A DNA stretch of 64,000 bases from Methanofervidicoccus sp. A16 (GTDB lineage Archaea > AGJL01 > Methanococci > Methanococcales > Methanococcaceae), in NCBI RefSeq assembly GCF_003351865.1, contig NZ_CP022242.1:868001-932000 (forward strand), in the 5' to 3' direction. Within the stretch, counting starts at the first letter, position 1. The number at the start of each line of letters is the position of its first letter. Both the position numbers and the translations under genes were made by a program. This document shows positions 1 to 64,000 of the stretch, in pieces. The notes under the pieces were generated by a model. That model saw only the letters and a list, made by a program, of their open reading frames with translations, ran no database searches and had not been told where the DNA came from.

Positions 1-168
1 AGAATATTAATAAAAAATAAAATATAATAATAATTTAAAAATAAATAAAAAAATAAAAAGAATTATAATCAAAATAGAAAAATCCCGATCTTCTCCCTAA
101 GGCTCTTTTCTTTCTTTATTTCTGTATTTTTCAATTTAAATAATAATTATTTCTAAACTTACTTTCAT

Positions 169-1059
169 CTAATCCTTAACGATCATAGTTCCAATACCCT
201 CCTCTGTAAATATCTCCAGAAGGATAGAGTGAGGTATCTTGCCATTTATAATATGGACGCTCTCCACACCTTTTTTTAGGGCATTTATACAGGCCTTAAC
301 CTTTGGTATCATCCCTCCAGAGATCACTCCCTCCTTCATTAACTCCTCCGCCTCTGAGACTGTAAGTTTTTTAAAGAGTGTTGAAGGATCTTCTAAATCT
401 TCCATAATGCCGTCCACATCTGTAATCATTATCAACTTCTTTGCTCCAATAGCTGCAGCAATATCTCCTGCAACTATATCAGCATTTAGATTGAATATTT
501 CACCTCTATCGTCTATTCCAATAGGAGATATTACAGGAATATACTTTTTCTCCAATAGTATGTCTATTAACTCAGTATTTATCCTCTCCACTTCACCAAC
601 TTTACCTAGGTCAACCTCTATCTTTTTGTTATCCTTTATAATATACTCCTTCTTCTTTTTAGCCTTAATAAGATATCCAGATTTTCCAGAGAGCCCTATA
701 GCCTTACCTCCATACTTTCCAAGTTTTGATACAATATCACCGTTGATCTTTCCAACGAGTATCATCTTAACGATCTCCATCGTCTCCTCGTCAGTCACCC
801 TTAAACCATGGATAAACTCAGGTTTCTTTCCCATCTTCTTCATTGCAGCATCTATTTCAGGACCACCTCCATGAACAACAACAGGATTTAAGCCAACAAA
901 TCTTAGGAGAACTATATCCTGGGCCACCCAATTTTTAGCCTCTTTATTTATCATGGCGTGGCCACCATATTTTATTACAATCTTATGGTCCTGAAACTTA
1001 CATATGTAAGGTAGTGCCTCTACCAGCACCTCTGCCTTGAGTTTGTTGTCTATCTTCAT
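169..1059 (-). CDS. argB: Acetylglutamate kinase
   Basis: Phosphorylates N-acetyl-L-glutamate with ATP, the second step of arginine biosynthesis in the cytoplasm. The 296-residue product has the amino-acid kinase fold. A phosphate-binding lysine motif KYGGHAM lies at residues 30-36, a glycine-rich HGGGPEI loop at 63-69, and the [12 protein letters not shown] nucleotide-site segment near 190. Length is normal for the family. The ATG start follows a GGTGAAAC ribosome binding site. The gene stands alone: about 1.2 kb of repeat-rich DNA separates it from the next gene upstream. Assignment rests on strong family motifs. Confidence 0.95.
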
Positions 1060-1329
1060 AGTTTCACCTTTTTAAGAGTTATATTGAGTTCCATCGAAGT
1101 GATAGTAAAATAATGAAAAATAGTAATTATAAAAATTATTAAAAATATTAAAAAGTTAAGATAGCAAATAATAAAAAGAGTAAAAATTCTCATCTTTTCG
1201 ATTTTTATTTCTTTATTTTTATTACTTATTTTTTTATGATATTATAGTTAAGTACATAAATGTTTTAAACCTTGTAATAAAAATTAAAATTAAAATAATA
1301 ATAAAAACAAGTAAAAATAGAAATAAGAA

Positions 1330-1425
1330 ATTAAAGAGAACAAAAAATCCCTTAAGAAAAAGAGTTAGCAGGAATCTACCTTATTTCTCGAGTGCTCAGC
1401 ACATCTAAGGGATAACGGCGAGAAT
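1330..1425. repeat. Type E intergenic element, structured and GC-richer
   Basis: Within a very AT-rich gap this segment is visibly richer in G+C. An 8-bp stem pairs ATCCCTTA (1347-1354) with TAAGGGAT (1406-1413) and encloses a small hairpin GTGC-TCA-GCAC (1392-1402). TTCTCG at 1385-1390 could also pair with CGAGAA at 1419-1424, giving a possible pseudoknot. A diverged copy sharing AGCAGGAATC and its flanks lies on the other strand near 18045-18115. It may be a structured RNA or the core of a mobile repeat. Nothing shows which strand is transcribed. Confidence 0.45.
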
Positions 1426-1482
1426 ATTCATCACTATATTTTTTTCAGAGTCCATAGTCGAAACTAAAAATATTTTTAATAT

Positions 1483-1610
1483 CTTAGTTCCCATCGAGAT
1501 GGTGATTAGAAGAATAATAAAAAAATAATTATTATAATAAAAAATAATAAAAATCTTAAGAGTAATAACAATAAAATAATTCTGAAGGGATAAGAATAAA
1601 AAAGTTAAAT
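1483..1610 (+). repeat. Type C intergenic element, copy C1
   Basis: Begins with the shared terminal motif (CTTAGTTCCCATC) and continues with the type C core. The core is recognised by a run reading CTTAAGAGTAATAACAATAA and then AATTCTGAAGGGAT, which is also present at 47211-47320 and, on the other strand, at 52238-52410. Its distal end is replaced by the terminal motif of element B1, so the two modules share a junction. This gap (1060-2268) holds no gene. Confidence 0.65.
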
Positions 1611-1888
1611 AACCTTAAATCCATCAAAGTAAGATTTAAATAATAAAAATAAAGAATAATAAAAAAGGACTAAGAAAGTATTAATAATAAAAATATAATA
1701 TCTAATAATCTAACAAAATTAATAATACCCAGCCTGTGAGGAAGGATCTGCTCCACTTTCATAGAGTATCTTAGAGTATCCCAGGAGAAATTATTTATCT
1801 CTTATTTTGATTTTATACCTTCTTTTTATGTTCTTTTATTTTTTATAATTATTATTCTTATCAGAATTTTTTGATGGAAATTAGAGTT
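1611..1888 (-). repeat. Type B intergenic element, copy B1
   Basis: Bounded by AACCTTAAATCCATCAAAG on the left and TTTTTTGATGGAAATTAGAG on the right, which are inverted relative to each other. The core, read on this strand from about 1731 to 1850, contains GGAAGGATCTGCTCCACTTT and AGAGTATCCCAGGAGA. The same core recurs, mostly inverted, at 23258, 34959, 47421 and 56553. No open reading frame lies inside. Confidence 0.65.
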
Positions 1889-1902
1889 TTTTAATTATAA
1901 TT

Positions 1903-2252
1903 AACCTTAGTTCCCACCAAATAGCAGTTAAAAGAACAATGAAAATAATAATTGTTATAATAATAAAAATCATGATTAAAATGATCATGATCAGTATAAA
2001 ATCTATATATAAAAACTATTAAACATTCTAGGATCTTTCTAATCACTTAGGTAAGATAGGAGATCTTATTCTGAATCCCTGTATTAAAAGATATACAGAG
2101 GATCGTTCTCCTTCAATATTATTTTTAAAATTTTTTTGTATCTGGGATTAATAGAAGTTTTTTATTTTTAATTTTTTCTTATTTTTTTATCTTATTATTT
2201 TTTATAATTCTTATTATTTTTTTAAACTATCCTTTTGATGGGAAGTAGGGTT
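1903..2252 (+). repeat. Type A intergenic element, copy A1
   Basis: A 350-bp element with inverted ends (AACCTTAGTTCCCACCAA and TTTTGATGGGAAGTAGGGTT). The conserved core at about 2026-2120 contains AGGATCTTTCTAATCACTTA, then GGTAAGATAGGAGATCTTAT and a small hairpin (CTGTAT 2079-2084 with ATACAG 2093-2098). Copies with the same core are at 18313, 35164, 35401, 46982 and 56712. Flanks between core and ends are low-complexity A/T. Confidence 0.7.
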
Positions 2253-2268
2253 TTTATTTTGATCATAA

Positions 2269-2865
2269 TTATTTTTTCATATCCTTTAAAGGGCATATAT
2301 ATTCACACTCCCTACAGCATATACAGGAGTAGATATCAATACTTACTATAAGGGATTTTATATAATCCTCTGGAGTGTAAATTGCCTTCATAGGACAGAG
2401 GTCAACACAGGATAGGCAGGCTTTACATCTATCTTCTTTAATAAATACCCTACCATCTTTAAAATATAGTGCACCTTCAGGACATCTCTTTATACAGAGA
2501 CCACAAAAATTACATCTACTCTCTACTATAATAGGTGTTTTAGGTCTAGGTATCTCCTTCTTGATAATAGGTATTGTACACACTATTCCACAGTATCCAC
2601 ATTTTATACATCTCTCCTTATCTACTCTAAATCTATCTAGGGTTATAGCATCAGTTGGGCATACATCCACACACGCACCACAACTCTCACAGATAACATC
2701 TCTAAATTTAAACAACTTTATAGCCTCTGTAGGGCATACCTTGGTACATAAACCACAGACTATACAGTTGTCTAGATTTGGATACGCCTCCTTTACCACT
2801 TTTTTAGGATTTTCTTCTTGAAATAGATGCTTAAATATAAGTTTTAGTAATTTTTTACCTAGCAC
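2269..2865 (-). CDS. Polyferredoxin with six [4Fe-4S] motifs
   Basis: Electron-transfer protein built from tandem ferredoxin modules. Six CxxCxxCxxxC motifs are visible, in order CIVCGLCTKVC, CESCGACVDVC, CIKCGYCGIVC, CNFCGLCIKRC, CKACLSCVDLC and CICCRECEYIC. They predict about six [4Fe-4S] clusters in 198 residues. The long frame opens with TTG at 2886, but no ribosome binding site precedes it. GTG at 2865 follows GAGGGAT and is preferred. It lies 58-80 bp downstream of tRNA-Asp on the same strand. Related polyferredoxins in methanogens serve hydrogenases and formate or CO2 reduction. No partner subunit lies next to this one, so the redox partner is unknown. Confidence 0.85.
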   Translation of the reverse strand: MLGKKLLKLIFKHLFQEENPKKVVKEAYPNLDNCIVCGLCTKVCPTEAIKLFKFRDVICESCGACVDVCPTDAITLDRFRVDKERCIKCGYCGIVCTIPIIKKEIPRPKTPIIVESRCNFCGLCIKRCPEGALYFKDGRVFIKEDRCKACLSCVDLCPMKAIYTPEDYIKSLIVSIDIYSCICCRECEYICPLKDMKK

Positions 2866-2944
2866 AGCATCCCTCGATGATATCAAATATTGTTTATCCC
2901 AAAAATATTTAAATATACAAATATAAAGTAGTAAAAAAATAAAG

Positions 2945-3019
2945 CGCCCTGGTCGGGATTTGAACCCGAGTCACAGGAGTGACAGTCCTGTATGATAGGC
3001 CCGGCTACACCACCAGGGC
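2945..3019 (-). tRNA. tRNA-Asp (GTC)
   Basis: A 75-nt cloverleaf with acceptor stem GCCCTGG/CCAGGGC, discriminator G and anticodon loop CTGTCAC (anticodon GTC). The CCA end is not encoded. It is the last gene of the Thr-Pro-Tyr-Lys-5S-Asp operon, directly after the 5S rRNA gene. Confidence 0.95.
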
Positions 3020-3030
3020 AAGGGAAAAAG

Positions 3031-3146
3031 TGGCTGACGGCGTCGCCCCGTTCCCACCCAAAGGCAGTACTTGGGGCATCGCTGGAGGGCTTAATTTCCG
3101 AGATCGGGACGGGATCGGATGTAGCCCCTCCGCTATGGCCGTCATG
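3031..3146 (-). rRNA. 5S ribosomal RNA (orphan copy inside a tRNA operon)
   Basis: Read on the minus strand it starts near TGACGGCCATAGCGGAGGGG and ends near GGGCGACGCCGTCAGCCA. It shows the usual archaeal 5S features, including CCCGTCCCGATCTCGGAA and AAGCCCTCCAGCG. The ends pair (GACGGC with GCCGTC). No 16S or 23S gene is adjacent. An extra 5S gene linked to this same set of tRNA genes is known from other Methanococcales, including Methanococcus vannielii. Exact ends are approximate. Confidence 0.92.
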
Positions 3147-3161
3147 CCAGAGAATATTTGG

Positions 3162-3235
3162 CGGGCCCGAAGGGATTTGAACCCTCGACCACCTGGTTAA
3201 AAGCCAGGCGCTCTACCAGGCTGAGCTACGGGCCC
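3162..3235 (-). tRNA. tRNA-Lys (TTT)
   Basis: A 74-nt cloverleaf with acceptor GGGCCCG/CGGGCCC, discriminator G and anticodon loop CTTTTAA (anticodon TTT). It lies between tRNA-Tyr and the 5S gene. CCA is not encoded. Confidence 0.95.
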
Positions 3236-3242
3236 TCACTGG

Positions 3243-3316
3243 TCCGGCGGGCCGGATTTGAACCAGCGACATGCGGATCTACAGTCCGCCGTTCTACCAG
3301 GCTGAACTACCGCCGG
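3243..3316 (-). tRNA. tRNA-Tyr (GTA)
   Basis: Acceptor CCGGCGG/CCGCCGG with discriminator A, and anticodon loop CTGTAGA (anticodon GTA). The C1-G72 first pair is the archaeal tyrosine identity element. The sequence closely resembles the well-known M. jannaschii tRNA-Tyr. Only seven bases separate it from tRNA-Lys. Confidence 0.96.
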
Positions 3317-3339
3317 ACTTTGAGCATATAATGGGTTGA

Positions 3340-3414
3340 TGGGCCTGCCCAGATTTGAACTGGGGTCTCAGGATCCCAAATCCCAAAGGATAGACCAGGC
3401 TACCCCACAGGCCC
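3340..3414 (-). tRNA. tRNA-Pro (TGG)
   Basis: A 75-nt gene with acceptor GGGCCTG/CAGGCCC and discriminator A. Stem TGGGA/TCCTG encloses loop TTTGGGA, giving anticodon TGG. The D-stem is weak (one U-U mismatch and one G-U pair), but the rest of the fold is regular. Confidence 0.93.
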
Positions 3415-3426
3415 AACCTAGTATTA

Positions 3427-3500
3427 AGCCCCGGGGGGGATTTGAACCCCCGACCACCTGATTACAAGTCAGGCGCTCTACCAGGCTGAGCCACCGAGGC
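3427..3500 (-). tRNA. tRNA-Thr (TGT)
   Basis: First gene of the tRNA/5S operon. Acceptor GCCTCGG/CCGGGGC contains one G-U pair. Discriminator is T and anticodon loop is CTTGTAA (anticodon TGT). It follows the strong promoter at 3533-3550. Confidence 0.95.
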
Positions 3501-3532
3501 ATTTCACTTGCACACAAAATAAATACACTTCT

Positions 3533-3550
3533 CATATATAAACTTTTCGG
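3533..3550 (-). promoter_or_regulatory. BRE/TATA promoter of the tRNA-5S operon
   Basis: On the minus strand the sequence reads CCGAAAAGTTTATATATG. This is a B-recognition element followed by a TATA box, the canonical Methanococcus stable-RNA promoter. About 20 bp downstream is TGTGTGC, matching the archaeal start-site box (TGC). The insertion sequence ends only 11 bp upstream of this promoter. Confidence 0.85.
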
Positions 3551-3561
3551 TTCCCCTCTCT

Positions 3562-4267
3562 GGACCTGTCCACTTAACATAAACACCACCTCAGTTTATT
3601 ATAATACAGAACAAATAACCTACAAAAGAAGTTCCAGTTTCTAACAGGATTTTTAGCATTAATAGAGCAGAAAAAGATCTTTACCCTCTGCTTCAGAGAA
3701 GAAAACACCGATTCTATCAAACTCCCCCGCCCAAAAGTCTGATGTTCAAAGTTTAAATTAAGACTTTTTAGAGCACTAATTAGCCATGGGGCTTTATCTA
3801 TAAGGAATTTAGGCTCACCCCTACAGTACTTCAGTACTTTCTTTACAAAGGACCTCGTAATTAGATGATTCCTTATTGTATAGACTCTCATTAAAATTAA
3901 TTCATTCCTCTCAACATCTACAGCTGAATAAACGTAATAGTGCTTCCCGCCACCTTTAACAACAGTTTCATCCACCGCTATTAGATCTCTTTCTCTTTCC
4001 TCTGTTGTAATGGATAATTCTTCTTTAAACTTATTTATCCAGTTCCAAACTGATGTTTTTGAGACTGGATAAATCTCTGAAAGAATTCTGGCAGTTCTTC
4101 TTACTGAAGATGTCTGAATGTAGGTTGCAATGGCGAGTGTTTTAATTTCTATAGGTATTTTGTTCCTCTTAAAGATTTTTAATTCCTTTATAATATCTTT
4201 TACTCTTAGCATAATAGTATCTTATGTACATTGTTATATATGATGTTTGTTTTATGTGGACAGGACC
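3562..4267 (-). mobile_element. Insertion sequence, 706 bp, IS6-type single transposase
   Basis: Imperfect terminal inverted repeats flank one transposase gene. The left end reads GGACCTGTCCAC and the right end, reversed, GGTCCTGTCCAC, with weaker similarity for about 15 more bases. Size and protein match the ISMja1-like elements of M. jannaschii. I see no clear target-site duplication: the flanks are CCCTCTCT and AAAAAATG. The element sits just upstream of the tRNA-5S promoter without disrupting it. Confidence 0.85.
3574..4212 (-). CDS. IS6-like DDE transposase
   Basis: The 212-residue transposase has an N-terminal helix-turn-helix (about 25-65, with SSVRRTARIL and SKTSVWNWINKF) and an RNase H-like catalytic core. 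The catalytic acids appear to be D81 (AVDETVV), D139 (LIDKAPW) and E167 (SLIESVFSSLKQR), with the basic residues typical of IS6 relatives after the glutamate. Length and domain order are complete, and no frameshift or stop is visible, so it is potentially active. It lies inside the inverted repeats of the 706-bp element. Confidence 0.9.
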   Translation of the reverse strand: MLRVKDIIKELKIFKRNKIPIEIKTLAIATYIQTSSVRRTARILSEIYPVSKTSVWNWINKFKEELSITTEERERDLIAVDETVVKGGGKHYYVYSAVDVERNELILMRVYTIRNHLITRSFVKKVLKYCRGEPKFLIDKAPWLISALKSLNLNFEHQTFGRGSLIESVFSSLKQRVKIFFCSINAKNPVRNWNFFCRLFVLYYNKLRWCLC

Positions 4268-4344
4268 AAAAAATGAGTAGAAAATTAGTATTTTGTGTAA
4301 AAGTCTTTTTAACTCCTTGATTATCTTTCTCTAAATACCATAAA

Positions 4345-5457
4345 TTATGATATACAGTCATTTAACAACCTACCTAACCTCTCAAAATCCTCCTCCCTAT
4401 GTCCCACATTTATACTAACCCTTATCCTCTCAAGACCCTTAGGTACAGAGGGATACCTAATTCCTGGAGCGTATATCCCATTCTTAAGTAGATACTCAGA
4501 AACCTCCATAGTCCTATCTCCCAGTATTATAGGGTATATAGGTGTTAAACTATCCTCCTCAATTAGATTGTACCTCCTAAATATCCTATTTGCACTCCTT
4601 ATATTCTCCTGCAACTTCTTAGTTAAATGGCCCTCCTCTATCAACTCTAAACTCTTAAGGGCTCCAGAAACCAGTGAAGGAGGTAGAGCAGTTGAGTATA
4701 TGAAACTCCTTGAGGTGTTTATTAGGTACTCTATCACCTCCTCTATTCCACATACAAAGCCCCCCAACCCTCCAAATGCCTTAGACAGGGTGCCTATCTG
4801 GATGATGTTATCTGAGGGTTTTAAGTTGAAGTGTTTCAAGGTACCTTTACCTCTGCCTAGTACTCCGGTACCGTGGGCATCGTCTACTATAACTACACCG
4901 TTGTACTCGTCTGCAATTCTCTTTATGTCCTCCAGTGGCGCAATATCCCCATCCATGGAGAAGACTCCATCTGTGATAATGAATATATTGTTGTAGTTCT
5001 TTCTCTTTTCCTCTAGGATATTCACTAAACTTTCCACATTACAGTGCTCGTATATCTCCACATCTGCCCTACTTAACCTACACCCGTCTATTATAGAGGC
5101 ATGGTTTAACCTATCACTTAGAATGAGATCTCCCCTTTTACAGAGGGCACTTATAACCCCAATGTTTGTAGAGTAGCCAGTTGGATATAGGAGGGCCCTC
5201 TCTGTTTCTTTGAATTCTGCCAGTCTCTCCTCTAAGATCTCATGGTTTATATTCCCAGAGGTTAATCTGGATCCTGTAGATCCTAGACCATACTTCAGCC
5301 CTTCCTTAACTGCTTCTATTACCTCTGGGTGTTTTGAGAGACAGAGATAGTCATTTGAGGAAAAGTCTAAAATATCTTCTCTTTTTTTTCTCAGGGATCG
5401 GTATAAGTTGTTTCTCATAATAGTTTCTAATTCCCTCCTTAATTCCGATCTAAACAT
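4345..5457 (-). CDS. bioF: 8-amino-7-oxononanoate synthase
   Basis: PLP enzyme that condenses pimeloyl-thioester with L-alanine in biotin synthesis. The 370-residue protein has the alpha-oxoamine synthase signature. The PLP lysine is K226 in TLSKAFGG, the cofactor aspartate lies in VDDAHGTGVLG (191-201), and the substrate motif SNDYLCLS lies at 34-41. The closely related 2-amino-3-ketobutyrate ligase is an alternative, but the short length and SNDYLGLS-like motif favour BioF. The start follows GGGGAATT. No other biotin gene (bioA, bioB or bioD) is within the window, so it is isolated here. Confidence 0.88.
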   Translation of the reverse strand: MFRSELRRELETIMRNNLYRSLRKKREDILDFSSNDYLCLSKHPEVIEAVKEGLKYGLGSTGSRLTSGNINHEILEERLAEFKETERALLYPTGYSTNIGVISALCKRGDLILSDRLNHASIIDGCRLSRADVEIYEHCNVESLVNILEEKRKNYNNIFIITDGVFSMDGDIAPLEDIKRIADEYNGVVIVDDAHGTGVLGRGKGTLKHFNLKPSDNIIQIGTLSKAFGGLGGFVCGIEEVIEYLINTSRSFIYSTALPPSLVSGALKSLELIEEGHLTKKLQENIRSANRIFRRYNLIEEDSLTPIYPIILGDRTMEVSEYLLKNGIYAPGIRYPSVPKGLERIRVSINVGHREEDFERLGRLLNDCIS

Positions 5458-5540
5458 AATTCCCCATATTCCCTATATAGATGGATAATTTTAATAATAG
5501 ACTTATAAATTAGAAATATTTATTTTTATAATTAAAAACC

Positions 5541-5629
5541 TCTAGAAAAAGGAAAGATATATTATATCAACTTCCCTACTTAGAAAATAAATAATAATAG
5601 AGGTAGATGAATTTTATCCTTTTTCTAGA
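5541..5629. repeat. Perfect 13-bp inverted repeat
   Basis: TCTAGAAAAAGGA at 5541-5553 and its exact reverse complement at 5617-5629 are separated by 63 bp. They lie between bioF and the TrkA-type gene. The pair could fold in RNA or mark a small mobile or regulatory element. The ends differ from the shared terminal motif of the A/B/C elements. Confidence 0.4.
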
Positions 5630-5736
5630 TGTTAGAAACTCCGGGGAAAATACCATAATAAAAATTTTTTTACTCTTTTTATAAATTATTTTTTATAATA
5701 ATTTTTTTTATTTTTAATAAAATTTATTATTTTAAA

Positions 5737-6387
5737 TTAAAGAAACAACTTTCTAACGTAGTCTACAGAGTCCTTCTTAGCCAAAACTATAACCCTATTT
5801 TTAGGTTTTAACCTAGTATCTCCATCTGGTATCTTTAACTCGCTGTCCTCATAGATGGCAATTATAAGGTAATCTTTATTCTTTTCCAAATCCCTTATAC
5901 ATTTATTGGCAACTTTCGAGTTCTCTCCAATAATTAACTCCAAGATCTCCGCATCTCCCCTACCTATCACTGCAAGATCCACTATACCAGGGAGATCTAT
6001 AAGTTTCTCAATATAGTTTGCTGCAACAAGTTCAGGGCTCACTACCACATCTATATTTAGATTTTCGAATACTTCTTTATATTCAGGATCCCTAACTCTC
6101 ACAATAGTTTTAGGAACCCCATAGTTCTTAGCCAGTAAAGCACTCATGAGGTTTATCTCCTGTTGGCCAGTAACTGCTATGTATATATCAGCACTTTCAA
6201 TATCTGCACTCTCTAAGGTCTTAATACGGGTACAATCCCCATTTATTACAAGGGCGTCTATCTCACAGGCTACCTCCTCACATACCTCCTTAGAGATATC
6301 TATAAGCACTAAGTCGTGGTTTTTTTCTGCAAGGGATTTGGCAAGTGCAAAACCTACCCTCCCTATACCTGCAATTACGATGTACAT
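5737..6387 (-). CDS. trkA: TrkA-type potassium uptake regulatory protein
   Basis: Cytoplasmic NAD(H)-binding gating subunit of a Trk/Ktr potassium channel. An RCK_N Rossmann domain (about 1-120) begins with the dinucleotide motif GIGRVG at 7-12, with the acidic strand end LIDIS. An RCK_C domain follows (about 135-216, with LELIIGENSKVANKCIRDL). Length of 216 residues is normal for archaeal TrkA. No TrkH membrane subunit lies beside it. It is 15 bp downstream of dtdA, and both lie in a same-strand run with cofD. Confidence 0.9.
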   Translation of the reverse strand: MYIVIAGIGRVGFALAKSLAEKNHDLVLIDISKEVCEEVACEIDALVINGDCTRIKTLESADIESADIYIAVTGQQEINLMSALLAKNYGVPKTIVRVRDPEYKEVFENLNIDVVVSPELVAANYIEKLIDLPGIVDLAVIGRGDAEILELIIGENSKVANKCIRDLEKNKDYLIIAIYEDSELKIPDGDTRLKPKNRVIVLAKKDSVDYVRKLFL

Positions 6388-6402
6388 GGTTTATCCCTTT
6401 AA

Positions 6403-7200
6403 TTAAACCCTCTTCCAGAGAATATTGTTATCTTCAAAAAATTTAATATACCTTTTTTTATCCTCACCTCTAAGGCCCTTCCAGTCAAGGATCACATAGT
6501 CGAAGTCCTGTTTCTCGATCAACTGATTTAGAACTCTCTCTGAAACCTTTGCATACTTTGGAACTATATAACCTACATAATATTTGCCCTCCAGCACCAA
6601 CTTTGTAAACTTTGGAGCGTAGTGTCCTCCACCAAAGGCAATTACTCTATCTAAAGGATCGTATCTCTTAGATGTAAGTTGTTGAATAGTGTCTATTATA
6701 GCCCTTCCGATGATCTCTCCTCCCTCCTTTATCCTCCACTCCCTCTCTGTACTCCCTATCTCTACAAATACAGTGGGGGCGACTAGATCTGAAGGGCCAT
6801 GGTGGACACCTTCAAAGGATACCTGGAAATTCAGATGTCTATATCTCTCCTCTCTGTTGTGTCTGGAGATGTTCCTTAAAAGTAGGGAGTTTAAAACACT
6901 ATCACAGGGACATACCTCCTCTGGATTACCTCCAAAGAGATTATCTGCTGTGAGATTTCCAGGAGTATGTACTGTTAAAGTTGGAGGTGGATTCTCTCCA
7001 CCACTTCTATGTTTTGATAGGAAGATATAATAGTCGTATCCCTTTGGAATATCTTCCTGGGTAAGTGTTATGAGATCCTTATCTGTTTCAAAGTAGGAGA
7101 TATTCTTTCTAATACCACTTTCCTCCAATATTGTATCTAAATTCTCCTTGATATTCATCCCTGCAGGATCCTTGATAGAGTATATCAGTAGGTATCTCAT
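6403..7200 (-). CDS. dtdA: D-aminoacyl-tRNA deacylase
   Basis: Hydrolyses D-amino acids from mischarged tRNA. The 265-residue protein matches the archaeal/plant DtdA (GEK1) family. Supporting segments are [21 protein letters not shown] (about 62-82), [11 protein letters not shown] (about 128-138) and [11 protein letters not shown] (about 189-199), which carry the conserved histidines of the two-metal active site. The ATG follows GGGAGATT. It lies 9 bp after cofD, suggesting a cofD-dtdA-trkA transcript. Confidence 0.9.
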
Positions 7201-7209
7201 AATCTCCCA

Positions 7210-8166
7210 TTAGCCTTTCCTGTACTCCTCTAATATCTTCTTAGCCAGGTTTATCTTATCCTCCATATTCTTAAGTATAATGTTTGTCGTCACTACATTG
7301 CACTCTATACCTTCTTTTTTCTCTTCTAAGTTATCCTTATTGTCTATTATAAGAGTATCTACGAGATCTTCGTAGAACTTATACACTCCATAAATGTTAA
7401 CAGGATAACCTTTAGATTCCATTAGAACACCTGCTGGCCCACTAACTGCACTATCTCCCACTATAGGAGATACTACAAATACCTTTTTACCCTTAAGTGC
7501 TTTTCTAATATCCCTTATACTGAGTATTGGACCTATGGAGGTTATAGGGTTAGAGGGTCCAATAACCACCAAATCTGCGCCCTCTATAGATTCCAACGCT
7601 CCATCTACTCCCTTGGCATACTGTGAATTCTCATAGAATACATCTAACACCTTGGCCCTACCTTTCCTCTTTATCCAAAAGTCGTGGAACTTTAGGAGGA
7701 TCTTCTCCTCTCTATCTCCAACATCCTCTTCAACAAGTATCTTCGTCTCCACCCTGTCATCTGTCATTGGAAATACTTTACCTTTAATGTTTAACAATTT
7801 CCTCTCCATATCTACAACCTTGGAGAGAGGATAACCTTTTCTTAAGAAGTAAGTCTTATGGATCTTCAGAGCCCTGTCTCTATCTCCAATCCTCAGAAAT
7901 TCAGAGAAACCATCAGATTCATACATCTTTAAAGTCTCATGAGTAATGAAGGTGTCGTTTTTAACCCCGTACCATGTTTCCTCGTTTATTAAATCTGCGA
8001 AGGTGTAGAGTACTGTATCTATATCTGGAGATAGGTAGAGATCCCCCACCCAGGTGTCCTCCCCAGTATTCACAACTACAGAGATATTTTCCTCGTCAAT
8101 TACTCTTTTTAAACCCTGTAGAAGTTTAGGAGTACCTGTACCTCCTGATAGTAGAGTTATCTTCAT
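7210..8166 (-). CDS. cofD: 2-phospho-L-lactate transferase (coenzyme F420 biosynthesis)
   Basis: Transfers the phospholactyl group to the deazaflavin Fo to make F420-0, the methanogen hydride carrier. The 318-residue product begins MKITLLSGGTGTPKLLQGL, the CofD signature. It continues with NTGEDTWVGDLYLSPD (lactyl-nucleotide site) and GPSNPITSIGPIL. The open frame extends ten codons upstream to a TTG at 8196, but the family conserves the MKITLLSGG N-terminus and AGGGAAA precedes the ATG at 8166. The next gene upstream is a glycosyltransferase, as in M. jannaschii, here 444 bp away. Confidence 0.94.
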   Translation of the reverse strand: MKITLLSGGTGTPKLLQGLKRVIDEENISVVVNTGEDTWVGDLYLSPDIDTVLYTFADLINEETWYGVKNDTFITHETLKMYESDGFSEFLRIGDRDRALKIHKTYFLRKGYPLSKVVDMERKLLNIKGKVFPMTDDRVETKILVEEDVGDREEKILLKFHDFWIKRKGRAKVLDVFYENSQYAKGVDGALESIEGADLVVIGPSNPITSIGPILSIRDIRKALKGKKVFVVSPIVGDSAVSGPAGVLMESKGYPVNIYGVYKFYEDLVDTLIIDNKDNLEEKKEGIECNVVTTNIILKNMEDKINLAKKILEEYRKG

Positions 8167-8610
8167 AGTTTCCCTGTTGTCTATTTTGTTATACAATCTT
8201 CCATTAACCTGGTTTATCTTTTATTATTAATTATTATATTTTAATTAGGAGTCCTTTATGATTTATATTAAAATTAGAATTATTAAATTAAAAAAAGAGA
8301 TTGACAAAAAATAATAACCTAAATAATAATTTATAACAAAATAGAAAAAATTTAGTGTCAATACTAAACCTTTCGCAATTATTCCCAATACTGGAGAAAT
8401 AGCAGAATTCTCCGAAGATAGAGATTTATTATTTTTCAAATGGTTTCCATTATTTTTATTAGGTATTTTTTTATCTTATTATTTTGATAATTGTTTATAG
8501 GATTTTTAATATAAGGCTAATTTTTTCCTATTTTAATTAATTTATTAAAATTTTCATAGAGAGTAGCATTATTTACTAAAAAAATATATTTTTTGTTTCA
8601 TAACCATAAT
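8167..8610. other. Gene-free gap upstream of cofD
   Basis: AT-rich and non-coding in all frames. One GC-richer patch at about 8350-8425 holds a hairpin (GGAGAA, loop, TTCTCC near 8393-8413). I see none of the A/B/C intergenic repeats here. The gap must contain the cofD promoter and the end of the glycosyltransferase transcript. Confidence 0.5.
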
Positions 8611-9768
8611 TTAAAACATCTTAAATCTCTTGCCCTCCCTTGAAAACTTCAAAAGGGAAATAATTCCCTTTGATCTACTATCTCTTTCATGTTTCCTTAC
8701 AATCTCCCTTATATTTGCCCTACCGTTGTAGAACTTACATAACTCCTTTAACTTCTTAGCATTTTTAAAGTAGATAGGATTATTCATCATTTCATCAATG
8801 GCCCACTCCAAGGTATTCTCTAAATCGATATGACTAAGGGCTATTCCACATTTTAGATCTCCTATCTTTTTACTGTTATTCTCCTGTTCAGGGTGGTAGA
8901 GGTCTGGAATGGTAATAACAGGTTTTCCAAAACTTACAGCCTCCATCAAGGTAGAGTGTCCTCCATGACATACGATGAAGGAACATCTTCTTATAAGATC
9001 CTCCATATTAGTTGTGAAAGGTATGATCTCTACATTTGGAGATTTAATTTTCCTAAGTTTTTTTGCAACTTCATAACTTCCACATACCATTTTTACCTTA
9101 ATATCTTTTCGTCTGGATATTTCATTTAGCAACTCTAATATTCTGTATCTGTATTCAAACCCGCCTATTACACTGAGGATATAATTATCATCTTCATCCT
9201 CGTAGTCATCCACATGGTATCTAATTAAAGGTCCAATAAACTGAAGGTTGTCCAACATAGTTAGGTTGTACTCACAGATGGTATAGGGCATTGGGAGATC
9301 AGGTATTATTACACCTTTAGACTGTTTATTTATTATGTTTAAAAACCTCATAACAGGATAAACGATGAACTTTCTATTATCACAGGATCTGGTATAATTT
9401 TGGTTAGTAACTATATAAAAAGGAATATTCAATAACTTTGCAACTAGGGCAGTACTGTATTTACAGTCGGTAATAATAAGATCAGGTTTATACCTCTTTA
9501 CTATCTTTAACTCCCTCTTTATAGCCTTTGTAGGTTTATGCTCCCTGTTGAAGATACTTCCTTTAATATCAAATCTACCGTTATACCCAGTTAATTTAAC
9601 CTCTGGATAGGTTTCAAAAACTTCGTAATTACACCTTTTTATAAAATCCATACTCTTTCCATACGCTATAAATTTAACCTCATGTTCTTTTGATAACTCT
9701 TCTCCTATAGCAAGACATCTGGTAGTGTGTCCAAATCCTTCACCACATACAGATATAAGGATCTTCAT
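8611..9768 (-). CDS. MurG-like/GT-B glycosyltransferase
   Basis: A 385-residue GT-B glycosyltransferase of the MurG/UDP-glucuronosyltransferase class. An N-terminal acceptor domain has a [12 protein letters not shown] loop (9-20), and a C-terminal nucleotide-sugar domain has [17 protein letters not shown] (267-283) followed by PEQENN. The family transfers hexose or N-acetylhexosamine to a lipid or protein acceptor. Substrate is unknown; S-layer or pilin N-glycans are plausible in Methanococcales. No signal peptide, so it is cytoplasmic or peripheral. The gene order with cofD resembles M. jannaschii. Confidence 0.8.
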
Positions 9769-9838
9769 AGTAACCCCATTTTAATTATTATTCCCAATTA
9801 ATTATTATTAAAATTATTATTATTTAATAGTTCCTAAA

Positions 9839-10888
9839 TTAATACGACCGCTTTGTTAATTTCTTATTCATATATTCCTCCAAACAGGAGCAGGGTATGT
9901 TGTATTTTTCAACAGGGATATTCTTAGACCAGAGTTGTGTTTTTGCCTCATAAAGGGCCTGTTTTAGATCCTTATTTTTTCTGTACAGTTCCATAGTCCT
10001 CTTAAGAATAAGAATATCTACAGTGACGGTAATACTGCTATCAACAGGATCGTTTTCAAAAGTTATAATGTGATCACTATTAGATACATTAAAACCATCA
10101 TACACTATAGGTATATCTAGGTACTTGGAGAGGAGTACTACAGAAGGTGTGTTCTTATTCACCTCTACTAAGTATTTACAGTTGGAATTTAAGGAAGTAT
10201 TCTCTAAATCTAATAGTTTATATCCAAATTTGGATATATACCTGTTGTTTGTGAACTTTATATCCATATCTGGACATCGACTTAGAACCAAGATCTCGCC
10301 AGGTACCTCTAAAACATACTCCCTATCGTACCTGCCAATAAGTCTTCTGCTCTTATAATAGTACAACTCAACGGTACCGTCGTCCCTATAGACTCTCATA
10401 ATATCATTTGGATCATAAACATTTATAAAACAGTAAACAGGTGTATAACCCTGGGAGATCACTCCTATAACGTCTTTAAAGTTTGTACCATTTACTAAAA
10501 TCATCTCTTTTTCACTATTTATCCTCTTAAGAATCTTTTCACAGGTTTCTACTCTAGTGGGACCCCATATTCTTACAACATTGCCGTATTCCCTCAACCT
10601 CTCTTCAACACTATGGGAAACTGCTAAAGGCCCTCCTACAATAACTATCCTCTTTGGTGCAATGGCTTCAATGAGGGACTCTATAGAGGGATTTAGATAG
10701 TCAGTATTGGTTTGAAGTACAACTCCATTTACCTTATATGCATACTCTGTAGCAACTATACAGTCTGGCCAGTTGTTATTTGTAATAACTACAGTATCGA
10801 CAAGGGAGGGTTTCTCCTCTCCAATAACTAACCCCTCTACACTCCAAGGTAGTAACAGCAAAAAAATAAGAATATATATTCTTTTCAT
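9839..10888 (-). CDS. Secreted protein with cell-wall-binding-2-like domain
   Basis: The 349-residue protein has a signal peptide (MKRIYILIFLLLLPWSVEG). The region up to about residue 120 resembles cell-wall-binding repeat 2: it alternates VVITNNNWPDCIVATEYAYK with PKRIVIVGGPLAVSHSVEERL and RIWGPTRVETCEKIL. The rest is not recognised. The ATG at 10888 follows GGTGGGAGT and overlaps the previous stop codon by one base (TAATG), so it is translationally coupled to the membrane winged-helix gene. The two probably act together at the cell surface. Exact role unknown. Confidence 0.7.
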   Translation of the reverse strand: MKRIYILIFLLLLPWSVEGLVIGEEKPSLVDTVVITNNNWPDCIVATEYAYKVNGVVLQTNTDYLNPSIESLIEAIAPKRIVIVGGPLAVSHSVEERLREYGNVVRIWGPTRVETCEKILKRINSEKEMILVNGTNFKDVIGVISQGYTPVYCFINVYDPNDIMRVYRDDGTVELYYYKSRRLIGRYDREYVLEVPGEILVLSRCPDMDIKFTNNRYISKFGYKLLDLENTSLNSNCKYLVEVNKNTPSVVLLSKYLDIPIVYDGFNVSNSDHIITFENDPVDSSITVTVDILILKRTMELYRKNKDLKQALYEAKTQLWSKNIPVEKYNIPCSCLEEYMNKKLTKRSY

Positions 10889-12297
10889 TACTCCCACCTA
10901 AACTTATCTGTTAGCGCCAACTTATTTATCCTACCAATTTTAACCTTTTTTATTATACCTCTATTCTCAAGATCTGCTACTATCCTGGAGACTTTAGGTT
11001 TGCTCATCCCTGTAATCTCTACGATCTCCTTCTGGGTGATTTCTCCGTACTCTTTTATCAAATTTACAATAGTTTTCTCCTCTTCTGTTAATATATCCAT
11101 TAGCATATTCTTTAAGGTTCTTTCGTACTCTTTTATCTTCTTCTTTAACTCTCCTATATCCTTCTCATATATCTTTAGAGTACTCTTTAAATCCTCTATG
11201 ATTTTCTCCTTCTCAGAGATTATCCTTTTACTTTTTTCCAACTCTTCTCTGTACTTTTTATTGATATCCTCTAACTCCTCCAGTTTAACATTTAACTTTA
11301 TAATTTCACTTTTATAATCTTCAAGTTGGTTGTTTAGATCTTCACAGGTTTCTTTAAGTTCCTTTATTATTTTATCCTTCTCTATATCCTCTCCCTTTAA
11401 GGTGTTTAACTGGGATACCAACTCACTTAACTCATCTACTAGTTCACAGTTTTTTTTCTTTAACTGTGAAATAGTATTATCTTTACTTTCTAACTCTACC
11501 TTAAGCATATTTAGGTCGTTTAACAGGTTATTAATCTTATTTGATAACTCATCTATAAGTTGGTCCCTTTTTATAACCTTCTTTTTTTCGTAGTATATTC
11601 CATAGATAGCCCCTATAATTATTACCATTAGGGTTATTAGAAGTAGATTGTAATAGAAATTGTTAAGGGGCGTGTTATTGTTATCGTTGATGTAATTAAT
11701 AGGTTGTACTACATAGGACACAGTTGCTGTAAAGTATCTATCCTCTTTGTTCAGTTTTCTCTTCCATTTTATGTATATTCTCTTTCCGTCGGTGTCTATG
11801 GTGTAATCTTGGGGTGTTATACTTAAGAGGCCCTCTGCAGGAGATACTACAGCGGCTCCCTTTGGTAGTATTACAGTCATTGTAAAGTTGGAATCTACAG
11901 CAGGTATTGTTGCTGAAAACATCTTTTTTCCATATTTGTCCCAGATCATATCTCCATTAAAACTTATGTTAATATAACATCTTTCTCCCTTTTTTATAGG
12001 GCTTTTAAATTTTATCTCTATCTTAGTAGAACCTTCTTCGTGATCCTCTTCTATATAACTTATATTTTTGTTAGAAGATACTTTCAGGTTGTAGATAGTA
12101 TGGGGTAGAATATAGGTAATAGTAGGGATCTCCTCAGAGTTGTTGTTGTATATAACTAAGTATATATTCCCGTGTACGATGTCATTCTCATCTATACTAA
12201 ATACTACCTTGTAATCTTCAAACTTTATAGCCTCACTTATATTTACAACTGTAAAAAACAGGAGAAGAATCACTACAGTGTATTTTTTTACCACCAT
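10888..12297 (-). CDS. Membrane-spanning winged-helix protein with extracellular domain
   Basis: A 469-residue protein of unusual design. It has a signal peptide (1-23), a beta-rich extracellular domain (about 24-212, with several NxS/T sites), one transmembrane helix (about 217-236), a long cytoplasmic coiled coil (about 243-398) and a C-terminal winged helix (about 402-469; GEITQKEIVEITGMSKPKVSR... then a wing RGIIKKVKIGRINK). The layout predicts a one-component sensor that detects something outside and binds DNA inside. Related membrane winged-helix proteins exist in archaea, but the ligand and targets here are unknown. It is coupled to the secreted protein downstream. Confidence 0.8.
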   Translation of the reverse strand: MVVKKYTVVILLLFFTVVNISEAIKFEDYKVVFSIDENDIVHGNIYLVIYNNNSEEIPTITYILPHTIYNLKVSSNKNISYIEEDHEEGSTKIEIKFKSPIKKGERCYINISFNGDMIWDKYGKKMFSATIPAVDSNFTMTVILPKGAAVVSPAEGLLSITPQDYTIDTDGKRIYIKWKRKLNKEDRYFTATVSYVVQPINYINDNNNTPLNNFYYNLLLITLMVIIIGAIYGIYYEKKKVIKRDQLIDELSNKINNLLNDLNMLKVELESKDNTISQLKKKNCELVDELSELVSQLNTLKGEDIEKDKIIKELKETCEDLNNQLEDYKSEIIKLNVKLEELEDINKKYREELEKSKRIISEKEKIIEDLKSTLKIYEKDIGELKKKIKEYERTLKNMLMDILTEEEKTIVNLIKEYGEITQKEIVEITGMSKPKVSRIVADLENRGIIKKVKIGRINKLALTDKFRWE

Positions 12298-12401
12298 TTT
12301 ATTTCCCTTGTTTAACTGCTAAGTAAAATAAAAGAGTAAATAAAATAATTAAAAAATAATTATAATAATATATAATAAAATATAAAAAAGTTATACTATA
12401 T

Positions 12402-13490
12402 TTATACTATATAGTCTATTCCTAGAGAGTTACTCTTTTTAGGTTTTGGCAATATCTTCTTTAGAGGTCTATTACTACCGAATATGTTTGGAGACTTTAC
12501 TCCTGTGACTATGGCCATGACTCTTAGACATCCTTCCATGGATGGATCTATTCTTGCTCCCCATATTACGTTGGCATCTGGGTTGAGGTTCTCTGTGATC
12601 CTCTCTCCGATCCTTACAGCCTCATCCAATGACAGATCTGGACCTCCAGTTATATGTATGAGGGCCCCTGTCGCTCCAGTGTAGTCCACATCTAGGAGAG
12701 GACAGTTCATCGTCTCTTTAACCACTCTTTCTACTCTGTCTCCCTTGGTATCAGAATCCACCTCACCAACCCCTATCATAGCCACTCCTCCATTGGTCAT
12801 AACTGCCTTTACATCTGCATAGTCGATATTTATCAAACTCTTCTCACATATGGTCTCAGTTATACCCTTTACTGCATTTGCTATGATCTCATCTGCAACC
12901 TTAAATGCATCGTTTATAGGTAGGTTAGGTACCAACTCTAACAATTTGTTGTTGTCTATTACGATAACAGTATCACAGGTCTCTGTTAGTCTTTCAAGAC
13001 CCTCTTCTGCCTTCTTTAATCTAGCCCTTTCTATCTTAAATGGATAGGTCACAACCCCAATTACTATAGCCCCCTGTTCCTTAGCTATTTCAGCCACCAC
13101 TGGAGCAGAACCTGTCCCTGTACCTCCTCCTAATCCTGCAGTAACGAACACCAAGTCAGCATTTTTTAGAACATCCTCCAATACACCTCTTGCCAACTCA
13201 GCAGACTTCCTCCCAATTTCAGGGTAACCTCCAGCACCGAGACCCCTTGTCAGTGTAGATCCTATAAGTATTTTCTTATCAGCATTTATATGCTCTAGAT
13301 GTTGCTTATCTGTATTTAAGGCGATAGTTTCTGCCCCCTTAATGCCCATCTCCATAAGTCTATGAATCGTATTGTTTCCTGCACCTCCACAACCTACTAC
13401 GAGAATATTTACCTTTCCAACCTTATCATCTTGTAAATTTTTACTACCTTGATCAGTCTTTCTAGAGAGCGCCTCATTAACAAGTCTCAT
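12402..13490 (-). CDS. ftsZ2: Cell division protein FtsZ2
   Basis: Tubulin-like GTPase that forms the division ring with FtsZ1. The 362-residue protein has the tubulin signature [10 protein letters not shown] (121-130), GCGGAGNN (33-40) and a T7 loop [12 protein letters not shown] with the catalytic aspartates. It ends in a short C-terminal peptide GIDYIV. The N-terminus lacks the acidic stretch of the second copy at 54051. It is assigned FtsZ2 because the other copy lies in the conserved secE-spt5 neighbourhood of FtsZ1. Start follows GGAGGATT. Confidence 0.92.
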
Positions 13491-13607
13491 AATCCTCCTC
13501 CTGGATTATTAATACTAGTGTAATTTATTTTTATTATTTATTAATTTTTATATTAATTTTTTAAATTTTGATTTTTAAAATAAATTATTAATATTATAAA
13601 AAAATAT

Positions 13608-14195
13608 TTAAATATTTCTCTTGTGGATAAACTTTATAACTTCAGCAACTTTTTTACCTAAGTTTCTTGAGGTTTTTATGCCAATCTCATCCTTCTTACA
13701 GTCTTCTACATGCCCTCCTACCCCTGTACCTCCGTAATGAGCAGTTGGATCGTTATCTCCCACTACTATCATAGAGTGTATAAGCATAAAGTTATGGATA
13801 TCTCTTACTGTTGTCTCCTGTCCTCCATTTCTTGAAGCCCCCACTGCTATTGCACCACCTACCTTATTCCTTAGTTTAAATCCTCTCCTATAAGGTCTAG
13901 ATCTATCAAAGAGCATCTTCAACTGGGCACTAACGCCCCCAAAGTAAACTGGAGAACCTATGATAATACCATCTGCTTTTGCCATCTTTTCTAGTATATC
14001 GTTTATATCGTCCATTATTATACACTTGCCCTCTTTTTTACACTCATCACAGGCTAAACAGGGATTTAACTCTTTTTCTGCTAAGGATATGTATTCTGTC
14101 TCAATACCCTCTTCTTCAGCAGCTTTTAAGGCTTCCTTTACTAAGAAGGCAGTATTTCCTTTCCTTGGAGAACCACTTATTCCTACTACTTTCAA
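13608..14195 (-). CDS. Iron-sulfur flavoprotein (Isf), NADPH-dependent FMN reductase family
   Basis: The 195-residue flavodoxin-fold protein has an FMN phosphate loop SGSPRKGNTAFLV (7-19). A compact cysteine motif at C46, C49, C52 and C58 (CLACDECKKEGKC) binds one [4Fe-4S] cluster, as in the Isf family of methanogens. Such proteins reduce O2 or H2O2 with electrons from ferredoxin. SPVYFGGVSAQLK is the conserved flavin-stacking segment. The start is TTG at 14195, placed by GGTGATACA immediately upstream. The gene stands alone. Confidence 0.88.
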   Translation of the reverse strand: MKVVGISGSPRKGNTAFLVKEALKAAEEEGIETEYISLAEKELNPCLACDECKKEGKCIIMDDINDILEKMAKADGIIIGSPVYFGGVSAQLKMLFDRSRPYRRGFKLRNKVGGAIAVGASRNGGQETTVRDIHNFMLIHSMIVVGDNDPTAHYGGTGVGGHVEDCKKDEIGIKTSRNLGKKVAEVIKFIHKRNI

Positions 14196-14310
14196 TGTAT
14201 CACCTCTAGAGTATTATATTCCTTTAGTTTTTTCTATACTCCTTATAATATATTATATCAAACTAAATTATTAAAATATTTTATTTTTATGAATATTAAT
14301 ACTTTAGTGA

Positions 14311-15036
14311 TTATTTAGTAATATCCAACACATTTACAACCTCTCCCACAACTATAACACCTGGAGGTTTAACATTGTTCTCTTTAGCCTTCTTAACAAT
14401 ATCTCCTAAGGTTCCCTTTATCACTTTCTGGCGCTCTGTGGTGCCGTTGGTTATTATAGCCACTGGAGTGTTCTCATCTCTACGGGGATTTTTCAGGAGT
14501 TCCTTAACATGATCCTCTAAGTTCGTTATTCCCATAAGTATTACAATTGTATCTCCATTTAGATCCCTCAATCTTACCTGCTTCTCATCTTTATCCTCTG
14601 CCTCATGTCCTGTAACTACTGTAAAGGATGTAGATACCTTTCTATGGGTTAAAGGAATACCTGCAACCTCTGGGACACCTATTGCCGATGTAATACCTGG
14701 GATAACCTCGTAGGGTATGTTATGTTTCTTTAAATAGAGTATTTCCTCTCCTCCCCTACCAAATACAAAGGGATCTCCACCTTTTAACCTAACTACAACT
14801 TTGTTTTCCTTGGCCTTTTCTACCAACAATCTATTGATATCCTCCTGTTTGTAGGAGTGTTTTCCCTTCCTCTTACCTACGTATATTAATTCTGCATCTT
14901 CCTTGGCGTATCTTAGTAGGTTTTTATTTATCAGATCGTCGTAGATGATTACATCTCCACTTTTTATAGCCTTTAATCCCTTAACAGTAATTAGTTCTTC
15001 ATCTCCAGGCCCTGCACCTACAAGGATAACCTTCAT
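14311..15036 (-). CDS. cobA: Uroporphyrinogen-III C-methyltransferase
   Basis: SAM-dependent enzyme that methylates uroporphyrinogen III to precorrin-2, the branch point to cobamides, siroheme and coenzyme F430. The 241 residues include VGAGPGDEELIT (6-17), VRLKGGDPFVFGRGGEE (82-98), PGITSAIG and AGIPLTHR, all SUMT signatures. No fused HemD or CysG domain. The ATG is preceded by GGTGAAAAATA. A TTTTATTTATAAAAG motif (15048-15062) lies only 11 bases upstream of the start codon. Confidence 0.94.
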   Translation of the reverse strand: MKVILVGAGPGDEELITVKGLKAIKSGDVIIYDDLINKNLLRYAKEDAELIYVGKRKGKHSYKQEDINRLLVEKAKENKVVVRLKGGDPFVFGRGGEEILYLKKHNIPYEVIPGITSAIGVPEVAGIPLTHRKVSTSFTVVTGHEAEDKDEKQVRLRDLNGDTIVILMGITNLEDHVKELLKNPRRDENTPVAIITNGTTERQKVIKGTLGDIVKKAKENNVKPPGVIVVGEVVNVLDITK

Positions 15037-15256
15037 TATTTTTCACCTTTTATTTATAAAAGCGAAACCAGATTTTTAAAAGATAAAAAATAATAATATA
15101 TATTATTATAAAAATTATAAATATAAAAAGAAGGTTGTTAAAAATCAAATAAAACCTTTAAACACTGGTAAAATATTATAAAGAGTTAAATACTCTCCTT
15201 GAATATCTCCTGAACACTTAAGAAATGGAGTAAATCCCTTAACAACATTATTAATT
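15037..15256. other. Divergent gap between cobA and the cgi121 operon, left part
   Basis: AT-rich and non-coding. It must carry the cobA promoter. I see no conserved RNA motif here, in particular no recognisable cobalamin riboswitch. The right part of the gap (15257-15489) is a terminal-motif element annotated separately. Confidence 0.4.
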
Positions 15257-15489
15257 GGGGATTCCATCAAAAGGTATTAATTCTATTGTAATATAGGGAT
15301 GCCCAATAGTTAGAGTTAGAAGATAACGAAATCCCCTTTGGGAGATCATCTCTTTTATCCAGTATTTAGGAGTAGGGGAGGTATTTGTATGGGCAGATAG
15401 AGGTTTTTTATTTTTTAAATTTTTACCTAATTATTTTATAATTATTTTTATTATTATTTTAAAATATTACTTTGATTGGAAGTAAGGTT
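15257..15489. repeat. Terminal-motif element with a unique core, upstream of cgi121
   Basis: Left end GGGGATTCCATCAAAAGG and right end CTTTGATTGGAAGTAAGGTT are inverted versions of the motif that bounds the A/B/C intergenic elements. The core (about 15300-15400) is GC-richer, with AATCCCCTTTGGGAGATC, and is not seen elsewhere in the window. The right end overlaps the region supplying the ribosome binding site of cgi121, so the element may shape that leader. Confidence 0.5.
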
Positions 15490-15498
15490 GTGATAACT

Positions 15499-15957
15499 AT
15501 GATAGTTGTAGGTGTAAGGGACTGTACTATAAAAGAGGATATATTTAAATTAAATCTTCCCTTTCAAATATTAAATGGAGATGTTATAGCAACAGAGAAG
15601 CATATTTTACATGCTATAAATCAGGCAAAGTCTAAGGAACCTATCACAAACAGTTTCTGGATGGAGATCCTTGTAAGGGCCTCTGCACAGAGACAGATAT
15701 CTACCGCCATAGAGATCATAGGGGTGAAAACTGGGAAGGGGAGGAATATCTGTATAGTATGCCCAGATGAGGATACATTAGAGGAGGTATTAAAACATAC
15801 AGGTGGAAAGATAGATAACTCTGTATTGGATCTAAACCCTGAGAAGTTGGAGAGGATCAGAAAAATATACGATATTAAGGAAGATTATTTCAAAGATGAG
15901 GAAGAAGTTGTTAAAAGGATATGTGAAAAAATAAGTGTTATGGAGATAATAAAGTGA
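15499..15957 (+). CDS. cgi121: KEOPS complex subunit Cgi121
   Basis: Subunit of the KEOPS complex that makes N6-threonylcarbamoyladenosine at position 37 of tRNA; Cgi121 binds the tRNA end and the Bud32 kinase. The 152-residue protein carries the family segment HAINQAKSKEPITNSFWMEI followed by LVRASAQRQISTAIEIIG. The frame extends upstream to TTG 15472 inside a repeat end, but GTGAT precedes the ATG at 15499 and the family N-terminus (IVVGVRDC) starts there. hisD begins 4 bp after the stop, so the two are probably co-transcribed. Confidence 0.88.
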   Translation: MIVVGVRDCTIKEDIFKLNLPFQILNGDVIATEKHILHAINQAKSKEPITNSFWMEILVRASAQRQISTAIEIIGVKTGKGRNICIVCPDEDTLEEVLKHTGGKIDNSVLDLNPEKLERIRKIYDIKEDYFKDEEEVVKRICEKISVMEIIK

Positions 15958-15961
15958 TAGT

Positions 15962-17251
15962 ATGATAGTTAAGGGAATTAAGGAGTTAACAGAGGAGGAA
16001 AAATATAGGATAATAAATAGAAATAAGATGAACCTAGAGGAGATAATACCGACAGTTAAGGAGATACTTGACAACATTAAAAATAGAGGAGATGAGGCTC
16101 TAAGGGAATATACCAGAAAATTTGATAAGGTAGATATTGAGGACTTCAAGATTTATGAGGAGGAAATAGAAGGGGCTTACAATAAAGTAGATGATAAGGT
16201 TGTATCTGCCATAGAGGTGGCTTATGAGAATATAAAGAGGTTCCATGAGATGCAGTTAGAGGGTATTAAAGAATGGGAGATGGAAAGAGATGGAATAAAA
16301 ACTGGGCAGATAGTTAGGCCTGTAAGGAGTGCAGGGTGCTACGTACCTGGGGGGAGGGCGTTCTATCCCTCTACTGTACTTATGACTGTAGTACCTGCCA
16401 AGGTGGCAGGAGTTAAAAGGGTAGTTGTTGCATCTCCACCTTATGGGAAGGAGATAAACCCTGTTACCTTAGTAGCCTCCCATATTGCGGGGGCAGATGA
16501 GATATATAAAGTAGGTGGTGCCCAGGCTATAGGTGCTTTAGCCTACGGTACTGAAACAATACCCAAGGTGGATATAATAGTTGGACCTGGGAATATCTAC
16601 GTAACCTGTGCAAAGATGTTGGTAAGTGGTAGTGAGGTAAAGATAGACTTCCCTGCAGGGCCCTCTGAGGTGTTGATAATATGCGATGAAAATGCAAAAG
16701 ATGAGTACGTTGCCATGGATCTACTGGCCCAGGGGGAGCATGATCCCAACTCTTCCTGTATATTATTAACTACCTCGAGGGAGAAAGCCCTCTCTATCAG
16801 GGATAAGATTTTAGAGTTGATGAAGGATATAGAACGTAGAGGTATTATAGAGAAATCTCTTCAAAATATGGCTATACTCTACGGAGATATTAAAGAGTGT
16901 ATTGAATTCTCCAACGAGTACGCCCCTGAACATCTAGAGATCATCACTGAAAATCCTAGAGAGATCCTTAAATACATCGAGAATGCAGGGAGTGTATTCC
17001 TCGGAGAGTATGCACCAGTACCTGTTGGGGATTACGCTACTGGGACAAATCACGTCCTACCAACTGGTGGTTGTGCAAGGATGTACTCAGGTTTAAGTGT
17101 AGATCACTTCTTAAAGAAGATCTCGGTACAGGAACTTAGTAGAGAGGGATTGGAAAGTATATCTGAGACTGTTATAACCCTTGCAGAGATCGAGGGACTG
17201 TACAACCATGCAAAGACAGTTAAGATAAGGTTAGGGGATAGTGATGTTTAA
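15962..17251 (+). CDS. hisD: Histidinol dehydrogenase
   Basis: Zinc enzyme that oxidises L-histidinol to histidine in two NAD-dependent steps, the end of histidine synthesis. The 429-residue product has the family signature around IDFPAGPSEVLII and LLAQGEHDPNSS (zinc and base residues), then NEYAPEHLEI and THVLPTGGCARMYSGLSVDHFLK-type C-terminal segments. It is full length. It starts 4 bp after cgi121 and overlaps the next gene by 8 bp, giving a three-gene operon of unrelated pathways. Confidence 0.96.
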   Translation: MIVKGIKELTEEEKYRIINRNKMNLEEIIPTVKEILDNIKNRGDEALREYTRKFDKVDIEDFKIYEEEIEGAYNKVDDKVVSAIEVAYENIKRFHEMQLEGIKEWEMERDGIKTGQIVRPVRSAGCYVPGGRAFYPSTVLMTVVPAKVAGVKRVVVASPPYGKEINPVTLVASHIAGADEIYKVGGAQAIGALAYGTETIPKVDIIVGPGNIYVTCAKMLVSGSEVKIDFPAGPSEVLIICDENAKDEYVAMDLLAQGEHDPNSSCILLTTSREKALSIRDKILELMKDIERRGIIEKSLQNMAILYGDIKECIEFSNEYAPEHLEIITENPREILKYIENAGSVFLGEYAPVPVGDYATGTNHVLPTGGCARMYSGLSVDHFLKKISVQELSREGLESISETVITLAEIEGLYNHAKTVKIRLGDSDV

Positions 17252-17885
17252 GGATAAGGTATGTGAGATATGTGGAGATCCTGCGAAGAACTATCTCTAT
17301 GGGACCTTTCTATGCGATAGGGAGGAGTGTATAGAGAAGGCCAAGATGTTAAGAGGGGGACCTGGAGGACATAAACTGATAAGAGTTGCCCTTGGAAGTG
17401 AGAATCCCACAAAGATCAAAGGAACTCAGATGGCACTGGAGAAGGTTATGAAGAATATACTCATTGTTCCTGTAGATGTAGATAGTGGAGTGTCTAAACA
17501 ACCTTTTGGAGTTGATGAGATTGTAAAGGGGGCTATAAACAGGGCAAAGGGGGCATTTGAGAAGGTCCCCTCTCACTACGGGATAGGTATTGAGGCGGGA
17601 GTGGTGGAGATAGGGGGAAAGTATCTGGATATTCATATATGTGCAATTTTTGATGGAGAGGAGTATACCATAGGTACATCTCAGGGATTCCAGATACCTG
17701 AAGAGATACTTGAAGAGGTTAGAAGAGGAGAAGAGTGTAGTAAGGCTGTTGAAAAGGTTTACGGTATAAAAGATATTGGAAAAAGGGAGGGCATAATTGG
17801 ATATCTGACGAAGGACCTTGTAAGTAGGGTAGATCTTTGTAGGGATGCAGTACTTATGGCCATAGTGCCTAGATTACGTAGTTAA
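17244..17885 (+). CDS. DUF84-family NTPase with N-terminal zinc-ribbon-like extension
   Basis: The main domain (about 45-213) is the DUF84/YjjX inosine/xanthosine triphosphatase fold: VALGSENPTKIKGTQMAL, VDVDSGVSKQPFG, GIGIEAGVVEI. It hydrolyses non-canonical purine nucleotides. The first ~40 residues carry four cysteines (C7, C10, C24, C29 from this ATG; CEIC and CDREEC), which suggests a small zinc-binding module. A GTG at 17241 is an alternative start one codon earlier. The gene overlaps hisD by 8 bp. Confidence 0.82.
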   Translation: MFKDKVCEICGDPAKNYLYGTFLCDREECIEKAKMLRGGPGGHKLIRVALGSENPTKIKGTQMALEKVMKNILIVPVDVDSGVSKQPFGVDEIVKGAINRAKGAFEKVPSHYGIGIEAGVVEIGGKYLDIHICAIFDGEEYTIGTSQGFQIPEEILEEVRRGEECSKAVEKVYGIKDIGKREGIIGYLTKDLVSRVDLCRDAVLMAIVPRLRS

Positions 17886-18126
17886 GTTTTTGGGAGAATT
17901 TTATAATATTTATCACAAAAATAATAAAAAGATTGATTAAAATTAAAAAATAAATAATAAAAATCTTAAAAACTCTTAACGTCCAAATAAAGATATAAAA
18001 GAGGTAAAAAAGTAAAAATATGACTACTACCTTCTGGATTATACCATGTATTAGGGAAATAGAACAGGATTCCTGCTGATCTTTTTTAAGAGTTTTTTGT
18101 CTCTTTTTTTTATTTGTTAATTTTTT
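17886..18126. repeat. Gap after the NTPase gene, with type E element copy E2
   Basis: No gene is visible. The segment at about 18045-18115, read on the minus strand, contains AAGATCAGCAGGAATCCTGT. It aligns with the type E element at 1330-1425 over about 50 bases with gaps. The rest is low-complexity A/T. Confidence 0.4.
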
Positions 18127-18312
18127 AACCCTAGTTCCCACCAAAGTAATAATATAATAAAATAATAATAAAATAAAAATAAGGATAAAAACTAAAAAAA
18201 ATTAAAAAGTAATTCTGCCTGTTTATCCAGTGTCCAAAAAAGGTTATATTTTATTTTTACATCTATCAGAATTTATTTATTATTATTCCTCTTAAACTTT
18301 TATTTTATAATT
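18127..18312 (-). repeat. Type F intergenic element, copy F2
   Basis: Starts with the boundary motif AACCCTAGTTCCCACCAAAG. Its core at about 18211-18240, read on the minus strand (GGACACTGGATAAACAGGCA), resembles the F segment at about 47325-47345 (GGATACTGGATAGACAAGTA). It abuts element A2. No coding potential. Confidence 0.45.
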
Positions 18313-18666
18313 ACCTTAGTTCCCATCCAAGTAGTGATTAAAGGACAATGAAAAAATGAAAATAAAAATAATTGTTATAATAATAAAAATCATGATTAAA
18401 ATGATCAGTATAAAATCTATATATAAAAACTATTAAACATTCTAGGATCTTTCTGAACACTTAGGTAAGATAGGAGATCTTACTCTGATATCCAATTATA
18501 TTGGAGGGCATACAGAGGATCATTATCCTCCAATCTTCTTTTTAAAAATGTTATATTTGAGAGATAGAAAGTTCTTATTTTAAATATTTTCTACATTTTT
18601 TATTTTTTTATTTTTATAATTATTTTTATTATTTTTTAAACTATTCTTTTGATGGGAACTAGGGTT
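18313..18666 (+). repeat. Type A intergenic element, copy A2
   Basis: 354 bp with inverted ends ACCTTAGTTCCCATCCAAG and CTTTTGATGGGAACTAGGGT. The core (18440-18540) matches A1 almost base for base over CATTCTAGGATCTTTCT and GGTAAGATAGGAGATCTTA. It then carries its own hairpin CCAATTATATTGG where other copies have a different stem. The remaining gap to SRP19 (18667-18847) is A/T-rich with one more motif end near 18800 (CTTGATAGAAACTAGG). Confidence 0.7.
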
Positions 18667-18847
18667 TTATAATTATTATTTTTAATATCAATAGGTTTAA
18701 ACGTTATATGGAATAATAAAATGAAGTAGAAGAAAAAATAAGAAAATAGTTAACATAAAAATACCCTAAATTAAGAATTTTTATATCTTTTCATTACTAT
18801 TCTTCTGATCACTATCTTGATAGAAACTAGGACTTTTAATAGTTTAA

Positions 18848-19123
18848 TTACTTCCTTCCATAGTTCCTACATATCTCCTTAAGTAATTCCAACTTCGAAA
18901 TGCCCTCCTCTACTTTAACCTTAATATACCCACAGGGCTCCCAGTGTCTCCTTGGATGACACTTGTTTCTTACCATCTGAGGAGAATACCCCATCTTCTT
19001 TAACGTCCTGTATATACTATCCAACTTTGGATTTTTAACACCTAAACTCTTAGGCACTTGTCGTCCCTCCCTTCGACTCCTCTCCCTATCTATATAGACA
19101 GGCCAGATAACAATTTCTTTCAT
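18848..19123 (-). CDS. srp19: Signal recognition particle protein SRP19
   Basis: RNA-binding protein that prepares 7S RNA for SRP54 in the archaeal signal recognition particle. The 91-residue sequence shows IVIWPVYIDRERSRREGRQVP and the downstream LKKMGYSPQMVRNKCHPRRHW, which are the 7S RNA contact segments. Length is normal. It lies 1 bp after corA and follows DUF373, a gene order I recall from M. jannaschii. Confidence 0.95.
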   Translation of the reverse strand: MKEIVIWPVYIDRERSRREGRQVPKSLGVKNPKLDSIYRTLKKMGYSPQMVRNKCHPRRHWEPCGYIKVKVEEGISKLELLKEICRNYGRK

Positions 19124-19124
19124 C

Positions 19125-20075
19125 CTATAACCACCCCTCCTTTATAAATATATACATAAGTATAACTATGGTAATCAAAACTACCCCCATAACTATCCAA
19201 AACCCATATGGATTATCTACAAGGGGCATATACTTGAAGTTCATACCAAATACACCAGTTATCCAAACAGGGACTGCAAACACTGTTGTAACCATGGTTA
19301 ATATCTTCATTATCTGGTTCATTCTAATATTCTCTAAGGAAAGTCCCATATCCATCATTGAAACTAACAACTCCCTATATGTAGTCTCCATATCTAACAA
19401 CTGGAGGGTATCGTAGTAGAGATCCTCTAAATGTTCCCTATCCTCCTGTGTGGTGATTGGCAGATACTTTCTCTTTAATATGGATAAAACATCCTTGTTA
19501 GATACTAGAGCCTTGTGGAAGTATACTAGGGTTTTTCTCAGTTGTAGTATCTCCTCTGTTACATTGCCATCTCCATTGATCAGGGCGTCCTCCAATGTGT
19601 CTAACTTATCCTCTAAATTTAACAGTATTCTCGAGTAATTTAAAGTAATCTGATTTAAAAGTACATAGAGAAAAAAACCCACCCCCTTCCCCATTAGTGT
19701 TTTCGGTTTCTTAGATTTTAGTAAACTATATATCTTCCCAATGGACTTTATCTTGTCAATATGGATGGTTAATACTATATTATCCTTTATAAATATTCCA
19801 AAGGAAGTAGTGGTAACCTCCTCCTCAAAGAGAGGAGCCTTATAGATAATCAGATAGTAATCCTCCTCCTCTTCAACCCTTGGAACCTCCTGTTCATCTA
19901 AACCTACTTTTAACTCATCTACACTAATACCTATCTTTCTAGAGAGTTTTAAAAGTTCCTCATCTGAGGGTGCATAGCAGTCTATCCATATTAATACGTA
20001 ATCTCTATAATTTTCTAACTCTTCTAAATCTATTTTAACTATATCCTCTCCCCTGTACCCTAAAATCTTTAGCAT
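19125..20075 (-). CDS. corA: CorA-family magnesium/divalent cation transporter
   Basis: Pentameric inner-membrane channel for Mg2+ (also Co2+ and Ni2+). The 316-residue protein has a long cytoplasmic alpha/beta and helical region, then two C-terminal transmembrane helices. The selectivity motif GMN lies at 277-279 (GVFGMNFKYMP). The acidic extracellular loop is short (LVDNPYG). It is full length. It is 24 bp downstream of the DUF373 gene and 1 bp upstream of SRP19, so the three are probably one transcript. Confidence 0.94.
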   Translation of the reverse strand: MLKILGYRGEDIVKIDLEELENYRDYVLIWIDCYAPSDEELLKLSRKIGISVDELKVGLDEQEVPRVEEEEDYYLIIYKAPLFEEEVTTTSFGIFIKDNIVLTIHIDKIKSIGKIYSLLKSKKPKTLMGKGVGFFLYVLLNQITLNYSRILLNLEDKLDTLEDALINGDGNVTEEILQLRKTLVYFHKALVSNKDVLSILKRKYLPITTQEDREHLEDLYYDTLQLLDMETTYRELLVSMMDMGLSLENIRMNQIMKILTMVTTVFAVPVWITGVFGMNFKYMPLVDNPYGFWIVMGVVLITIVILMYIFIKEGWL

Positions 20076-20099
20076 ACTATCCCAACATTTCTATATATA

Positions 20100-21230
20100 C
20101 TATCTATTCCTGTTTCTGTTGTAGAAGAGTACTATAAAGAGAATACCAGTTATTATCGTATATACTACCACAGATACAACAAGTTCTATAAATTGTGCCT
20201 CTCCACACAGTAAATTTGAAAACTTAAGTAGGATCTCCCTCAGTATAAACAGAATCACAATCCCAAAGAGAAACTTCTTTAAAATATCTAAGATATCCCT
20301 ACTGGAGTAGATGATATCGTCTATAGAGTGGGCTACCAGAACTATAAACATACTGAGTACAAAGAGATCTGTAAAATAATAAAGAAATTTACCTACAAAA
20401 TTGACAAGATCTCCACTGTTAGCCATATTGTAGGAGTAAAATGCTCCTATAATAACTATTAGCAGGGCAATTATATTACCCATTGGTGTAAGTCTCCTAA
20501 ACTCAAGAGTTTTCTTACCCTCCTTTAAGGATCTCTTTAGATCTTCAATTAAACCTGAACCCTCTGAGAGGATATACAACCCCACTATACCAACGATGAT
20601 CCTCCAACCAAGATCTGCAAATATGGCGTAGATAACCATGGCAAACCCTATGGATGTAAATATAAAGGGCAGATATTGGGACATCGTTTTCTTAAGGAAC
20701 TCCTGGATCAGGTAGTAGGTAGACTCTAGATATTCACTCTGCTTTACAACTATCCTCTTTTTCCACACAAACACATTTTTACCCTCTAAGTACTTCAGTA
20801 CCAACTCGTCCTCCTTACCGTCAGATACGAAATAAACAAATGTGGGCTCGTAGAGATAGAGTAGGAAGTCCAACTGTTCCTTAATTTTCTTGGCACACTC
20901 CTTAGATTCCACATCTTTATAACCAGAGATAAGTGCCAACTCTACTTCATATCCTTCTCTTTTCAAATCGTCGTATAACTTCACACCTCCAAGTATGGAG
21001 TTTATATCTGTATCTCCTGGATCTGCCAGTCCCAGTTTAATAGCGGCGTTTATACAGTCAGACCTCCCTAGTACTGGAGTTTTAATGTTGGCCTTCCTAC
21101 CTACATCGTCGTCCATATCTACTATAATAACGAGATATTTCTCCCTATCTCTATTGTAATTTCTATAGTTATTTTCATTTTCAACGTTATTAACAGTGAA
21201 AATACCTACAACGTTATTTTTAACCCCCAT
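20100..21230 (-). CDS. DUF373 family membrane protein
   Basis: A 376-residue archaeal DUF373 protein. The soluble N-terminal half (about 25-185) begins LVIIVDMDDDVGRKANIKTPVLG, with the conserved acidic cluster and GRSDCINAAIKLGLADPGDTD. The C-terminal half has about six transmembrane helices. Function is not established; the acidic motif suggests metal or nucleotide binding. Its conserved place beside corA hints at a role in ion homeostasis, which is inference. About 25 N-terminal residues precede the conserved region, so a later start is possible. Confidence 0.82.
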   Translation of the reverse strand: MGVKNNVVGIFTVNNVENENNYRNYNRDREKYLVIIVDMDDDVGRKANIKTPVLGRSDCINAAIKLGLADPGDTDINSILGGVKLYDDLKREGYEVELALISGYKDVESKECAKKIKEQLDFLLYLYEPTFVYFVSDGKEDELVLKYLEGKNVFVWKKRIVVKQSEYLESTYYLIQEFLKKTMSQYLPFIFTSIGFAMVIYAIFADLGWRIIVGIVGLYILSEGSGLIEDLKRSLKEGKKTLEFRRLTPMGNIIALLIVIIGAFYSYNMANSGDLVNFVGKFLYYFTDLFVLSMFIVLVAHSIDDIIYSSRDILDILKKFLFGIVILFILREILLKFSNLLCGEAQFIELVVSVVVYTIITGILFIVLFYNRNRNR

Positions 21231-21357
21231 ATATACCCCAATTTCAACAGTTTCATAATAAAATGATAAATTTAAAAATTATAATAATAATTATAATAAT
21301 TATTTTATTGTTAATAATGATTCAGGTGTCTATCTTTAATCTATTCTTTAAGAGGAC

Positions 21358-22560
21358 TTAATTAAATTTTTTAAGTTTATTACGAAGATTTAGCAGGGAA
21401 TTTACATAGAGCATAAGAAAGGTAACTATCAGAAATCCGTAGTTAATACCTATCTCACACATAGAGAGTAGTATAGCTGCATATATACAGTATATTTTCC
21501 TATCTCCTTTATATATCGACCTACTGAATAAACCTAGTAGTGTTGCAAATAGTAGTCCATAGATACCAAAATCTAAGTATACAGGTCCAAACATGGTAGA
21601 TGTGAAGTTGTGGGAGTAACCAAAGAGTAACTCTCCAATGAGTCTTTCACCATCTGGGTTCAATACAATCTTACCAAATGTATGGGTTGAGTAGTTTACT
21701 ATCTTCTCCAACACTGTAATATCGAAGTAGGCTCTGTAAGATAGTATTTTAAGGATACCAATATTCCATCTCTGTCCAGAGGATAGAAGTATTACCTTAG
21801 ACATAACTGCCAGTATAACTATCAACCCTAGTATCGAGACAACTATTCCCTTAAGAGATATCTTTTTTAGACTGTACCTATAGAGTAAAAAAGAGATAGT
21901 AAGTATTAGAATACCTGCTTTATATCCTAAAAGTAGGAGAAGTATAAAGGCTACTATAAAGTAGAGGGCATTACTCATACTTCCATAAACAAGGGCTCCA
22001 GTGGAGATAAGCCTTAAGGGATCCTTGGAGATAGCCATCCTAACATCGTAATCCAGTATAGGTATGGTGCCATACTTCACAGTTAGAACTATAAAGGACA
22101 GGATGCCCACTATGAATATTATAGTATCCATGTGTGTAAGTATTTTAAGTACAGAGGGTGGGTTTTTTATAATACCATCATTCAAAAACTTATAGACAAC
22201 AAAAAGGTTTGATACTATCAACACTAAAATAGGATAGATTATAGACATTATATAGGAGTTTGTAATGGTAAAGACTCCGTAAGATATCAGTAGAAACAGT
22301 ATTATACCGTATATTACAGGAAGTAATGTTTTCAACTGGATATTGAGTATTTTTATCCTACTGAAATACCTGTATACTTTATCCTCTATAAAAAAGGGTA
22401 TGGAATAGAAGAATATAAAAAAGGTTATCAGTGAAAAAATCTTTATTAATGATGAGTATCCAAGAGAGGGATAGTAAGGAATGGCAAGTAGGAAGATAGC
22501 TAAATGTCCAAAAGTTATTATAAAAACAGGATGTAGAATATACCTCTCTAAAAAACTCAT
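21358..22560 (-). CDS. Polytopic membrane protein, oligosaccharide-repeat polymerase-like
   Basis: A 400-residue hydrophobic protein with about 10-12 transmembrane helices. The distribution of helices and a conserved-looking loop near the C-terminus (GELLFGYSHNFTSTMFGPVYLDFGIYG) resemble archaeal O-antigen/oligosaccharide repeat-unit polymerase-like (Wzy-type) proteins. The match is by general pattern, not a catalytic motif, so the function remains tentative. No glycosyltransferase lies next to it. It is transcribed toward the DUF373 gene, 127 bp away. Confidence 0.5.
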   Translation of the reverse strand: MSFLERYILHPVFIITFGHLAIFLLAIPYYPSLGYSSLIKIFSLITFFIFFYSIPFFIEDKVYRYFSRIKILNIQLKTLLPVIYGIILFLLISYGVFTITNSYIMSIIYPILVLIVSNLFVVYKFLNDGIIKNPPSVLKILTHMDTIIFIVGILSFIVLTVKYGTIPILDYDVRMAISKDPLRLISTGALVYGSMSNALYFIVAFILLLLLGYKAGILILTISFLLYRYSLKKISLKGIVVSILGLIVILAVMSKVILLSSGQRWNIGILKILSYRAYFDITVLEKIVNYSTHTFGKIVLNPDGERLIGELLFGYSHNFTSTMFGPVYLDFGIYGLLFATLLGLFSRSIYKGDRKIYCIYAAILLSMCEIGINYGFLIVTFLMLYVNSLLNLRNKLKKFN

Positions 22561-22641
22561 TATTTTAGTAAACTTTTTAATACTACCACCTTAAATTAGG
22601 GAGTGTTTTATCTTTATTGGTTGTGATTATACATACACTAT

Positions 22642-22660
22642 ACCAAAAAATTTATATAGA
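22642..22660 (+). promoter_or_regulatory. TATA promoter of the small heat-shock gene
   Basis: ACCAAAAAATTTATATAGA gives a purine-rich BRE and a TATA box about 50 bp before the ATG at 22706. A strong AGAGGTGATAAAGGT ribosome binding site lies just before the start codon. Confidence 0.65.
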
Positions 22661-22705
22661 ACTACTGAGGAATGGATATATAAGAATAAAAGAGGTGATA
22701 AAGGT

Positions 22706-23155
22706 ATGTTTGGAAGGGATCCATTCAGTGAAATAGAAAAATTAATGGCAGAGATGTTTATGACCCCTATGATGGGAGTATCTACTAGAAGAGGAGCTCT
22801 AACTTCTACTGGTTTGGAGATCTCAGGTAGAGGATTCATGCCCATTACAGTAATAGAGGGAGACAACAATATAAAAGTTATTGCAATGCTCCCTGGTGTA
22901 AATAAGGAAGATATCGTATTAAACGCCATTGGAGACACCTTGGAGATCAGGGCTAAGAGGGCACCTTTGATGGTAACTGAATCTGAGAGAATCATATACT
23001 CCGAGATACCTGAAGATGAAGAGGTATATAGGGTAATAAAATTACCTGCAACTGTAAAGGAGGATGCTGCAAGTGCCAAGTATGAAAATGGACTTCTAAT
23101 CGTAAACCTACCAAAGGCTGAAACCTCTATTAGAAGAGGTATTAACATAGAGTAA
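22706..23155 (+). CDS. hsp20: Small heat-shock protein (Hsp20/alpha-crystallin)
   Basis: ATP-independent chaperone that holds unfolding proteins in large oligomers. The 149-residue protein has a short N-terminal arm (1-40, [18 protein letters not shown]), an alpha-crystallin domain (about 45-140, with [21 protein letters not shown] and [11 protein letters not shown]) and a C-terminal tail with the I-x-I motif INI. Length and motifs match the M. jannaschii Hsp16.5 type. It is monocistronic with its own promoter. Confidence 0.95.
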
Positions 23156-23257
23156 AAAGAATATCTCTATTTTTTATTTTTTAAAGAATAATTATATAGG
23201 ATTTTTTTTAATTCTTTTTTTATTTAGTATTAACCTATATCAAAATAACAATTTAAA

Positions 23258-23485
23258 AACCCTAGTTCCCATCAAAGTGATAATATAAAAAATAATAATA
23301 AAATAAGAAATAAGAATAAAAACTAAAAGTATAAGAAGAATGTATTAAAATCAAAATAAGAGATAATCTCCTGGGATACTCTAACATACTATGGAAGTGG
23401 AGCAGATCCTTTTTTAATAGATTACTATTATTAACTTTATTATTTTTTTTATTATCTAAATCTTACTTTGATGGGAATTAAGGTT
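23258..23485 (+). repeat. Type B intergenic element, copy B2
   Basis: A complete B element with perfect-looking inverted ends AACCCTAGTTCCCATCAAAG and CTTTGATGGGAATTAAGGTT. The core contains ATCTCCTGGGATACTCTAAC and AGAAG/GGAAGTGGAGCAGATCC, also seen at 34959 and 56553 in the same orientation and inverted at 1611 and 47421. Confidence 0.7.
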
Positions 23486-23489
23486 TATT

Positions 23490-23573
23490 TTATTATTATT
23501 CCTCTTAAGATTTTTATTATTTTTATCATAATAATTATTATCCTTCTAATTACAATCTTGATGGGAATTAAAG
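23490..23573 (-). repeat. Partial type C element, copy C2
   Basis: Contains the end motif CTTGATGGGAATTAAAG and the CCTCTTAAGATTTTTATTAT segment of the type C core, but lacks the distal half. It abuts B2. The rest of the gap to 23764 shows no gene and no further clear repeat. Confidence 0.5.
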
Positions 23574-23764
23574 TAATTTAAAAATATTAAATAAAAATAA
23601 TATTAGTTAAGAGGATTTACCTTATTTGATATCTAGATTTTGTTCAAAAAGAATGTATTTTCCTGTTTTTAATAATATCTTTTAATTTTTATTATAATTA
23701 TAAATCTTTTTATTTTAGTTATTTTTTAGTTATAAAAAAAATAAAAAAGGAAATGAAAAACCAA

Positions 23765-26700
23765 TTAAGACCTCTCTATCCTCACTGCTTCCCCATTCCT
23801 CCACTCCACAAAGATAGGCTCATCTGGGAGATCTTCCAAGGTTTTGAAGTACTCTACTGCTGCCTTTGTACCCCATCTGTCGGAACCTGCCAGGAGGACA
23901 ACTGTATGGCCATCGATCTTAATTACCTCTATCACTCCCCTATGTTTTCCTGGGTATTCGTTTGTTACTCTTACTGGGAAGTAATTCAGGTACTTTTTCA
24001 CAACTGGGTTTGCTACAGGGCCCCCTATGAGAATACAGTCTTCTTTTATCTCTAAGGATCTGTCAGTTATATTTACATCGGTTTTTAGGTACTTTGCTGA
24101 GAGGTTGATGTCTATCTCGGAACCTACAATAAGTTTTGTTTTATATACGAAATACATTATATTTTCTGATTTGATATCCCTTGCTACTATCTTAGTGAGA
24201 GGTGATGGTCCTCCTCCACTGGAAGTGTAAGGAGTATCTCTTTCATCTGTAGATCTTTTTATAGTAGTTTTCTTTGGTGGTAATTTTGCTGAGAGTGTAA
24301 CTTTTACAACGGGATCTTTTATTAGTGTTATCTCCAATACTCCCTTGACAGGTATTCTGTACCATCCTATTTTATTCCCTATATCATTTTCTACCAGGGT
24401 TACTGTGGTAGTTCCATCGAATACTGTGACCTTTTCTACAGTTAGATTGCCTATTGGTATTCTAACTGTTATAAATCCTTTCTTGGAGGTATTTTCTGCC
24501 TTGAAGGAGATAGTAGATATTACCTTGTTTCCTACTTTTGTAGTATTCACTGTTTTATTATTTATTTTAAAATTCTGAGCTAGCACTGGTGTTATATTTT
24601 CTTTAATTTTTTCAACTACTTCTTCTACATCAGATTCGTTTTTAATTGTTTTATTTGTAATATTATTTGCCACTTCGAGGATTTTAGTTATGTTTTCAAT
24701 TATACTTTCGTTTATAATTATATTTGTACTTTCGTTAAGTATTGGTATTAACAATGTGTCATTTAAGTTTTCTGCTTTTAATTTTGTTATGTTTATATCT
24801 TCTGTTATTATTAATTCCACTGGATATATATCTTTAATATTTTCACTTATTTTTATATTCTTTATATCTATAGCCACTCTTTTGAAAGGATAACCTCCAA
24901 TATCTGAAAGGATTATTTTATGTAATATTATTGAGTAGGTTGTATCAGTTACATTAAAGGTAATATTAGTTATTGAGAAATTTCCAGATTTAGAGAAGTT
25001 GTAACCTGTTATAAATAATATATTGTTAGATAGACTCCAATTGGATATCCCTATTGAAGTAACATTTATTACTGATAGGTTTTCTAATTTGATATATATG
25101 TCATATCCTCCAACAGGTCTTTTCTCTGGGATATTTAAAACATCTAATGTTGCCCATATGGTATTATTATCTTGAGAGATTTTGTACAGTTTGACATAGG
25201 TGGTTACTGGTCGAACTTCAACTACCTTCACAATTTTGTTATCATCCTCATTCTCCTCGGGTACTACGTTCCCGACATCTACAACTGCCACTATGGTGTA
25301 TGGTTTAATCTTTTCAGGAGTCCAGTTGAAGGTTAAAGTTTTACTTTCTCCTATCTTTAACCCATTTACAGTTATAGATCCTATCTTGTTAGCATCTGCA
25401 TATAGATCCACTGAGAAGGATCTGCTATTATTTAAATGACCGTTGTTAGTTATGGTTACATTTATTGGAGTGTTTATTCTGTAGTAAGGAGTATCTATGG
25501 AGATGTTTGTTATGTTTAGGTTAGGTCCTCTAATGGTGACCGTTGCTGGATTGATAGTTATATTTTTGAAGAGATAGCCATCTACATCAGATATATTTAC
25601 TTCCTCGAAGCTAATACTTATAGTGCTTACACCTATAACTTTGAATATTGCCGTAGCTATTATACTAGAAGTATTTATTTCCCCGTCTATTATCTTGAAT
25701 ATAACTTTACCTCTTTCGAAGGTTATATTTTTAAGATCTTGTGTAGCATTTACAAGGAATGTGAAATTAGTGCATGTTAGTACCTGTGGATCGTAAGTTA
25801 GTACTCCCTCTATTCCCTTTACAGGTCTTCTGTAATCAACACCATATAGGGAGATATTTACAGTGAATGTATCGTCTAAGTCAGTTGTTAAGTTTGATGG
25901 ATTTATTTTTATGTATATTGGTTTCTCAGTAACTTTAACTACCTTCACAATTTTGTTATCATCCTCATTCTCCTCGGGTACTACGTTCCCGACATCTACA
26001 ACTGCCACTATGGTGTATGGTTTAATCTTTTCAGGAGTCCAGTTGAAGGTTAAAGTTTTACTTTCTCCTATCTTTAACCCATTTACAGTTATAGATCCTA
26101 TCTTGTTAGCATCTGCATATAGATCCACTGAGAAGGATCTGCTATTATTTAAATGACCGTTGTTAGTTATGGTTACATTTATTGGAGTGTTTATTCTGTA
26201 GTAAGGAGTATCTATGGAGATGTTTGTTATGTTTAGGTTAGGTCCTCTAATGGTGACCGTTGCTGGATTGATAGTTATATTTTTGAAGAGATAGCCATCT
26301 ACATCAGATATATTTACTTCCTCGAAGCTAATACTTATAGTGCTTACACCTATAACTTTGAATATTGCCGTAGCTATTATACTAGAAGTATTTATTTCCC
26401 CGTCTATTATCTTGAATATAACTTTACCTCTTTCGAAGGTTATATTTTTAAGATCTTGTGTAGCATTTACAAGGAATGTGAAATTAGTGCATGTTAGTAC
26501 CTGTGGATCGTAAGTTAGTACTCCCTCTATTCCCTTTACAGGTCTTCTGTAATCAACACCATATAGGGAGATATTTACAGTGAATGTATCGTCTAAGTCA
26601 GTTGTTAAGTTTGATGGATTTATTTTTATGTATATTGGTTTCTCAGTAACTTTAACTACCTTCACAATTTTGTTATCATCCTCATTCTCCTCGGGTACTA

Positions 26701-27427
26701 CGTTCCCGACATCTACAACTGCCACTATGGTGTATGGTTTAATCTTTTCAGGAGTCCAGTTGAAGGTTAAAGTTTTACTTTCTCCTATCTTTAACCCATT
26801 TACAGTTATAGATCCTATCTTGTTAGCATCTGCATATAGATCCACTGAGAAGGATCTGCTATTATTTAAATGACCGTTGTTAGTTATGGTTACATTTATT
26901 GGAGTGTTTATTCTGTAGTAAGGAGTATCTATGGAGATGTTTGTTATGTTTAGGTTGGGACCTTTAACGGTGACTGTGGCGGGGTGGATTATAATTTTAT
27001 CTTTATTATATGAATGTCCACTATCGTTAGCTATTACTGTCTTTTTCAAAGTTATATTTATCTCTCCAGGCTTTAATGTCTTGAAGGATAGAACAGCTAA
27101 GGTGAAATTACCATAGGGTGACTCAGAGAACCATATTAAACTTATTTTTCCAGAAGAAAGATTTACTTCTTTTAAACTAGCATTTTCTCCAACTTCACTT
27201 AACTTAATATCAGTTAAATTCACTACGTTAGAATCATAACTTATCTCAGTTTCAAAACCTCCACATTTTCCATCCTCAGGTACATTCTTTACAACTAAAG
27301 TTAAGTTAAAAATATTTCCTACCTCTACCTCCACATTACTAGGTACAAGTTCTACTGTGATATCCTCTCCATAACAGATACCAATCAATGACATCAATAA
27401 AATTGCTATTAAAAACTTCCATTTCAT
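23765..27427 (-). CDS. Multi-cohesin surface scaffold with S-layer-type C-terminus
   Basis: A 1,220-residue secreted protein. It has a signal peptide (1-20) and a cohesin-like domain (about 21-155). Three CARDB-like Ig modules (about 158-262, 397-501, 636-740) alternate with two near-identical cohesin-like domains (about 264-395, 503-634). A fourth, diverged cohesin-like domain follows (about 745-870), then an Asn/Ile-rich helical region. The C-terminal domain (about 1090-1220) has IGGPVANPVVKKYL and VVLLAGSDRWGTKAAVEYF, as in Methanococcales S-layer proteins. Many NxS/T sites suggest glycosylation. It is 50 bp downstream of the dockerin-bearing binding protein, its likely ligand. Confidence 0.82.
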   Translation of the reverse strand: MKWKFLIAILLMSLIGICYGEDITVELVPSNVEVEVGNIFNLTLVVKNVPEDGKCGGFETEISYDSNVVNLTDIKLSEVGENASLKEVNLSSGKISLIWFSESPYGNFTLAVLSFKTLKPGEINITLKKTVIANDSGHSYNKDKIIIHPATVTVKGPNLNITNISIDTPYYRINTPINVTITNNGHLNNSRSFSVDLYADANKIGSITVNGLKIGESKTLTFNWTPEKIKPYTIVAVVDVGNVVPEENEDDNKIVKVVKVTEKPIYIKINPSNLTTDLDDTFTVNISLYGVDYRRPVKGIEGVLTYDPQVLTCTNFTFLVNATQDLKNITFERGKVIFKIIDGEINTSSIIATAIFKVIGVSTISISFEEVNISDVDGYLFKNITINPATVTIRGPNLNITNISIDTPYYRINTPINVTITNNGHLNNSRSFSVDLYADANKIGSITVNGLKIGESKTLTFNWTPEKIKPYTIVAVVDVGNVVPEENEDDNKIVKVVKVTEKPIYIKINPSNLTTDLDDTFTVNISLYGVDYRRPVKGIEGVLTYDPQVLTCTNFTFLVNATQDLKNITFERGKVIFKIIDGEINTSSIIATAIFKVIGVSTISISFEEVNISDVDGYLFKNITINPATVTIRGPNLNITNISIDTPYYRINTPINVTITNNGHLNNSRSFSVDLYADANKIGSITVNGLKIGESKTLTFNWTPEKIKPYTIVAVVDVGNVVPEENEDDNKIVKVVEVRPVTTYVKLYKISQDNNTIWATLDVLNIPEKRPVGGYDIYIKLENLSVINVTSIGISNWSLSNNILFITGYNFSKSGNFSITNITFNVTDTTYSIILHKIILSDIGGYPFKRVAIDIKNIKISENIKDIYPVELIITEDINITKLKAENLNDTLLIPILNESTNIIINESIIENITKILEVANNITNKTIKNESDVEEVVEKIKENITPVLAQNFKINNKTVNTTKVGNKVISTISFKAENTSKKGFITVRIPIGNLTVEKVTVFDGTTTVTLVENDIGNKIGWYRIPVKGVLEITLIKDPVVKVTLSAKLPPKKTTIKRSTDERDTPYTSSGGGPSPLTKIVARDIKSENIMYFVYKTKLIVGSEIDINLSAKYLKTDVNITDRSLEIKEDCILIGGPVANPVVKKYLNYFPVRVTNEYPGKHRGVIEVIKIDGHTVVLLAGSDRWGTKAAVEYFKTLEDLPDEPIFVEWRNGEAVRIERS
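25221..26955 (-). repeat. 717-bp tandem duplication inside the scaffold gene (about 2.4 copies)
   Basis: Units start at 25221, 25938 and 26655, exactly 717 bp (239 codons) apart. By eye the first two units are identical or nearly so. The third matches until about 26955, where it diverges into the first cohesin domain. Each full unit encodes one CARDB-like and one cohesin-like module. Identity at silent positions implies a recent duplication or gene conversion. Confidence 0.9.
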
Positions 27428-27477
27428 ACCCTTTCACCCCAAAAAATATTTTAAAAATGATAAAAGAAGGAATTAAA

Positions 27478-28839
27478 TTAATTCGCAGTATAAGGTTCTG
27501 CAGTGTTACTCTCTGGGTAGTACCTCAGGAAGAAGTGGGTTGTTCTTCCCTTGAATGCCTCAGGATGTATTATAGCACCTAAGTCCATTAGAACCTCGTC
27601 GGTTTTCATCAGTCCAAGTTGCCAGTAGTCATCACTTATACAGAATAACCTTCCATTTTGCACAGCTTTGAATTCCTTATATCCAGGGTGATCCTCCTTA
27701 AAGGTATCTAAGTACTTAGTTGTTGATGGCACTACCCATATATCAGCGTCCTTTGCCCTCTCTGCAAAGGTTTCATAGTCTATCTTTGCACTACCTGTAC
27801 CTGGATAGTCGGTGAATATGTAAGATGCGTGGCAGAAGTCCATTATTCCCTTGGCAACGTAGGATTGAGCCTTAGGTACAGATACACCCCATCCTCGATA
27901 GTTCTTACCCCAGGCAACTAACACATTTGGATCACAGTTGTAGGTTCTTCTCTTTACATCTAAGGATCTCTTCTCAACCCTTGTGAAGTACTTCTTGGCA
28001 GCATCTTCCTTGTTGTAGAATGCTGCAAACATCTTTACCCATTCACACCTTGCTAAGTATGTTGGTTCCAAGTACTCTGCATTTGCAACGTAGGTTATAT
28101 TTAACTCCTTACACATTTCTATTATTGCATCTCCATCGTACCCTGGATATACGAATATTACCTGTGGAGAGATATTTACTATTAGATCCCAGTTTGGCTC
28201 CCGGGTTGAACCAACGTCTATTATAGATCCATTCTCAAGTCTCTTCTCTATCTCCTCAAAGTACCACTTGTATCCACTACCCCACATAATTCCCTTTATT
28301 GAGGATATCACAGATCCATCGTCATTTAAGGGCATCATTAGTGCAATGTGTGTTGAACTCATGACGACAACGTTCTCCAGTGGTACATCTATTACTATAT
28401 CGTACTTACCTTTAGCCCATTCAGGTACTGGCTGGGACTTGTTCTTCAGTAAGATTTTCTGATCTTTATCATCCACGAATATCTTATAAGCCCAACTCTC
28501 TCCCTCATATGGATTTACTTCATTACCCTCCTCGTCGTAGTACTTTAGATTCATGTTTTGAGCATACTTTATAGGTTCTTTCAATTTCTCGTAATTTTTA
28601 AATAGATACACTACATCTGCAATGTCTATACTGTTGTCACAGTTTAGATCTCCGTCTTCAAACGGTAGGTTCCTATTTTTAAATAGATACACTACATCTG
28701 CAATATTTATTTCACCATCTTCATTTACATCCCCAAATCTGTAATTGTAGTTGCTCTCTGCAAATACGGGCATTATTAATATTAATAAAGTTACAACACT
28801 TAGTATTACTTTAGGAATAATATATATGTTTTTTGTCAT
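27478..28839 (-). CDS. Dockerin-bearing periplasmic binding protein of an iron/cobalamin-type ABC importer
   Basis: The 453-residue protein has a signal peptide (about 1-27). An N-terminal type-I dockerin has two calcium loops, GDVNEDGEINIAD (36-48) and GDLNCDNSIDIAD (63-75), each followed by VVYLFKN. A FecB/BtuF-like substrate-binding domain follows (about 140-453; VVVMSSTHIALM, NWDLIVNISPQVIFVYPG, DADIWVVPSTTKY). Dockerins are normally C-terminal and attached to enzymes; one on a solute receptor is unusual. The ATG at 28839 follows GAGGTGG; the frame opens earlier at TTG 28854. It heads the minus-strand operon with the cohesin scaffold and is divergent from the other cohesin and permease genes. 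Confidence 0.88.
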   Translation of the reverse strand: MTKNIYIIPKVILSVVTLLILIMPVFAESNYNYRFGDVNEDGEINIADVVYLFKNRNLPFEDGDLNCDNSIDIADVVYLFKNYEKLKEPIKYAQNMNLKYYDEEGNEVNPYEGESWAYKIFVDDKDQKILLKNKSQPVPEWAKGKYDIVIDVPLENVVVMSSTHIALMMPLNDDGSVISSIKGIMWGSGYKWYFEEIEKRLENGSIIDVGSTREPNWDLIVNISPQVIFVYPGYDGDAIIEMCKELNITYVANAEYLEPTYLARCEWVKMFAAFYNKEDAAKKYFTRVEKRSLDVKRRTYNCDPNVLVAWGKNYRGWGVSVPKAQSYVAKGIMDFCHASYIFTDYPGTGSAKIDYETFAERAKDADIWVVPSTTKYLDTFKEDHPGYKEFKAVQNGRLFCISDDYWQLGLMKTDEVLMDLGAIIHPEAFKGRTTHFFLRYYPESNTAEPYTAN

Positions 28840-29037
28840 AATATGCCACCTCAAAACTTTTTTATATTACTAAAATATATTAAAAAAATATTTTCTATTA
28901 TTTTTAAATAAACTAATCACAGCCCTATTTTTTACAGAACTTTATATTTATATATTACGGTTTATTTTATAAAATTTAAAATTTACTTTAATTCAGATAT
29001 TTTTTAATAAGATAGAGAAATAGAAGGAGGGTGAATT
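28840..29037. promoter_or_regulatory. Divergent promoter region of the cohesin-dockerin cluster
   Basis: 198 bp between the two divergent operons. TATA-like tracts include TTTATATTTATATATTACGG near 28950-28970. The rightward genes have a strong ribosome binding site GGAGGGTGA at 29026-29034. Shared control of both operons is likely from the layout; I see no operator I can name. Confidence 0.5.
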
Positions 29038-29610
29038 ATGAAGAAAATATTTCCCATAAGTATACTATTTGTAGTTTTGCTATTAGTAGAAGGGGTTTTA
29101 GCGTCAGAGAATATCTATCTAAAGGTAGACATGCCTAAAAAGATAGAAATAGGTAAAAATTTTACCATAGATGTAGATGTTAATTTAAATAGAAATATCT
29201 CTGGTTTTGAATGTAAGATCGACACACCTATCTACGGTGCAGAGTGTATCCAATTTATAAATGCTACGGGAAATGAAAAAATAAAAGAAAAAGCAGGGAG
29301 ATTTTACCTATTAGATTTAAAAAATAACTCAGTGTTTATCAGATTTGTTCTTTTAGATAAACCTCTAAATTCAGATTTCCATCTAATTACAGTAAAAGGA
29401 AGAGCACTAAAAAAGGGGAATCTAACTATTAGATTCAGTGCAGTAGCCTCAGATGAAAATGGTAATGCCATCAAAATATCTCCCGTAACCTATCACTTAG
29501 AGATAGTTGGTAACAGCCAGGACAGTAGCAAAAAAACAGAGGATAATAACGTATTCTCTTGGATAATTGAGATCATATCAAATATCCTAAGAATGATATT
29601 CGGTGGTTAA
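29038..29610 (+). CDS. Secreted single-cohesin protein
   Basis: 190 residues. A signal peptide (1-22, ending GVLA) leads into one cohesin-like beta-sandwich (about 24-158: YLKVDMPKKIEIGKNFTIDV, ISGFECKIDTP, LITVKGRALKKGNLTIRFS, then SDENGNAI). The short polar linker ends in a hydrophobic tail (SWIIEIISNILRMIFGG) that may anchor it loosely to the membrane. It is first of the rightward operon, with ATG 29038 after GGAGGGTGA. It is a candidate membrane-side receptor for the dockerin protein. Cohesin assignment is by pattern and context. Confidence 0.65.
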   Translation: MKKIFPISILFVVLLLVEGVLASENIYLKVDMPKKIEIGKNFTIDVDVNLNRNISGFECKIDTPIYGAECIQFINATGNEKIKEKAGRFYLLDLKNNSVFIRFVLLDKPLNSDFHLITVKGRALKKGNLTIRFSAVASDENGNAIKISPVTYHLEIVGNSQDSSKKTEDNNVFSWIIEIISNILRMIFGG

Positions 29611-30492
29611 ATGAGGAGGGTTTTCTATATTTTTATTACCTTACTATTTTTTTCAATGTTTTTCACTAATACCTATGCTCTGGACAGTATAGTTGTGAAG
29701 TTAGATCCTGATTATGTAAAAACCTATGAAGAACCGGTATATTTTAAGATATGTGTAGAGAACATACCTCCAAGGGAGAGTTTAGGTACACCATCAATAT
29801 ATTCCGATCCTGAAATAATAGATGGAGGATGCCTTGGAGTTGATATATATATTAATTACTCCTCTGAACATTTAAAACCTATAGGATTCAATTGGAGTGA
29901 GGAATTTAAAAATGTAAAAATGAAAGAATATAGATTTGAAAATGGAACGTTCTATCTCAGTATTTCCTTTCAGGATCCTAAAGAAGGTAATATATGTCTT
30001 GGTACTCTAACTTTCAGTCCCATTAAAAAAGGTAGAACTACTTTAAATCTTTCAGGTATAGTAAGTTCCGAATATGGAATAACATACAGTAATAAAAATA
30101 GATACTATATAGATTATGGTAAAACTTCCCAACGTATTGAATATTATCCAAATACTGAATTTCACGGTGCAACGGTAGTTATTGAAGGAGAGGGCAACTA
30201 TATTAACTACTCCACGAAGTTGGAAGAAACTTTGGGTGAAAGTAATATCGTAGATGAAGAAAGTTCAGAATACAGAGGTAAAGTTATCAATAATATAACA
30301 GTTATTATTAATCAGGATGTTCCCAAGGTTGTTGTAAAAGAGATTAATATATCAGAAGGAAAACCCAATATTACCGTTATAGTAAACACTTCAGAGGTGT
30401 TAGATTATAAATTGTTAATTTACACTTTCATAGGTAGTTTATTATCAGGTATTCTTTTCGGAGCAATAATGAAGTTGATGAGGATAGTATGA
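29611..30492 (+). CDS. Membrane-anchored cohesin-like protein
   Basis: 293 residues. It has a signal peptide (1-24, ending NTYA), a cohesin-like domain (about 26-195; VKLDPDYVKTYEEPVYFKI, GVDIYINYSSEHLKPIGFNW, LGTLTFSPIKKGRTTLNLSG, SSEYG), a linker with repeated NxT/S sites, and a C-terminal transmembrane helix (about 265-285, LLIYTFIGSLLSGILFGAIM). The ATG abuts the previous stop and the gene overlaps the next by 4 bp (ATGA), so it is translationally coupled. It probably displays a cohesin on the cell membrane. Confidence 0.68.
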   Translation: MRRVFYIFITLLFFSMFFTNTYALDSIVVKLDPDYVKTYEEPVYFKICVENIPPRESLGTPSIYSDPEIIDGGCLGVDIYINYSSEHLKPIGFNWSEEFKNVKMKEYRFENGTFYLSISFQDPKEGNICLGTLTFSPIKKGRTTLNLSGIVSSEYGITYSNKNRYYIDYGKTSQRIEYYPNTEFHGATVVIEGEGNYINYSTKLEETLGESNIVDEESSEYRGKVINNITVIINQDVPKVVVKEINISEGKPNITVIVNTSEVLDYKLLIYTFIGSLLSGILFGAIMKLMRIV

Positions 30493-32618
30493 AACCCATA
30501 ACTATTTTGTTGTTAATGGTATTTTTTTTATTTATTCCACTATCTCAAGGAGAGAACATTACAGTGGAACTTGTACCTCGTAGTGTAGAGGTAGAGATCG
30601 GAAGTACCTTTAACTTAGATCTAGTTGTAAAGAATGTTCCTGAGGATGGAAAGTGTCAAGGTTTTGAAACTGAGATACATTACGATCCTGATATTGTAAA
30701 TTTAAGTAATATTCAATTAAGTGAGGTTGGAGAGAGAGCTGGTGATTTTACTACTATAAAGATAAACCCCACCTATGGATACATGTCTCTAATGTGGCTC
30801 TCTGATCCACCCTATGGTAACTTTACCTTGGCTACCCTCTCCTTCAAGGCGTTGAATCCTGGAGAGGTAAATGTAACTTTAAGAGATGTAGCAATATCTG
30901 ACGAGAATGGACATTCGTATAAAAATATAGTGAAATATCCAGCAACAGTAACAGTGAAATCCATAAATGAATCCATAGGAATTCTAACACTGAAAAATTT
31001 CAAGATAAACAGTAAAATAGATGGTATTTTATCTCTAATTGTGGCAGAAACACCTGTAAAGAATATATCTGGAAAAATAGTTTTTAGTAACGTATCTCTC
31101 GTAGGAGTGCCCGTACCTCTCGATGTAGGCATGTCTAGAAATTACAGTTACTCCATAGAGAATAATACTTTCTTATTCTTCACAGCCCTCTCTAAGGAGT
31201 ATGAAAATAAAACAGCATTTAATTTCTTAAAGATACCATTATTGATAAACAGTTCCTCTTACAACATATCTATAAATCTATGGATAAACGGAAAGTTAGT
31301 AGAAAATGTATCTATTATTAAGGAGGAAAATACCACTCCAAAATACAGTGGTTTAATTTTCTATGTAGATGGAGATTATAGAGAGAAGATAAACATATCC
31401 TTAGGTTATTCAAAAGAAATAAAATTAAAAGTATACAACGTTAATAGAAACCTCACCAATTTCTCTGGATGTATCTTTATAAACAACTCCCTCTTTAAAG
31501 TTTCTAACTACAGAGTACCTGAGTACTCTAAAATATATAAGAGGATAAATTTCTCCAACATTACCTACAACAACAGTTATCTATACTTTAACATCTCCCT
31601 TACAAATGGAACAAATGGGACTTACAGTATATTAAAATTTACAATATCTCCCAAGGTTAATGAAAACATCTCCTCTCTTATTTATCTAGAAAATCTTTCC
31701 ATATACGAAAACTGTACAGAATTATCACTTCCCTATAAAAATCTCACAGTAAATATAATAAAAAGAAGAGAGAATACGCCTCCAAAGTTGAAAGTAGTTC
31801 TCTTTATAGAGGATAATAAAAAAGTTCATTTCAGAGCCTTAGGTTACGATGCAGATAACGAGACGTTGAGATACTTCTGGGACTTTGGAGATGGGAAAAA
31901 TTCAACGTTACAGGATCCTGTACATATATACACTAACTGTACTACATATTTAGTATCCTGTACAGTGTGGGACAGTTTTAATGAGAGTGATAAGGTAGAG
32001 TTCATACTTCCTATAGTAGATGTATCACCCCTTGAATCCTACTCTATAATTGATATAAATACTTCTCATAACAACTCTAAAAACTACACCATTTATTTAA
32101 ATCTCTCTTTAAAAAATCCCTTTGAATATAAAGTAGGAGGATACATCAACTTTGTAAATTACTACAACAATTACTACCCCCCAAAGCTACAGTACTATAT
32201 AGAGTTAGATCCTAATGAGACTAAAAGTTTACTGATCCCCATTAATATCACTAAATCCTGTGACATAAAATGGAATGTAGTGTATTATCCACTATACAAG
32301 GATAAACTCCTAGGGGATGCGGAACTTAAGTACTATCAATGGGATTTTGAGAAAAAGATAGATGTATCAAAGTACAGTAAAAAACCCATAGAGGAGAGTA
32401 TAGTATATAAATATATAAATACTTACTCCAAGGTAGTGAATATCAGTACTCCCAAGGTAGTGGTGAAGATAATAAGGTGTTACGATGGAGAGTATATCGT
32501 ATCTAAGGATATTGTTGTTAGTACAAAATCTATATACTTCTACATCGCTACGTCTCTCTCTGGGTTTATGATAGGATTGATAACAATATTAACTGTTATA
32601 AAAAAGAGAGGATTATAA
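30489..32618 (+). CDS. Cohesin and PKD-domain membrane-anchored surface protein
   Basis: 709 residues. After a signal peptide (1-21) comes a cohesin-like domain (22-155) closely similar to the first cohesin of the scaffold gene (both have [14 protein letters not shown], then [16 protein letters not shown]). A beta-rich middle contains a second cohesin-like stretch, followed by a PKD domain (about 430-512: [21 protein letters not shown]). A C-terminal transmembrane helix (about 683-705) ends KKRGL. The similarity to the scaffold indicates both bind the same dockerin. It lies directly upstream of the permease genes. Confidence 0.78.
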
Positions 32619-32683
32619 ATATTATAATTTTTGCTCTAATTATATTATTTTTTTATTTAATAATTATTATCAACGGTGAAACT

Positions 32684-33733
32684 TTGAAATACAAGAGGTT
32701 TCTAACGGTATTCTTTATATCACTTGTTATACTCACTCTTTTATCCTACGTAAGTATCAAAGAGGGTACTATTCCTATAAAGGATGAACAGTTGAAAAAA
32801 TACCTCCTAGAGGGAACCTCTGGCAATCCTATTATTGATAAGATAATAGGGAAGTTAAGACTACCAAGAACTGTGGGAGCCATCATTGTCGGAATGGGGA
32901 TTGCAGTTGCAGGGATACTTATGCAGGGATACTTCCGGAATCCTCTGGCAGATCCCTATCTAATGGGTGTGGCAAGTGGTGCCTCCTTAGGTGTTGTGTT
33001 GTATATATTCACATCTCTACTTTTCAACTTAGGGTTTCCTCGTTCACTATATGGCTTTATCCTTGCAGCCTATATAGGTTCTCTGATTACCATGTTTGTA
33101 GTTATCAACATCGCAAGGGTTGTTAAACAGACTGCAACCTTACTGATAAGCGGTATTATGATAGGTGCCATAGCCTCTGGATTTACCACTATAGTGGTAT
33201 ATACTGCAGACTTTCTCGGCGAGGAGAGATCTGAACTCTCTGGGTATCTTATGTGGGGTATGGGTTCTGTAAATAACTTAACTTGGGATCAGATCCGAAT
33301 CATGACTTCACTAATCATCCCTGTAGTTATACTATCCTACATATTACTATCGAAAAAACTTGACGCCAATCTCCTTGGAGAGATGTACGCCCAGAGTGTA
33401 GGGGTTGATATAAAGAGTTTAAGGAGGTGGTTGATAGTACTCTCCTGTATATTAACTGCAACGGTAGTGGCTTTTACAGGGCCTATAGCCTTCGTGGGAA
33501 TGGTATGTCCTATAATAAGTAGGATGGTAGTGGGAACTTCAAAACACCTCTATGTAATACCTACAACTGCCCTCTTAGGTTCCATATTTGTACTTCTTGC
33601 AGATATACTTACAAGACCTGGAGTTCTGATACCTACATCCTCTAACAATCTGCCTCTTCTATGTCCTCTATCTATAATAGGGGCGCCTATAGCTATACTG
33701 ATATACTTAAAGATAAGGCGTATGGGGATATAA
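32684..33733 (+). CDS. FecCD-family ABC transporter permease, first copy
   Basis: 349 residues with about nine or ten transmembrane helices, in the iron-siderophore/cobalamin (BtuC/FecCD) permease family. Signature segments are [61 protein letters not shown] and [25 protein letters not shown]. The start is TTG, set by GGTGAAACT immediately upstream. It ends at the first base of the next permease gene (TAATG). It probably forms a heterodimer with that permease and imports the ligand of the dockerin binding protein. Confidence 0.9.
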
Positions 33734-34863
33734 TGAGTTATTATAGATACTTTGTAATAACTACTCTACTAATTTTTATAGCGATACTCGTTATACTATG
33801 TATGTACTATGGAGGAAATGCCAGATCTATCACCTTAGGAGATACTACAGATTTTATTCTATATGAAACAAAGGTTATGTTAAACAGCATATATCATAAA
33901 ATCACTGGAGAGGATCTCTTCTATCTACCTCCTCTAAGTGAAGAGAAGAAATTTAAATATACACTTTTAAAAGAAGTACGTTTTCCCCCAATTTTCGGAG
34001 CCATTATTGTAGGGATAACCCTATCTGCATGTGGTTTAATGCTTCAGACACTCTTTAGGAATTTACTAGCCTCCCCCTATACTACAGGTATATCTAGCGG
34101 TGTACTATTTGCAGTTACTTTGGTAATATTTATAGACAGTATTGCACAACTCTTTTCCATCCTCAACATAGATGAGAAGATAGTTGCCGGCTGGTGTGGA
34201 GGTATATTATCCCTAATAATACTCCTTATAATAGCACTTAGAGTTAAGGAGGTAAATGGTGTTCTAATTGTTGCCCTCCTCTTCAGTTATCTCTTTAGAG
34301 GCATAAGTTCCTATTTAATAGCAAATGGAGAGGAACTCTCTATTGTAGAGTACTATATGTTCATAGTTGGAAGTTTAACAAGGGTTAATTTAAACAATCT
34401 TTTACCTCTTACCCTAATCACTTTAATCTTTGTGATAGGTAGTGTATTTTTAATAAAACCTCTAAACGCCTTACTCTTTGGTGAATCCTATGCTAGAAGT
34501 TTTGGATTAGATGTAAAAAAGATCAGAGTACTAATACTACTACTAACATCCTTCGTTGTTGGAGCCATAGTTCCCTACCTTGGACTTATGGCATTTGTAG
34601 GAATAGCAGCTCCCTATATGGCAAGAGTTGTAATAAAGACCTCCGACCATAGGTGGCTACTACCTACAACGATGCTATTAGGTATTATCTTGATGCTTGT
34701 CGCTCATCTAATATCCTTGAAGTATTGGGTACCTATCCACTACCTCTACGGTATAAACCGCCCTGCCCAAATCTTACCTGTAGGTTCTATCTTAGAAATA
34801 ATAGGAGGATTGTTGGTGGTATATTTGGTATACAAAGGAGAGAGAAAAGTAAGAATACAGTAG
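33733..34863 (+). CDS. FecCD-family ABC transporter permease, second copy
   Basis: 376 residues, the same family as the preceding gene but clearly divergent. It has an extra N-terminal extracytoplasmic stretch (about 25-85), then LLKEVRFPPIFGAIIVGITL, LMLQTLFRNLLASPYTTGISS, LGLMAFVGIAAPYMARVVIK and HRWLLPTTMLLGIILMLVAHL. The frame opens earlier at 33661, but the ATG at 33733 follows GGGGAT and fits the family. BtuC-type importers usually use a homodimer; two unlike adjacent copies suggest a heterodimer. No ATP-binding subunit follows: the next 950 bp are repeats. Confidence 0.9.
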   Translation: MSYYRYFVITTLLIFIAILVILCMYYGGNARSITLGDTTDFILYETKVMLNSIYHKITGEDLFYLPPLSEEKKFKYTLLKEVRFPPIFGAIIVGITLSACGLMLQTLFRNLLASPYTTGISSGVLFAVTLVIFIDSIAQLFSILNIDEKIVAGWCGGILSLIILLIIALRVKEVNGVLIVALLFSYLFRGISSYLIANGEELSIVEYYMFIVGSLTRVNLNNLLPLTLITLIFVIGSVFLIKPLNALLFGESYARSFGLDVKKIRVLILLLTSFVVGAIVPYLGLMAFVGIAAPYMARVVIKTSDHRWLLPTTMLLGIILMLVAHLISLKYWVPIHYLYGINRPAQILPVGSILEIIGGLLVVYLVYKGERKVRIQ

Positions 34864-34871
34864 AAAATAAT

Positions 34872-34958
34872 AACTCTAGTTTCCATTAAGATAGTTGATT
34901 AAAAAATAATAATTATTATAAAAATTATTTAAAAGAAAAAGAACATAATTAGAATAAA
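34872..34958 (+). repeat. Half element with boundary motif
   Basis: Begins AACTCTAGTTTCCATTAAG, a diverged boundary motif, directly after the permease stop codon. It runs through A/T-rich sequence into element B3. No core of type A, B or C is recognisable. Confidence 0.4.
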
Positions 34959-35163
34959 AACCCTACTTCCCATTAAAAAATATCCTGATAAGAAACAATA
35001 ACAACTATAAAAATAAAAGTATAAAAGGAAGTATTAAAATCAAAATAAGAGATAGATAATCCTTCCTGGATACTCTGAGATACTATAGAAGTGGAGTAGA
35101 TCCTTCCTCACAGGTTGCTATTATTTAATATTTTATAAGGTATTATATTTCAATATTTTTTCT
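34959..35163 (+). repeat. Type B intergenic element, copy B3
   Basis: Left end AACCCTACTTCCCATTAAA, then the B core with CCTGGATACTCTGAGATACT and AGAAGTGGAGTAGATCC. The expected right-hand inverted end is missing: the boundary motif of A3 follows instead, so the two elements share one junction. Confidence 0.62.
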
Positions 35164-35400
35164 AACCCTAGTTCCTATCAAAAAGGATAATTTAAAGAAT
35201 AATAAAAATATATTATAAAAATAAAAAATAGAGAAAATGTTTTGATAAATAGAAAACCTCTATTATTCCAGATAATAAAATTTTAAAAAGAAGATTGATG
35301 ATCCTCTGTAAACCTTCTAGTGTAGTGGATATCAGAATATGATTTCTTATCTTACCTAAGGGTTCGGAAGGATCTTAAGATATCTAATATTTGTATATTG
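35164..35400 (-). repeat. Type A intergenic element, copy A3
   Basis: Begins AACCCTAGTTCCTATCAAAA and contains the inverted A core, including CCTCTGTAAACCTTCTAG and TTACCTAAGGGTTCGGAAGG. It stops just after GGATCTTAAGATATC, where the boundary motif of A4 begins, so about 100 bp of the full-length distal arm is absent. Confidence 0.65.
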
Positions 35401-35692
35401 AACCCCTAGTTCCTATCAAAAGGATAGTTTTAAAAATAATAAGAATAATTATAAAAATAATAAAGGAATTTAATTAATAAAAAATGTTTTAAAAAACAGA
35501 AACTTCTATCATCTCAGATATAAAATTTTAAAAGAAGATTGGAAGGGAATGGTTCTCTGTAAACCTTCTAGTGTAGTGGATATCAGAGTAAGATCTCCTA
35601 TCTTATCTAAGTGATTAGAAAGATCCTAAGATATTTTTTATATTGATTATTTTCATTCTTCTTTTAATCACTATTTGGTAGAAACCAAGGTT
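35401..35692 (-). repeat. Type A intergenic element, copy A4
   Basis: Complete: left end AACCCCTAGTTCCTATCAAA, inverted A core (CTCTGTAAACCTTCTAGTGT), right end TTTGGTAGAAACCAAGGTT. It is a direct tandem neighbour of A3, the only head-to-tail A pair in the window. The last part of this gap (35693-35821) has one more inverted motif end near 35733-35753. Confidence 0.68.
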
Positions 35693-35821
35693 TTTTCCAG
35701 TCTTTTTTATTATTTTTATTATTTAAATTACTACTTTGATGGGAATTAAGGTTTTAATTATTATTTAATTATTAATCCTTTTTATCTTTATAAAATCAGA
35801 GTTATTTTTATTGGAGTACCT

Positions 35822-37714
35822 TTATATCACCAGTTTTTTAACAACCTCCCAATCTCTCATGTCTATTATATGGATTTCACTGTTCGAAATTGTATAAAGG
35901 TACTGGTTGATATAGAGGGATCTTAGAACTCTTCCTTTATGAATATCCTCCATCTCCAAGGATATTTTATCATCCTCTATTCTAAATATATAGCAACTGT
36001 TTCCTCCAGGAATTACCAATACCTTATTATCCTTATCCCATAGGAAGGCGTGGGGATTGTAAAGTGCAGGAGACCAATATTGAGGAAGTACGTACTTATC
36101 TACCTTGATAGGTTTAGTTTTATTCTCCACGTTGAAGAGGGACACCTTCAACCTCCCATCGTCATCCTTTCCCACTCCTATCAATCTATTCTCATCTACA
36201 GGGTGTAGATAAGTTGAATAGCCAGGTATCTTCAATTCTCCCAGGAGTTTTGGATTCTTGGGATCACTGAGATCTATTACAAAGAGAGGATCCTTCTCCC
36301 TGTAGGTAACCATATAGGCGATATCTCCCATAAATCTTACTCCATAGATTCTCTTTCCCTTAGAGAGACCTGTAAGTTTTCCATACACCTCTAAATCCTT
36401 AAGTACATAGATGTTGTTGGTACTCCTATCCCTGTACTGCCAGTAATCTCCTATTGTAGTGGCAACTCTTAGGTATCCCTTGTACTCATCCATGGCGTAG
36501 GAGTTTATAAGTCTTCCAGGGACACTACCACTTTTAACATCGAAGGTGTCTATGTCTATACCTACTATACCTGTTTTCTCAAAATCCTCCCAGTGTTCCT
36601 CTAAGTATTTGTTGAAATCCTTTTCCATAGTATTCATTAGGTTCAGAGCGTCCTCTCTCTTCAGGGTCTTTAAATAATTACTTATTACCCTGTTAACTTC
36701 CAGAAACTTTGCCTCATCACCGAAGTACTGGGAGTTTATTATATTTTTAAGCAGATCTCTAATATCCTCTGGGAAGTATTTATCTAGATTCTCCTCTATG
36801 AACTGTAGGTATATCCTCTCAATATTGGGCTCTAGATGATAGGCAAGGTATATTTTATTCTTTGACATGTAAACAACTGTACTTCCAGAACCTGGTAGGG
36901 CAACAACGTTGGAGATGTTCCCATCCTCTACATCTATGGCTGATACTATATAGGAGCCTTCGAAGTTGTGGGATACTGTAGAGGGTAGGACAGGGAGGTA
37001 GTAATTTCTAATCTTCATATCTCTCCATGGGAGGGGATACTCTATATCTCCCTTCAGTACTACGAGGTATAGTTTTCCTCTGTACAGCCTAGAATCCACA
37101 TAGGTACCATTTATATCCATCTTCCACTTTAATTTTGGATCCTTAGGAGAGGTTATGTTATAACTTAGTATCCTATCTCTCTCTATAATTATCAAGGTAT
37201 CGTTGTAGAGGTAGAGAATACCTCCGTGGGATATATTACCTACTACCCCTGCAGATTCTGGAGGGAAAGCCTCTATAATATAAGTACTTCCTGTCCAGTA
37301 GGGATATTTGTAATACATTATCCTAACATCAGATTCTGGAGAGAAGTAGATGTACCTACCGTCAGTTTTTACAATATCTCCCTCATCTATTCCTATTACT
37401 TGGACGTTTGTTTTAGAGTACCTCTCTACAGTCACGTGAGCTTCTTCAGTGATTGTTTTCTCCTTATAGGTTGTGGTCTCTAAGGTTACAGAGGCATAGG
37501 ATCTATCTGCAGTTATGGGAATATTGTAGTTATAGAAGTTACTGTATCTTCCACTATCTAATCTCCTAACAAAATCCTTAAAGTTATTTTCATCTGCAGG
37601 CACTACTTTAAACTCTCTATCTTCTAACTTATCTATACCAGGTTTTTGAAAACAGCCACTTAAGGATAGTAGGAATATCAATATAGTTGTGAAGGATATT
37701 AGATATTTTTTCAT
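35822..37714 (-). CDS. Beta-propeller domain lipoprotein
   Basis: 630 residues, a predicted lipoprotein (lipobox LSLSGC with Cys21). The body matches the archaeal/bacterial beta-propeller domain family: TNVQVIGIDEGDIVKTDGRYIYF, then repeated blades such as GILYLYNDTLIIIERDRILSYNI, RLYRGKLYLVVLKG and IAYMVTYREKDPLFVIDLSDPKNPKLLGELK-type segments. A helical insertion (about 300-380) interrupts the propeller. It is exported and membrane-tethered; function is not established. The start follows GAGGAGGGAAAATT. It stands alone. Confidence 0.82.
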   Translation of the reverse strand: MKKYLISFTTILIFLLSLSGCFQKPGIDKLEDREFKVVPADENNFKDFVRRLDSGRYSNFYNYNIPITADRSYASVTLETTTYKEKTITEEAHVTVERYSKTNVQVIGIDEGDIVKTDGRYIYFSPESDVRIMYYKYPYWTGSTYIIEAFPPESAGVVGNISHGGILYLYNDTLIIIERDRILSYNITSPKDPKLKWKMDINGTYVDSRLYRGKLYLVVLKGDIEYPLPWRDMKIRNYYLPVLPSTVSHNFEGSYIVSAIDVEDGNISNVVALPGSGSTVVYMSKNKIYLAYHLEPNIERIYLQFIEENLDKYFPEDIRDLLKNIINSQYFGDEAKFLEVNRVISNYLKTLKREDALNLMNTMEKDFNKYLEEHWEDFEKTGIVGIDIDTFDVKSGSVPGRLINSYAMDEYKGYLRVATTIGDYWQYRDRSTNNIYVLKDLEVYGKLTGLSKGKRIYGVRFMGDIAYMVTYREKDPLFVIDLSDPKNPKLLGELKIPGYSTYLHPVDENRLIGVGKDDDGRLKVSLFNVENKTKPIKVDKYVLPQYWSPALYNPHAFLWDKDNKVLVIPGGNSCYIFRIEDDKISLEMEDIHKGRVLRSLYINQYLYTISNSEIHIIDMRDWEVVKKLVI

Positions 37715-38210
37715 AATTTTCCCTCCTCGTTAATTATAGAGTATTTCTCTTTGATGATTAAAATAGATAACCTTTTTAGTCAGAATAGTAAAAAATCAAA
37801 TTAAATATCTCAAATATTTTAAATAATTGATATTATTAAAAATAAAAAAATAGTAAAAATAAAAAATAATTTAAAAGAGAGTTAAAGTTTTTGGTTATAT
37901 TTCTCTTAGGACTTCTAAGTTATCTAAAAAAACGAATTCTGTAATTAACAAGTTTACTTGTTCTTTCATTATTTAACTACTATTTTTAAAGAGAATTTAT
38001 GTAATTTAGTTATAAATAGTCAAACCAATAAAATAATAATTATTTATAATAAAAGATGAGATTTTAATAAAAAAATAGAGATGAATTAAAAGTGTATTTC
38101 CTGATAATAGATAGACATTCATAATTATATAGAAAATTAGGTTCAATAAAATACTGCAAAATCATTTAATAATAAAAACTGAGGTTTATCCTTTTAAATT
38201 TGGTGATTCT
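37715..38210. other. Divergent gap between the beta-propeller gene and the diadenylate cyclase gene
   Basis: 496 bp of A/T-rich sequence without open frames and without the A/B/C elements. It must hold both promoters. A GGTGAT ribosome binding site lies at 38202-38207 for the rightward gene. I see nothing else. Confidence 0.5.
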
Positions 38211-39125
38211 ATGGATATGACCGAATCTATTGTAAAACATGGTTACTCTCTAGCGCAAGAGATAGGGGACATATTACTCATATTTACTGAGACAGGAAGG
38301 ACATATAAAATACTTAAAAAATATCTAGACAAAAAATGTGAAAAAAATGATAGAAAAGACTTAAAGATAGTTGTAACTACACCAAATGAAGATACTTACT
38401 CCTTCTTAAAAAACGAGGAAAAGATCATACCCATACTTCTAAGATACAGAAACAAGTATAAATCTACCATGATAAAACAGGCCATGATAAAATTACTTCA
38501 AAACAACCTTATTAAAGAGGGAGACACCATAGTAACGATACTGGGAGTTCCTAGAACGCCTGGAAGCATTGATACTATATCTCTAATAGAGGTATCTTCC
38601 AACGACTTCCTACTAAAATTCCACAAGTTTATTAACTCCATGGAGGGTATTAAGAGGTTGGTAGTTAACGAAGTATTGGATATAGCCATGGAGTTATCCA
38701 TTGAGGGAAAAGAAGGAAAACCTGTTGGAGCCATATTTGTAGTGGGTGATAGTGAAAGAGTTCTTAAAATGTCCAGTCAACTTATTCTTAATCCCTTCGA
38801 GGGACATGATGCTGTAATATTTGATAAAAGGGTAAGGGGTACAATAAAGGAACTTGCAGGGATAGATGGTGCCTTTATAATCAGTGATAAAGGAGAGGTT
38901 ATATCTGCAGGTAGATACTTGGAACCTTTAAGTTGCACATTAAATCTACCTTTAGGTCTCGGAGCCAGGCACTATGCTGCTGCGGCTATATCAAAACATA
39001 CAGATGCTGTGGCTATTACGGTCTCTGACAGTGGTGGTGTAGTAAGGATGTTTAAGGATGGAGAGATGGTTGTAGAGATAGATCCAAATAAGTTGGATCG
39101 TGAATGTTTTATTCCATGTATTTAG
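38211..39125 (+). CDS. dacZ: Archaeal diadenylate cyclase (c-di-AMP synthase)
   Basis: Makes cyclic di-AMP from two ATP. The 304-residue protein has an N-terminal pyruvate-kinase-C-like domain (about 1-130) and a C-terminal DisA_N cyclase domain (about 140-295), the archaeal DacZ arrangement. The DGA motif is at 219-221 (AGIDGAF). The RHR-type motif reads GARHYAAA at 251-258, with tyrosine as third residue. SDSGG follows at 272-276. GGTGATTCT precedes the ATG at 38211; ATG 38217 is an alternative start. The gene is monocistronic, followed by the convergent tRNA-Trp. Confidence 0.85.
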   Translation: MDMTESIVKHGYSLAQEIGDILLIFTETGRTYKILKKYLDKKCEKNDRKDLKIVVTTPNEDTYSFLKNEEKIIPILLRYRNKYKSTMIKQAMIKLLQNNLIKEGDTIVTILGVPRTPGSIDTISLIEVSSNDFLLKFHKFINSMEGIKRLVVNEVLDIAMELSIEGKEGKPVGAIFVVGDSERVLKMSSQLILNPFEGHDAVIFDKRVRGTIKELAGIDGAFIISDKGEVISAGRYLEPLSCTLNLPLGLGARHYAAAAISKHTDAVAITVSDSGGVVRMFKDGEMVVEIDPNKLDRECFIPCI

Positions 39126-39157
39126 ATATACAGATATATCTCGATATTAAAAAATGG

Positions 39158-39270
39158 TGGGGATACTGGGATTTGAACCCAGGTCCGGGGATTTCTCCTG
39201 CACGGGGTTGGTCCAAGCCCATATAGGCACTTGGAGTCCCCGATGATAGGCCAGACTACACCATATCCCC
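39158..39270 (-). tRNA. tRNA-Trp (CCA) with a 38-nt intron
   Basis: Acceptor GGGGATA/TATCCCC, discriminator A, and CCA encoded directly after it (39155-39157). The intron occupies 39193-39230, after position 37. The bulge-helix-bulge is textbook: helix CTCC/GGAG flanked by 3-nt bulges AAG and AAA, cut after the second base of each. Splicing gives loop CTCCAAA (anticodon CCA) and a 75-nt tRNA. At 38 nt the intron is too short for the C/D guide RNA found in haloarchaeal tRNA-Trp introns. Confidence 0.95.
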
Positions 39271-39300
39271 ACCAGCATCCCCTAAAAAAATATAATTTAG

Positions 39301-39319
39301 TAGTATATATATTTTTCGG
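39301..39319 (-). promoter_or_regulatory. BRE/TATA promoter of tRNA-Trp
   Basis: On the minus strand CCGAAAAATATATATACTA, nearly the same BRE-TATA as the tRNA-5S operon promoter. GGATGC, a start-site box, lies about 25 bp downstream and just before the tRNA. Confidence 0.8.
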
Positions 39320-39502
39320 AAATTAAGAAATGTGTTATATATTTTGTGATACTTTTTTAATATAAAAATGGAAGAAAAAACGACAAGATTTACTTTTTAC
39401 CTCTCTTTTAAGTATTTAAATAATAGTTATAATATATAAAGTAAAAAAGTTATTTTTATGATTATAAAAAAAATAATTATTAGTTAATTTATTATCTTTT
39501 CA

Positions 39503-40183
39503 CTAATCTTCAAAGTATACTCTCCCATCCCTTAAATAGACAATCCTGTGGGTGTATTCTGCCACAGATGTATCGTGAGTAACTATTACAACAGTTTTTC
39601 CCTCCCTATTTAACCTCTTTAACAACTTCAATATCTTCTCTCCAGTCTTTGAGTCTAAACTTCCTGTAGGTTCATCACAGAGTAGAATTGGAGGGTTATT
39701 TACCAGAGCCCTTGCAATGGCAACTCTCTGTTGTTGTCCTCCACTTAACTGGTTTGGATAGTGGTTGGCAAATCTCTCATCTAACTCAGCCATCTTTAAA
39801 CATCTTATTGCTCTATCTCTCCTCTCCCTTTCAGATAGTCTGTTTTTATACTTAAATATCAGTGGAAGTTCAACGTTTTCCAGTGCAGTTAAAAGAGGTA
39901 TTAGGTTAAACTGTTGAAATACAAATCCAACTTTATTCCTTCTGATCTCTGTTAATTCGTCATCTTTGAGGTTGTTAGTTTTTATACCATCTATATAAAC
40001 CTCTCCACTGTCTGGCCTATCTAAACACCCAATAATATTCAACAGTGTAGATTTCCCACTTCCACTAGGTCCCATAACTGCCACAAATTCCCCTTTCTCT
40101 ATTTTTAAATTTATACTTTTTAGGGCGTAAATTACTTCATTTCCTACAGTGTAAGTCTTTGTTACATCTCTAAGTTCAATCAT
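39503..40183 (-). CDS. LolD/MacB-type ABC transporter ATP-binding protein
   Basis: 226 residues. Walker A GPSGSGKST (38-46), Q-loop FVFQQFNLIP, signature [15 protein letters not shown] and Walker B LLCDEPTGSLD identify the MacB/LolD subfamily, which normally powers an FtsX-type mechanotransmission permease. It closely resembles the M. jannaschii LolD-type ATPase of known structure. It overlaps the preceding secreted-protein gene by 8 bp. No FtsX-like permease follows; the next gene downstream is tRNA-Trp. Its membrane partner must lie elsewhere or be the Yip1-like protein of this operon. Confidence 0.92.
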   Translation of the reverse strand: MIELRDVTKTYTVGNEVIYALKSINLKIEKGEFVAVMGPSGSGKSTLLNIIGCLDRPDSGEVYIDGIKTNNLKDDELTEIRRNKVGFVFQQFNLIPLLTALENVELPLIFKYKNRLSERERRDRAIRCLKMAELDERFANHYPNQLSGGQQQRVAIARALVNNPPILLCDEPTGSLDSKTGEKILKLLKRLNREGKTVVIVTHDTSVAEYTHRIVYLRDGRVYFED

Positions 40184-41690
40184 TTAGTCTCCCTTTTGAA
40201 AAGATTCTGTAGAGTAAGAGTAAAACTCCAAGGACAAATAACCCTCCTATAATCATTGGTATATAACTATTATTTCCTCTACTTTCATAGGAGAATATAT
40301 CAACCTTTTTAACGCTTATATTTCTCTCTATTTTAATTAGTCCATTGTTTTCATCTCGATATTGTATAACTACTGGAATTATATCAGTTTTATTTGTCAC
40401 CTTGGCGTGGAGTTCAAAACTCCCATAGTCATCTGGATTTAAGGTACCTATAAAATAGTTTTCATAGGGTTTTAATGGTACTACATCCTCTGTTTCTTTA
40501 ACAGATATCAGTACCCCCTTTGCTCTCCCTGTTCCTACGTTAGATATATCCCCAGTTATAACTTTCTCCTCTGTTCCCTCAACATTTACACCAGTTAAAA
40601 CTATTTCTACCTCTCCAACAACATCTATAGATACGTTCCTCTCTATCTCGTTCCCATCAAAGATAACTTTCACTGGAATTTCTTTAACTCCTCCCTCATC
40701 CACTTTAATGGTGAAGGTTATATTTTTAACCTCCCCGTAGTTGATAGGTATGATTTTTTGACTGTTTCCTATGTAGTACTTCCCAACAATTACAGTGAAG
40801 TTAGTATTCCTGTAGTTGTTTTTAATAAAAAGTGTAAAGTTACATACCTCTCCAAGAGGAAGGATGTAGTTTTTCACACCTATATTGATAGCATCATTTG
40901 GGATTATCTTGAATACTAAGTTTCCTCTCTCTTTTATTATCTTCTGATTTTTGTAATTGTAAACTATTGTTTTCGAGTTTATCCCTTCAGTTTCTTTTTT
41001 ATCCACCAGTTGGAGGTTGTCATAAGGACTGCTGTAGGTAAGTGTATATGGTAGTTTTGCCATCCCTATATTCTCTCCATAGACCTTTATCTCTACTAAT
41101 TTACTTTCACCTGGTTTTATATATTTTATATATCCCTCTGAGAGGGCATATATGTTATTCCCATCTTCAAACTCTATTTTTACATCTTGAGCTGTTCCTG
41201 TTCCTTCATTTTTTATCTTTATATAGATCTTATTTACTCCCTCTTTAATTACTGGCGGATATTCCAATGTTAATGCTGGTTTTCCTCTAATTGGGATTTC
41301 AAATACCCTGTTATCTGAGTATCTCCTTCCATCTCTGGTATAGTTGCAGTATACTACTATTTTATAGTCTCCTGATGGAGTATTTTCTCTAATATATATG
41401 AGAAAATGTCCTACTCCCTTTTCACCTTGAAGTAGATGACCTTCGTAATCTTCTCCCTTAAGGACTTGAATATACTTTTTACTTATTCCATAAGGATATA
41501 TACTGATTACAGTGTTATTTATTTCCTCCTCTGGTAGGATTACAACCCAGAGGTCATAGGTCTTTCCAGGCTCTAAATATTCATTTTTATAGTCAAAACT
41601 TGTAATTTCTACACCATATATTGAATCAATAAAAATAATTAACAATACAAATAACAAAAATAAAATAAAAAAGGTAGAAGGTTTTTTCAT
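40176..41690 (-). CDS. Secreted Ig-repeat protein with C-terminal membrane anchor
   Basis: 504 residues (COG1361-like S-layer-associated type). It has a signal peptide (about 1-26), then several beta-sandwich modules with the pattern of CARDB/NPCBM-associated repeats (VKEGVNKIYIKIKNEGTGTA, VVGEVEIVLTGVNVEG), and a C-terminal transmembrane helix (about 480-498) before a short basic tail. GGTGAAAGTTG precedes the ATG at 41690. It lies between a Yip1-like gene (11 bp upstream) and the LolD ATPase. Such proteins often serve as the extracellular arm of MacB-type complexes in archaea; this is inferred from context. Confidence 0.72.
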   Translation of the reverse strand: MKKPSTFFILFLLFVLLIIFIDSIYGVEITSFDYKNEYLEPGKTYDLWVVILPEEEINNTVISIYPYGISKKYIQVLKGEDYEGHLLQGEKGVGHFLIYIRENTPSGDYKIVVYCNYTRDGRRYSDNRVFEIPIRGKPALTLEYPPVIKEGVNKIYIKIKNEGTGTAQDVKIEFEDGNNIYALSEGYIKYIKPGESKLVEIKVYGENIGMAKLPYTLTYSSPYDNLQLVDKKETEGINSKTIVYNYKNQKIIKERGNLVFKIIPNDAINIGVKNYILPLGEVCNFTLFIKNNYRNTNFTVIVGKYYIGNSQKIIPINYGEVKNITFTIKVDEGGVKEIPVKVIFDGNEIERNVSIDVVGEVEIVLTGVNVEGTEEKVITGDISNVGTGRAKGVLISVKETEDVVPLKPYENYFIGTLNPDDYGSFELHAKVTNKTDIIPVVIQYRDENNGLIKIERNISVKKVDIFSYESRGNNSYIPMIIGGLFVLGVLLLLYRIFSKGRLND

Positions 41691-41701
41691 CAACTTTCAC
41701 C

Positions 41702-42355
41702 TTAGAGCATCTTAATTATACCAAATAACTGATAGACGAAAAGCAATATTGTTGGAACCAGTGCAACAATAAATGCCCTATTTAGATCAAGATTTCTTGC
41801 ATATCTTATTCCATAGGTCCATAAACCAAAGTTCCACAGGATAACTGCAATATCAATCAAAAATGTTGTATATAACATAGTCTTCGGAATTATAGATGAT
41901 ATGATCTTTTTTACAACTGTGGGATCTTGTAGTTGTTCCATCGTTAATGTAGGTATTTGAACATTTGAAAGGAAATAACAACTTATTGGAATGATAATTA
42001 ACAGTCCTATTAGATTAGGCAAGAAACCGTAGCCGGTAAATTCTAACGTTCTCTTAAAAGAGCCCTCTCCATCAAATGCCGCAGAAATTAGGTGCATCAA
42101 ACTTGCTATTAACAACCATACTACAAACCTACTTAGAAGGGAAAATAATAGAGATATTGCCAATATTATTGATATCTTACTCTGTATATCTGGTGGAAAA
42201 AGGTTAATCATTACTAACGTTCTAAAATACATATATATGGCATCAAGTACTGAAACAGCGAGAACGATTAGAAACGGTATTATAAGAGAAGGTTCTTTGC
42301 TTGATAGATCTCTAAAGAACTTGTCTGGATTTAAAATTAAATCCTTTATATTCAT
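41702..42355 (-). CDS. Yip1-domain membrane protein
   Basis: 217 residues with about five transmembrane helices. The pattern LILNPDKFFRDLSSKEPSLIIPFLIVLA at the N-terminus, LLIASLMHLISAAFDGEGSFKRTLEFTGYGFLPNLIG in the middle and LWTYGIRYARNLDLNRAFIVALVP near the end is typical of archaeal Yip1 proteins. Function is not established. The ATG at 42355 follows GGGGAGGAAAT; the frame opens at TTG 42376. It heads a three-gene operon with the secreted protein and LolD ATPase. Confidence 0.78.
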   Translation of the reverse strand: MNIKDLILNPDKFFRDLSSKEPSLIIPFLIVLAVSVLDAIYMYFRTLVMINLFPPDIQSKISIILAISLLFSLLSRFVVWLLIASLMHLISAAFDGEGSFKRTLEFTGYGFLPNLIGLLIIIPISCYFLSNVQIPTLTMEQLQDPTVVKKIISSIIPKTMLYTTFLIDIAVILWNFGLWTYGIRYARNLDLNRAFIVALVPTILLFVYQLFGIIKML

Positions 42356-42622
42356 ATTTCCTCCCCTATTTTTCAACTAAAAATTAAAAATAAAAATAAT
42401 AAACATAAAATAATATAATAAACAAATATTTTATATAATTTTCTTTTTTAGATTAAGAGAATGTTAGCAATATTTTTAAATCATTATAAACTTATTTTAA
42501 AATAATGATTAAGGGATTTATCTGTTTACAGTGCTTGATTTTATAAGATTGGTATTTCTAAGTTTAGATAAAATTTTTACACCATTATTTTTTATTATCT
42601 TATAAGTTCTTTATTTAAATAT

Positions 42623-43723
42623 CTAGTTCCTAACTTTATACCACCTGTGGTAGTTCATCTCAACATATTCCCTAATATCCTCAGACGATAATCCATTCAC
42701 ATAGGAATACACCGAGATCCCTCCAGCACCTACACCCTCCTTTACAGCACCTCTACAGTAGGCTTTTAAACCCCCTATCTTAGATCTTTCATAGTAGAAT
42801 CTTGAGGCGTATAGTGGAATACTCCCCCCTATCTCTTCTATTAACCCCTTAATATCCGAATTCTTATCCTTCAAAAGAAACTCTGTAGTACCTATAGAGA
42901 TACAACCTGTATCTAAAACCCCCTCTTTTATATACTTTCTATCTATCTCCTTTATAACTGCAAGTACTGAAGCCATCTGAGTACCCCCACCTAGGATAAC
43001 ATACCTTTTATACTCAACCAGTGAAAATACCATCCCTGCAACAACAGGCATCATCTTGTCTCCAACTGCATTGAGTATATCAAATACATCTGGAGACTTA
43101 GCCCTTTTTAAACCCTCCCTAACAACTTTTAACTTCAACTCCTTAGGGTTTTTAACAGAACCAGAACTTACCTTCTCTTCTGCATCGTATCCCAATCCTA
43201 AGAGTACCCCAAGGGCAGAGGTTGTACCTCCAGGTACACACTCTCCAATAATGGCAACTTGAAAATCCCTCTCCGCTATTAACCTCTTCCCTACCTCCCT
43301 ACCAACTTCAAAGAGTCTCTTAGAGTTCTCCATTGCAAGGCCCTTGGAGATATCTCCAGTAGGTTTCCTATCCACTGGGATGTAAGTAGAGGGAGGTATC
43401 TTCGGTTTTACCTCAGATCCAGCATCTACAGTTAAGACAGGGATATCCTTCAGATGGACATTTGCCCTGGTGATAGTTGCAGGACTTGGACACATGGTAG
43501 CATCCACTGGAGGAGAGGGAAGGGAGATACTTCTCCCAAGCGTTACCAACTCCATATCTGCAGCAGGTGTATATTTTATTACTTTTCTGTTAACTCCAGA
43601 GATAGGGAGATACTTAGTTGTCTCTATGTTGGAGATGACAGAGATGAAGAGAGGTTTTTTACCTTTAATATTTTCCAAGAAGTTATTGTCATTAATGGAT
43701 ATTATATCATTTGATAGGGACAT
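42623..43723 (-). CDS. CobT-like phosphoribosyltransferase family protein
   Basis: 366 residues of the archaeal family related to nicotinate-nucleotide-dimethylbenzimidazole phosphoribosyltransferase (CobT). Segments include DAGSEVKPKIPPSTYIPVD, AIIGECVPGGTTSALGVLLGLG and AVGDKMMPVVAGM. The family may activate the lower-ligand base of cobamides, but the substrate in methanogens is not settled. The start at 43723 lies six bases after GAGGAGG; an ATG at 43729 is too close to it. It overlaps the end of the Fae-Hps gene by 17 bp, so translation is probably coupled. Confidence 0.85.
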   Translation of the reverse strand: MSLSNDIISINDNNFLENIKGKKPLFISVISNIETTKYLPISGVNRKVIKYTPAADMELVTLGRSISLPSPPVDATMCPSPATITRANVHLKDIPVLTVDAGSEVKPKIPPSTYIPVDRKPTGDISKGLAMENSKRLFEVGREVGKRLIAERDFQVAIIGECVPGGTTSALGVLLGLGYDAEEKVSSGSVKNPKELKLKVVREGLKRAKSPDVFDILNAVGDKMMPVVAGMVFSLVEYKRYVILGGGTQMASVLAVIKEIDRKYIKEGVLDTGCISIGTTEFLLKDKNSDIKGLIEEIGGSIPLYASRFYYERSKIGGLKAYCRGAVKEGVGAGGISVYSYVNGLSSEDIREYVEMNYHRWYKVRN

Positions 43724-44861
43724 CCTCATCCTCCTCTAAGTACAACCTGTACTGATCTATATCATCCCCCAATTTATTCACTATGGCCCTTGCAATCCTA
43801 CCTGGATCCCTGGACTTTGTAATACCTCTACCTACGACGATGATGTGGTATCTCTTTTTTAACTCCTCTATGTTGTCCAAGGTAACTCCTCCCGCTATAC
43901 CAAGGAGAGGTTTCTCCCCTCTATCGATATCTTTATATTCCCTTATTGGAACCCTGCCCTCCTCATCTATAGCCCTGTGAAGAAGTAGGACGTCAGGTTT
44001 TAACTCCAAGGAGTTATATAGGGCGAAGGGATCCCTTACGTTTATAGTATCTAAATAACTCATAATACCACACTTCTCACACTCATGGATACCCTTCAGT
44101 ATTGTCTCTCTCGGTGCAGTGCCACTTAAAACCACAGCATTTGCAGTAGATTCAAAGGCCATCCTTACCTCCACCCTCCCAGTATCCAACGTCTTCAGAT
44201 CTGCAACGATGAAACCGTCGTATATCTCCCTTATATGCTCTACAACCTCAATACCGTACTTCTTAATAAGGGGAGTACCTGCCTCAACTATTATTCTGTC
44301 ACTTGGAGGTAGGGATTCCAACACATACTCCACATTCTCCATAGAGGGCACATCCAGTGCAACCTGTAGATAGGGAGGTCTCTCCAACCTTACATCCCTA
44401 AAGCCAACTAATGGGTGTAGTGCCCTGTACTTCTCCTTCTTTATCTTCTCCTTTGATGGGTAGTCATTTAAAGCCCTGGTTATAGCCAATCTCGTAGCAC
44501 CGTAGTAGTACTGGAACAGTTTTCTCTTATTTAAGTTGGTGTAGGGCACATCTGGTACAGAGACTGTAACTATCAACTTCAGATCCTCATCGAGATCCAT
44601 ATCTGCAACAGATTTTGCCACTCCGTACTGTATAGGACCATGTAGGAGGTTACACTGAATATCGGTAGTTAGGGTATTCTTAGGTACTACCAAAGTTAAG
44701 GGCTTTACTATAAGATTATCCCGTAAATTTGCCAGAATAGGAGTAGGTACCTTTGTTAGTGCATTTGTAAATACAGTGTCTATCGTTTCTCCCTTACCTA
44801 GTACTACATTAACTATAGCAGTAATATCCCTTCCAAGAACTCCTTCGCCAAATTTCAACAT
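43707..44861 (-). CDS. Fae-Hps fusion: formaldehyde-activating-enzyme-like domain plus 3-hexulose-6-phosphate synthase
   Basis: 384 residues. The C-terminal Hps domain (about 164-375) is intact: VEAGTPLIKKYG (192-203) and the DxKxxD motif DLKTLD (221-226) define the OMP-decarboxylase-like aldolase. It interconverts ribulose-5-phosphate plus formaldehyde and hexulose-6-phosphate, the archaeal route to ribose. The N-terminal Fae-like domain (1-160) starts FGEGVLGRD but lacks the histidine I expect in the xxAHIDL active-site segment (here ITAIVNVV). It may not condense formaldehyde with tetrahydromethanopterin. Confidence 0.88.
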   Translation of the reverse strand: MLKFGEGVLGRDITAIVNVVLGKGETIDTVFTNALTKVPTPILANLRDNLIVKPLTLVVPKNTLTTDIQCNLLHGPIQYGVAKSVADMDLDEDLKLIVTVSVPDVPYTNLNKRKLFQYYYGATRLAITRALNDYPSKEKIKKEKYRALHPLVGFRDVRLERPPYLQVALDVPSMENVEYVLESLPPSDRIIVEAGTPLIKKYGIEVVEHIREIYDGFIVADLKTLDTGRVEVRMAFESTANAVVLSGTAPRETILKGIHECEKCGIMSYLDTINVRDPFALYNSLELKPDVLLLHRAIDEEGRVPIREYKDIDRGEKPLLGIAGGVTLDNIEELKKRYHIIVVGRGITKSRDPGRIARAIVNKLGDDIDQYRLYLEEDEDVPIK

Positions 44862-44941
44862 AGAGATCCCCGTCAGATATTATTTTTAACTTTAATAATA
44901 ATTATAATTACTATTTTTATTATTATTGAGGTGGAGATAAT

Positions 44942-45235
44942 ATGAAAATAATGATAGATGGAGTATTTTATACTAAAGAAAAGATAGACTTTAAGAAGAT
45001 ACTAGAAGATATTGTAAAGATCGTTGGAGAAGATGTAGTGGTAAGGTCCATAGAGTTTCCAGAGATCGGTGCAATTGTTGGAGACGCTTACTACTACAGA
45101 TGTGGATTTACCCTAGATAAGGAAGTAAAACATAGACCTGAAGATAGAGAACTTGAAGAGATGAGGGAAAAAATTAAAAACTTATTTCCAAAGGATACTG
45201 TAGTATACTCCCTAAAATGTGAGTTATATGAGTAA
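44942..45235 (+). CDS. Small conserved-type hypothetical protein
   Basis: 97 residues, compact alpha/beta, not recognised as a named family. It opens MKIMIDGVFYTKEKIDFKKIL and ends in an acidic/basic helix and VVYSLKCELYE. A good ribosome binding site (GAGGTGGAGATAAT) supports translation. It is divergent from the Fae-Hps gene (80 bp) and precedes livJ on the same strand by 80 bp. No signal peptide or membrane helix. Confidence 0.7.
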   Translation: MKIMIDGVFYTKEKIDFKKILEDIVKIVGEDVVVRSIEFPEIGAIVGDAYYYRCGFTLDKEVKHRPEDRELEEMREKIKNLFPKDTVVYSLKCELYE

Positions 45236-45315
45236 TTAAATTCAATAATTCGTAATATTTTTATATCACAAACACCTTCTACTTAATACGGCAAATATTT
45301 TCCTAGGGTGGTAGG

Positions 45316-46581
45316 ATGTGGAAAAAGATAGTTGGAATAGGGGTAGTAATATTAGCCATTCTAATGACAGGTTGTACTAATACTGGTACAAATCAGGCTA
45401 CATCAGAGGAAGAGGTTATAAAGATAGGATCTCTTTTAGATTTCTCAGGTCCTCTATCTACCTACGGAATAGATATTAGAAACAACTTAGAGTTGAGTAA
45501 AGAGGACATAGAAGAATACTTTAAGAAAAACAACATGCCTTATAAGATAGAGATATTAGCAGAAGATACTAGATTAGATCCTAATTTAGCCCTTCAGAAG
45601 ATACAGATTTTAAGAGGAAAGGGAGTAAATATCTTCGTCGGTCCAATGTCCAGTGGTGAAGTTAAAACTGTACTACCTTACTCACTCTCCAACAAAATAA
45701 TCGCAGTGTCTCCTTCATCTACAGCATTACCTCCACTGATAGGTGCAACAAGCCCTGAACAGAAGAAATACCTCTATAGGTTTGTTGCAAGTGATAACCT
45801 TCAAGGAGAGGCTATAGCAAGTTTAACGGCAGATTTAGGTATAACAGATGTTGTAATATTCTACAGAGATGATGCCTGGGGTAAGGGACTTTCAGAGGAG
45901 ACTAAAAAGAACCTTCCAAAGTACAAGGTAAATATTATCGATTACATAGGTTATCCAAGTAACCCTTCACCTGCAGATTGGTCTCCTTATATAACAAAGT
46001 TAGAGAATAGCGTAAAAAAGGTTGCTGATTCTAAAGGTAGAGACAAGGTAGGAGTTATATTCATAGGATTTGAAGAGGGAGCAACTCTGTTCTCACAGAT
46101 CCCAGAGGATTCAGTACTCCTGAATGTTAAATGGATAGGATCAGACGGTGTGGCAAAGAGCGATAAACTACTAGAATTGAAGGATAAGATAGCGAAGGTT
46201 GGAATGTACAGTACAATCTTTGAATCAGAGGGTCCTAAGGAATACATTAACAGATACAGTGAAAAATATGGAGGTACTCCAACATCCTACGGTCTTATAT
46301 CCTACGATACTCTATGGATATTAACTATGGCCTACGTGGAGACCCTTAAATCAAATAATGGAAAATATGATGCAGATGTTATGACAGAGAAGATAAAAGA
46401 GGTTATCCAAAAGTACAATAATGGAGAGTATGGTGTAGAACCACTCTCTGGAAAAATAGTACTGAACGAATTCAACGACAGGGCCAGTGGAGACTATGCA
46501 ATATATGCAATAACAGAAGATGGTTGGAAAAAGGTAGGTACTTGGAGATACGAGACTAAGAAGGTAGAGTGGAAGGAGTAA
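45316..46581 (+). CDS. livJ: Branched-chain amino-acid ABC transporter, substrate-binding lipoprotein
   Basis: 421 residues. A lipoprotein signal (MTGC, Cys20) and a Thr/Ser linker lead to a type-I periplasmic binding fold of the Leu/Ile/Val family: IKIGSLLDFSGPLSTYGIDI, VGPMSSGEVKTVLPYS, YRFVASDNLQGEAIASL and YGLISYDTLWILTMAYVE. It captures amino acids or a related solute outside the membrane and delivers them to LivHM. The other Liv genes start 1.6 kb downstream, after a block of intergenic elements. The start follows AGGGTGGTAGG. Confidence 0.9.
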   Translation: MWKKIVGIGVVILAILMTGCTNTGTNQATSEEEVIKIGSLLDFSGPLSTYGIDIRNNLELSKEDIEEYFKKNNMPYKIEILAEDTRLDPNLALQKIQILRGKGVNIFVGPMSSGEVKTVLPYSLSNKIIAVSPSSTALPPLIGATSPEQKKYLYRFVASDNLQGEAIASLTADLGITDVVIFYRDDAWGKGLSEETKKNLPKYKVNIIDYIGYPSNPSPADWSPYITKLENSVKKVADSKGRDKVGVIFIGFEEGATLFSQIPEDSVLLNVKWIGSDGVAKSDKLLELKDKIAKVGMYSTIFESEGPKEYINRYSEKYGGTPTSYGLISYDTLWILTMAYVETLKSNNGKYDADVMTEKIKEVIQKYNNGEYGVEPLSGKIVLNEFNDRASGDYAIYAITEDGWKKVGTWRYETKKVEWKE

Positions 46582-46981
46582 TTTATTTTCTTTTTTTAAT
46601 TCTTACGTAAAATAATTTTTTAAGTAGTAATTTTATATTTTTTCTACAAAATGTTTTTGAGTTTTTAAAATGATGTTTTTGAGATTTTTCTGTTTCATAG
46701 AATGTTAGAGACTCCTAAAAAAAGATAACAACAGCATTTGTTCTTTTATGTAGTGAAAATTATTATTTCATTTTTATCTTTTATAAATAATTGAATACAC
46801 TACAATTATTATTTTTAATAATATTTTTTACATATTCTAATTATTTATTTTATTAAAACAAAAATTAGATACCTATAACTAACACTAAAAAGAATGATCT
46901 TACAACCAAAGTCTTTTTATCCATAGATCTAGTAGTTTCTATTTTTAAACAACTACAAAATTAAAAATTAATTATTTTTAT
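46582..46981. other. Gene-free stretch after livJ
   Basis: 400 bp of A/T-rich DNA with no open frame. A T-rich tract directly after the livJ stop may end its transcript. GAATGTTAGAGACTCC at about 46701-46716 resembles a segment near 5630. No other structure stands out. Confidence 0.4.
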
Positions 46982-47210
46982 ACCCTAATTCTCATCAAAA
47001 GGATAGTTTAAAAATAATAAGAATAATTATAAAAATAAAAATAAAGAAAATGTTTAAAAAACAGAAAACTTCTGTTATCCCAGGTGTGCAAAAATTTTAA
47101 AAAGAAGTTTGAAGGAGAATGTCCTCTGTAAACCTTCTAGTATAGTGAATACCAGAATAGGATTTTCTATCTTATCTAAGGGTTCGGAAAGATCTTAGGA
47201 TATTAACATT
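46982..47210 (-). repeat. Type A intergenic element, copy A5
   Basis: Begins ACCCTAATTCTCATCAAAAG and contains the inverted A core (TCCTCTGTAAACCTTCTAG, CTTATCTAAGGGTTCGGAAA). It ends where the C3 boundary motif starts at 47211, so the two modules share one junction and the distal arm is missing. Confidence 0.66.
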
Positions 47211-47412
47211 ACCTAGTTCTCATCAAGACCGTGATTAGAAGAATAATAAAAAATAATAAAAACCTTAAGAGTAATAACAATAAAAATAATTCTGAAGGGA
47301 TGGAGATAAAAAAGTAAAATAATATTGGATACTGGATAGACAAGTAAGATACCTTTTTAATTTTCTTTTTATTTTTATTGATTTTTATTTTTTTATATTA
47401 TCACTTTATGGG
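47211..47412 (+). repeat. Type C element C3 joined to a type F segment
   Basis: Starts ACCTAGTTCTCATCAAGACC. Over about 115 bp it is nearly identical to the reverse complement of C4 (52238-52410), with only one or two visible differences. At about 47325 it switches to an F-type segment (GGATACTGGATAGACAAGTA), then ends near TATCACTTTATGGGATGTGG. The switch suggests recombination between modules. Confidence 0.7.
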
Positions 47413-47420
47413 ATGTGGGG

Positions 47421-47588
47421 CATTAATAATAGCAACTTGTTAGGAAGGATCTGCTCTACTCCTATAGTATCTTAGAGTATTCCAGGAGAGGTTATCTATC
47501 TCTTATTTTGATTTTAATATCTTCTTTTTATTACTTTTATTATAATTATTGTTATTCTTATCAGAATTTTTTTAATGGGAATTAGGTT
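47421..47588 (-). repeat. Type B intergenic element, copy B4
   Basis: The B core in inverted orientation: TAGGAAGGATCTGCTCTACT, TAGAGTATTCCAGGAGAGG and ATCTCTTATTTTGATTTTAA. It closes with TTTTTTTAATGGGAATTAGG. Together with A5, C3 and F it makes a 600-bp composite block between livJ and livG. Confidence 0.64.
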
Positions 47589-48222
47589 ATATTGATTAAT
47601 TTCATTATGATTCTAATTATAATAATTATCTTTTTATTATTATTCTTTTAATTATTACTTTGATGGGAACTAAGGTATTTTTATAATTATTATTTATTTT
47701 TATTATAATAGCCATTATAATAGGTATAATTCCAAAAAATTAAAAAATATTATATTTAATACTCTAAAAAATAAAATAACAAAAAACAGAATCAGACTGA
47801 TTCTACTAAAAAATAAAATATTAAAAACTTTTAGTTCTATTCAATCCTTTCCTTAAGTATTTTTAGACCTGGATAGGGAAGAGTAAGGAATTTTAATTTC
47901 TTAATAGATCGATAAAAACTAAGTTTTTTATTATTTACTATTAATTTTAAATCTCCAATAAAATATGGATCTAAATTTTATCCCAACTATAACATTGGCA
48001 AAAATAGAATCCTTTATTATCACAATAGTAAAATTATTTATACCATACCACTATATAAAAAATAGATTAATAAAACTTCTGATTTCTTAAAAACCAATGT
48101 TAAGAATTTAATAGAAAACTAACAAGTATAGTAAGTTTATTATATCAATCTCTAATTTCCTATCTTCTTATTTTTTCAAAAAACCTTATTAGCCATCTTA
48201 TTAATATTTTTAGGTGGACATT
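47589..48222. other. Leader region before livG
   Basis: No gene. Another boundary-motif end lies at about 47659-47676 (ACTTTGATGGGAACTAAG). A perfect 17-bp palindrome AGAATCAGACTGATTCT sits at 47788-47804. A stem TTCCTTA/TAAGGAA encloses a GC-richer loop at about 47853-47895. These could be an operator and a structured leader for livGFHM. The livG ribosome binding site AGGTGG is at 48212-48217. Confidence 0.45.
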
Positions 48223-48984
48223 ATGATCCTTTTGGAGACTAAAAATCTATGTAAATCCTTCGATGGAGTAAAGGCCCTTGATAACGTAAGTATAGAGGTT
48301 GAGAAGAACAAACTAACGCTGGTTATGGGACCTAATGGGAGTGGTAAATCTACACTTATAAATGCTATATCTGGGTTTTTGAAGGTGGATTCTGGTAAGG
48401 TTATATTTGAAAATAAAGATATAACCAACAGAGAGCCCAACGAGATATACAACTACGGTATAGTGAGGACCTTTCAAAACCCTGAACCTTTAAAATCTAT
48501 GACAGTCCTTGAGAACGTCCTCATAGGTCGAAAACATAGTGGTGAGGATATTACAAATGCTCTATTTCACAGTAGATGGATGAAGGAAGAGGAGGAATTA
48601 GTAGAGAGGGCCTTTAAGATATTAGAGTTTTTAAAGTTGGATCACAGATGGGATCATCCTTCTAAGTCCCTAAGCGGTGGCCAGATGAAGTTGTTGGAGA
48701 TAGGTAGAGCACTTATAACAGATCCAAAACTTATTATAATGGACGAACCTATCGCCGGGGTTGCTCCAGGTCTTGCCCATGACATCTTCTCCCATGTTGT
48801 TGAATTAAAGAATAAAGGTATATCCTTTTTAATAGTTGAACACCGTTTAGATATTGTATTAAAGTATGTGGATAACTTGTACGTTATGTTTAACGGTTCT
48901 GTCATAGCCCATGGGAAGGGTGAAAAGGAGATTGAAAGAGTATTAAATGATCCAAAAGTTATAGAGGTGTATATAGGTGATTAA
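48223..48984 (+). CDS. livG: Branched-chain amino-acid ABC transporter, ATP-binding protein LivG
   Basis: 253 residues. Walker [10 protein letters not shown] (36-44), signature [15 protein letters not shown], Walker [15 protein letters not shown] and the long LivG-type insert ([19 protein letters not shown]) identify the subunit. It powers import with LivF. The frame opens at GTG 48214, but AGGTGG just there is the ribosome binding site and ATG 48223 the start. It overlaps livF by 8 bp. Confidence 0.94.
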
Positions 48985-49699
48985 AGTTGAAAAACTTAAT
49001 GCAGGGTATGGAAAGTTGCAGATACTCTTCGATATAGATTTAGAGGTACCTACGGGGAAGATAACTACAATAGTTGGCCCAAATGGTAGTGGTAAATCTA
49101 CATTTCTTAAATCCCTCTTTGGCCTTACAGATATATACTCAGGTAGTATAATCTACGAGGGTAAAGATATAACCTATACGCCACCTCATGAGAAAACTAA
49201 GATGGGTATATCCTACCTACCGCAGACGAACAACGTATTTACAAATCTCACTGTAAGGGAGAATCTAAGGATAGCGGGATATATCCTAGAGAAGGATGAG
49301 GTAGAGGAGAGGATAAATTTCGCCTTAGAGGTATTCCCAGAACTTAAGGGGATACTTGATAGGAAGGCAGGGTCCCTCAGTGGGGGACAGAGGCAGATGC
49401 TTGCAATGGCCACTGCCCTTGTAAGAAAGACGAAATTACTGATATTAGATGAACCTACTGCACAACTATCTCCAAAACTTGCCCAGGTTATATTTGACAA
49501 GATAGTGGAGTTAAGAGATAATTACGGTATTACACCTCTACTGGTGGAACAAAATGCAAAGAGAGCCCTGGAGATAAGTGATATAGGTTATATGTTCGTC
49601 AGTGGTAAGGTAGTCTATGGAGGTTCGGCAAAGTCCCTTCTGAACCATGAGAAGTTTCAAAGTTACTTCTTAGGTGTTGTGGGAATAGAGGAGTGTTAA
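48977..49699 (+). CDS. livF: Branched-chain amino-acid ABC transporter, ATP-binding protein LivF
   Basis: 240 residues. Walker [10 protein letters not shown] (34-42), signature [16 protein letters not shown] and Walker [39 protein letters not shown] is typical of LivF. The start is GTG at 48977 inside the end of livG, so translation is coupled. livH follows after 224 bp. Confidence 0.93.
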
Positions 49700-49923
49700 G
49701 GAATTTTGTTTCTACTCAATTAATTTTAATATTTATTTAAATAATAAAAATAATTATAATAATCTAAAGAGAAATTAAAATAATACTTTTTTTAGTAATA
49801 GCAAATACTCTTTAAAATTGTGGTTGAAAAAAGATCATTTAGTTAAATTCTTTTTATGGTTCATTGGTTGTTAATTAATGGATAGGGATTTAAAGTTGAT
49901 CAAAAGTTTTTCTGGTGATGGTA

Positions 49924-50844
49924 ATGATGGATGTTCTTATAGGTGCCATAGTGTGGTCCAACATCTTGGTACTTTTAGCCTTGGGGCTCACTATGACCTA
50001 TATCACAACTGGGGTGCCAAACTTTGCTCAAGCCTCCTTTGCAATAGTGGGATCCTATATAGCGTTGACACTGTTAAGGTTGGCAGGATTAAATCCCTAC
50101 CTCTCCCTACCTGTTACCTTCATCTTAGGGGGAATCTTAGGACTCTTAACCTACTATATAGCGTTGAAGCCTCTTATAAAGAGGAAGGCATCTATAGAGA
50201 TGTTGATGATAGCAACGTTGGCCTGGGATCTTATCCTCTTTGGTATAATAGGAGCCTACTCTGAAGTACTAAGTTCCATAACAAAGAAGACTGAGACACT
50301 ATTTGTATTTACCTACCTAGATTTTGACATCTACGGATTACCTGGAAGGTTAATAGTGTCTGCCCTTTTAGTACTTTTAACTATTCTCGGTTTGTACCTA
50401 CTACTCTATAAGACGAAGTTTGGTATTGCACTTAGAGCCTCTATGGAGAACCCATCCCTGGCAGAGGCTATGGGTATAAATGTGGAAAATACAAGGCTCT
50501 TCTCCTGGTTCCTCTCTGGGGCTTTGGCATGTATGGCAGGCTCTGTACTTCCTTATTTACAGGAGATAGTTCCTCAGACGGGATACTTCCTTATAGTTTC
50601 CATATTTGCGGCTAGTATAGTGGGGGGACTCTACCATATAGTAGGGGCTCTAATTGGTGGATATATCATTGGAGTATCTGAGTCTCTATTTACATATATC
50701 CTCTCTATATTCCTAGGACCAGGTGTATTGGTGTACAGTAAGGTGATATCTCTACTTATGATGATAGGGACTATACTTATACATTCAAAGGGTATAACTG
50801 GCACTGAACTTTGGAGGAGGGTGGAAAAATGGTTGAACTTATAA
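49924..50844 (+). CDS. livH: Branched-chain amino-acid ABC transporter permease LivH
   Basis: About 306 residues with eight or so transmembrane helices. GVPNFAQASFAIVGSYIAL near the N-terminus and RASMENPSLAEAMGINVENTRLFSW in the cytoplasmic coupling loop are LivH signatures. GGTGAT at 49914-49919 is the ribosome binding site; ATG 49924 or 49927 is the likely start. The C-terminus overlaps the start of livM by 16 bp. Confidence 0.9.
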   Translation: MMDVLIGAIVWSNILVLLALGLTMTYITTGVPNFAQASFAIVGSYIALTLLRLAGLNPYLSLPVTFILGGILGLLTYYIALKPLIKRKASIEMLMIATLAWDLILFGIIGAYSEVLSSITKKTETLFVFTYLDFDIYGLPGRLIVSALLVLLTILGLYLLLYKTKFGIALRASMENPSLAEAMGINVENTRLFSWFLSGALACMAGSVLPYLQEIVPQTGYFLIVSIFAASIVGGLYHIVGALIGGYIIGVSESLFTYILSIFLGPGVLVYSKVISLLMMIGTILIHSKGITGTELWRRVEKWLNL

Positions 50845-51855
50845 CCTTAATACTCTTCTTCTTCGCCCTCTATACGATAGTATCCCTAAGTTTAAACTTA
50901 GAGTTTGGATATGGAGGGATACCAAACTTCGGTAAGGCACTCTCTGTATTGACAGGTGCCGTCGTTGTTGGGGGGGATCTTAAATAGGTTGTTGATCTGG
51001 TACTTTGGAGTTGGAGGAGATTTTATCTCTGCAAGTAGTGTAGCCTCCTATCAAATGACAGAGATAATAAGCCAAAACCCGATAGTAGGGTTAGGGGTGT
51101 TTATATTCTGTGTACTACTGGCTGTAATTTTAGGGGCAATAGTGGGGGCACTTTCTATCCTTCCAAGTGCAAAACTTAGGGGGGACTATCTAGGTGTTAC
51201 CCTTCTGGCTATAAGTGAGGTGGTATACTTCATCATGTTCTACAACACTGGTATAATAGGGGGGTACTACGGAGTATCCATACCTGATATACTGGCCTTT
51301 GTACCTGGAGAGTACAGAATGTACGCCTATACAGTACTGGCGTTGATAGGTGCCCTAATAATCTATATATTCTTAGAGAGGTTGTTGAACAGTCCCTACG
51401 GTAGGATACTTAGGGGGCACAGGGAGAACGAGGATTTAATAAAGGCTTTTGGTAGAGATGTGATGAAGTTGAGGGTTAAAACCATGGCCTTAGGTTCTGC
51501 AATCGCCGCCATTGCCGGAGTAATATTTGTATTCTACTCTTCAAGTGTTGTAGGAAATGCATTTAACAGAGTGGAATGGACATTCTATCCCTTCCTTATA
51601 GTACTCCTTGGAGGTAAGGGAAATAACAGAGGTGTAGTCTTAGGAGCCCTTATATTTGTACTACTTAAGATGCTGATCGATTACTATAAGTTCGACATTA
51701 AGTACTTACTTCATCTGCCCTTTGAGGCGATTTGGCTACAGTATATAGTCTTTGGGATCTTGGCACTTCTGATACTCTGTTATAAGCCAGAGGGTATATT
51801 GAAGGAGAAACCTATATATACTCCACCTATAAAGTCCAGGATGGAGGGGCAATGA
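50829..51855 (+). pseudogene. livM: Branched-chain amino-acid ABC transporter permease LivM, frameshifted
   Basis: Starts ATG 50829 after GGAGGGTGG and runs MVELITLILFFFALYTIVSL through GYGGIPNFGKALSVLTGAVVVGG. It then hits a stop at 50985-50987. The rest of LivM (RGHRENEDLIKAFGRDVMKLRVK, LGGKGNNRGVVLGALIFVLLK) is in the next frame to 51855. A run of seven G at 50970-50976 lies exactly where the frames must join; six G would restore one 342-residue frame. It may be a sequencing error, a real null, slippage-mediated expression or phase variation. No other damage is visible. Confidence 0.88.
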
Positions 51856-52237
51856 CATTTCTAAGTACTTTCTAAAATAACTCAATTTTTATTATTTATT
51901 AAAAAAATTTTATAAAAAAAATAAAAAAATTAGATTAAAAAATATAAATTGTTTAACACTTATAAGGAGTTAATGTAGAGAAAAGGGCAGATTTTATCCT
52001 TATCTTTTTAGAATGTCTAAATTATTGAAAGGTAAAAATAATCTTATTAACTCTCTTTTAAAATGATTTTTATTCTTTTTTAAAGTGTTCGAAAGATTCC
52101 AAGGATGAGTAATATAGGCAAAAGTTTTTTCTTATTTTTCTTATTTTTATAGTTATATGACCATAACAAAAAATTTGCATTTAAAAACAACAACTAGGAT
52201 CTTAATAAATATTTAAAATAAATAATATAATAAAAAT
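51856..52237. other. Gene-free stretch after livM
   Basis: A/T-rich, no open frame. GATTTTATCCTTATCTTTTT near 51989-52008 resembles sequence near 5610. Nothing else is visible before element C4. Confidence 0.4.
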
Positions 52238-52410
52238 TACCAGTTCCCATCAAAGTTGATAATTAATAAAATAAAATCATAAAAACTATTCAATATTATT
52301 TTACTTTTTTATCTCCATCTCTTCAGAATTATTTTTATTGTTATTACTCTTAAGGTTTTTTATTATTTTTTATTATTCTTCTAATCACGGTCTTGATGAG
52401 AACTAGGGTT
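52238..52410 (-). repeat. Type C intergenic element, copy C4 (complete)
   Basis: 173 bp with inverted ends TACCAGTTCCCATCAAAG and TCTTGATGAGAACTAGGGTT. On the minus strand it is nearly identical over about 115 bp to C3 at 47211. Both ends are present, so it is the best-defined C unit. Confidence 0.72.
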
Positions 52411-52540
52411 ATTGTAATTAAAAAAAATAAAAAGTAAATAATAATGTAGTAAAATAAAGAATTAGCAGAAAAGATACAGAAAACTTCTAAGAAAGGTTAA
52501 GAGAAATTTTATTTATAATAGTTTTAAGATTTTATTTTTT

Positions 52541-52686
52541 AACTTTATTTCCTATCAATATAGTACTCATCTTTAAAAGTTATTACGCCTTATTAAGAGG
52601 TATTAAAGTATAGAAGTACTCTATTTTTATCATTTTATAATTATTTTTATTATTTTTAACCATTAGTTTGATAGGAACAAGGGTAA
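52541..52686. repeat. Type D terminal-motif element
   Basis: Inverted ends AACTTTATTTCCTATCAATA and AGTTTGATAGGAACAAGGGT flank a 100-bp core (GTTATTACGCCTTATTAAGA, AGTATAGAAGTACTCT) not seen elsewhere. It lies directly after the rpl11 stop and could act in transcript ending. Confidence 0.5.
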
Positions 52687-52702
52687 TAATAAAAAATAAA
52701 AA

Positions 52703-53191
52703 TTACTCCTCTTCCTTGAAGTATTCGTCATACTCTCCTTTCTCTATCAACTCAATGACTTCTTTAGGATCTTTTCCATCAACTGTAACTCCCATAGACA
52801 CACAGGTTCCAACTACTTCCTTTGTGGCGTTTTTCAATGTATAGGAGAGCATGGAGTCCATCTTCATCTTTGCAATCTTCACAGCCTGTTCCATTGTAAG
52901 GTTGCCCACTATCTTGTGTTTTGGTTCTGAGGAACCTTTTTCAAGGTTCAATTCCTTCTTTATAAGTGCAGATGTTGGAGGAATACCTACCTCTATCTTG
53001 AAGGTTTTATCGTCGGTATTTACGATAATCTTAACTGGAACACTCATTCCCTCATAAGCCTTTGTCTTCTCGTTGATCTCATTTACTACCTTCATGACGT
53101 TTATACCTAAGGGCCCTATAGCTGGACCTAGTGGAGGTCCTGCTGTAGCCTTACCTCCAGTTATCAGTACCTCTACTACTTCTGTACCCAT
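52703..53191 (-). CDS. rpl11: Ribosomal protein L11 (uL11)
   Basis: 162 residues. It binds the GTPase-associated centre of 23S r[26 protein letters not shown] is the L11 signature, and the C-terminal RNA-binding domain follows ([21 protein letters not shown]). The frame opens at GTG 53200, but GGTGAT there is the ribosome binding site for ATG 53191. It follows spt5 by 64 bp in the ftsZ1-secE-spt5-rpl11 run. Confidence 0.96.
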
Positions 53192-53255
53192 TATCATCAC
53201 CTGTATAAATTTGTAATTCCTAATAATCCTACTCTCTATTTAAAACTTACGTTAA

Positions 53256-53696
53256 TTAGGAACTCTTTGAAACTATCTTTACCTGCTCTACACCAACTGT
53301 TACAGGTATGGGAACTGCTGCATCTATTAACTCCAGTGTTACCTCTTCCTTATTTTTATCTACCCTTATAACTCTACCTCTTTCACCTTTAAAGGGCCCT
53401 GCTATTAACTCTACAATATCTCCTTTCTCTATATTCTCTATTATCTTATGTGGAGATAGGAGATGTTCCAGTTCCTCTACCGAGGTTTCTCCAGGTACTA
53501 TTCCTCTTACCTTAAATGTTCTCCTTACCAACTCCTCTACTGCACCTCTATTTGGAGCCTCTACAAGTACATACCCCTTTAGATCCTCAGTTGCAAGTAT
53601 AGAGTATATATCTATTTTTTCCTTTTCAGCCTTAGACGCCAAAAATTCAGCGACATTTTTCTCTTGACCTGCTATAGTCCTAACTGCATATATCAT
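53256..53696 (-). CDS. spt5: Transcription elongation factor Spt5 (NusG homologue)
   Basis: 146 residues: an NGN domain (about 1-85, IYAVRTIAGQEKNVAEFLA, LKGYVLVEAPN) and a KOW domain (about 92-145, GDIVELIAGPFKGERGRVIRVD). With Spt4 it clamps RNA polymerase for processivity. GGTGATTAGT sets the ATG at 53696; the frame opens at GTG 53708. It lies 121 bp downstream of secE. Confidence 0.95.
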   Translation of the reverse strand: MIYAVRTIAGQEKNVAEFLASKAEKEKIDIYSILATEDLKGYVLVEAPNRGAVEELVRRTFKVRGIVPGETSVEELEHLLSPHKIIENIEKGDIVELIAGPFKGERGRVIRVDKNKEEVTLELIDAAVPIPVTVGVEQVKIVSKSS

Positions 53697-53817
53697 ACTA
53701 ATCACCATTTAAAAAAGATAAAAATATTAAAAAAAGAGTTATACATTAAAAAAATAATAATAGATTTAAATTCAAAAGAACTGCAAAAATTTTTATTAAA
53801 TTCCTATATATATTTTA

Positions 53818-54036
53818 CTACTTTACCCCTTTAACTATCCCTTTCAGATACACTATAGGTACATGGATTATATACCCTAGTACTCCTAAGAAACATATCC
53901 CTAATCCTGTAACCTTTGCAACATTTAGATACTCCTCCCTTGTAGGTTTCCTCAGTACCATCAGTACCCTCTTACACTGATTTAGGAAGGATTTCAACTC
54001 CTCTATTTTCTCATCTATCTTTATTTTTTCTTCCAT
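53818..54036 (-). CDS. secE: Protein translocase subunit SecE/Sec61 gamma
   Basis: 72 residues with an amphipathic N-terminal helix (LNQCKRVLMVLRKPTREEYLN) and one transmembrane helix (about 42-64). The KPTREEYLxVAKVTGLG segment is the SecE signature. It clamps SecY in the membrane. The start follows GGAGGTATATT, 14 bp downstream of ftsZ1, so the two are co-transcribed. Confidence 0.94.
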   Translation of the reverse strand: MEEKIKIDEKIEELKSFLNQCKRVLMVLRKPTREEYLNVAKVTGLGICFLGVLGYIIHVPIVYLKGIVKGVK

Positions 54037-54050
54037 AATATACCTCCTAT

Positions 54051-55148
54051 TTAAATACTAGGAAGTATGTCGATGACAACTGGTTTTTTGCCCTTTGGAG
54101 TATTAAATGGTGTTATTTCAGTGGTTTTAGTACCTGTAATTACAAGTAGTACCTTGATGGTGTTCTCTGCATTTTCATCAATAGTAGTACCCCAGATTAT
54201 AGTGGCATTTTCATCCAGTCTCTCAGTAACTGTTGAGACTATCTCCTTAGCCTCCTCAACACTCATATCCTTTGGTCCTGTAATGTGTATCAATGCACCT
54301 TTTGCTCCATCTACATCTACACAGAGGAGAGGACTGTTTAGTGCCATATTTACCGCTTCCTTAGCCCTGTTCTCTGAATCACTCTCCCCTATTCCTATCA
54401 TCGCTATTCCACCGTTACTCATTACAGCCCTAACATCTGCAAAGTCCAGGTGGATATCTCCAACGTTCTGTACAAGATCTATCATTCCCTTTACAGAGTT
54501 AATAAGGATCTCGTCTGCAACTTTAAATGCCACTCTCAGAGGTACATTTGGAACGATCTCCAAGAGTTTATCATTTGGAATAATGACTATAGTATCTGCT
54601 ACCTTCTTCAACTTCTCCAGTCCCTGTATAGCGTTGTTCATCCTGATCTTTCCCTCCATGGAGAAAGGCAATGTAACCACTGCAACAGTTAATGCCCCTA
54701 ACTTTCTAGATATCTCTGCCACTATTGGAGCAGAACCTGTCCCAGTACCTCCCCCTAACCCACAGGTTATAAACACCATGTCAGAGTCCTGTATAGCCTT
54801 TTTAATATCCTCTGCATTTTCCTTGGCAGCCTCTTCACCCTTCGTTGGATCTCCACCAGCACCTAATCCCCTTGTAAGATTCTTACCTATGAGTACCTTT
54901 ACATCTGCCTTCGTCTTTATAAGTTGTTGGGCATCAGTGTTTACAGCAACAGTTTTTATTCCCTTTATATCCTCCTTTGCAAGTCTATTTAAGGCGTTGT
55001 TTCCTGCACCACCACAACCTACTACAGTTATTCTAATCTTAGACATTTCAATAAATTTTAAAAGTTCCTTATCCACCTCTGATAACTCCATATTTTCTTC
55101 CTCTAAGGGCTCAACTCCCTCCTCTACTATACCCTTTAAAAACTTCAA
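54051..55148 (-). CDS. ftsZ1: Cell division protein FtsZ1
   Basis: 365 residues. Tubulin signature [10 protein letters not shown] (132-141), GCGGAGNN (44-51), and a T7 loop HLDFADVRAVM with both catalytic aspartates (histidine where most FtsZ have asparagine). It has an acidic N-terminal extension (8-30) and a C-terminal peptide VVIDILPSI. The start is TTG at 55148, placed by GGAGGTAATACT. Its neighbourhood with secE, spt5 and rpl11 is the classic FtsZ1 context in Methanococcales. It is divergent from top6A. Confidence 0.94.
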   Translation of the reverse strand: MKFLKGIVEEGVEPLEEENMELSEVDKELLKFIEMSKIRITVVGCGGAGNNALNRLAKEDIKGIKTVAVNTDAQQLIKTKADVKVLIGKNLTRGLGAGGDPTKGEEAAKENAEDIKKAIQDSDMVFITCGLGGGTGTGSAPIVAEISRKLGALTVAVVTLPFSMEGKIRMNNAIQGLEKLKKVADTIVIIPNDKLLEIVPNVPLRVAFKVADEILINSVKGMIDLVQNVGDIHLDFADVRAVMSNGGIAMIGIGESDSENRAKEAVNMALNSPLLCVDVDGAKGALIHITGPKDMSVEEAKEIVSTVTERLDENATIIWGTTIDENAENTIKVLLVITGTKTTEITPFNTPKGKKPVVIDILPSI

Positions 55149-55322
55149 AGTATTACCTCCTGTTATTTTTTTATTATTTTTATCAATTTCATATAGTATT
55201 TATTAACCTTTTTGTTGGTTATCTTTATAAATTATAGGTGATATATAAGTATAACCTAGTATGTATTATTTCAATATTATAATAATTATAATATATATTT
55301 TTATATTTACAAGGTGAGATTT

Positions 55323-56420
55323 ATGATATCATCTAAGGCGAGAGAGAGGGCTAAAAAGAAGATTATAGAAGTTGCCAATAATATGTACGATCTTATATTA
55401 AAGGGAAAGAGACCAAAACTTAAAATACCTATTAGAAGTTTAAGTAATGCCAAATTTGATAAGGAGAAAGGTACCTTTGTACTTCTAGGAAAGGAGAAGG
55501 AGAGAACTTTAACAGTTAATCAGGCGAAGATCTTTGCACAAACTATTAAGATGATGGAGTTTGCAAAGGAACTTCTAGATAACAACGACTTTTCAACTCT
55601 AAGGGAGGCATACTATGTTTCAAAGAACTGGGGGGAGGCGAGATTTGACGACCAACAACCATCTAATGAGGTTATAGAGGATCTCGAGGCTGCACTTAAC
55701 TGTCTAAGGGAGGAGTTGGGATTCATCCCAGAGGAGGACGGTTCTGCAGTTGTAGGTCCCTTGAAGATAATAGATAGGACTGCAGAAGGTGAGGAGTTAA
55801 AGATAGATTGTAGGAAGTTAGGTAGTGGTGCCTACAACATTCCAAATGATGTTACAAGGTTGGAATTTGAGACAGATGCAGACTTTATACTTGCAATAGA
55901 GACTGCAGGGATGTTTGCCAGGTTAAATGCTGAAAAATTCTGGAAAAAGAAGAACTGTATTCTAGTGTCTCTAAAGGGAGTTCCTGCAAGGGCTACAAGG
56001 AGATTTATTAAGAGATTAAATGAGGAACATGGTCTTCCAGTCTTAGTGTTTACAGATGGAGATCCCTATGGATACTTAAACATTTACAGGACTTTAAAGG
56101 TAGGTAGTGGTAAGGCTGTTCACCTTGCAGAGAAGTTATCTGTCCCAAGTGCCAGGCTTATTGGAGTTACACCTCAGGATATAGTGGATTACGATTTACC
56201 AACTCACCCCTTGAAGGAGCAGGATATAAAGAGGTTGAAGGATGGGTTAAAGAATGATGACTTTGTAAAGAGTTTCCCTGAGTGGCAGAGGGCACTTAAT
56301 CAGATGTTAATGATGAAGAAGAGGGCTGAACAGCAGTCCCTTGCTAAGTATGGTTTAAAGTACGTTGTTAATGAGTATCTCCCGGCTAAGATAGAGGACC
56401 CCAAGAGTTGGCTACCGTAG
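55323..56420 (+). CDS. top6A: DNA topoisomerase VI subunit A
   Basis: 365 residues, the Spo11-like DNA-cleaving subunit. The catalytic tyrosine lies in LREAYYVSKNW (Tyr97 or 98) of the winged-helix domain. The Toprim domain has the metal-binding VFTDGDPYGYLNIYRTLKVGS. Together with subunit B it passes DNA through double-strand breaks. GGTGAGATTT places the ATG at 55323; the frame opens at GTG 55314. Subunit B is not next to it. It is divergent from ftsZ1, 174 bp apart. Confidence 0.95.
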   Translation: MISSKARERAKKKIIEVANNMYDLILKGKRPKLKIPIRSLSNAKFDKEKGTFVLLGKEKERTLTVNQAKIFAQTIKMMEFAKELLDNNDFSTLREAYYVSKNWGEARFDDQQPSNEVIEDLEAALNCLREELGFIPEEDGSAVVGPLKIIDRTAEGEELKIDCRKLGSGAYNIPNDVTRLEFETDADFILAIETAGMFARLNAEKFWKKKNCILVSLKGVPARATRRFIKRLNEEHGLPVLVFTDGDPYGYLNIYRTLKVGSGKAVHLAEKLSVPSARLIGVTPQDIVDYDLPTHPLKEQDIKRLKDGLKNDDFVKSFPEWQRALNQMLMMKKRAEQQSLAKYGLKYVVNEYLPAKIEDPKSWLP

Positions 56421-56552
56421 AGGGAACAGAGTATCAACTAAGATAGGTGTTCCTATCATTCTATTTTTTAAAGCTATATATTAAAATTCAGAGAATTATC
56501 TATAATGTGGTGAATATATCGTAATATTTAGTGGTAATAAAATTTCAATATT

Positions 56553-56711
56553 ACCCTAATTCCCATCAAAAAATTCTGATAAGAATAACAATAATTATAA
56601 TAAAAGTAATAAAAAGAAGGTATTAAAATCAAAAGAGATAACCTCCTGGGACGCTCTAAGATACTATAGAAGTGAGACAGATCCTCCCTAACAGTCTGCT
56701 ATCATTAATCT
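56553..56711 (+). repeat. Type B intergenic element, copy B5
   Basis: Starts ACCCTAATTCCCATCAAAAA and carries the B core (CCTCCTGGGACGCTCTAAGA, AGAAGTGAGACAGATCC). It ends at the A6 boundary motif, sharing one junction with it. Confidence 0.64.
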
Positions 56712-57023
56712 ACCTTGGTTCCCACCAAGTAGTAATTAAAAAATAATAAAAAGATAATTATTATAATTAAAAATCATAATGAAAATAATCAATATAAAAC
56801 CTATTCTTTTAAAGATCTTTCCGAACCCTTAGGTAAGATAGAAAATCCTATTCTGAATCCCTGTATTAGAAGGTATTCAGAGGATCATTCTCCTTCAATC
56901 TTCTTTTAAAAATGCTATATCTGGGATGATAGAAGTTTTCTGTTTTTTAAACCTTTTCTTTATTATTTTTTTATAATTATTTTTATTATTCTTTAAAATA
57001 TCCTTTTGATGGGAACTAGGGTT
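56712..57023 (+). repeat. Type A intergenic element, copy A6 (complete)
   Basis: 312 bp with inverted ends ACCTTGGTTCCCACCAAG and TTTTGATGGGAACTAGGGTT. The core has AAGATCTTTCCGAACCCTTA and GGTAAGATAGAAAATCCTA. Its own hairpin pairs CTGAAT (56853-56858) with ATTCAG (56875-56880). Confidence 0.7.
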
Positions 57024-57094
57024 CAATATTATCTCTTTATTATGGATTTTTAATTATTATTTTTTATTTTTAAACTTAATAATTATTAAAAAAA

Positions 57095-58987
57095 TTAATC
57101 TTCAGGTAGGCTAAATCCTATCAGTTTTATACCGTATCCGTACTCCCACTCCTTAGTGTCCCTTCCTGCAAGCATATCTACAATTGATGGATATTCTCCT
57201 GAAGGATCTTCTACAAAGTATGGGTTATAACTAACTCCTTCTCCGTAATGGGTTCCATAGGCTCTGCTTGGTGAAATATAGATTAGTGGGTATATTCTTG
57301 AGATACTTCCACTAACATACACCTTAGGCTCTATTGGTGCATACTTTCTAACTCTGAAGTTGTCAAAGTATATATGTTGGTATAAGGATTTTTTATGATC
57401 CCCCCAAGAGGTCCCAAGTAAAAAGTGACTTCCATAAGGGTTGTAAATTGTTGCACTTATTATCCATGGATTTTCAATATTGTATTTAATATAATTTTCT
57501 AAAGGAGTGTAGGTTCCACTTACTTCTTTTACTTTATTCCCATTTACTTCTTTTTCGGTAATAAGAATTTTTATATGATACCAAGTTTCTTTTTGAAGTG
57601 ATGAAGTATAAGCGTGATTTACTCTTATTCTATTGTCATACTCGTATAACCCGTCAGCGGTATTTCGAATAGCATATATGTGCTCATTACATATCATTAC
57701 TCCTGGGAATAGTTGGGCGTTATCATCCCAATATAAATTTTTACCACCAAAGTAGGCATATAGCGCATAATCATCGTTTCTGTATCTTCCTCCTAAATCA
57801 AAGGTATAAAATGCATCTGGATGAGTTGTAGTGAATCCATAATACTGGGGATTTGCAAAATATCCTATCATTATATTTGGGGCGGGATATGGCTTCCATC
57901 TCCTCCTATTCTTTATTTTATAATTATTATCCCCCCATCCATCAACCTCTACTATATAATTCTTCAAACTCACATTGTTAAAGGAGATTATTCTTGCAAC
58001 TGGAGGAGCATTTTCACATCCAACTACTCGTCTGTTGTACATATCATTGTATAAGAGATAGTTATTACTAAAATTATAGTACTTCCAGTCTCCATAGAGA
58101 TCGTTCCATCTGACACCTATCGAATCGTTAGATTCAAAGTCGTCAAACAACTCAAACACTAGATATCCATTACTCTCCCGTTTTTTTGGATAGGTAGATA
58201 CTAAATATACTGTAGTATTTTTACCGGCTTCTAACTCAGGAACCTTTATCCATATAATAGCCTTGTCGTTGCTAATATTATCATTACTATAGTTCCAGTA
58301 CTCTATCCAATAGGGTATATGGCGGTTTTCCTCATCTACAAATCTTAACCCCTTGCCATTAGGATCGATAGAGAAGTTAAAATTACTATTGTTTAGAATA
58401 ATTTTTACCTGAAAGTCTGTTAAATCGTAATTATTGGGGTTGGATATATTTATCGGCATAATATAGGTAGGTTTTAGATAGTGATACGCGTCTAATATAG
58501 TTTTTACAGTTACGTATTGGAAAGACTCTATACTATCCGTCCTGTTTATAGTTCCATTGTAGGATAAAGTATAACTAAAATCGTAATCTATTCTAAATGT
58601 AAATCCATCAATCATGGTGATATTTGTAATGTTGAAGGAATATGTGAAGTTGTAACCTTGGTCACTGTAATATTCACTTACGTTATTTAAGTAATTCCTT
58701 ATATAATCTTCTGTATTGCTCCATAAGTAATTTACAACTTCCTCAGAACTGTTAAAAAATGTTCTATCCATAGCAACTTTTAAACTGGCGTTATTTAACA
58801 CCTTGTTAAATACGGGGGATAAGGAAGAGGATACTACATGTTCTACAGATGAAGATTTTAAATCCACAGAAGTAGCCCTCATCTCCTCTATTACCTGTCT
58901 TTTTTGGAGGTCGATGGTGTTATAAAAAAGTGCTGCCGTTAGTAGTAATAAAAGAGTTAGTATGAGCATAGTATGAGATGTATACAT
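57095..58987 (-). CDS. DUF2341 surface protein, last gene of a pilin-like operon
   Basis: 630 residues. An N-terminal hydrophobic helix (about 5-23, TMLILTLLLLLTAALFYNTI) is followed by a coil and an alpha/beta segment. A DUF2341 domain (about 170-260: NPNNYDLTDFQVKIIL, IPYWIEYWNYS, AIIWIKVPELEAGKNTTVYL) and a lectin/laminin-G-like beta-sandwich (about 275-545: FELFDDFES to YFDNFRVRKYAP) come next. Heavy NxS/T content suggests glycosylation. It starts 2 bp after the preceding gene. Probably an extracellular adhesin or minor pilin; function not established. Confidence 0.72.
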   Translation of the reverse strand: MYTSHTMLILTLLLLLTAALFYNTIDLQKRQVIEEMRATSVDLKSSSVEHVVSSSLSPVFNKVLNNASLKVAMDRTFFNSSEEVVNYLWSNTEDYIRNYLNNVSEYYSDQGYNFTYSFNITNITMIDGFTFRIDYDFSYTLSYNGTINRTDSIESFQYVTVKTILDAYHYLKPTYIMPINISNPNNYDLTDFQVKIILNNSNFNFSIDPNGKGLRFVDEENRHIPYWIEYWNYSNDNISNDKAIIWIKVPELEAGKNTTVYLVSTYPKKRESNGYLVFELFDDFESNDSIGVRWNDLYGDWKYYNFSNNYLLYNDMYNRRVVGCENAPPVARIISFNNVSLKNYIVEVDGWGDNNYKIKNRRRWKPYPAPNIMIGYFANPQYYGFTTTHPDAFYTFDLGGRYRNDDYALYAYFGGKNLYWDDNAQLFPGVMICNEHIYAIRNTADGLYEYDNRIRVNHAYTSSLQKETWYHIKILITEKEVNGNKVKEVSGTYTPLENYIKYNIENPWIISATIYNPYGSHFLLGTSWGDHKKSLYQHIYFDNFRVRKYAPIEPKVYVSGSISRIYPLIYISPSRAYGTHYGEGVSYNPYFVEDPSGEYPSIVDMLAGRDTKEWEYGYGIKLIGFSLPED

Positions 58988-58989
58988 AT

Positions 58990-59523
58990 TTAACCACCAC
59001 AGATCAGGGTGATGTTAATAGGCCTATTTGATCTAAAGTAGTATATGGCCCTTTTATAAGGATAATTATAATTATGCTGATTTAGATAGTTGTAAGTCTC
59101 TTCTTCACTTAAAAAGTGTTTCTCTGTTATATTTAGTGAATTACTATCTCCATATATACCGTACCACCCTTCCGTTCTGTTTATCACTATAACTGTAGAT
59201 ACTATAACAGTATCAATGTTATTGAGGTTCCCTTCCGATATGGTATAGTTTCCAATAGTTAGTACATAATTATCTACATCAATTCTATTTTCTAATACTT
59301 CTTTTGCCATGGACTCATAACCATTGTTTATAAGTAGTATAGCAGATTCCAAAGTACCGTCTGATACAAGGGATTTTAACTGGGCACTTGCTTTGTCATA
59401 TAAAATATTCGTTCTCACAGCATCAACGTAACTATCTGTATGTTCTACCATAGATAAGGTAAAGAAACCCATTCCAACTATAAGAATAATCACTCCAATG
59501 AGTATATCACTATCAAATATCAT
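58990..59523 (-). CDS. Pilin-like small surface protein
   Basis: 177 residues. The N-terminus MIFDSDILIGVIILIVGMGFF is a short leader and a hydrophobic helix, as in type IV pilin-like proteins, although no clear Gly-Gln or Gly-Phe peptidase site is present. The rest is a small alpha/beta domain with an Asn-rich middle and a C-terminal ICGG. The ATG at 59523 follows GGGGATGAT; another ATG is at 59529. It sits between two DUF2341 proteins with 9 and 2 bp spacing. Confidence 0.62.
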   Translation of the reverse strand: MIFDSDILIGVIILIVGMGFFTLSMVEHTDSYVDAVRTNILYDKASAQLKSLVSDGTLESAILLINNGYESMAKEVLENRIDVDNYVLTIGNYTISEGNLNNIDTVIVSTVIVINRTEGWYGIYGDSNSLNITEKHFLSEEETYNYLNQHNYNYPYKRAIYYFRSNRPINITLICGG

Positions 59524-59532
59524 AATCATCCC

Positions 59533-61440
59533 CTAATTTTTCAGAGGTATAATACAAGATATATTTGCAGGTTTTAATTTCAATACATATATTGTAGAAG
59601 GTTCAGAGTATACGATATTCAAAGTTATAGGTACATCTTGGGATATATTCATTATCTTTATTTCATTAGGTTGATGCATATCCCAGTTGTGAGTATTTAT
59701 TACCTTTCCAAACTCACTTAACGTTGGAGTACTACTAATATGCATCCTAAATGGAACTCCATTGACAGATAGTACTACATCTACATCTTGCGGTGCTGAA
59801 ATATTTATATATTCTAACGTAGAAGGCCTTCTAGTACCAAAATATAAAATCTCTCCCATGGTGATATTTTCAGATATTATCCTATTACTAGGATATCTCC
59901 ACATCTTTACAGGCACTAAGAGATTCTTTGTTTTAACGTAAAGGTTACTGGAATTGAGTCCAGTATTAGTGATATTTATTACATGTACATTGGAGGTTAT
60001 ATCAGGGGTACCTCTAAAGTAGTAGGTTACATTAAGTGAGATAGTCTCAACAGATTCCATTAAATTCTCTCTTACTGTTACACCTACTCTTGGAGCATAC
60101 TTTCTAACCTTAACATTATCAAACCAGTATTCTTCACTATGAGTTCCTGATGCAGTTCCTAAAAGTATATATCTTTGATTGGAAGGATCATCATCAACTT
60201 CACAATGCGTCTTAACCATTGAGTCTGTATTATCATTTGGGTTTGGATCTCCATAGTGCCCATTGAAGAATCTCCAGATTGAGGCATTACATATTCTATT
60301 TTTAGCAGAGTCACTATGTTCAAGTATAAACTTCTCATAGTACCATATATTATCGTAGGTAAAGATGTTTGAGGAGGATACAATTTCTTCATTATAATTA
60401 CGACATATTGCAAAAATTTGATAACATCCCGTAAATGAATTGTAAAATTGATTATCTTTACCTGGACGGACAGAAGAATCGGCGTAAAATCCTACCATGG
60501 TATCAGGACTATCCGCACTCCCTCCCTGTGCTCCAGTACGACCTTTAACTATGGCCTCTAAGATGTATATATCTCCATTTGAGACTTTTAAAGAGTCTCT
60601 TGAGATTATACTTCTGTACCTCTCACTACTTGCTTTCAAGTGTGCCACATGGTTCTTCTCAGAACCTCCGTTGTAAAAAGGTAACTCACTATCCTCTATA
60701 ACTTCCCACTCTCCTCTTAAAATTTTCCAAGTATCATTTATCTTTCCATCCTCAAAATCATCGAAGAATATAAATACCGCCTCACCGTTATCCCGTATAT
60801 CAGGATTCTCACTCTGATTCCTCCTTAAATATATAATAGTGTATCCATTACGAGGTATCTTATTTACCTTTATCCATACTCTTCCTATTTTATTATACTC
60901 CCAGATCTCGATCCAGTAGGGGATCTCTTCAAGGGTTCCACTGTCATTTTCCCAGAAACTTATACTCTTTCCATCTGGAGAGAAATCGAAGTTAAAGTTA
61001 GAGGGAGTCAAAGTAACCAACACCTGGAAACCCTCTAAATCGTAGTCATTTGGGTTGGAGATATTTATTATATACTCCCAAGTACTCTCGTATGTAGCAA
61101 TACCCTCATAATCTGTACCTCTAACTGAAAATGGGTCAAAAGTCCCTGGAATGGTGTCCCTTGAGGTATAATACCTCTCCCTTACCCTATCAACAAATCT
61201 TAAATAGTCTGGAACGTAGGAATTTGATGGAAACTCATGATCCTTGAACAACTTATTCGCTATTAAATTACTCTTTTCAAAGGCCTCAATATCCCTTTTT
61301 TCCTCATGGAATGTTAAAATGTTATGGGTAATTGTAAAGTATCCAACGTAAAAGATGAGGAGTACTATCATGACAGCTACAATAGCCTCAAAGGTAAATA
61401 TATACCCTTTATTTGATCTCAACTTTGACAACCCTATCAT
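59533..61440 (-). CDS. DUF2341 surface protein with type IV pilin-like N-terminus
   Basis: 635 residues and first of a three-gene operon. The N-terminus LRSNKGYIFTFEAIVAVMIV has a basic leader ending Lys-Gly, then a hydrophobic helix with a glutamate near position +6. This resembles a type IV prepilin signal. A DUF2341 domain (about 130-215; NPNDYDLEGFQVLVTL, IPYWIEIWEYN, GRVWIKVNKIPRNGYTIIYL) and a LamG-like sandwich (about 225-455; FIFFDDFEDGKINDTWKIL to YWFDNVKVRKYAP) follow. A final beta domain ends the protein. It shares the DUF2341-LamG pair with the third gene. Likely part of a surface fibre or adhesin. Confidence 0.74.
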   Translation of the reverse strand: MIGLSKLRSNKGYIFTFEAIVAVMIVLLIFYVGYFTITHNILTFHEEKRDIEAFEKSNLIANKLFKDHEFPSNSYVPDYLRFVDRVRERYYTSRDTIPGTFDPFSVRGTDYEGIATYESTWEYIINISNPNDYDLEGFQVLVTLTPSNFNFDFSPDGKSISFWENDSGTLEEIPYWIEIWEYNKIGRVWIKVNKIPRNGYTIIYLRRNQSENPDIRDNGEAVFIFFDDFEDGKINDTWKILRGEWEVIEDSELPFYNGGSEKNHVAHLKASSERYRSIISRDSLKVSNGDIYILEAIVKGRTGAQGGSADSPDTMVGFYADSSVRPGKDNQFYNSFTGCYQIFAICRNYNEEIVSSSNIFTYDNIWYYEKFILEHSDSAKNRICNASIWRFFNGHYGDPNPNDNTDSMVKTHCEVDDDPSNQRYILLGTASGTHSEEYWFDNVKVRKYAPRVGVTVRENLMESVETISLNVTYYFRGTPDITSNVHVINITNTGLNSSNLYVKTKNLLVPVKMWRYPSNRIISENITMGEILYFGTRRPSTLEYINISAPQDVDVVLSVNGVPFRMHISSTPTLSEFGKVINTHNWDMHQPNEIKIMNISQDVPITLNIVYSEPSTIYVLKLKPANISCIIPLKN

Positions 61441-61689
61441 ATAACTCCCTTCTTAGATATTAATTAATAGATTTATATATTATTAATTTTTATAAAAACA
61501 TTCTCTTTTAAAATTAAACACTAATGGAATATAAAAATAGTAAGACATTAGACTTGTTTTATAATTCCTTTAATCAATTATAATTACTCTAAAATAAATA
61601 TAAATTTTTATAATTTATTAAAAAAATAAAAAATCTTGGATTGTTCCTCATGTAGAAAATAGTAAGGATCTTCTTTACCCTCTAAAATC

Positions 61690-62400
61690 TCAGTACTCCC
61701 TTTCTAATTTAATATACTTTATCTTCTCCACCTTATACTTCTGTTCAAACTCCTCTTCCTTTATCCGCTCTCCAGTGATCATATAAACTACTCTATCTCC
61801 TATAGACGCTATTAAATCCCCACTCCTCTCCAAATACTTAGCCATGAATATAGTCTCTGTAGCCATGGTTATGTTCCTTGGATCCTCAACGATATAACTG
61901 ATCATCTCCCTGTAGAGTTGTTCGTAGAGTTTATTTATCTTTTTATCCCGTGCATGTACATCTCTGGCCAACTTCTCATCTCTATTTTTAAATGCCTGAA
62001 GTGCATCACTTAACATCTCCCCAAGGCGTTCTGTCATAGTTGTTATGATCTCGTTCTCCCTCTTAATATTTAAGTCGGATCTTAGCGTAATCCCTGCGAT
62101 CTTATAGGCACAGTCTCCTATCTTCTCCAGTTTCGATATTATCTTTATAATAGTCAGTATAGTTCTCAAATCTGTTGCCACAGGCTGATAGAGTGCTATA
62201 AGTTTAATACACTTATCCTCGATCTCCATCTCCTTTAGATCTATAATATCGTCCCCTCTTCTCACCTTCTTAGCAAGTTCCCTATCACAGTTTAGAAAGG
62301 CCTCTGTGGATTTATTTAAGGCAGATATACAGATATTCCCCATATCGACAACATCGTCTTCTACCATTTTTAACTTAGAGTAGAATATTTCCTTTGTCAT
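61690..62400 (-). CDS. phoU: Phosphate transport regulator PhoU
   Basis: 236 residues, two tandem PhoU helical bundles. Metal/phosphate-site segments include RRGDDIIDLKEMEIEDKCI and LISKLEKIGDCAYKIAG-like, then MAKYLERSGDLIASIGDRV near the end. It modulates the Pst importer. The frame opens at GTG 62412, but GGTGATATCT places the ATG at 62400. It lies 19 bp after pstB. Confidence 0.92.
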   Translation of the reverse strand: MTKEIFYSKLKMVEDDVVDMGNICISALNKSTEAFLNCDRELAKKVRRGDDIIDLKEMEIEDKCIKLIALYQPVATDLRTILTIIKIISKLEKIGDCAYKIAGITLRSDLNIKRENEIITTMTERLGEMLSDALQAFKNRDEKLARDVHARDKKINKLYEQLYREMISYIVEDPRNITMATETIFMAKYLERSGDLIASIGDRVVYMITGERIKEEEFEQKYKVEKIKYIKLEREY

Positions 62401-62419
62401 AGATATCACCAAATTCTAT

Positions 62420-63181
62420 TTATCCGAATCTACCACTGATATAATCTTCAGTCTCCTTCCTTGAAGGTGCAAGGAATATCTTTTCAGTTTTATCGAACTC
62501 TATAAGTTCTCCCATTAAGAAGAATGCTGTATAATCTGATACCCTACTCGCCTGCTGCATATTGTGGGTAACAACTACAACAGTGTAATCTTTTTTTAAC
62601 TCTACCATAAGATCCTCTATCTTCTGGGTAGATATAGGATCAAGTGCAGATGTTGGTTCATCTAACAGTATAACTTCAGGTTTAACTGCTATGGTACGGG
62701 CTATACAGAGCCTCTGTTGTTGTCCTCCAGATAGTTCAAATGCAGATTTTTTCAAGTCATCCTTGACCTCATCCCATAGAGCAGCCTTCTTTAGGGCCCA
62801 TTCTACAATCTCGTCTAAGACTTTTTTATCCTTTATACCGTGTATCCTTGGACCGAAGGCTACATTATCGTAGATACTCATTGGAAATGGATTTGGCTTT
62901 TGGAAAACCATCCCCACCCTCTTTCTCAGATCTACCACATCTACATCTTCATCGTATATGTTCTTTCCATCTAGAAGTACTTCACCCTCAATCTTTGTAT
63001 TGGGAACAAGATCGTTCAACCTGTTGAGACACCTTATAAAGGAACTTTTACCACATCCACTGGGACCTATTAGTGCAGTTATCTTGTTCTCGTATATTGG
63101 TAAGTTTATATTCTTAAGGGCGTGAAAATCTCCATAGTATAAGTTTAAATTTTTAGTTTCCATTTTTATCTTTCCACCCAT
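62420..63181 (-). CDS. pstB: Phosphate ABC transporter ATP-binding protein
   Basis: 253 residues. Walker [10 protein letters not shown] (39-47), [23 protein letters not shown] (PstB signature), [16 protein letters not shown] and Walker [14 protein letters not shown]. It powers PstSCA phosphate import. No pstS, pstC or pstA is adjacent, so these must be elsewhere. GGTGATGTA lies before the ATG at 63181; an ATG six codons later is possible. Its upstream region has a duplicated 16-bp motif. Confidence 0.95.
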
Positions 63182-63511
63182 TACATCACCATAGGTAAAT
63201 TTTATTTATAAAAGTAGTTCTTTTATTTATAAAAGTGGCTCTAATATACCTTTTTTCTAATTTTTTTAACATTATAATAATTATTATTTTTATTTTAAAC
63301 TATACTGTAAAATCATATTTTATATAAATGTTTCTATAATGTCAAATTTTATTCACAAAATATAAACAGCATAGGACTCAATCTTAATTATAACAACGAA
63401 AAAAATAAAATATTGAATATATGTGTAATACCTCTTGATATTATTTCTTAATAAATTATAAATAACTTTTAACAGATAAAGATTTAAATAAATAAAAATA
63501 GGAGGAACACC
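63182..63511. promoter_or_regulatory. Divergent pstB-ppsA control region
   Basis: 330 bp. The motif TTTTATTTATAAAAGT occurs twice, at 63200-63215 and 63221-63236, 21 bp apart (two helical turns), close to pstB. It could be two TATA boxes or a repeated operator. On the ppsA side AATAAATTATAAATAAC near 63450 is TATA-like, and GGAGGAACACC is the ribosome binding site. Confidence 0.5.
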
Positions 63512-64000
63512 ATGAAATTGATAGCCTGGTTAGATGAGATTTCTAACAAAGATGTAGATATCGCAGGTGGGAAGGGAGCCTCCCTTGGTGAGATGTGGAA
63601 TGCAGGTTTTCCAGTACCTCCAGCATTTGTGGTCACTGCAGAGGCATACAGGTACTTTATAAGGGAGACGAAACTTGATAAAAAGATCAGAGAGATCCTG
63701 AAGGATATAGATGTAAATGACCCTGAGGAGTTAAATAGAAAATCAGAGGAAATAAGAAGATTAATACTAGATGCCAATATGCCGAAAGATCTGGAGATAA
63801 TCATTATCGAGAGTTATAACAGACTCTGTGAGGAGAGTGGTGGGGAGGAGGTATTTGTTGCAGTTAGGAGTTCTGCCACTGCAGAGGATCTACCTGATGC
63901 AAGTTTCGCTGGACAGCAGGAGACTTACTTAAATATTAAAGGGGCTAAAAACGTTGTTAAATCTGTTCAGAAGTGTTTTGCATCTCTCTTTACCCCAAGG
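63512..64000 (+). CDS. ppsA: Phosphoenolpyruvate synthase (partial, runs off the window)
   Basis: Converts pyruvate and ATP to phosphoenolpyruvate, AMP and phosphate, the entry to gluconeogenesis in methanogens. Only the first 163 codons are present: MKLIAWLDEISNKDVDIAGG, KGASLGEMWNAGFPVPPAFV and VAVRSSATAEDLPDASFAGQQE, all from the ATP-binding N-terminal domain. Whether the gene carries an intein, as reported for some Methanococcales, cannot be seen here. Confidence 0.95.
   Translation, partial: MKLIAWLDEISNKDVDIAGGKGASLGEMWNAGFPVPPAFVVTAEAYRYFIRETKLDKKIREILKDIDVNDPEELNRKSEEIRRLILDANMPKDLEIIIIESYNRLCEESGGEEVFVAVRSSATAEDLPDASFAGQQETYLNIKGAKNVVKSVQKCFASLFTPR

Follow-up and report, generated by a model that had tools for sequence, protein, structure and literature searches.

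A multi-cohesin protein with an S-layer anchor-like tail, probably part of a surface tethering system for importer substrate-binding proteins in Methanococcales

Introduction

The multi-cohesin scaffold encoded in the window, a 64,000-nucleotide stretch of the Methanofervidicoccus sp. A16 genome, is probably part of a surface tethering system for the substrate-binding proteins (SBPs) of an ABC importer, and it bears a C-terminal tail resembling the anchor domain of S-layer proteins. We arrived at this reading by computing the domains, the gene order, the co-occurrence of cohesins with dockerins, and which SBPs carry a lipobox and which a dockerin. A review states that it is unknown what cohesins and dockerins do outside cellulosomes (PMC5244752). 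In ANME archaea, dockerins on ABC substrate-binding proteins and multi-cohesin proteins have been reported, and the archaea known earlier are remarked to lack large scaffoldins (PMC9012536).

Modular organization of the scaffold

The scaffold gene (23765..27427, minus strand, as are all of its modules) is an open reading frame of 1220 residues. It begins with a signal peptide, a hydrophobic segment whose cleavage site was placed by eye (residues 1–20; 27368..27427), and continues with cohesin 1 (residues 21–155; 26963..27367), CARDB 1 (residues 155–262; 26642..26965), cohesin 2 (residues 265–395; 26243..26635), CARDB 2 (residues 394–501; 25925..26248), cohesin 3 (residues 504–634; 25526..25918), CARDB 3 (residues 633–740; 25208..25531) and cohesin 4 (residues 742–868; 24824..25204). 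The remainder is composed of a helix/strand module (residues 869–1045; 24293..24823), a Ser/Thr/Gly/Pro linker modelled at low confidence, with a pLDDT below 50 over much of its length (24179..24292), and the S-layer anchor-like tail of the PF05124 type, assigned by profile matches (residues 1084–1220, 137 residues; 23768..24178). Pfam and AlphaFold confirmed this order of signal peptide, cohesin, alternating CARDB and cohesin modules, fourth cohesin and C-terminal domain, which a first-pass annotation had read from the sequence.

In Pfam scans, the three CARDB stretches (191.2 bits together) and S_layer_C (PF05124, 39.4 bits) were above the cut-off, as was cohesin 1 (38.1 bits). Cohesins 2, 3 and 4 gave no Pfam match. 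In the AlphaFold model of residues 21–403 (pLDDT 85), modules 1 and 2 fold as cohesins, with Z-scores of about 17 against solved cohesins (1g1k and 6kgf for cohesin 2), and the CARDB domain superimposes on 3idu with a Z-score of 13.7 and 32% identity. Cohesin 3 is identical to cohesin 2. In the model of residues 742–1220 (pLDDT 76.5, pTM 0.43), the fourth, diverged cohesin that the annotation had proposed and that escapes Pfam takes a cohesin fold as well, with a Z-score of 13.4 to 2xdh. All four modules, the third through its identity with the second, are thus predicted cohesin folds, and the proposal of several docking sites per molecule is well supported by these four folds and by a dockerin partner encoded next to the gene. 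The same cohesin 4 also occurs in a 1736-residue beta-helix paralogue of this genome.

The segment following cohesin 4 had been called helical. Two helices are present in the model, but the module is mostly beta structure, and it has no convincing family in NCBIfam or Pfam. Together with the tail, it is common to the scaffold and two paralogues of the genome, the 1736-residue beta-helix protein and a 502-residue protein.

The unit of cohesin 2 and CARDB forms an exact tandem repeat with a period of 717 nt and about 2.4 copies (25220..26956, minus strand; nucleotides 472–2208 of the gene), with 1020 matching bases at that lag. The exactness of the repeat implies a recent expansion of the array, and other Methanococcales scaffolds have different repeat numbers. 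The first-pass annotation did not mention this repeat.

The C-terminal tail and the S-layer

No membrane helix was found at the C-terminus of the scaffold, which makes the tail the best candidate for its retention. Residues 1084–1220 matched PF05124 at 43.5 bits and TIGR01564 at 33.4 bits (cut-off 25), the latter covering only positions 499–565 of 571. With a profile of 20 tails, the sole convincing solved structure by sequence was 9FSA (E 2.1e-6, 65 profile positions), a crystal structure of the S-layer anchor from M. voltae, in which residues 24–75 and 484–576 are joined by a linker (PMC11410804). Profile comparison by hhalign with four S-layer proteins, including that of this genome, gave 97% (E 8.2e-11, 64 columns). 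All 20 tails scored 27.2–48.3 bits against the S-layer C-terminal profile, whereas no score among 10,000 shuffled tails (20 × 500) exceeded 10.7 bits with that profile, which excludes chance as the source of the match. The S-layer-type C-terminus put forward from the sequence, for which an alignment with the genome's main S-layer protein had been proposed as the check, is borne out by these comparisons.

In the M. voltae S-layer protein a large lattice insert interrupts the anchor, and in the S-layer protein of the present genome PF05124 is likewise split around the lattice domain PF05123 (222.5 bits). The scaffold tail, by contrast, is continuous, and PF05123 is absent from the scaffold in a Pfam scan with E up to 10. 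We accordingly rejected the scaffold as an S-layer protein in its own right. By eye, the secondary-structure elements in the tail model follow an order that would fit the 9FSA anchor and a whole anchor domain without interruption, but by sequence its first half was not detected in the tail (hhalign 3.8%, 11 columns).

Tail-like matches were found in 36/36 Methanococcales genomes, and a single genome had as many as 24; a phylum-wide search reached these same 36 genomes, and the distribution is given for this order. One relative (L172) carries the same type of tail after two PF05123 lattice domains in a single protein, and no other observation ties this tail type to the S-layer as directly.

An alternative of some weight, though we consider it unlikely, is that the tail serves as a general surface domain with a partner other than the S-layer protein, such as glycan, the membrane or itself, and that its link to the S-layer is one of common ancestry only. 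The presence of the tail on many different proteins is in line with this, as is its AlphaFold model, which resembles the N-terminal domains of the GH67 alpha-glucuronidases 1h41, 1gqi and 1mqp (Z 9.8–10; for the GH67 N-terminal domain, Z 10.0 over 115 aligned residues with an rmsd of 3.6, without a sequence match), so that the tail could play another role here than in the S-layer protein. Among the structure-search matches listed, which were filled by cohesin matches, 9FSA was absent. On the other hand, all 20 tails fit PF05124 and none fits another family convincingly, and the one convincing solved relative by sequence is an S-layer anchor.

Less probable still is a place in the lattice itself, with the scaffold acting as a minor S-layer subunit and its cohesins regularly arrayed on the outer face. 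The homology of the tail to the C-terminus of the S-layer protein and its fusion to two central S-layer domains in L172 agree with such a position, but the scaffold lacks PF05123 and its tail fits only the last part of TIGR01564. The annotation had left open whether the scaffold is incorporated in the S-layer or attached to it. Given that PF05123 is missing, attachment appears likelier than a lattice position. Incorporation is further disfavored because the matched region of the S-layer protein corresponds to the anchor that, according to the SymProFold work (PMC11410804), makes up the anchoring region's 2-fold axis. The S-layer is a putative partner of the scaffold tail, and the scaffold would be physically attached to it.

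Dockerin cargo, membrane cohesins and permeases

The gene lying 50 nt upstream of the scaffold on the same strand (27478..28854, minus strand) encodes an SBP in which a plain signal peptide precedes a dockerin and a Peripla_BP_2 domain (Pfam, 82.6 bits). The dockerin (28561..28800, minus strand) has two calcium-loop repeats, recognizable by eye as two DxNxDxxxxxxD loops, and scored 23.2 bits against Dockerin_1 (cut-off 22.9) and E 0.0016 against the dockerin of 5lxv_B. This dockerin-SBP is likely the cargo of the scaffold.

Divergent from the SBP/scaffold pair, on the plus strand, are genes for three cohesin proteins and two permeases. The first encodes a small secreted cohesin-like protein of 190 residues (29038..29610; E 1.2e-11 with A8, a profile built from 22 local cohesins), the second a cohesin-like protein of 293 residues with a C-terminal transmembrane helix (29611..30492; A8, E 7.3e-23) and the third a cohesin and PKD protein of 709 residues, also with a C-terminal transmembrane helix (30489..32618; Pfam and transmembrane prediction). 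They are followed by FecCD permease 1 (32684..33733; Pfam, 225.7 bits) and FecCD permease 2 (33661..34863; Pfam, 178.9 bits). The surrounding genes suggest that a metal transporter is the importer whose SBPs the scaffold would hold at the surface.

A second dockerin-SBP is encoded elsewhere in the genome, and the two SBPs are the only proteins of the genome with Pfam dockerins. Since Pfam dockerins sit on SBPs only, and on no glycoside hydrolase, we rejected a cellulosome as the reading; the scaffold has neither an SLH domain nor a carbohydrate-binding module, cellulose-binding modules included, in the Pfam scan.

Co-occurrence and gene order in Methanococcales

We compared 36 Methanococcales genomes. 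Dockerins, counted as matches with E up to 1e-7, were found in 25 of them, and cohesins in 25 with profile A8 (above the Pfam cut-off in 20/36). Both were present in 24 genomes, cohesin only in one, dockerin only in one and neither in ten (Fisher p 4.6e-7, a test that ignores shared ancestry, with A8 being drawn from the very loci under comparison). The independent Pfam cohesin model gave 19, 1, 6 and 10 genomes for the same four classes, with p 2.7e-4 under the same Fisher test. In the genome with dockerin only (G015), a dockerin-SBP is present and no cohesin was found with A8 or Pfam. The genome with cohesin only (G028) is 64% complete, and its SBP is cut off at the contig end.

Cohesin and tail were combined within one open reading frame in 17/36 genomes. 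For 15 of these scaffolds, the gene directly upstream on the same strand encodes an SBP with a dockerin; in G028 the upstream SBP is the truncated one, and in G018 the scaffold does not adjoin an SBP. Five further genomes (G009, G020, G029, G030 and G034) have a scaffold that either runs off the end of a contig or is distributed over separate open reading frames. Two genomes (G005 and G006) encode dockerin-SBPs and one small cohesin-like protein, with no scaffold within the 19 kb read, indicating that the scaffold is not obligatory. When used alone as a query of the genome contigs, the scaffold gave no match; the SBP alignment retrieved Methanothermococcus and Methanocaldococcus records together with distant bacterial SBPs (L118–L140).

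Alternation of lipobox and dockerin on SBPs

We inspected the N-termini of 71 SBP-homologous open reading frames, 55 in cohesin genomes and 16 in the others. In the cohesin genomes, 46/55 homologues carry a dockerin, and the other nine comprise eight that are fragments or cut off and one distant lipoprotein (24 bits; by eye). Among the 46 with a dockerin, L091 fits the lipobox pattern as well. In the cohesin-free genomes, a lipobox without a dockerin is present in 10/16, nine by pattern and one (L178) by eye; of the remaining six, four are short and lack a signal peptide, another is cut off, and the last, that of G015, carries a dockerin.

Five cohesin-free genomes (G002, G004, G007, G008 and G014) encode a close orthologue of the SBP (65–69% identity, 509–523 bits), in each case in the lipobox form. 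In four of them (G004, G007, G008 and G014), FecCD permeases adjoin the lipobox SBP in divergent orientation, without intervening cohesin genes. The lipobox form in the cohesin-free relatives implies that the dockerin occupies the place of the lipid anchor, and the best reading of these sequences is that docking of dockerin to cohesin would replace the lipid anchor of the SBP.

A model for surface tethering of SBPs

In the tethering system that we consider probable, an SBP of a FecCD-type (Fe3+-chelate/B12-like) importer would be secreted with a dockerin and without a lipid anchor, and its dockerin would bind cohesins. Two cohesin proteins, encoded beside the permeases, would sit in the membrane through their C-terminal helices, while the scaffold would offer four cohesins and be held to the envelope by its tail, a relative of the Methanococcales S-layer anchor domain minus the lattice insert. 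The cohesin system would in this way take over the retaining role that the lipobox lipid anchor plays in cohesin-free relatives. Several SBPs could be carried by each scaffold molecule between the membrane and the S-layer, and most likely the SBPs on both the membrane cohesins and the scaffold would pass what they bind on to the FecCD permeases. With the scaffold, more SBPs may be tethered, and they may be connected to the S-layer side of this space.

Adhesins commonly contain CARDB, PKD and beta-helix domains. Adhesion has been suggested for ANME (PMC5244752), yet it is very improbable that these cohesins serve mainly for cell adhesion or for binding proteins of other cells, with the neighboring SBP as incidental cargo, as the gene order with SBP and permeases is conserved, Pfam dockerins in the genome are confined to SBPs, and dockerin and lipobox alternate.

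Returning to tethering, we give about even weight to a broader proposal, namely that lipid anchoring of an entire class of ABC SBPs gave way, in Methanococcales, to a cohesin-dockerin network, and that the S-layer anchor domain, freed of its lattice insert, became a portable tag by which cohesin scaffolds, beta-helix proteins and other proteins are attached to the S-layer. If this is true, the capture step of transport would be organized by a multivalent, exchangeable scaffold under the S-layer. The swap of lipobox and dockerin on orthologous SBPs offers cohesins and dockerins a concrete and testable function, tethering, and the tail suggests that Methanococcales, among which there are genetically tractable laboratory species, have a portable domain for attachment to the S-layer.

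Comparison with known systems

The system resembles that of ANME archaea in having SBPs as common dockerin carriers, multi-cohesin proteins and a proposed surface attachment through S-layer domains (PMC9012536). In ANME, S-layer domains are reported together with dockerins, and the scaffolds combine a dockerin with cohesins. The present system, from a different order of archaea, differs in that one polypeptide comprises four cohesins and the S-layer anchor-like tail, in that scaffold, SBP and permeases share one locus, and in the alternation of lipobox and dockerin. No report of such a swap, or of a Methanococcales cohesin scaffold, was among the papers listed in searches of the open-licence PMC literature.

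The SLH-bearing anchoring scaffoldins of bacterial cellulosomes likewise display cohesins on the surface through an S-layer-associated module (PMC9012536). Cellulosomal scaffoldins share with the present protein the presence of several cohesins, here four, in one polypeptide, but their cargo consists of cellulases and that of the present system of SBPs. We know of no similar scaffold ending in an S-layer tail from A. fulgidus, whose non-cellulosomal cohesin 2xdh is the closest solved fold to cohesin 4 and is also close to cohesin 1 (Z 17.0).

Fold and occurrence of the scaffold tail

In a structure search, the predicted C-terminal tail of the scaffold (model m104e55b2cc52, protein residues about 1076-1207; window 23768-24178) resembled the N-terminal domain of GH67 alpha-glucuronidases (1h41; Z 10.0, 115 aligned, rmsd 3.6). 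This resemblance hints at a possible common fold for the S-layer anchor of Methanococcales and an accessory domain of glycosidases.

In the same genome, a beta-helix (NosD-like) surface protein of 1736 aa (L012:6343-11553), with strong internal repeats, carries cohesin 4, the helix/strand module and the tail of the scaffold. A protein of the relative G016 (L172:2401-6492) joins a scaffold-type tail to two S-layer lattice domains in tandem, and is perhaps a double-size S-layer subunit. The 438-aa protein at L013:2959-4275, with PF05124 at its C-terminus, is a further S-layer relative; in an order-wide search, most Methanococcales genomes had matches in ORFs of similar size (about 380-500 aa).

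Repeat copy number and dockerin proteins

The scaffold gene contains an exact tandem repeat with a 717-nt period (window 25220-26956), whose copy number could differ from strain to strain or be affected by the assembly. Despite a dockerin-bearing solute-binding protein (L085:9053-10324), no cohesin was detectable in the genome G015, where either the cohesin has diverged or the partner has been lost. In the scaffold's own genome, divergent from the gene of the second dockerin-bearing solute-binding protein (L015:3736-5001), lies a putative F420-reducing hydrogenase operon, judged by eye, which may hint at a metal substrate (nickel or iron).

Follow-up and report, generated by a model that had tools for sequence, protein, structure and literature searches.

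In Methanofervidicoccus, a class III substrate-binding protein carries a type I dockerin ahead of its receptor core, and we consider it likely, judging from sequence, that this dockerin replaces the lipid anchor of a metal-chelate-type ABC importer and holds the receptor on cohesins encoded by adjacent genes. The analysis covered a 64,000-nucleotide stretch of DNA (the window) and a comparison set of 36 Methanococcales genomes. The host, Methanofervidicoccus sp. A16, is a heat-loving, methane-making archaeon.

The receptor, its cohesin neighbors, and the permeases

The receptor gene, SBP-alpha (27478..28839, minus strand), encodes a signal peptide without a lipobox cysteine. The open reading frame list gives it a TTG start (27478-28854, minus strand); the ATG at 28839 is the likelier start because an AGGTGG ribosome site precedes it. 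The core matches Peripla_BP_2 (PF01497, E 3.8e-23) in Pfam and FecB-type receptors in a phmmer search of the PDB, and Foldseek matches its AF2 model (pLDDT 88.5) to iron, heme, and B12 receptors. The N-terminal dockerin (28570..28740, minus strand) has two calcium loops, with a DVVYLF-type helix after each. It scores 23.2 bits against Dockerin_1 (PF00404; cut-off 22.9), and residues 39-87 match 5lxv_B, a chain of a solved cohesin-dockerin complex (phmmer against the PDB). The type I ligand pattern D1, N/D3, D5, D12 is present in both tandem loops, and across 26 aligned dockerin-bearing receptors these calcium-ligand positions are invariant (D42, N44, D46, and D53 in loop 1; D69, N71, D73, and D80 in loop 2). 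The preliminary description had recognized a substrate-binding protein with an N-terminal type I dockerin; this assignment holds, the Pfam and PDB matches and the invariant ligands all favoring a dockerin for its GDVNEDG repeats. Upstream of SBP-alpha, a divergent promoter region (28840..29037) with a AAACCGTAATATATA-type box separates the receptor/scaffold set from the cohesin/FecCD set. Similar boxes occur in several relatives, and a search of this promoter across relatives for a regulator palindrome found no common one.

The scaffold gene (23765..27427, minus strand; 1220 aa) starts 50 bp downstream of SBP-alpha on the same strand and encodes a signal peptide, four cohesins, three CARDB domains, and a C-terminal S_layer_C domain. 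Cohesin 1 (27005..27370) is absent from the Pfam listing when the whole protein is scanned and reaches 38.7 bits against PF00963 when scanned alone; its top PDB matches are all cohesins. Cohesin 2 (26249..26641) and cohesin 4 (24866..25204) are recognized by profile, with no Pfam match alone, and cohesin 3 (25532..25921) is a duplicate of cohesin 2 (all on the minus strand). Every PDB match of scaffold cohesin group A4 is a cohesin, and the scaffold groups match each other at 97.5-99.7% (hhalign). The S-layer outer domain (S_layer_C, 23828..24187, minus strand; PF05124, 6.3e-10, 39.4 bits against a cut-off of 23.9) presumably attaches the scaffold to the S-layer. An S-layer N-terminal domain is not among the scaffold's Pfam matches at E up to 1, which is weak evidence because the same scan missed cohesin 1; the scaffold reads as an S-layer-linked protein rather than the S-layer protein itself.

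Three further cohesin genes lie on the other side of the receptor, all on the plus strand. The 190-aa single-cohesin protein (29038..29610) ends in a tail that is amphipathic or membrane-inserting; its own sequence has no Pfam cohesin match, its orthologues exceed the PF00963 cut-off, and the family matches the cohesin profile at 98.8% (hhalign). The 293-aa single-cohesin protein (29611..30492), with a C-terminal membrane helix, has no Pfam cohesin match either; its family reaches 98.2% (hhalign), and the first 45 PDB matches that Foldseek returned for its AF2 model (pLDDT 78.8, pTM 0.75) are cohesin entries. As controls, CARDB and PKD stayed under 5% against the cohesin profile, compared with about 98-99% for the 190-aa and 293-aa families. 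The multidomain 709-aa protein (30489..32618) contains cohesin 1 (PF00963, 27.5 bits), PKD (1.4e-12), and a C-terminal membrane helix; a possible second cohesin-like domain (31341-31784) matches the cohesin profile at 80%, and the domain at 30960-31325 shows no match to it. Cohesin identity comes from Pfam in two cases, scaffold cohesin 1 and the 709-aa protein, and from profile in the others, with the fold in agreement for the 293-aa protein. The four-cohesin scaffold and three secreted cohesin genes that had been placed around SBP-alpha are borne out, and profile, fold, and control comparisons speak against unrelated Ig modules, a reading that was rejected.

The cohesin genes also lead straight into two FecCD genes, as had been described. 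Permease 1 is of FecCD/BtuC type (32684..33733, plus strand; PF01032, 9.2e-67), and FecCD-type permease 2 (33661..34863, plus strand; PF01032, 1.6e-52) probably starts at the ATG at 33733. Together with the class III receptor (PF01497), these Pfam matches (PF01032) fit a FecCD/BtuC-type importer. No FecE-type ATPase was found beside the window's FecCD genes; the best candidate (G000:C1:402358-403488) lies outside the window, unlinked, and shares 70% identity with the ATPase gene next to the cohesin cluster of G023. A paralogous receptor elsewhere in the genome, SBP-beta, has the same kind of dockerin; an ATPase beside it was rejected, the neighbor being a NiFe-hydrogenase-like protein. Metal chelates or tetrapyrroles are the candidate substrate class: NCBIfam matches of the receptor fall far below cut-off, and the Foldseek matches are a mixture of iron-siderophore, heme, B12, and molybdate receptors, singling out no one substrate. 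In some relatives CobN is encoded close to receptor genes, and in the host genome it is found about 6 kb away from SBP-beta, which is only a hint.

Dockerin and lipobox across the Methanococcales

Fusions of a dockerin to PF01497, which the preliminary description had suggested seeking in other Methanococcales next to cohesin and FecCD genes, were found in all five genus-level groups. In readable SBP-alpha loci, dockerin-bearing copies usually adjoin scaffold and/or cohesin genes, and in many genomes the cohesin genes adjoin both receptor and FecCD. In two genomes, G017 and G020, the receptor and the 190/293/709-aa set are not linked. A 1024-aa gene beside the G026 receptor was rejected as a cohesin scaffold. 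Among 261 archaeal genomes outside the order, two match the receptor profile and neither match spans the dockerin; a scan of named genomes outside Methanococcales found dockerins only in bacteria.

In five genomes (G024, G027, G028, G029, and G033), the SBP-alpha orthologue lacks the dockerin and carries a lipobox (SGC, AGC, or PGC), and SBP-beta makes the same swap in the same five. Neither cohesin nor dockerin was detectable anywhere in these genomes. Four of them keep FecCD beside SBP-alpha, and the G027 locus also includes an ABC ATPase; in G024, FecCD is kept beside SBP-beta. In each receptor family, the lipobox-bearing proteins fall into a single clade, within one lineage, so the swap counts as about two coordinated changes instead of five. 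Lipid anchoring is presumably open to the host as well, since a lipobox protein (35822-37714, SGCFQ) is encoded in the window. Since the socket-less relatives lipid-anchor the same receptor, the cohesin-dockerin pair very probably retains it at the cell surface. For genomes of 90% completeness or more, a cross-tabulation of dockerin against cohesin gave 19/1/0/7 (both, dockerin only, cohesin only, neither; Fisher p 9e-6, with no phylogenetic correction); G019 has a dockerin receptor and no detectable cohesin.

The dockerins of SBP-alpha and SBP-beta share 76.1% identity within a genome versus 66.7% under random pairing (p 1e-5), whereas their cores show no such effect (31.5 versus 31.4); in two genomes, the dockerin DNA of the two genes is 97% identical. 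Scaffold cohesin 1 and the 709-aa cohesin 1 likewise share 58.9% within a genome versus 44.8% under chance pairing (p 2e-5). No other cohesin pair tested showed a comparable effect; in two of them p was 0.04-0.05 and the difference about one point. Neutral gene conversion between nearby copies can also produce concerted evolution. Four genomes drive the signal, and the dockerin pair of the window shows none (67%).

The dockerin and the cohesins are genuine families and very probably partners of each other. In the docked importer that we favor, SBP-alpha would be exported in soluble form, lacking a lipid anchor; its dockerin would stand in for the usual lipobox and bind the cohesins of the adjacent-gene proteins, probably in a calcium-dependent manner. 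The 190-, 293-, and 709-aa proteins would hold the receptor at the membrane beside FecCD, and additional copies would sit in or beneath the S-layer, held there by the S-layer scaffold. The same dockerin would fit at least cohesin 1 of the scaffold and cohesin 1 of the 709-aa membrane protein, and SBP-beta would share these sockets. As for the docking first proposed, the pairing of the two families is favored by the lipobox alternation, the joint absence (G019 excepted), and the concerted evolution; its S-layer and membrane placement is consistent with S_layer_C and the tails.

Alternative readings of the locus

It is possible, though doubtful, that the receptors pick up ligand while bound to the S-layer scaffold, then detach, bind again to the membrane cohesins, and pass the ligand to FecCD. 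Such a relay does not compete with the docked importer, since it is a special case of it. Ligand could plausibly be handed from the S-layer to the membrane: the four-cohesin scaffold bears S_layer_C, the two kinds of anchor have matching, concertedly evolving first cohesins, and the nearly identical dockerin loops would lend themselves to dual binding modes. However, cellulosome cohesin-dockerin pairs bind very tightly, and receptors could be exchanged only if binding were weak or switched. Nor is a relay required in every genome, since in G026 and G030 the one partner detected is a single cohesin with a membrane tail. In a bolder and about equally doubtful form of this reading, exchangeable receptors would use the same dockerin to capture on the outer S-layer scaffold and to deliver at membrane cohesins, forming a cohesin-dockerin shuttle by which methanogens take up scarce metal chelates.

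We regard it as unlikely that the cohesins serve chiefly to anchor something else, such as an extracellular hydrogenase, and that the receptor dockerin is incidental. Hydrogenase anchoring by type II cohesins has been proposed (PMC11452385), G011 has the non-receptor dockerin protein L105, and several genomes encode a dockerin-like alkaline phosphatase; yet every PF00404 match found in the window's genome falls on one of the two receptors, the word "dockerin" is absent from the main text of PMC11452385, and the cohesin genes adjoin the receptor and often FecCD. That dockerins are exclusive to receptors in Methanococcales was rejected because a 1751-aa CARDB/PKD/TED protein of G011 carries one and alkaline phosphatases have a weak dockerin-like tail. 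The latter occur also in G008, which shows no detectable cohesin.

A similarly low probability attaches to a pairing that serves surface retention, adhesion, or sensing instead of uptake. CARDB and PKD, present in the cohesin proteins, are common in adhesion-type surface proteins, and in the window's genome the ATPase is encoded away from the locus; against this, FecCD directly follows the cohesin genes in the window, and the lipobox orthologue of G027 keeps FecCD and ATPase in one locus. Finally, an N-terminal EF-hand-like calcium element without a partner, amid unrelated Ig-type modules, would fit the dockerin Pfam score barely over cut-off and the several cohesins without their own Pfam match, but is highly improbable given the profile, fold, and negative-control results and the joint absence of both modules.

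Relation to known cohesin-dockerin systems

Dockerins on ABC substrate-binding proteins have been reported as common in ANME archaea (PMC9012536). The docking principle is for this reason not new, and the initial claim that no such docked uptake complex had been described is too strong, related cases being reported in PMC9012536 and PMC11452385. The ANME systems likewise have a dockerin fused to an importer receptor, multi-cohesin proteins, and a proposed S-layer link (PMC9012536). They differ in receptor type, which is NikA/OppA and TroA by domain annotation there (PMC9012536) and FecB/BtuF here, and in ANME-2c it is dockerin proteins that are reported to carry the S-layer domains (PMC9012536), whereas here the scaffold itself bears one. 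In contrast to ANME, receptor, cohesins, and permeases share one conserved locus, and a dockerin/lipobox swap is seen. The conserved locus, the swap, and the S-layer-linked scaffold are what is new here.

Within the same order, island V of Methanococcus maripaludis Mic1c10 also combines cohesins with siderophore-type transporters; its authors propose hydrogenase anchoring, in a main text without dockerin (PMC11452385). Our comparison suggests the adjacent receptor as the natural partner of the M. maripaludis cohesins. Clostridial cellulosomes likewise combine several cohesins per cell-surface scaffold, as do the four here, with type I dockerins of two calcium loops. Their cargo is glycoside hydrolases, whereas here it is a nutrient receptor in a methanogen, and no dockerin-bearing glycoside hydrolase was found in the host genome; their scaffoldins carry CBM and SLH, the Methanofervidicoccus scaffold CARDB spacers and S_layer_C. 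The non-cellulosomal cohesin of Archaeoglobus fulgidus (PDB 2xdh), another archaeal cohesin, is a Foldseek match of the 293-aa protein. Lipoprotein FecB/BtuF-type receptors with FecCD/BtuC belong to the same families, as the lipobox orthologues in five relatives illustrate, and differ in using a lipid anchor where a protein-protein module would serve here.

The role of archaeal cohesins and dockerins outside cellulosomes has been called unknown or unclear (PMC5244752, PMC9012536), and this locus suggests a concrete one. The socket-less relatives that lipid-anchor the same receptor provide a built-in natural control, and the receptor offers a testable alternative partner for the cohesins proposed to hold corrosion hydrogenases in M. 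maripaludis. With a thermophile as host, the docking pair may also be heat stable.

Architecture of the locus and identity of its modules

The window (C1:868001-932000 of the single 1.50-Mb contig of G000, a Methanococcales archaeon) encodes a class III substrate-binding protein (PF01497) with an N-terminal dockerin (PF00404), here SBP-alpha (27478-28839, minus strand). A scaffold of 1220 aa is encoded 50 bases downstream of it (23765-27427, same strand); its domain order, cohesin-CARDB-cohesin-CARDB-cohesin-CARDB-cohesin, ends in a C-terminal S_layer_C domain (PF05124). Divergent from both run three genes for secreted cohesin proteins (190 aa, 29038-29610; 293 aa, 29611-30492; 709 aa, 30489-32618; all plus strand), each with an amphipathic or membrane segment at its C terminus; after these come the genes of two FecCD permeases (PF01032; 32684-33733 and 33661-34863, plus strand). 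The closest loci carrying names are those of Methanothermococcus SAGs and MAGs. A perfect 1020-bp direct repeat within the scaffold gene (25220-26239 and 25937-26956, period 717 bp, span 25220-26956) implies very recent duplication or conversion of a cohesin-CARDB unit, and repeat number may differ among strains. The window holds another surface-protein/ABC pair at 39503-42376, where an ABC-type ATPase gene adjoins one for a CARDB-containing surface protein.

The type-I dockerin that the preliminary description placed at the receptor's N terminus is borne out by a narrow pass of the Pfam cut-off (23.2 against 22.9 bits) and by calcium ligands that are invariant in both loops across 26 aligned sequences. 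The cohesins it had read in the scaffold and the three adjoining genes were likewise recovered by Pfam, profile comparison and predicted fold. Scaffold cohesin 1 and the 709-aa protein's cohesin pass the Pfam cut-off, and the best PDB matches of their profile, as of that of the remaining scaffold cohesins, are cellulosome cohesins. The window's 190- and 293-aa proteins gave no direct Pfam cohesin match; orthologues of the former score above the cut-off, both families score about 98-99% against the cohesin profile (CARDB and PKD controls, <5%), and the first 45 PDB matches of the predicted 293-aa structure are all cohesin entries.

Dockerin/lipobox swap and co-occurrence of dockerin and cohesin

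A receptor homologue is present in 33 of the 41 genomes searched. In five compared genomes (G024, G027, G028, G029 and G033), the SBP-alpha orthologue has no dockerin and carries instead a lipobox cysteine, a signal for lipid anchoring; FecCD adjoins it in four of these and adjoins the paralogous receptor, SBP-beta, in G024. SBP-beta shows the identical swap in the same five genomes, where genome-wide searches detected neither cohesin nor dockerin. Since the tree places the lipobox forms of each receptor family in a single clade, we count roughly a single coordinated change, which took place in one lineage, involved two receptors and went with loss, or prior absence, of the cohesin genes, rather than five independent events. 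A lipobox protein is also encoded close by in the window (35822-37714).

Among genomes at least 90% complete, 19 carry both dockerin and cohesin, one dockerin only (G019), none cohesin only and seven neither (Fisher's p 9e-6, relatedness ignored). Reduced forms also occur: G026 and G030 have both receptors with dockerins and, as the only cohesin found, the membrane-tailed 190-aa protein; the G005 locus lacks the 293- and 709-aa genes; and the receptor and scaffold unit of G017 and G020 lies apart from the 190/293/709-aa set. These forms suggest that the membrane cohesin, or socket, is the core partner, to which the S-layer scaffold seems to have been added. Beside the G026 receptor, the scaffold's place is taken by a 1024-aa secreted membrane protein with no Pfam match (L046:3528-6602), and G030 has a gene of similar size.

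G000 has a second dockerin-bearing receptor, its SBP-beta (L031:8735-10000 = G000:C1:1193735-1195003; also L099), which adjoins a NiFe-hydrogenase-like gene; neither FecCD nor cohesin was found beside it. G000 (L114, G000:C1:961276-962799) and ten other genomes (L111-L121) encode a secreted alkaline phosphatase whose C terminus carries a divergent, dockerin-like double loop; one of the ten is G008, which has no detectable cohesin. In G011, a 1751-aa PKD/CARDB/TED-domain protein with a good dockerin at its end (33.2 bits; L105:7144-12399) lies among cohesin-like genes, with which it may form a second surface assembly. Receptor paralogues with neither signal peptide nor anchor in G027, G028 and G032 (L056:6817-7797, L057:7452-8453, L063:8599-9573) are possibly cytoplasmic ligand carriers.

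Concerted evolution of dockerins and cohesins

Across 13 genomes carrying both receptor types, SBP-alpha and SBP-beta dockerins of the same genome share a mean identity of 76.1%, against 66.7% under random pairing (p 1e-5), an excess driven by four genomes (89-96%) and absent from the window's own pair. The receptor cores show no within-genome excess in the same comparison (31.5 against 31.4), so that relatedness is controlled for. Dockerin-pair DNA identity reaches 97% in two genomes and is 78% in the window's own pair. Scaffold cohesin 1 and cohesin 1 of the 709-aa protein are also more alike within a genome (58.9 against 44.8%, p 2e-5), with no comparable effect in any other cohesin pair tested. 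The simplest reading of these patterns is that the concertedly evolving modules have a common partner, and the outer (S-layer) and membrane anchors look like sockets for one plug, the dockerin, which is relevant to the preliminary description's idea of two holding sites. Alternatively, neutral gene conversion could lie behind the concerted evolution of both module types.

Proposed retention of the receptor and relation to known systems

The receptor is probably exported without a lipid anchor and retained by dockerin-cohesin binding, presumably calcium dependent; membrane-anchored cohesins would position it near FecCD, and the S-layer scaffold would keep it further out. A relay of ligand from scaffold to membrane is possible, while the data do not require one. 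G004, G009, G026 and G034 carry CobN genes close to receptor genes, and in G000 CobN is some 6 kb away from SBP-beta, a hint at tetrapyrroles or their metals as substrate.

The preliminary description treated a docked solute-uptake complex of this kind as not known to be described, which goes too far: ANME archaea are reported to have dockerins commonly on their substrate-binding proteins and also to carry multi-cohesin proteins, and ANME-2c dockerin proteins bear S-layer domains (PMC9012536). In corrosive M. maripaludis, cohesins occur with siderophore transporters and were proposed to hold hydrogenases (PMC11452385). The receptor profile matched two of 261 archaeal genomes outside Methanococcales, the dockerin being covered by neither match. 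What is added here is a receptor-scaffold-permease locus conserved across Methanococcales, some modules of which may be listed in earlier literature, together with a multi-cohesin scaffold bearing an S-layer domain in a methanogen, the dockerin/lipobox swap, and plug and socket modules that evolve in concert.
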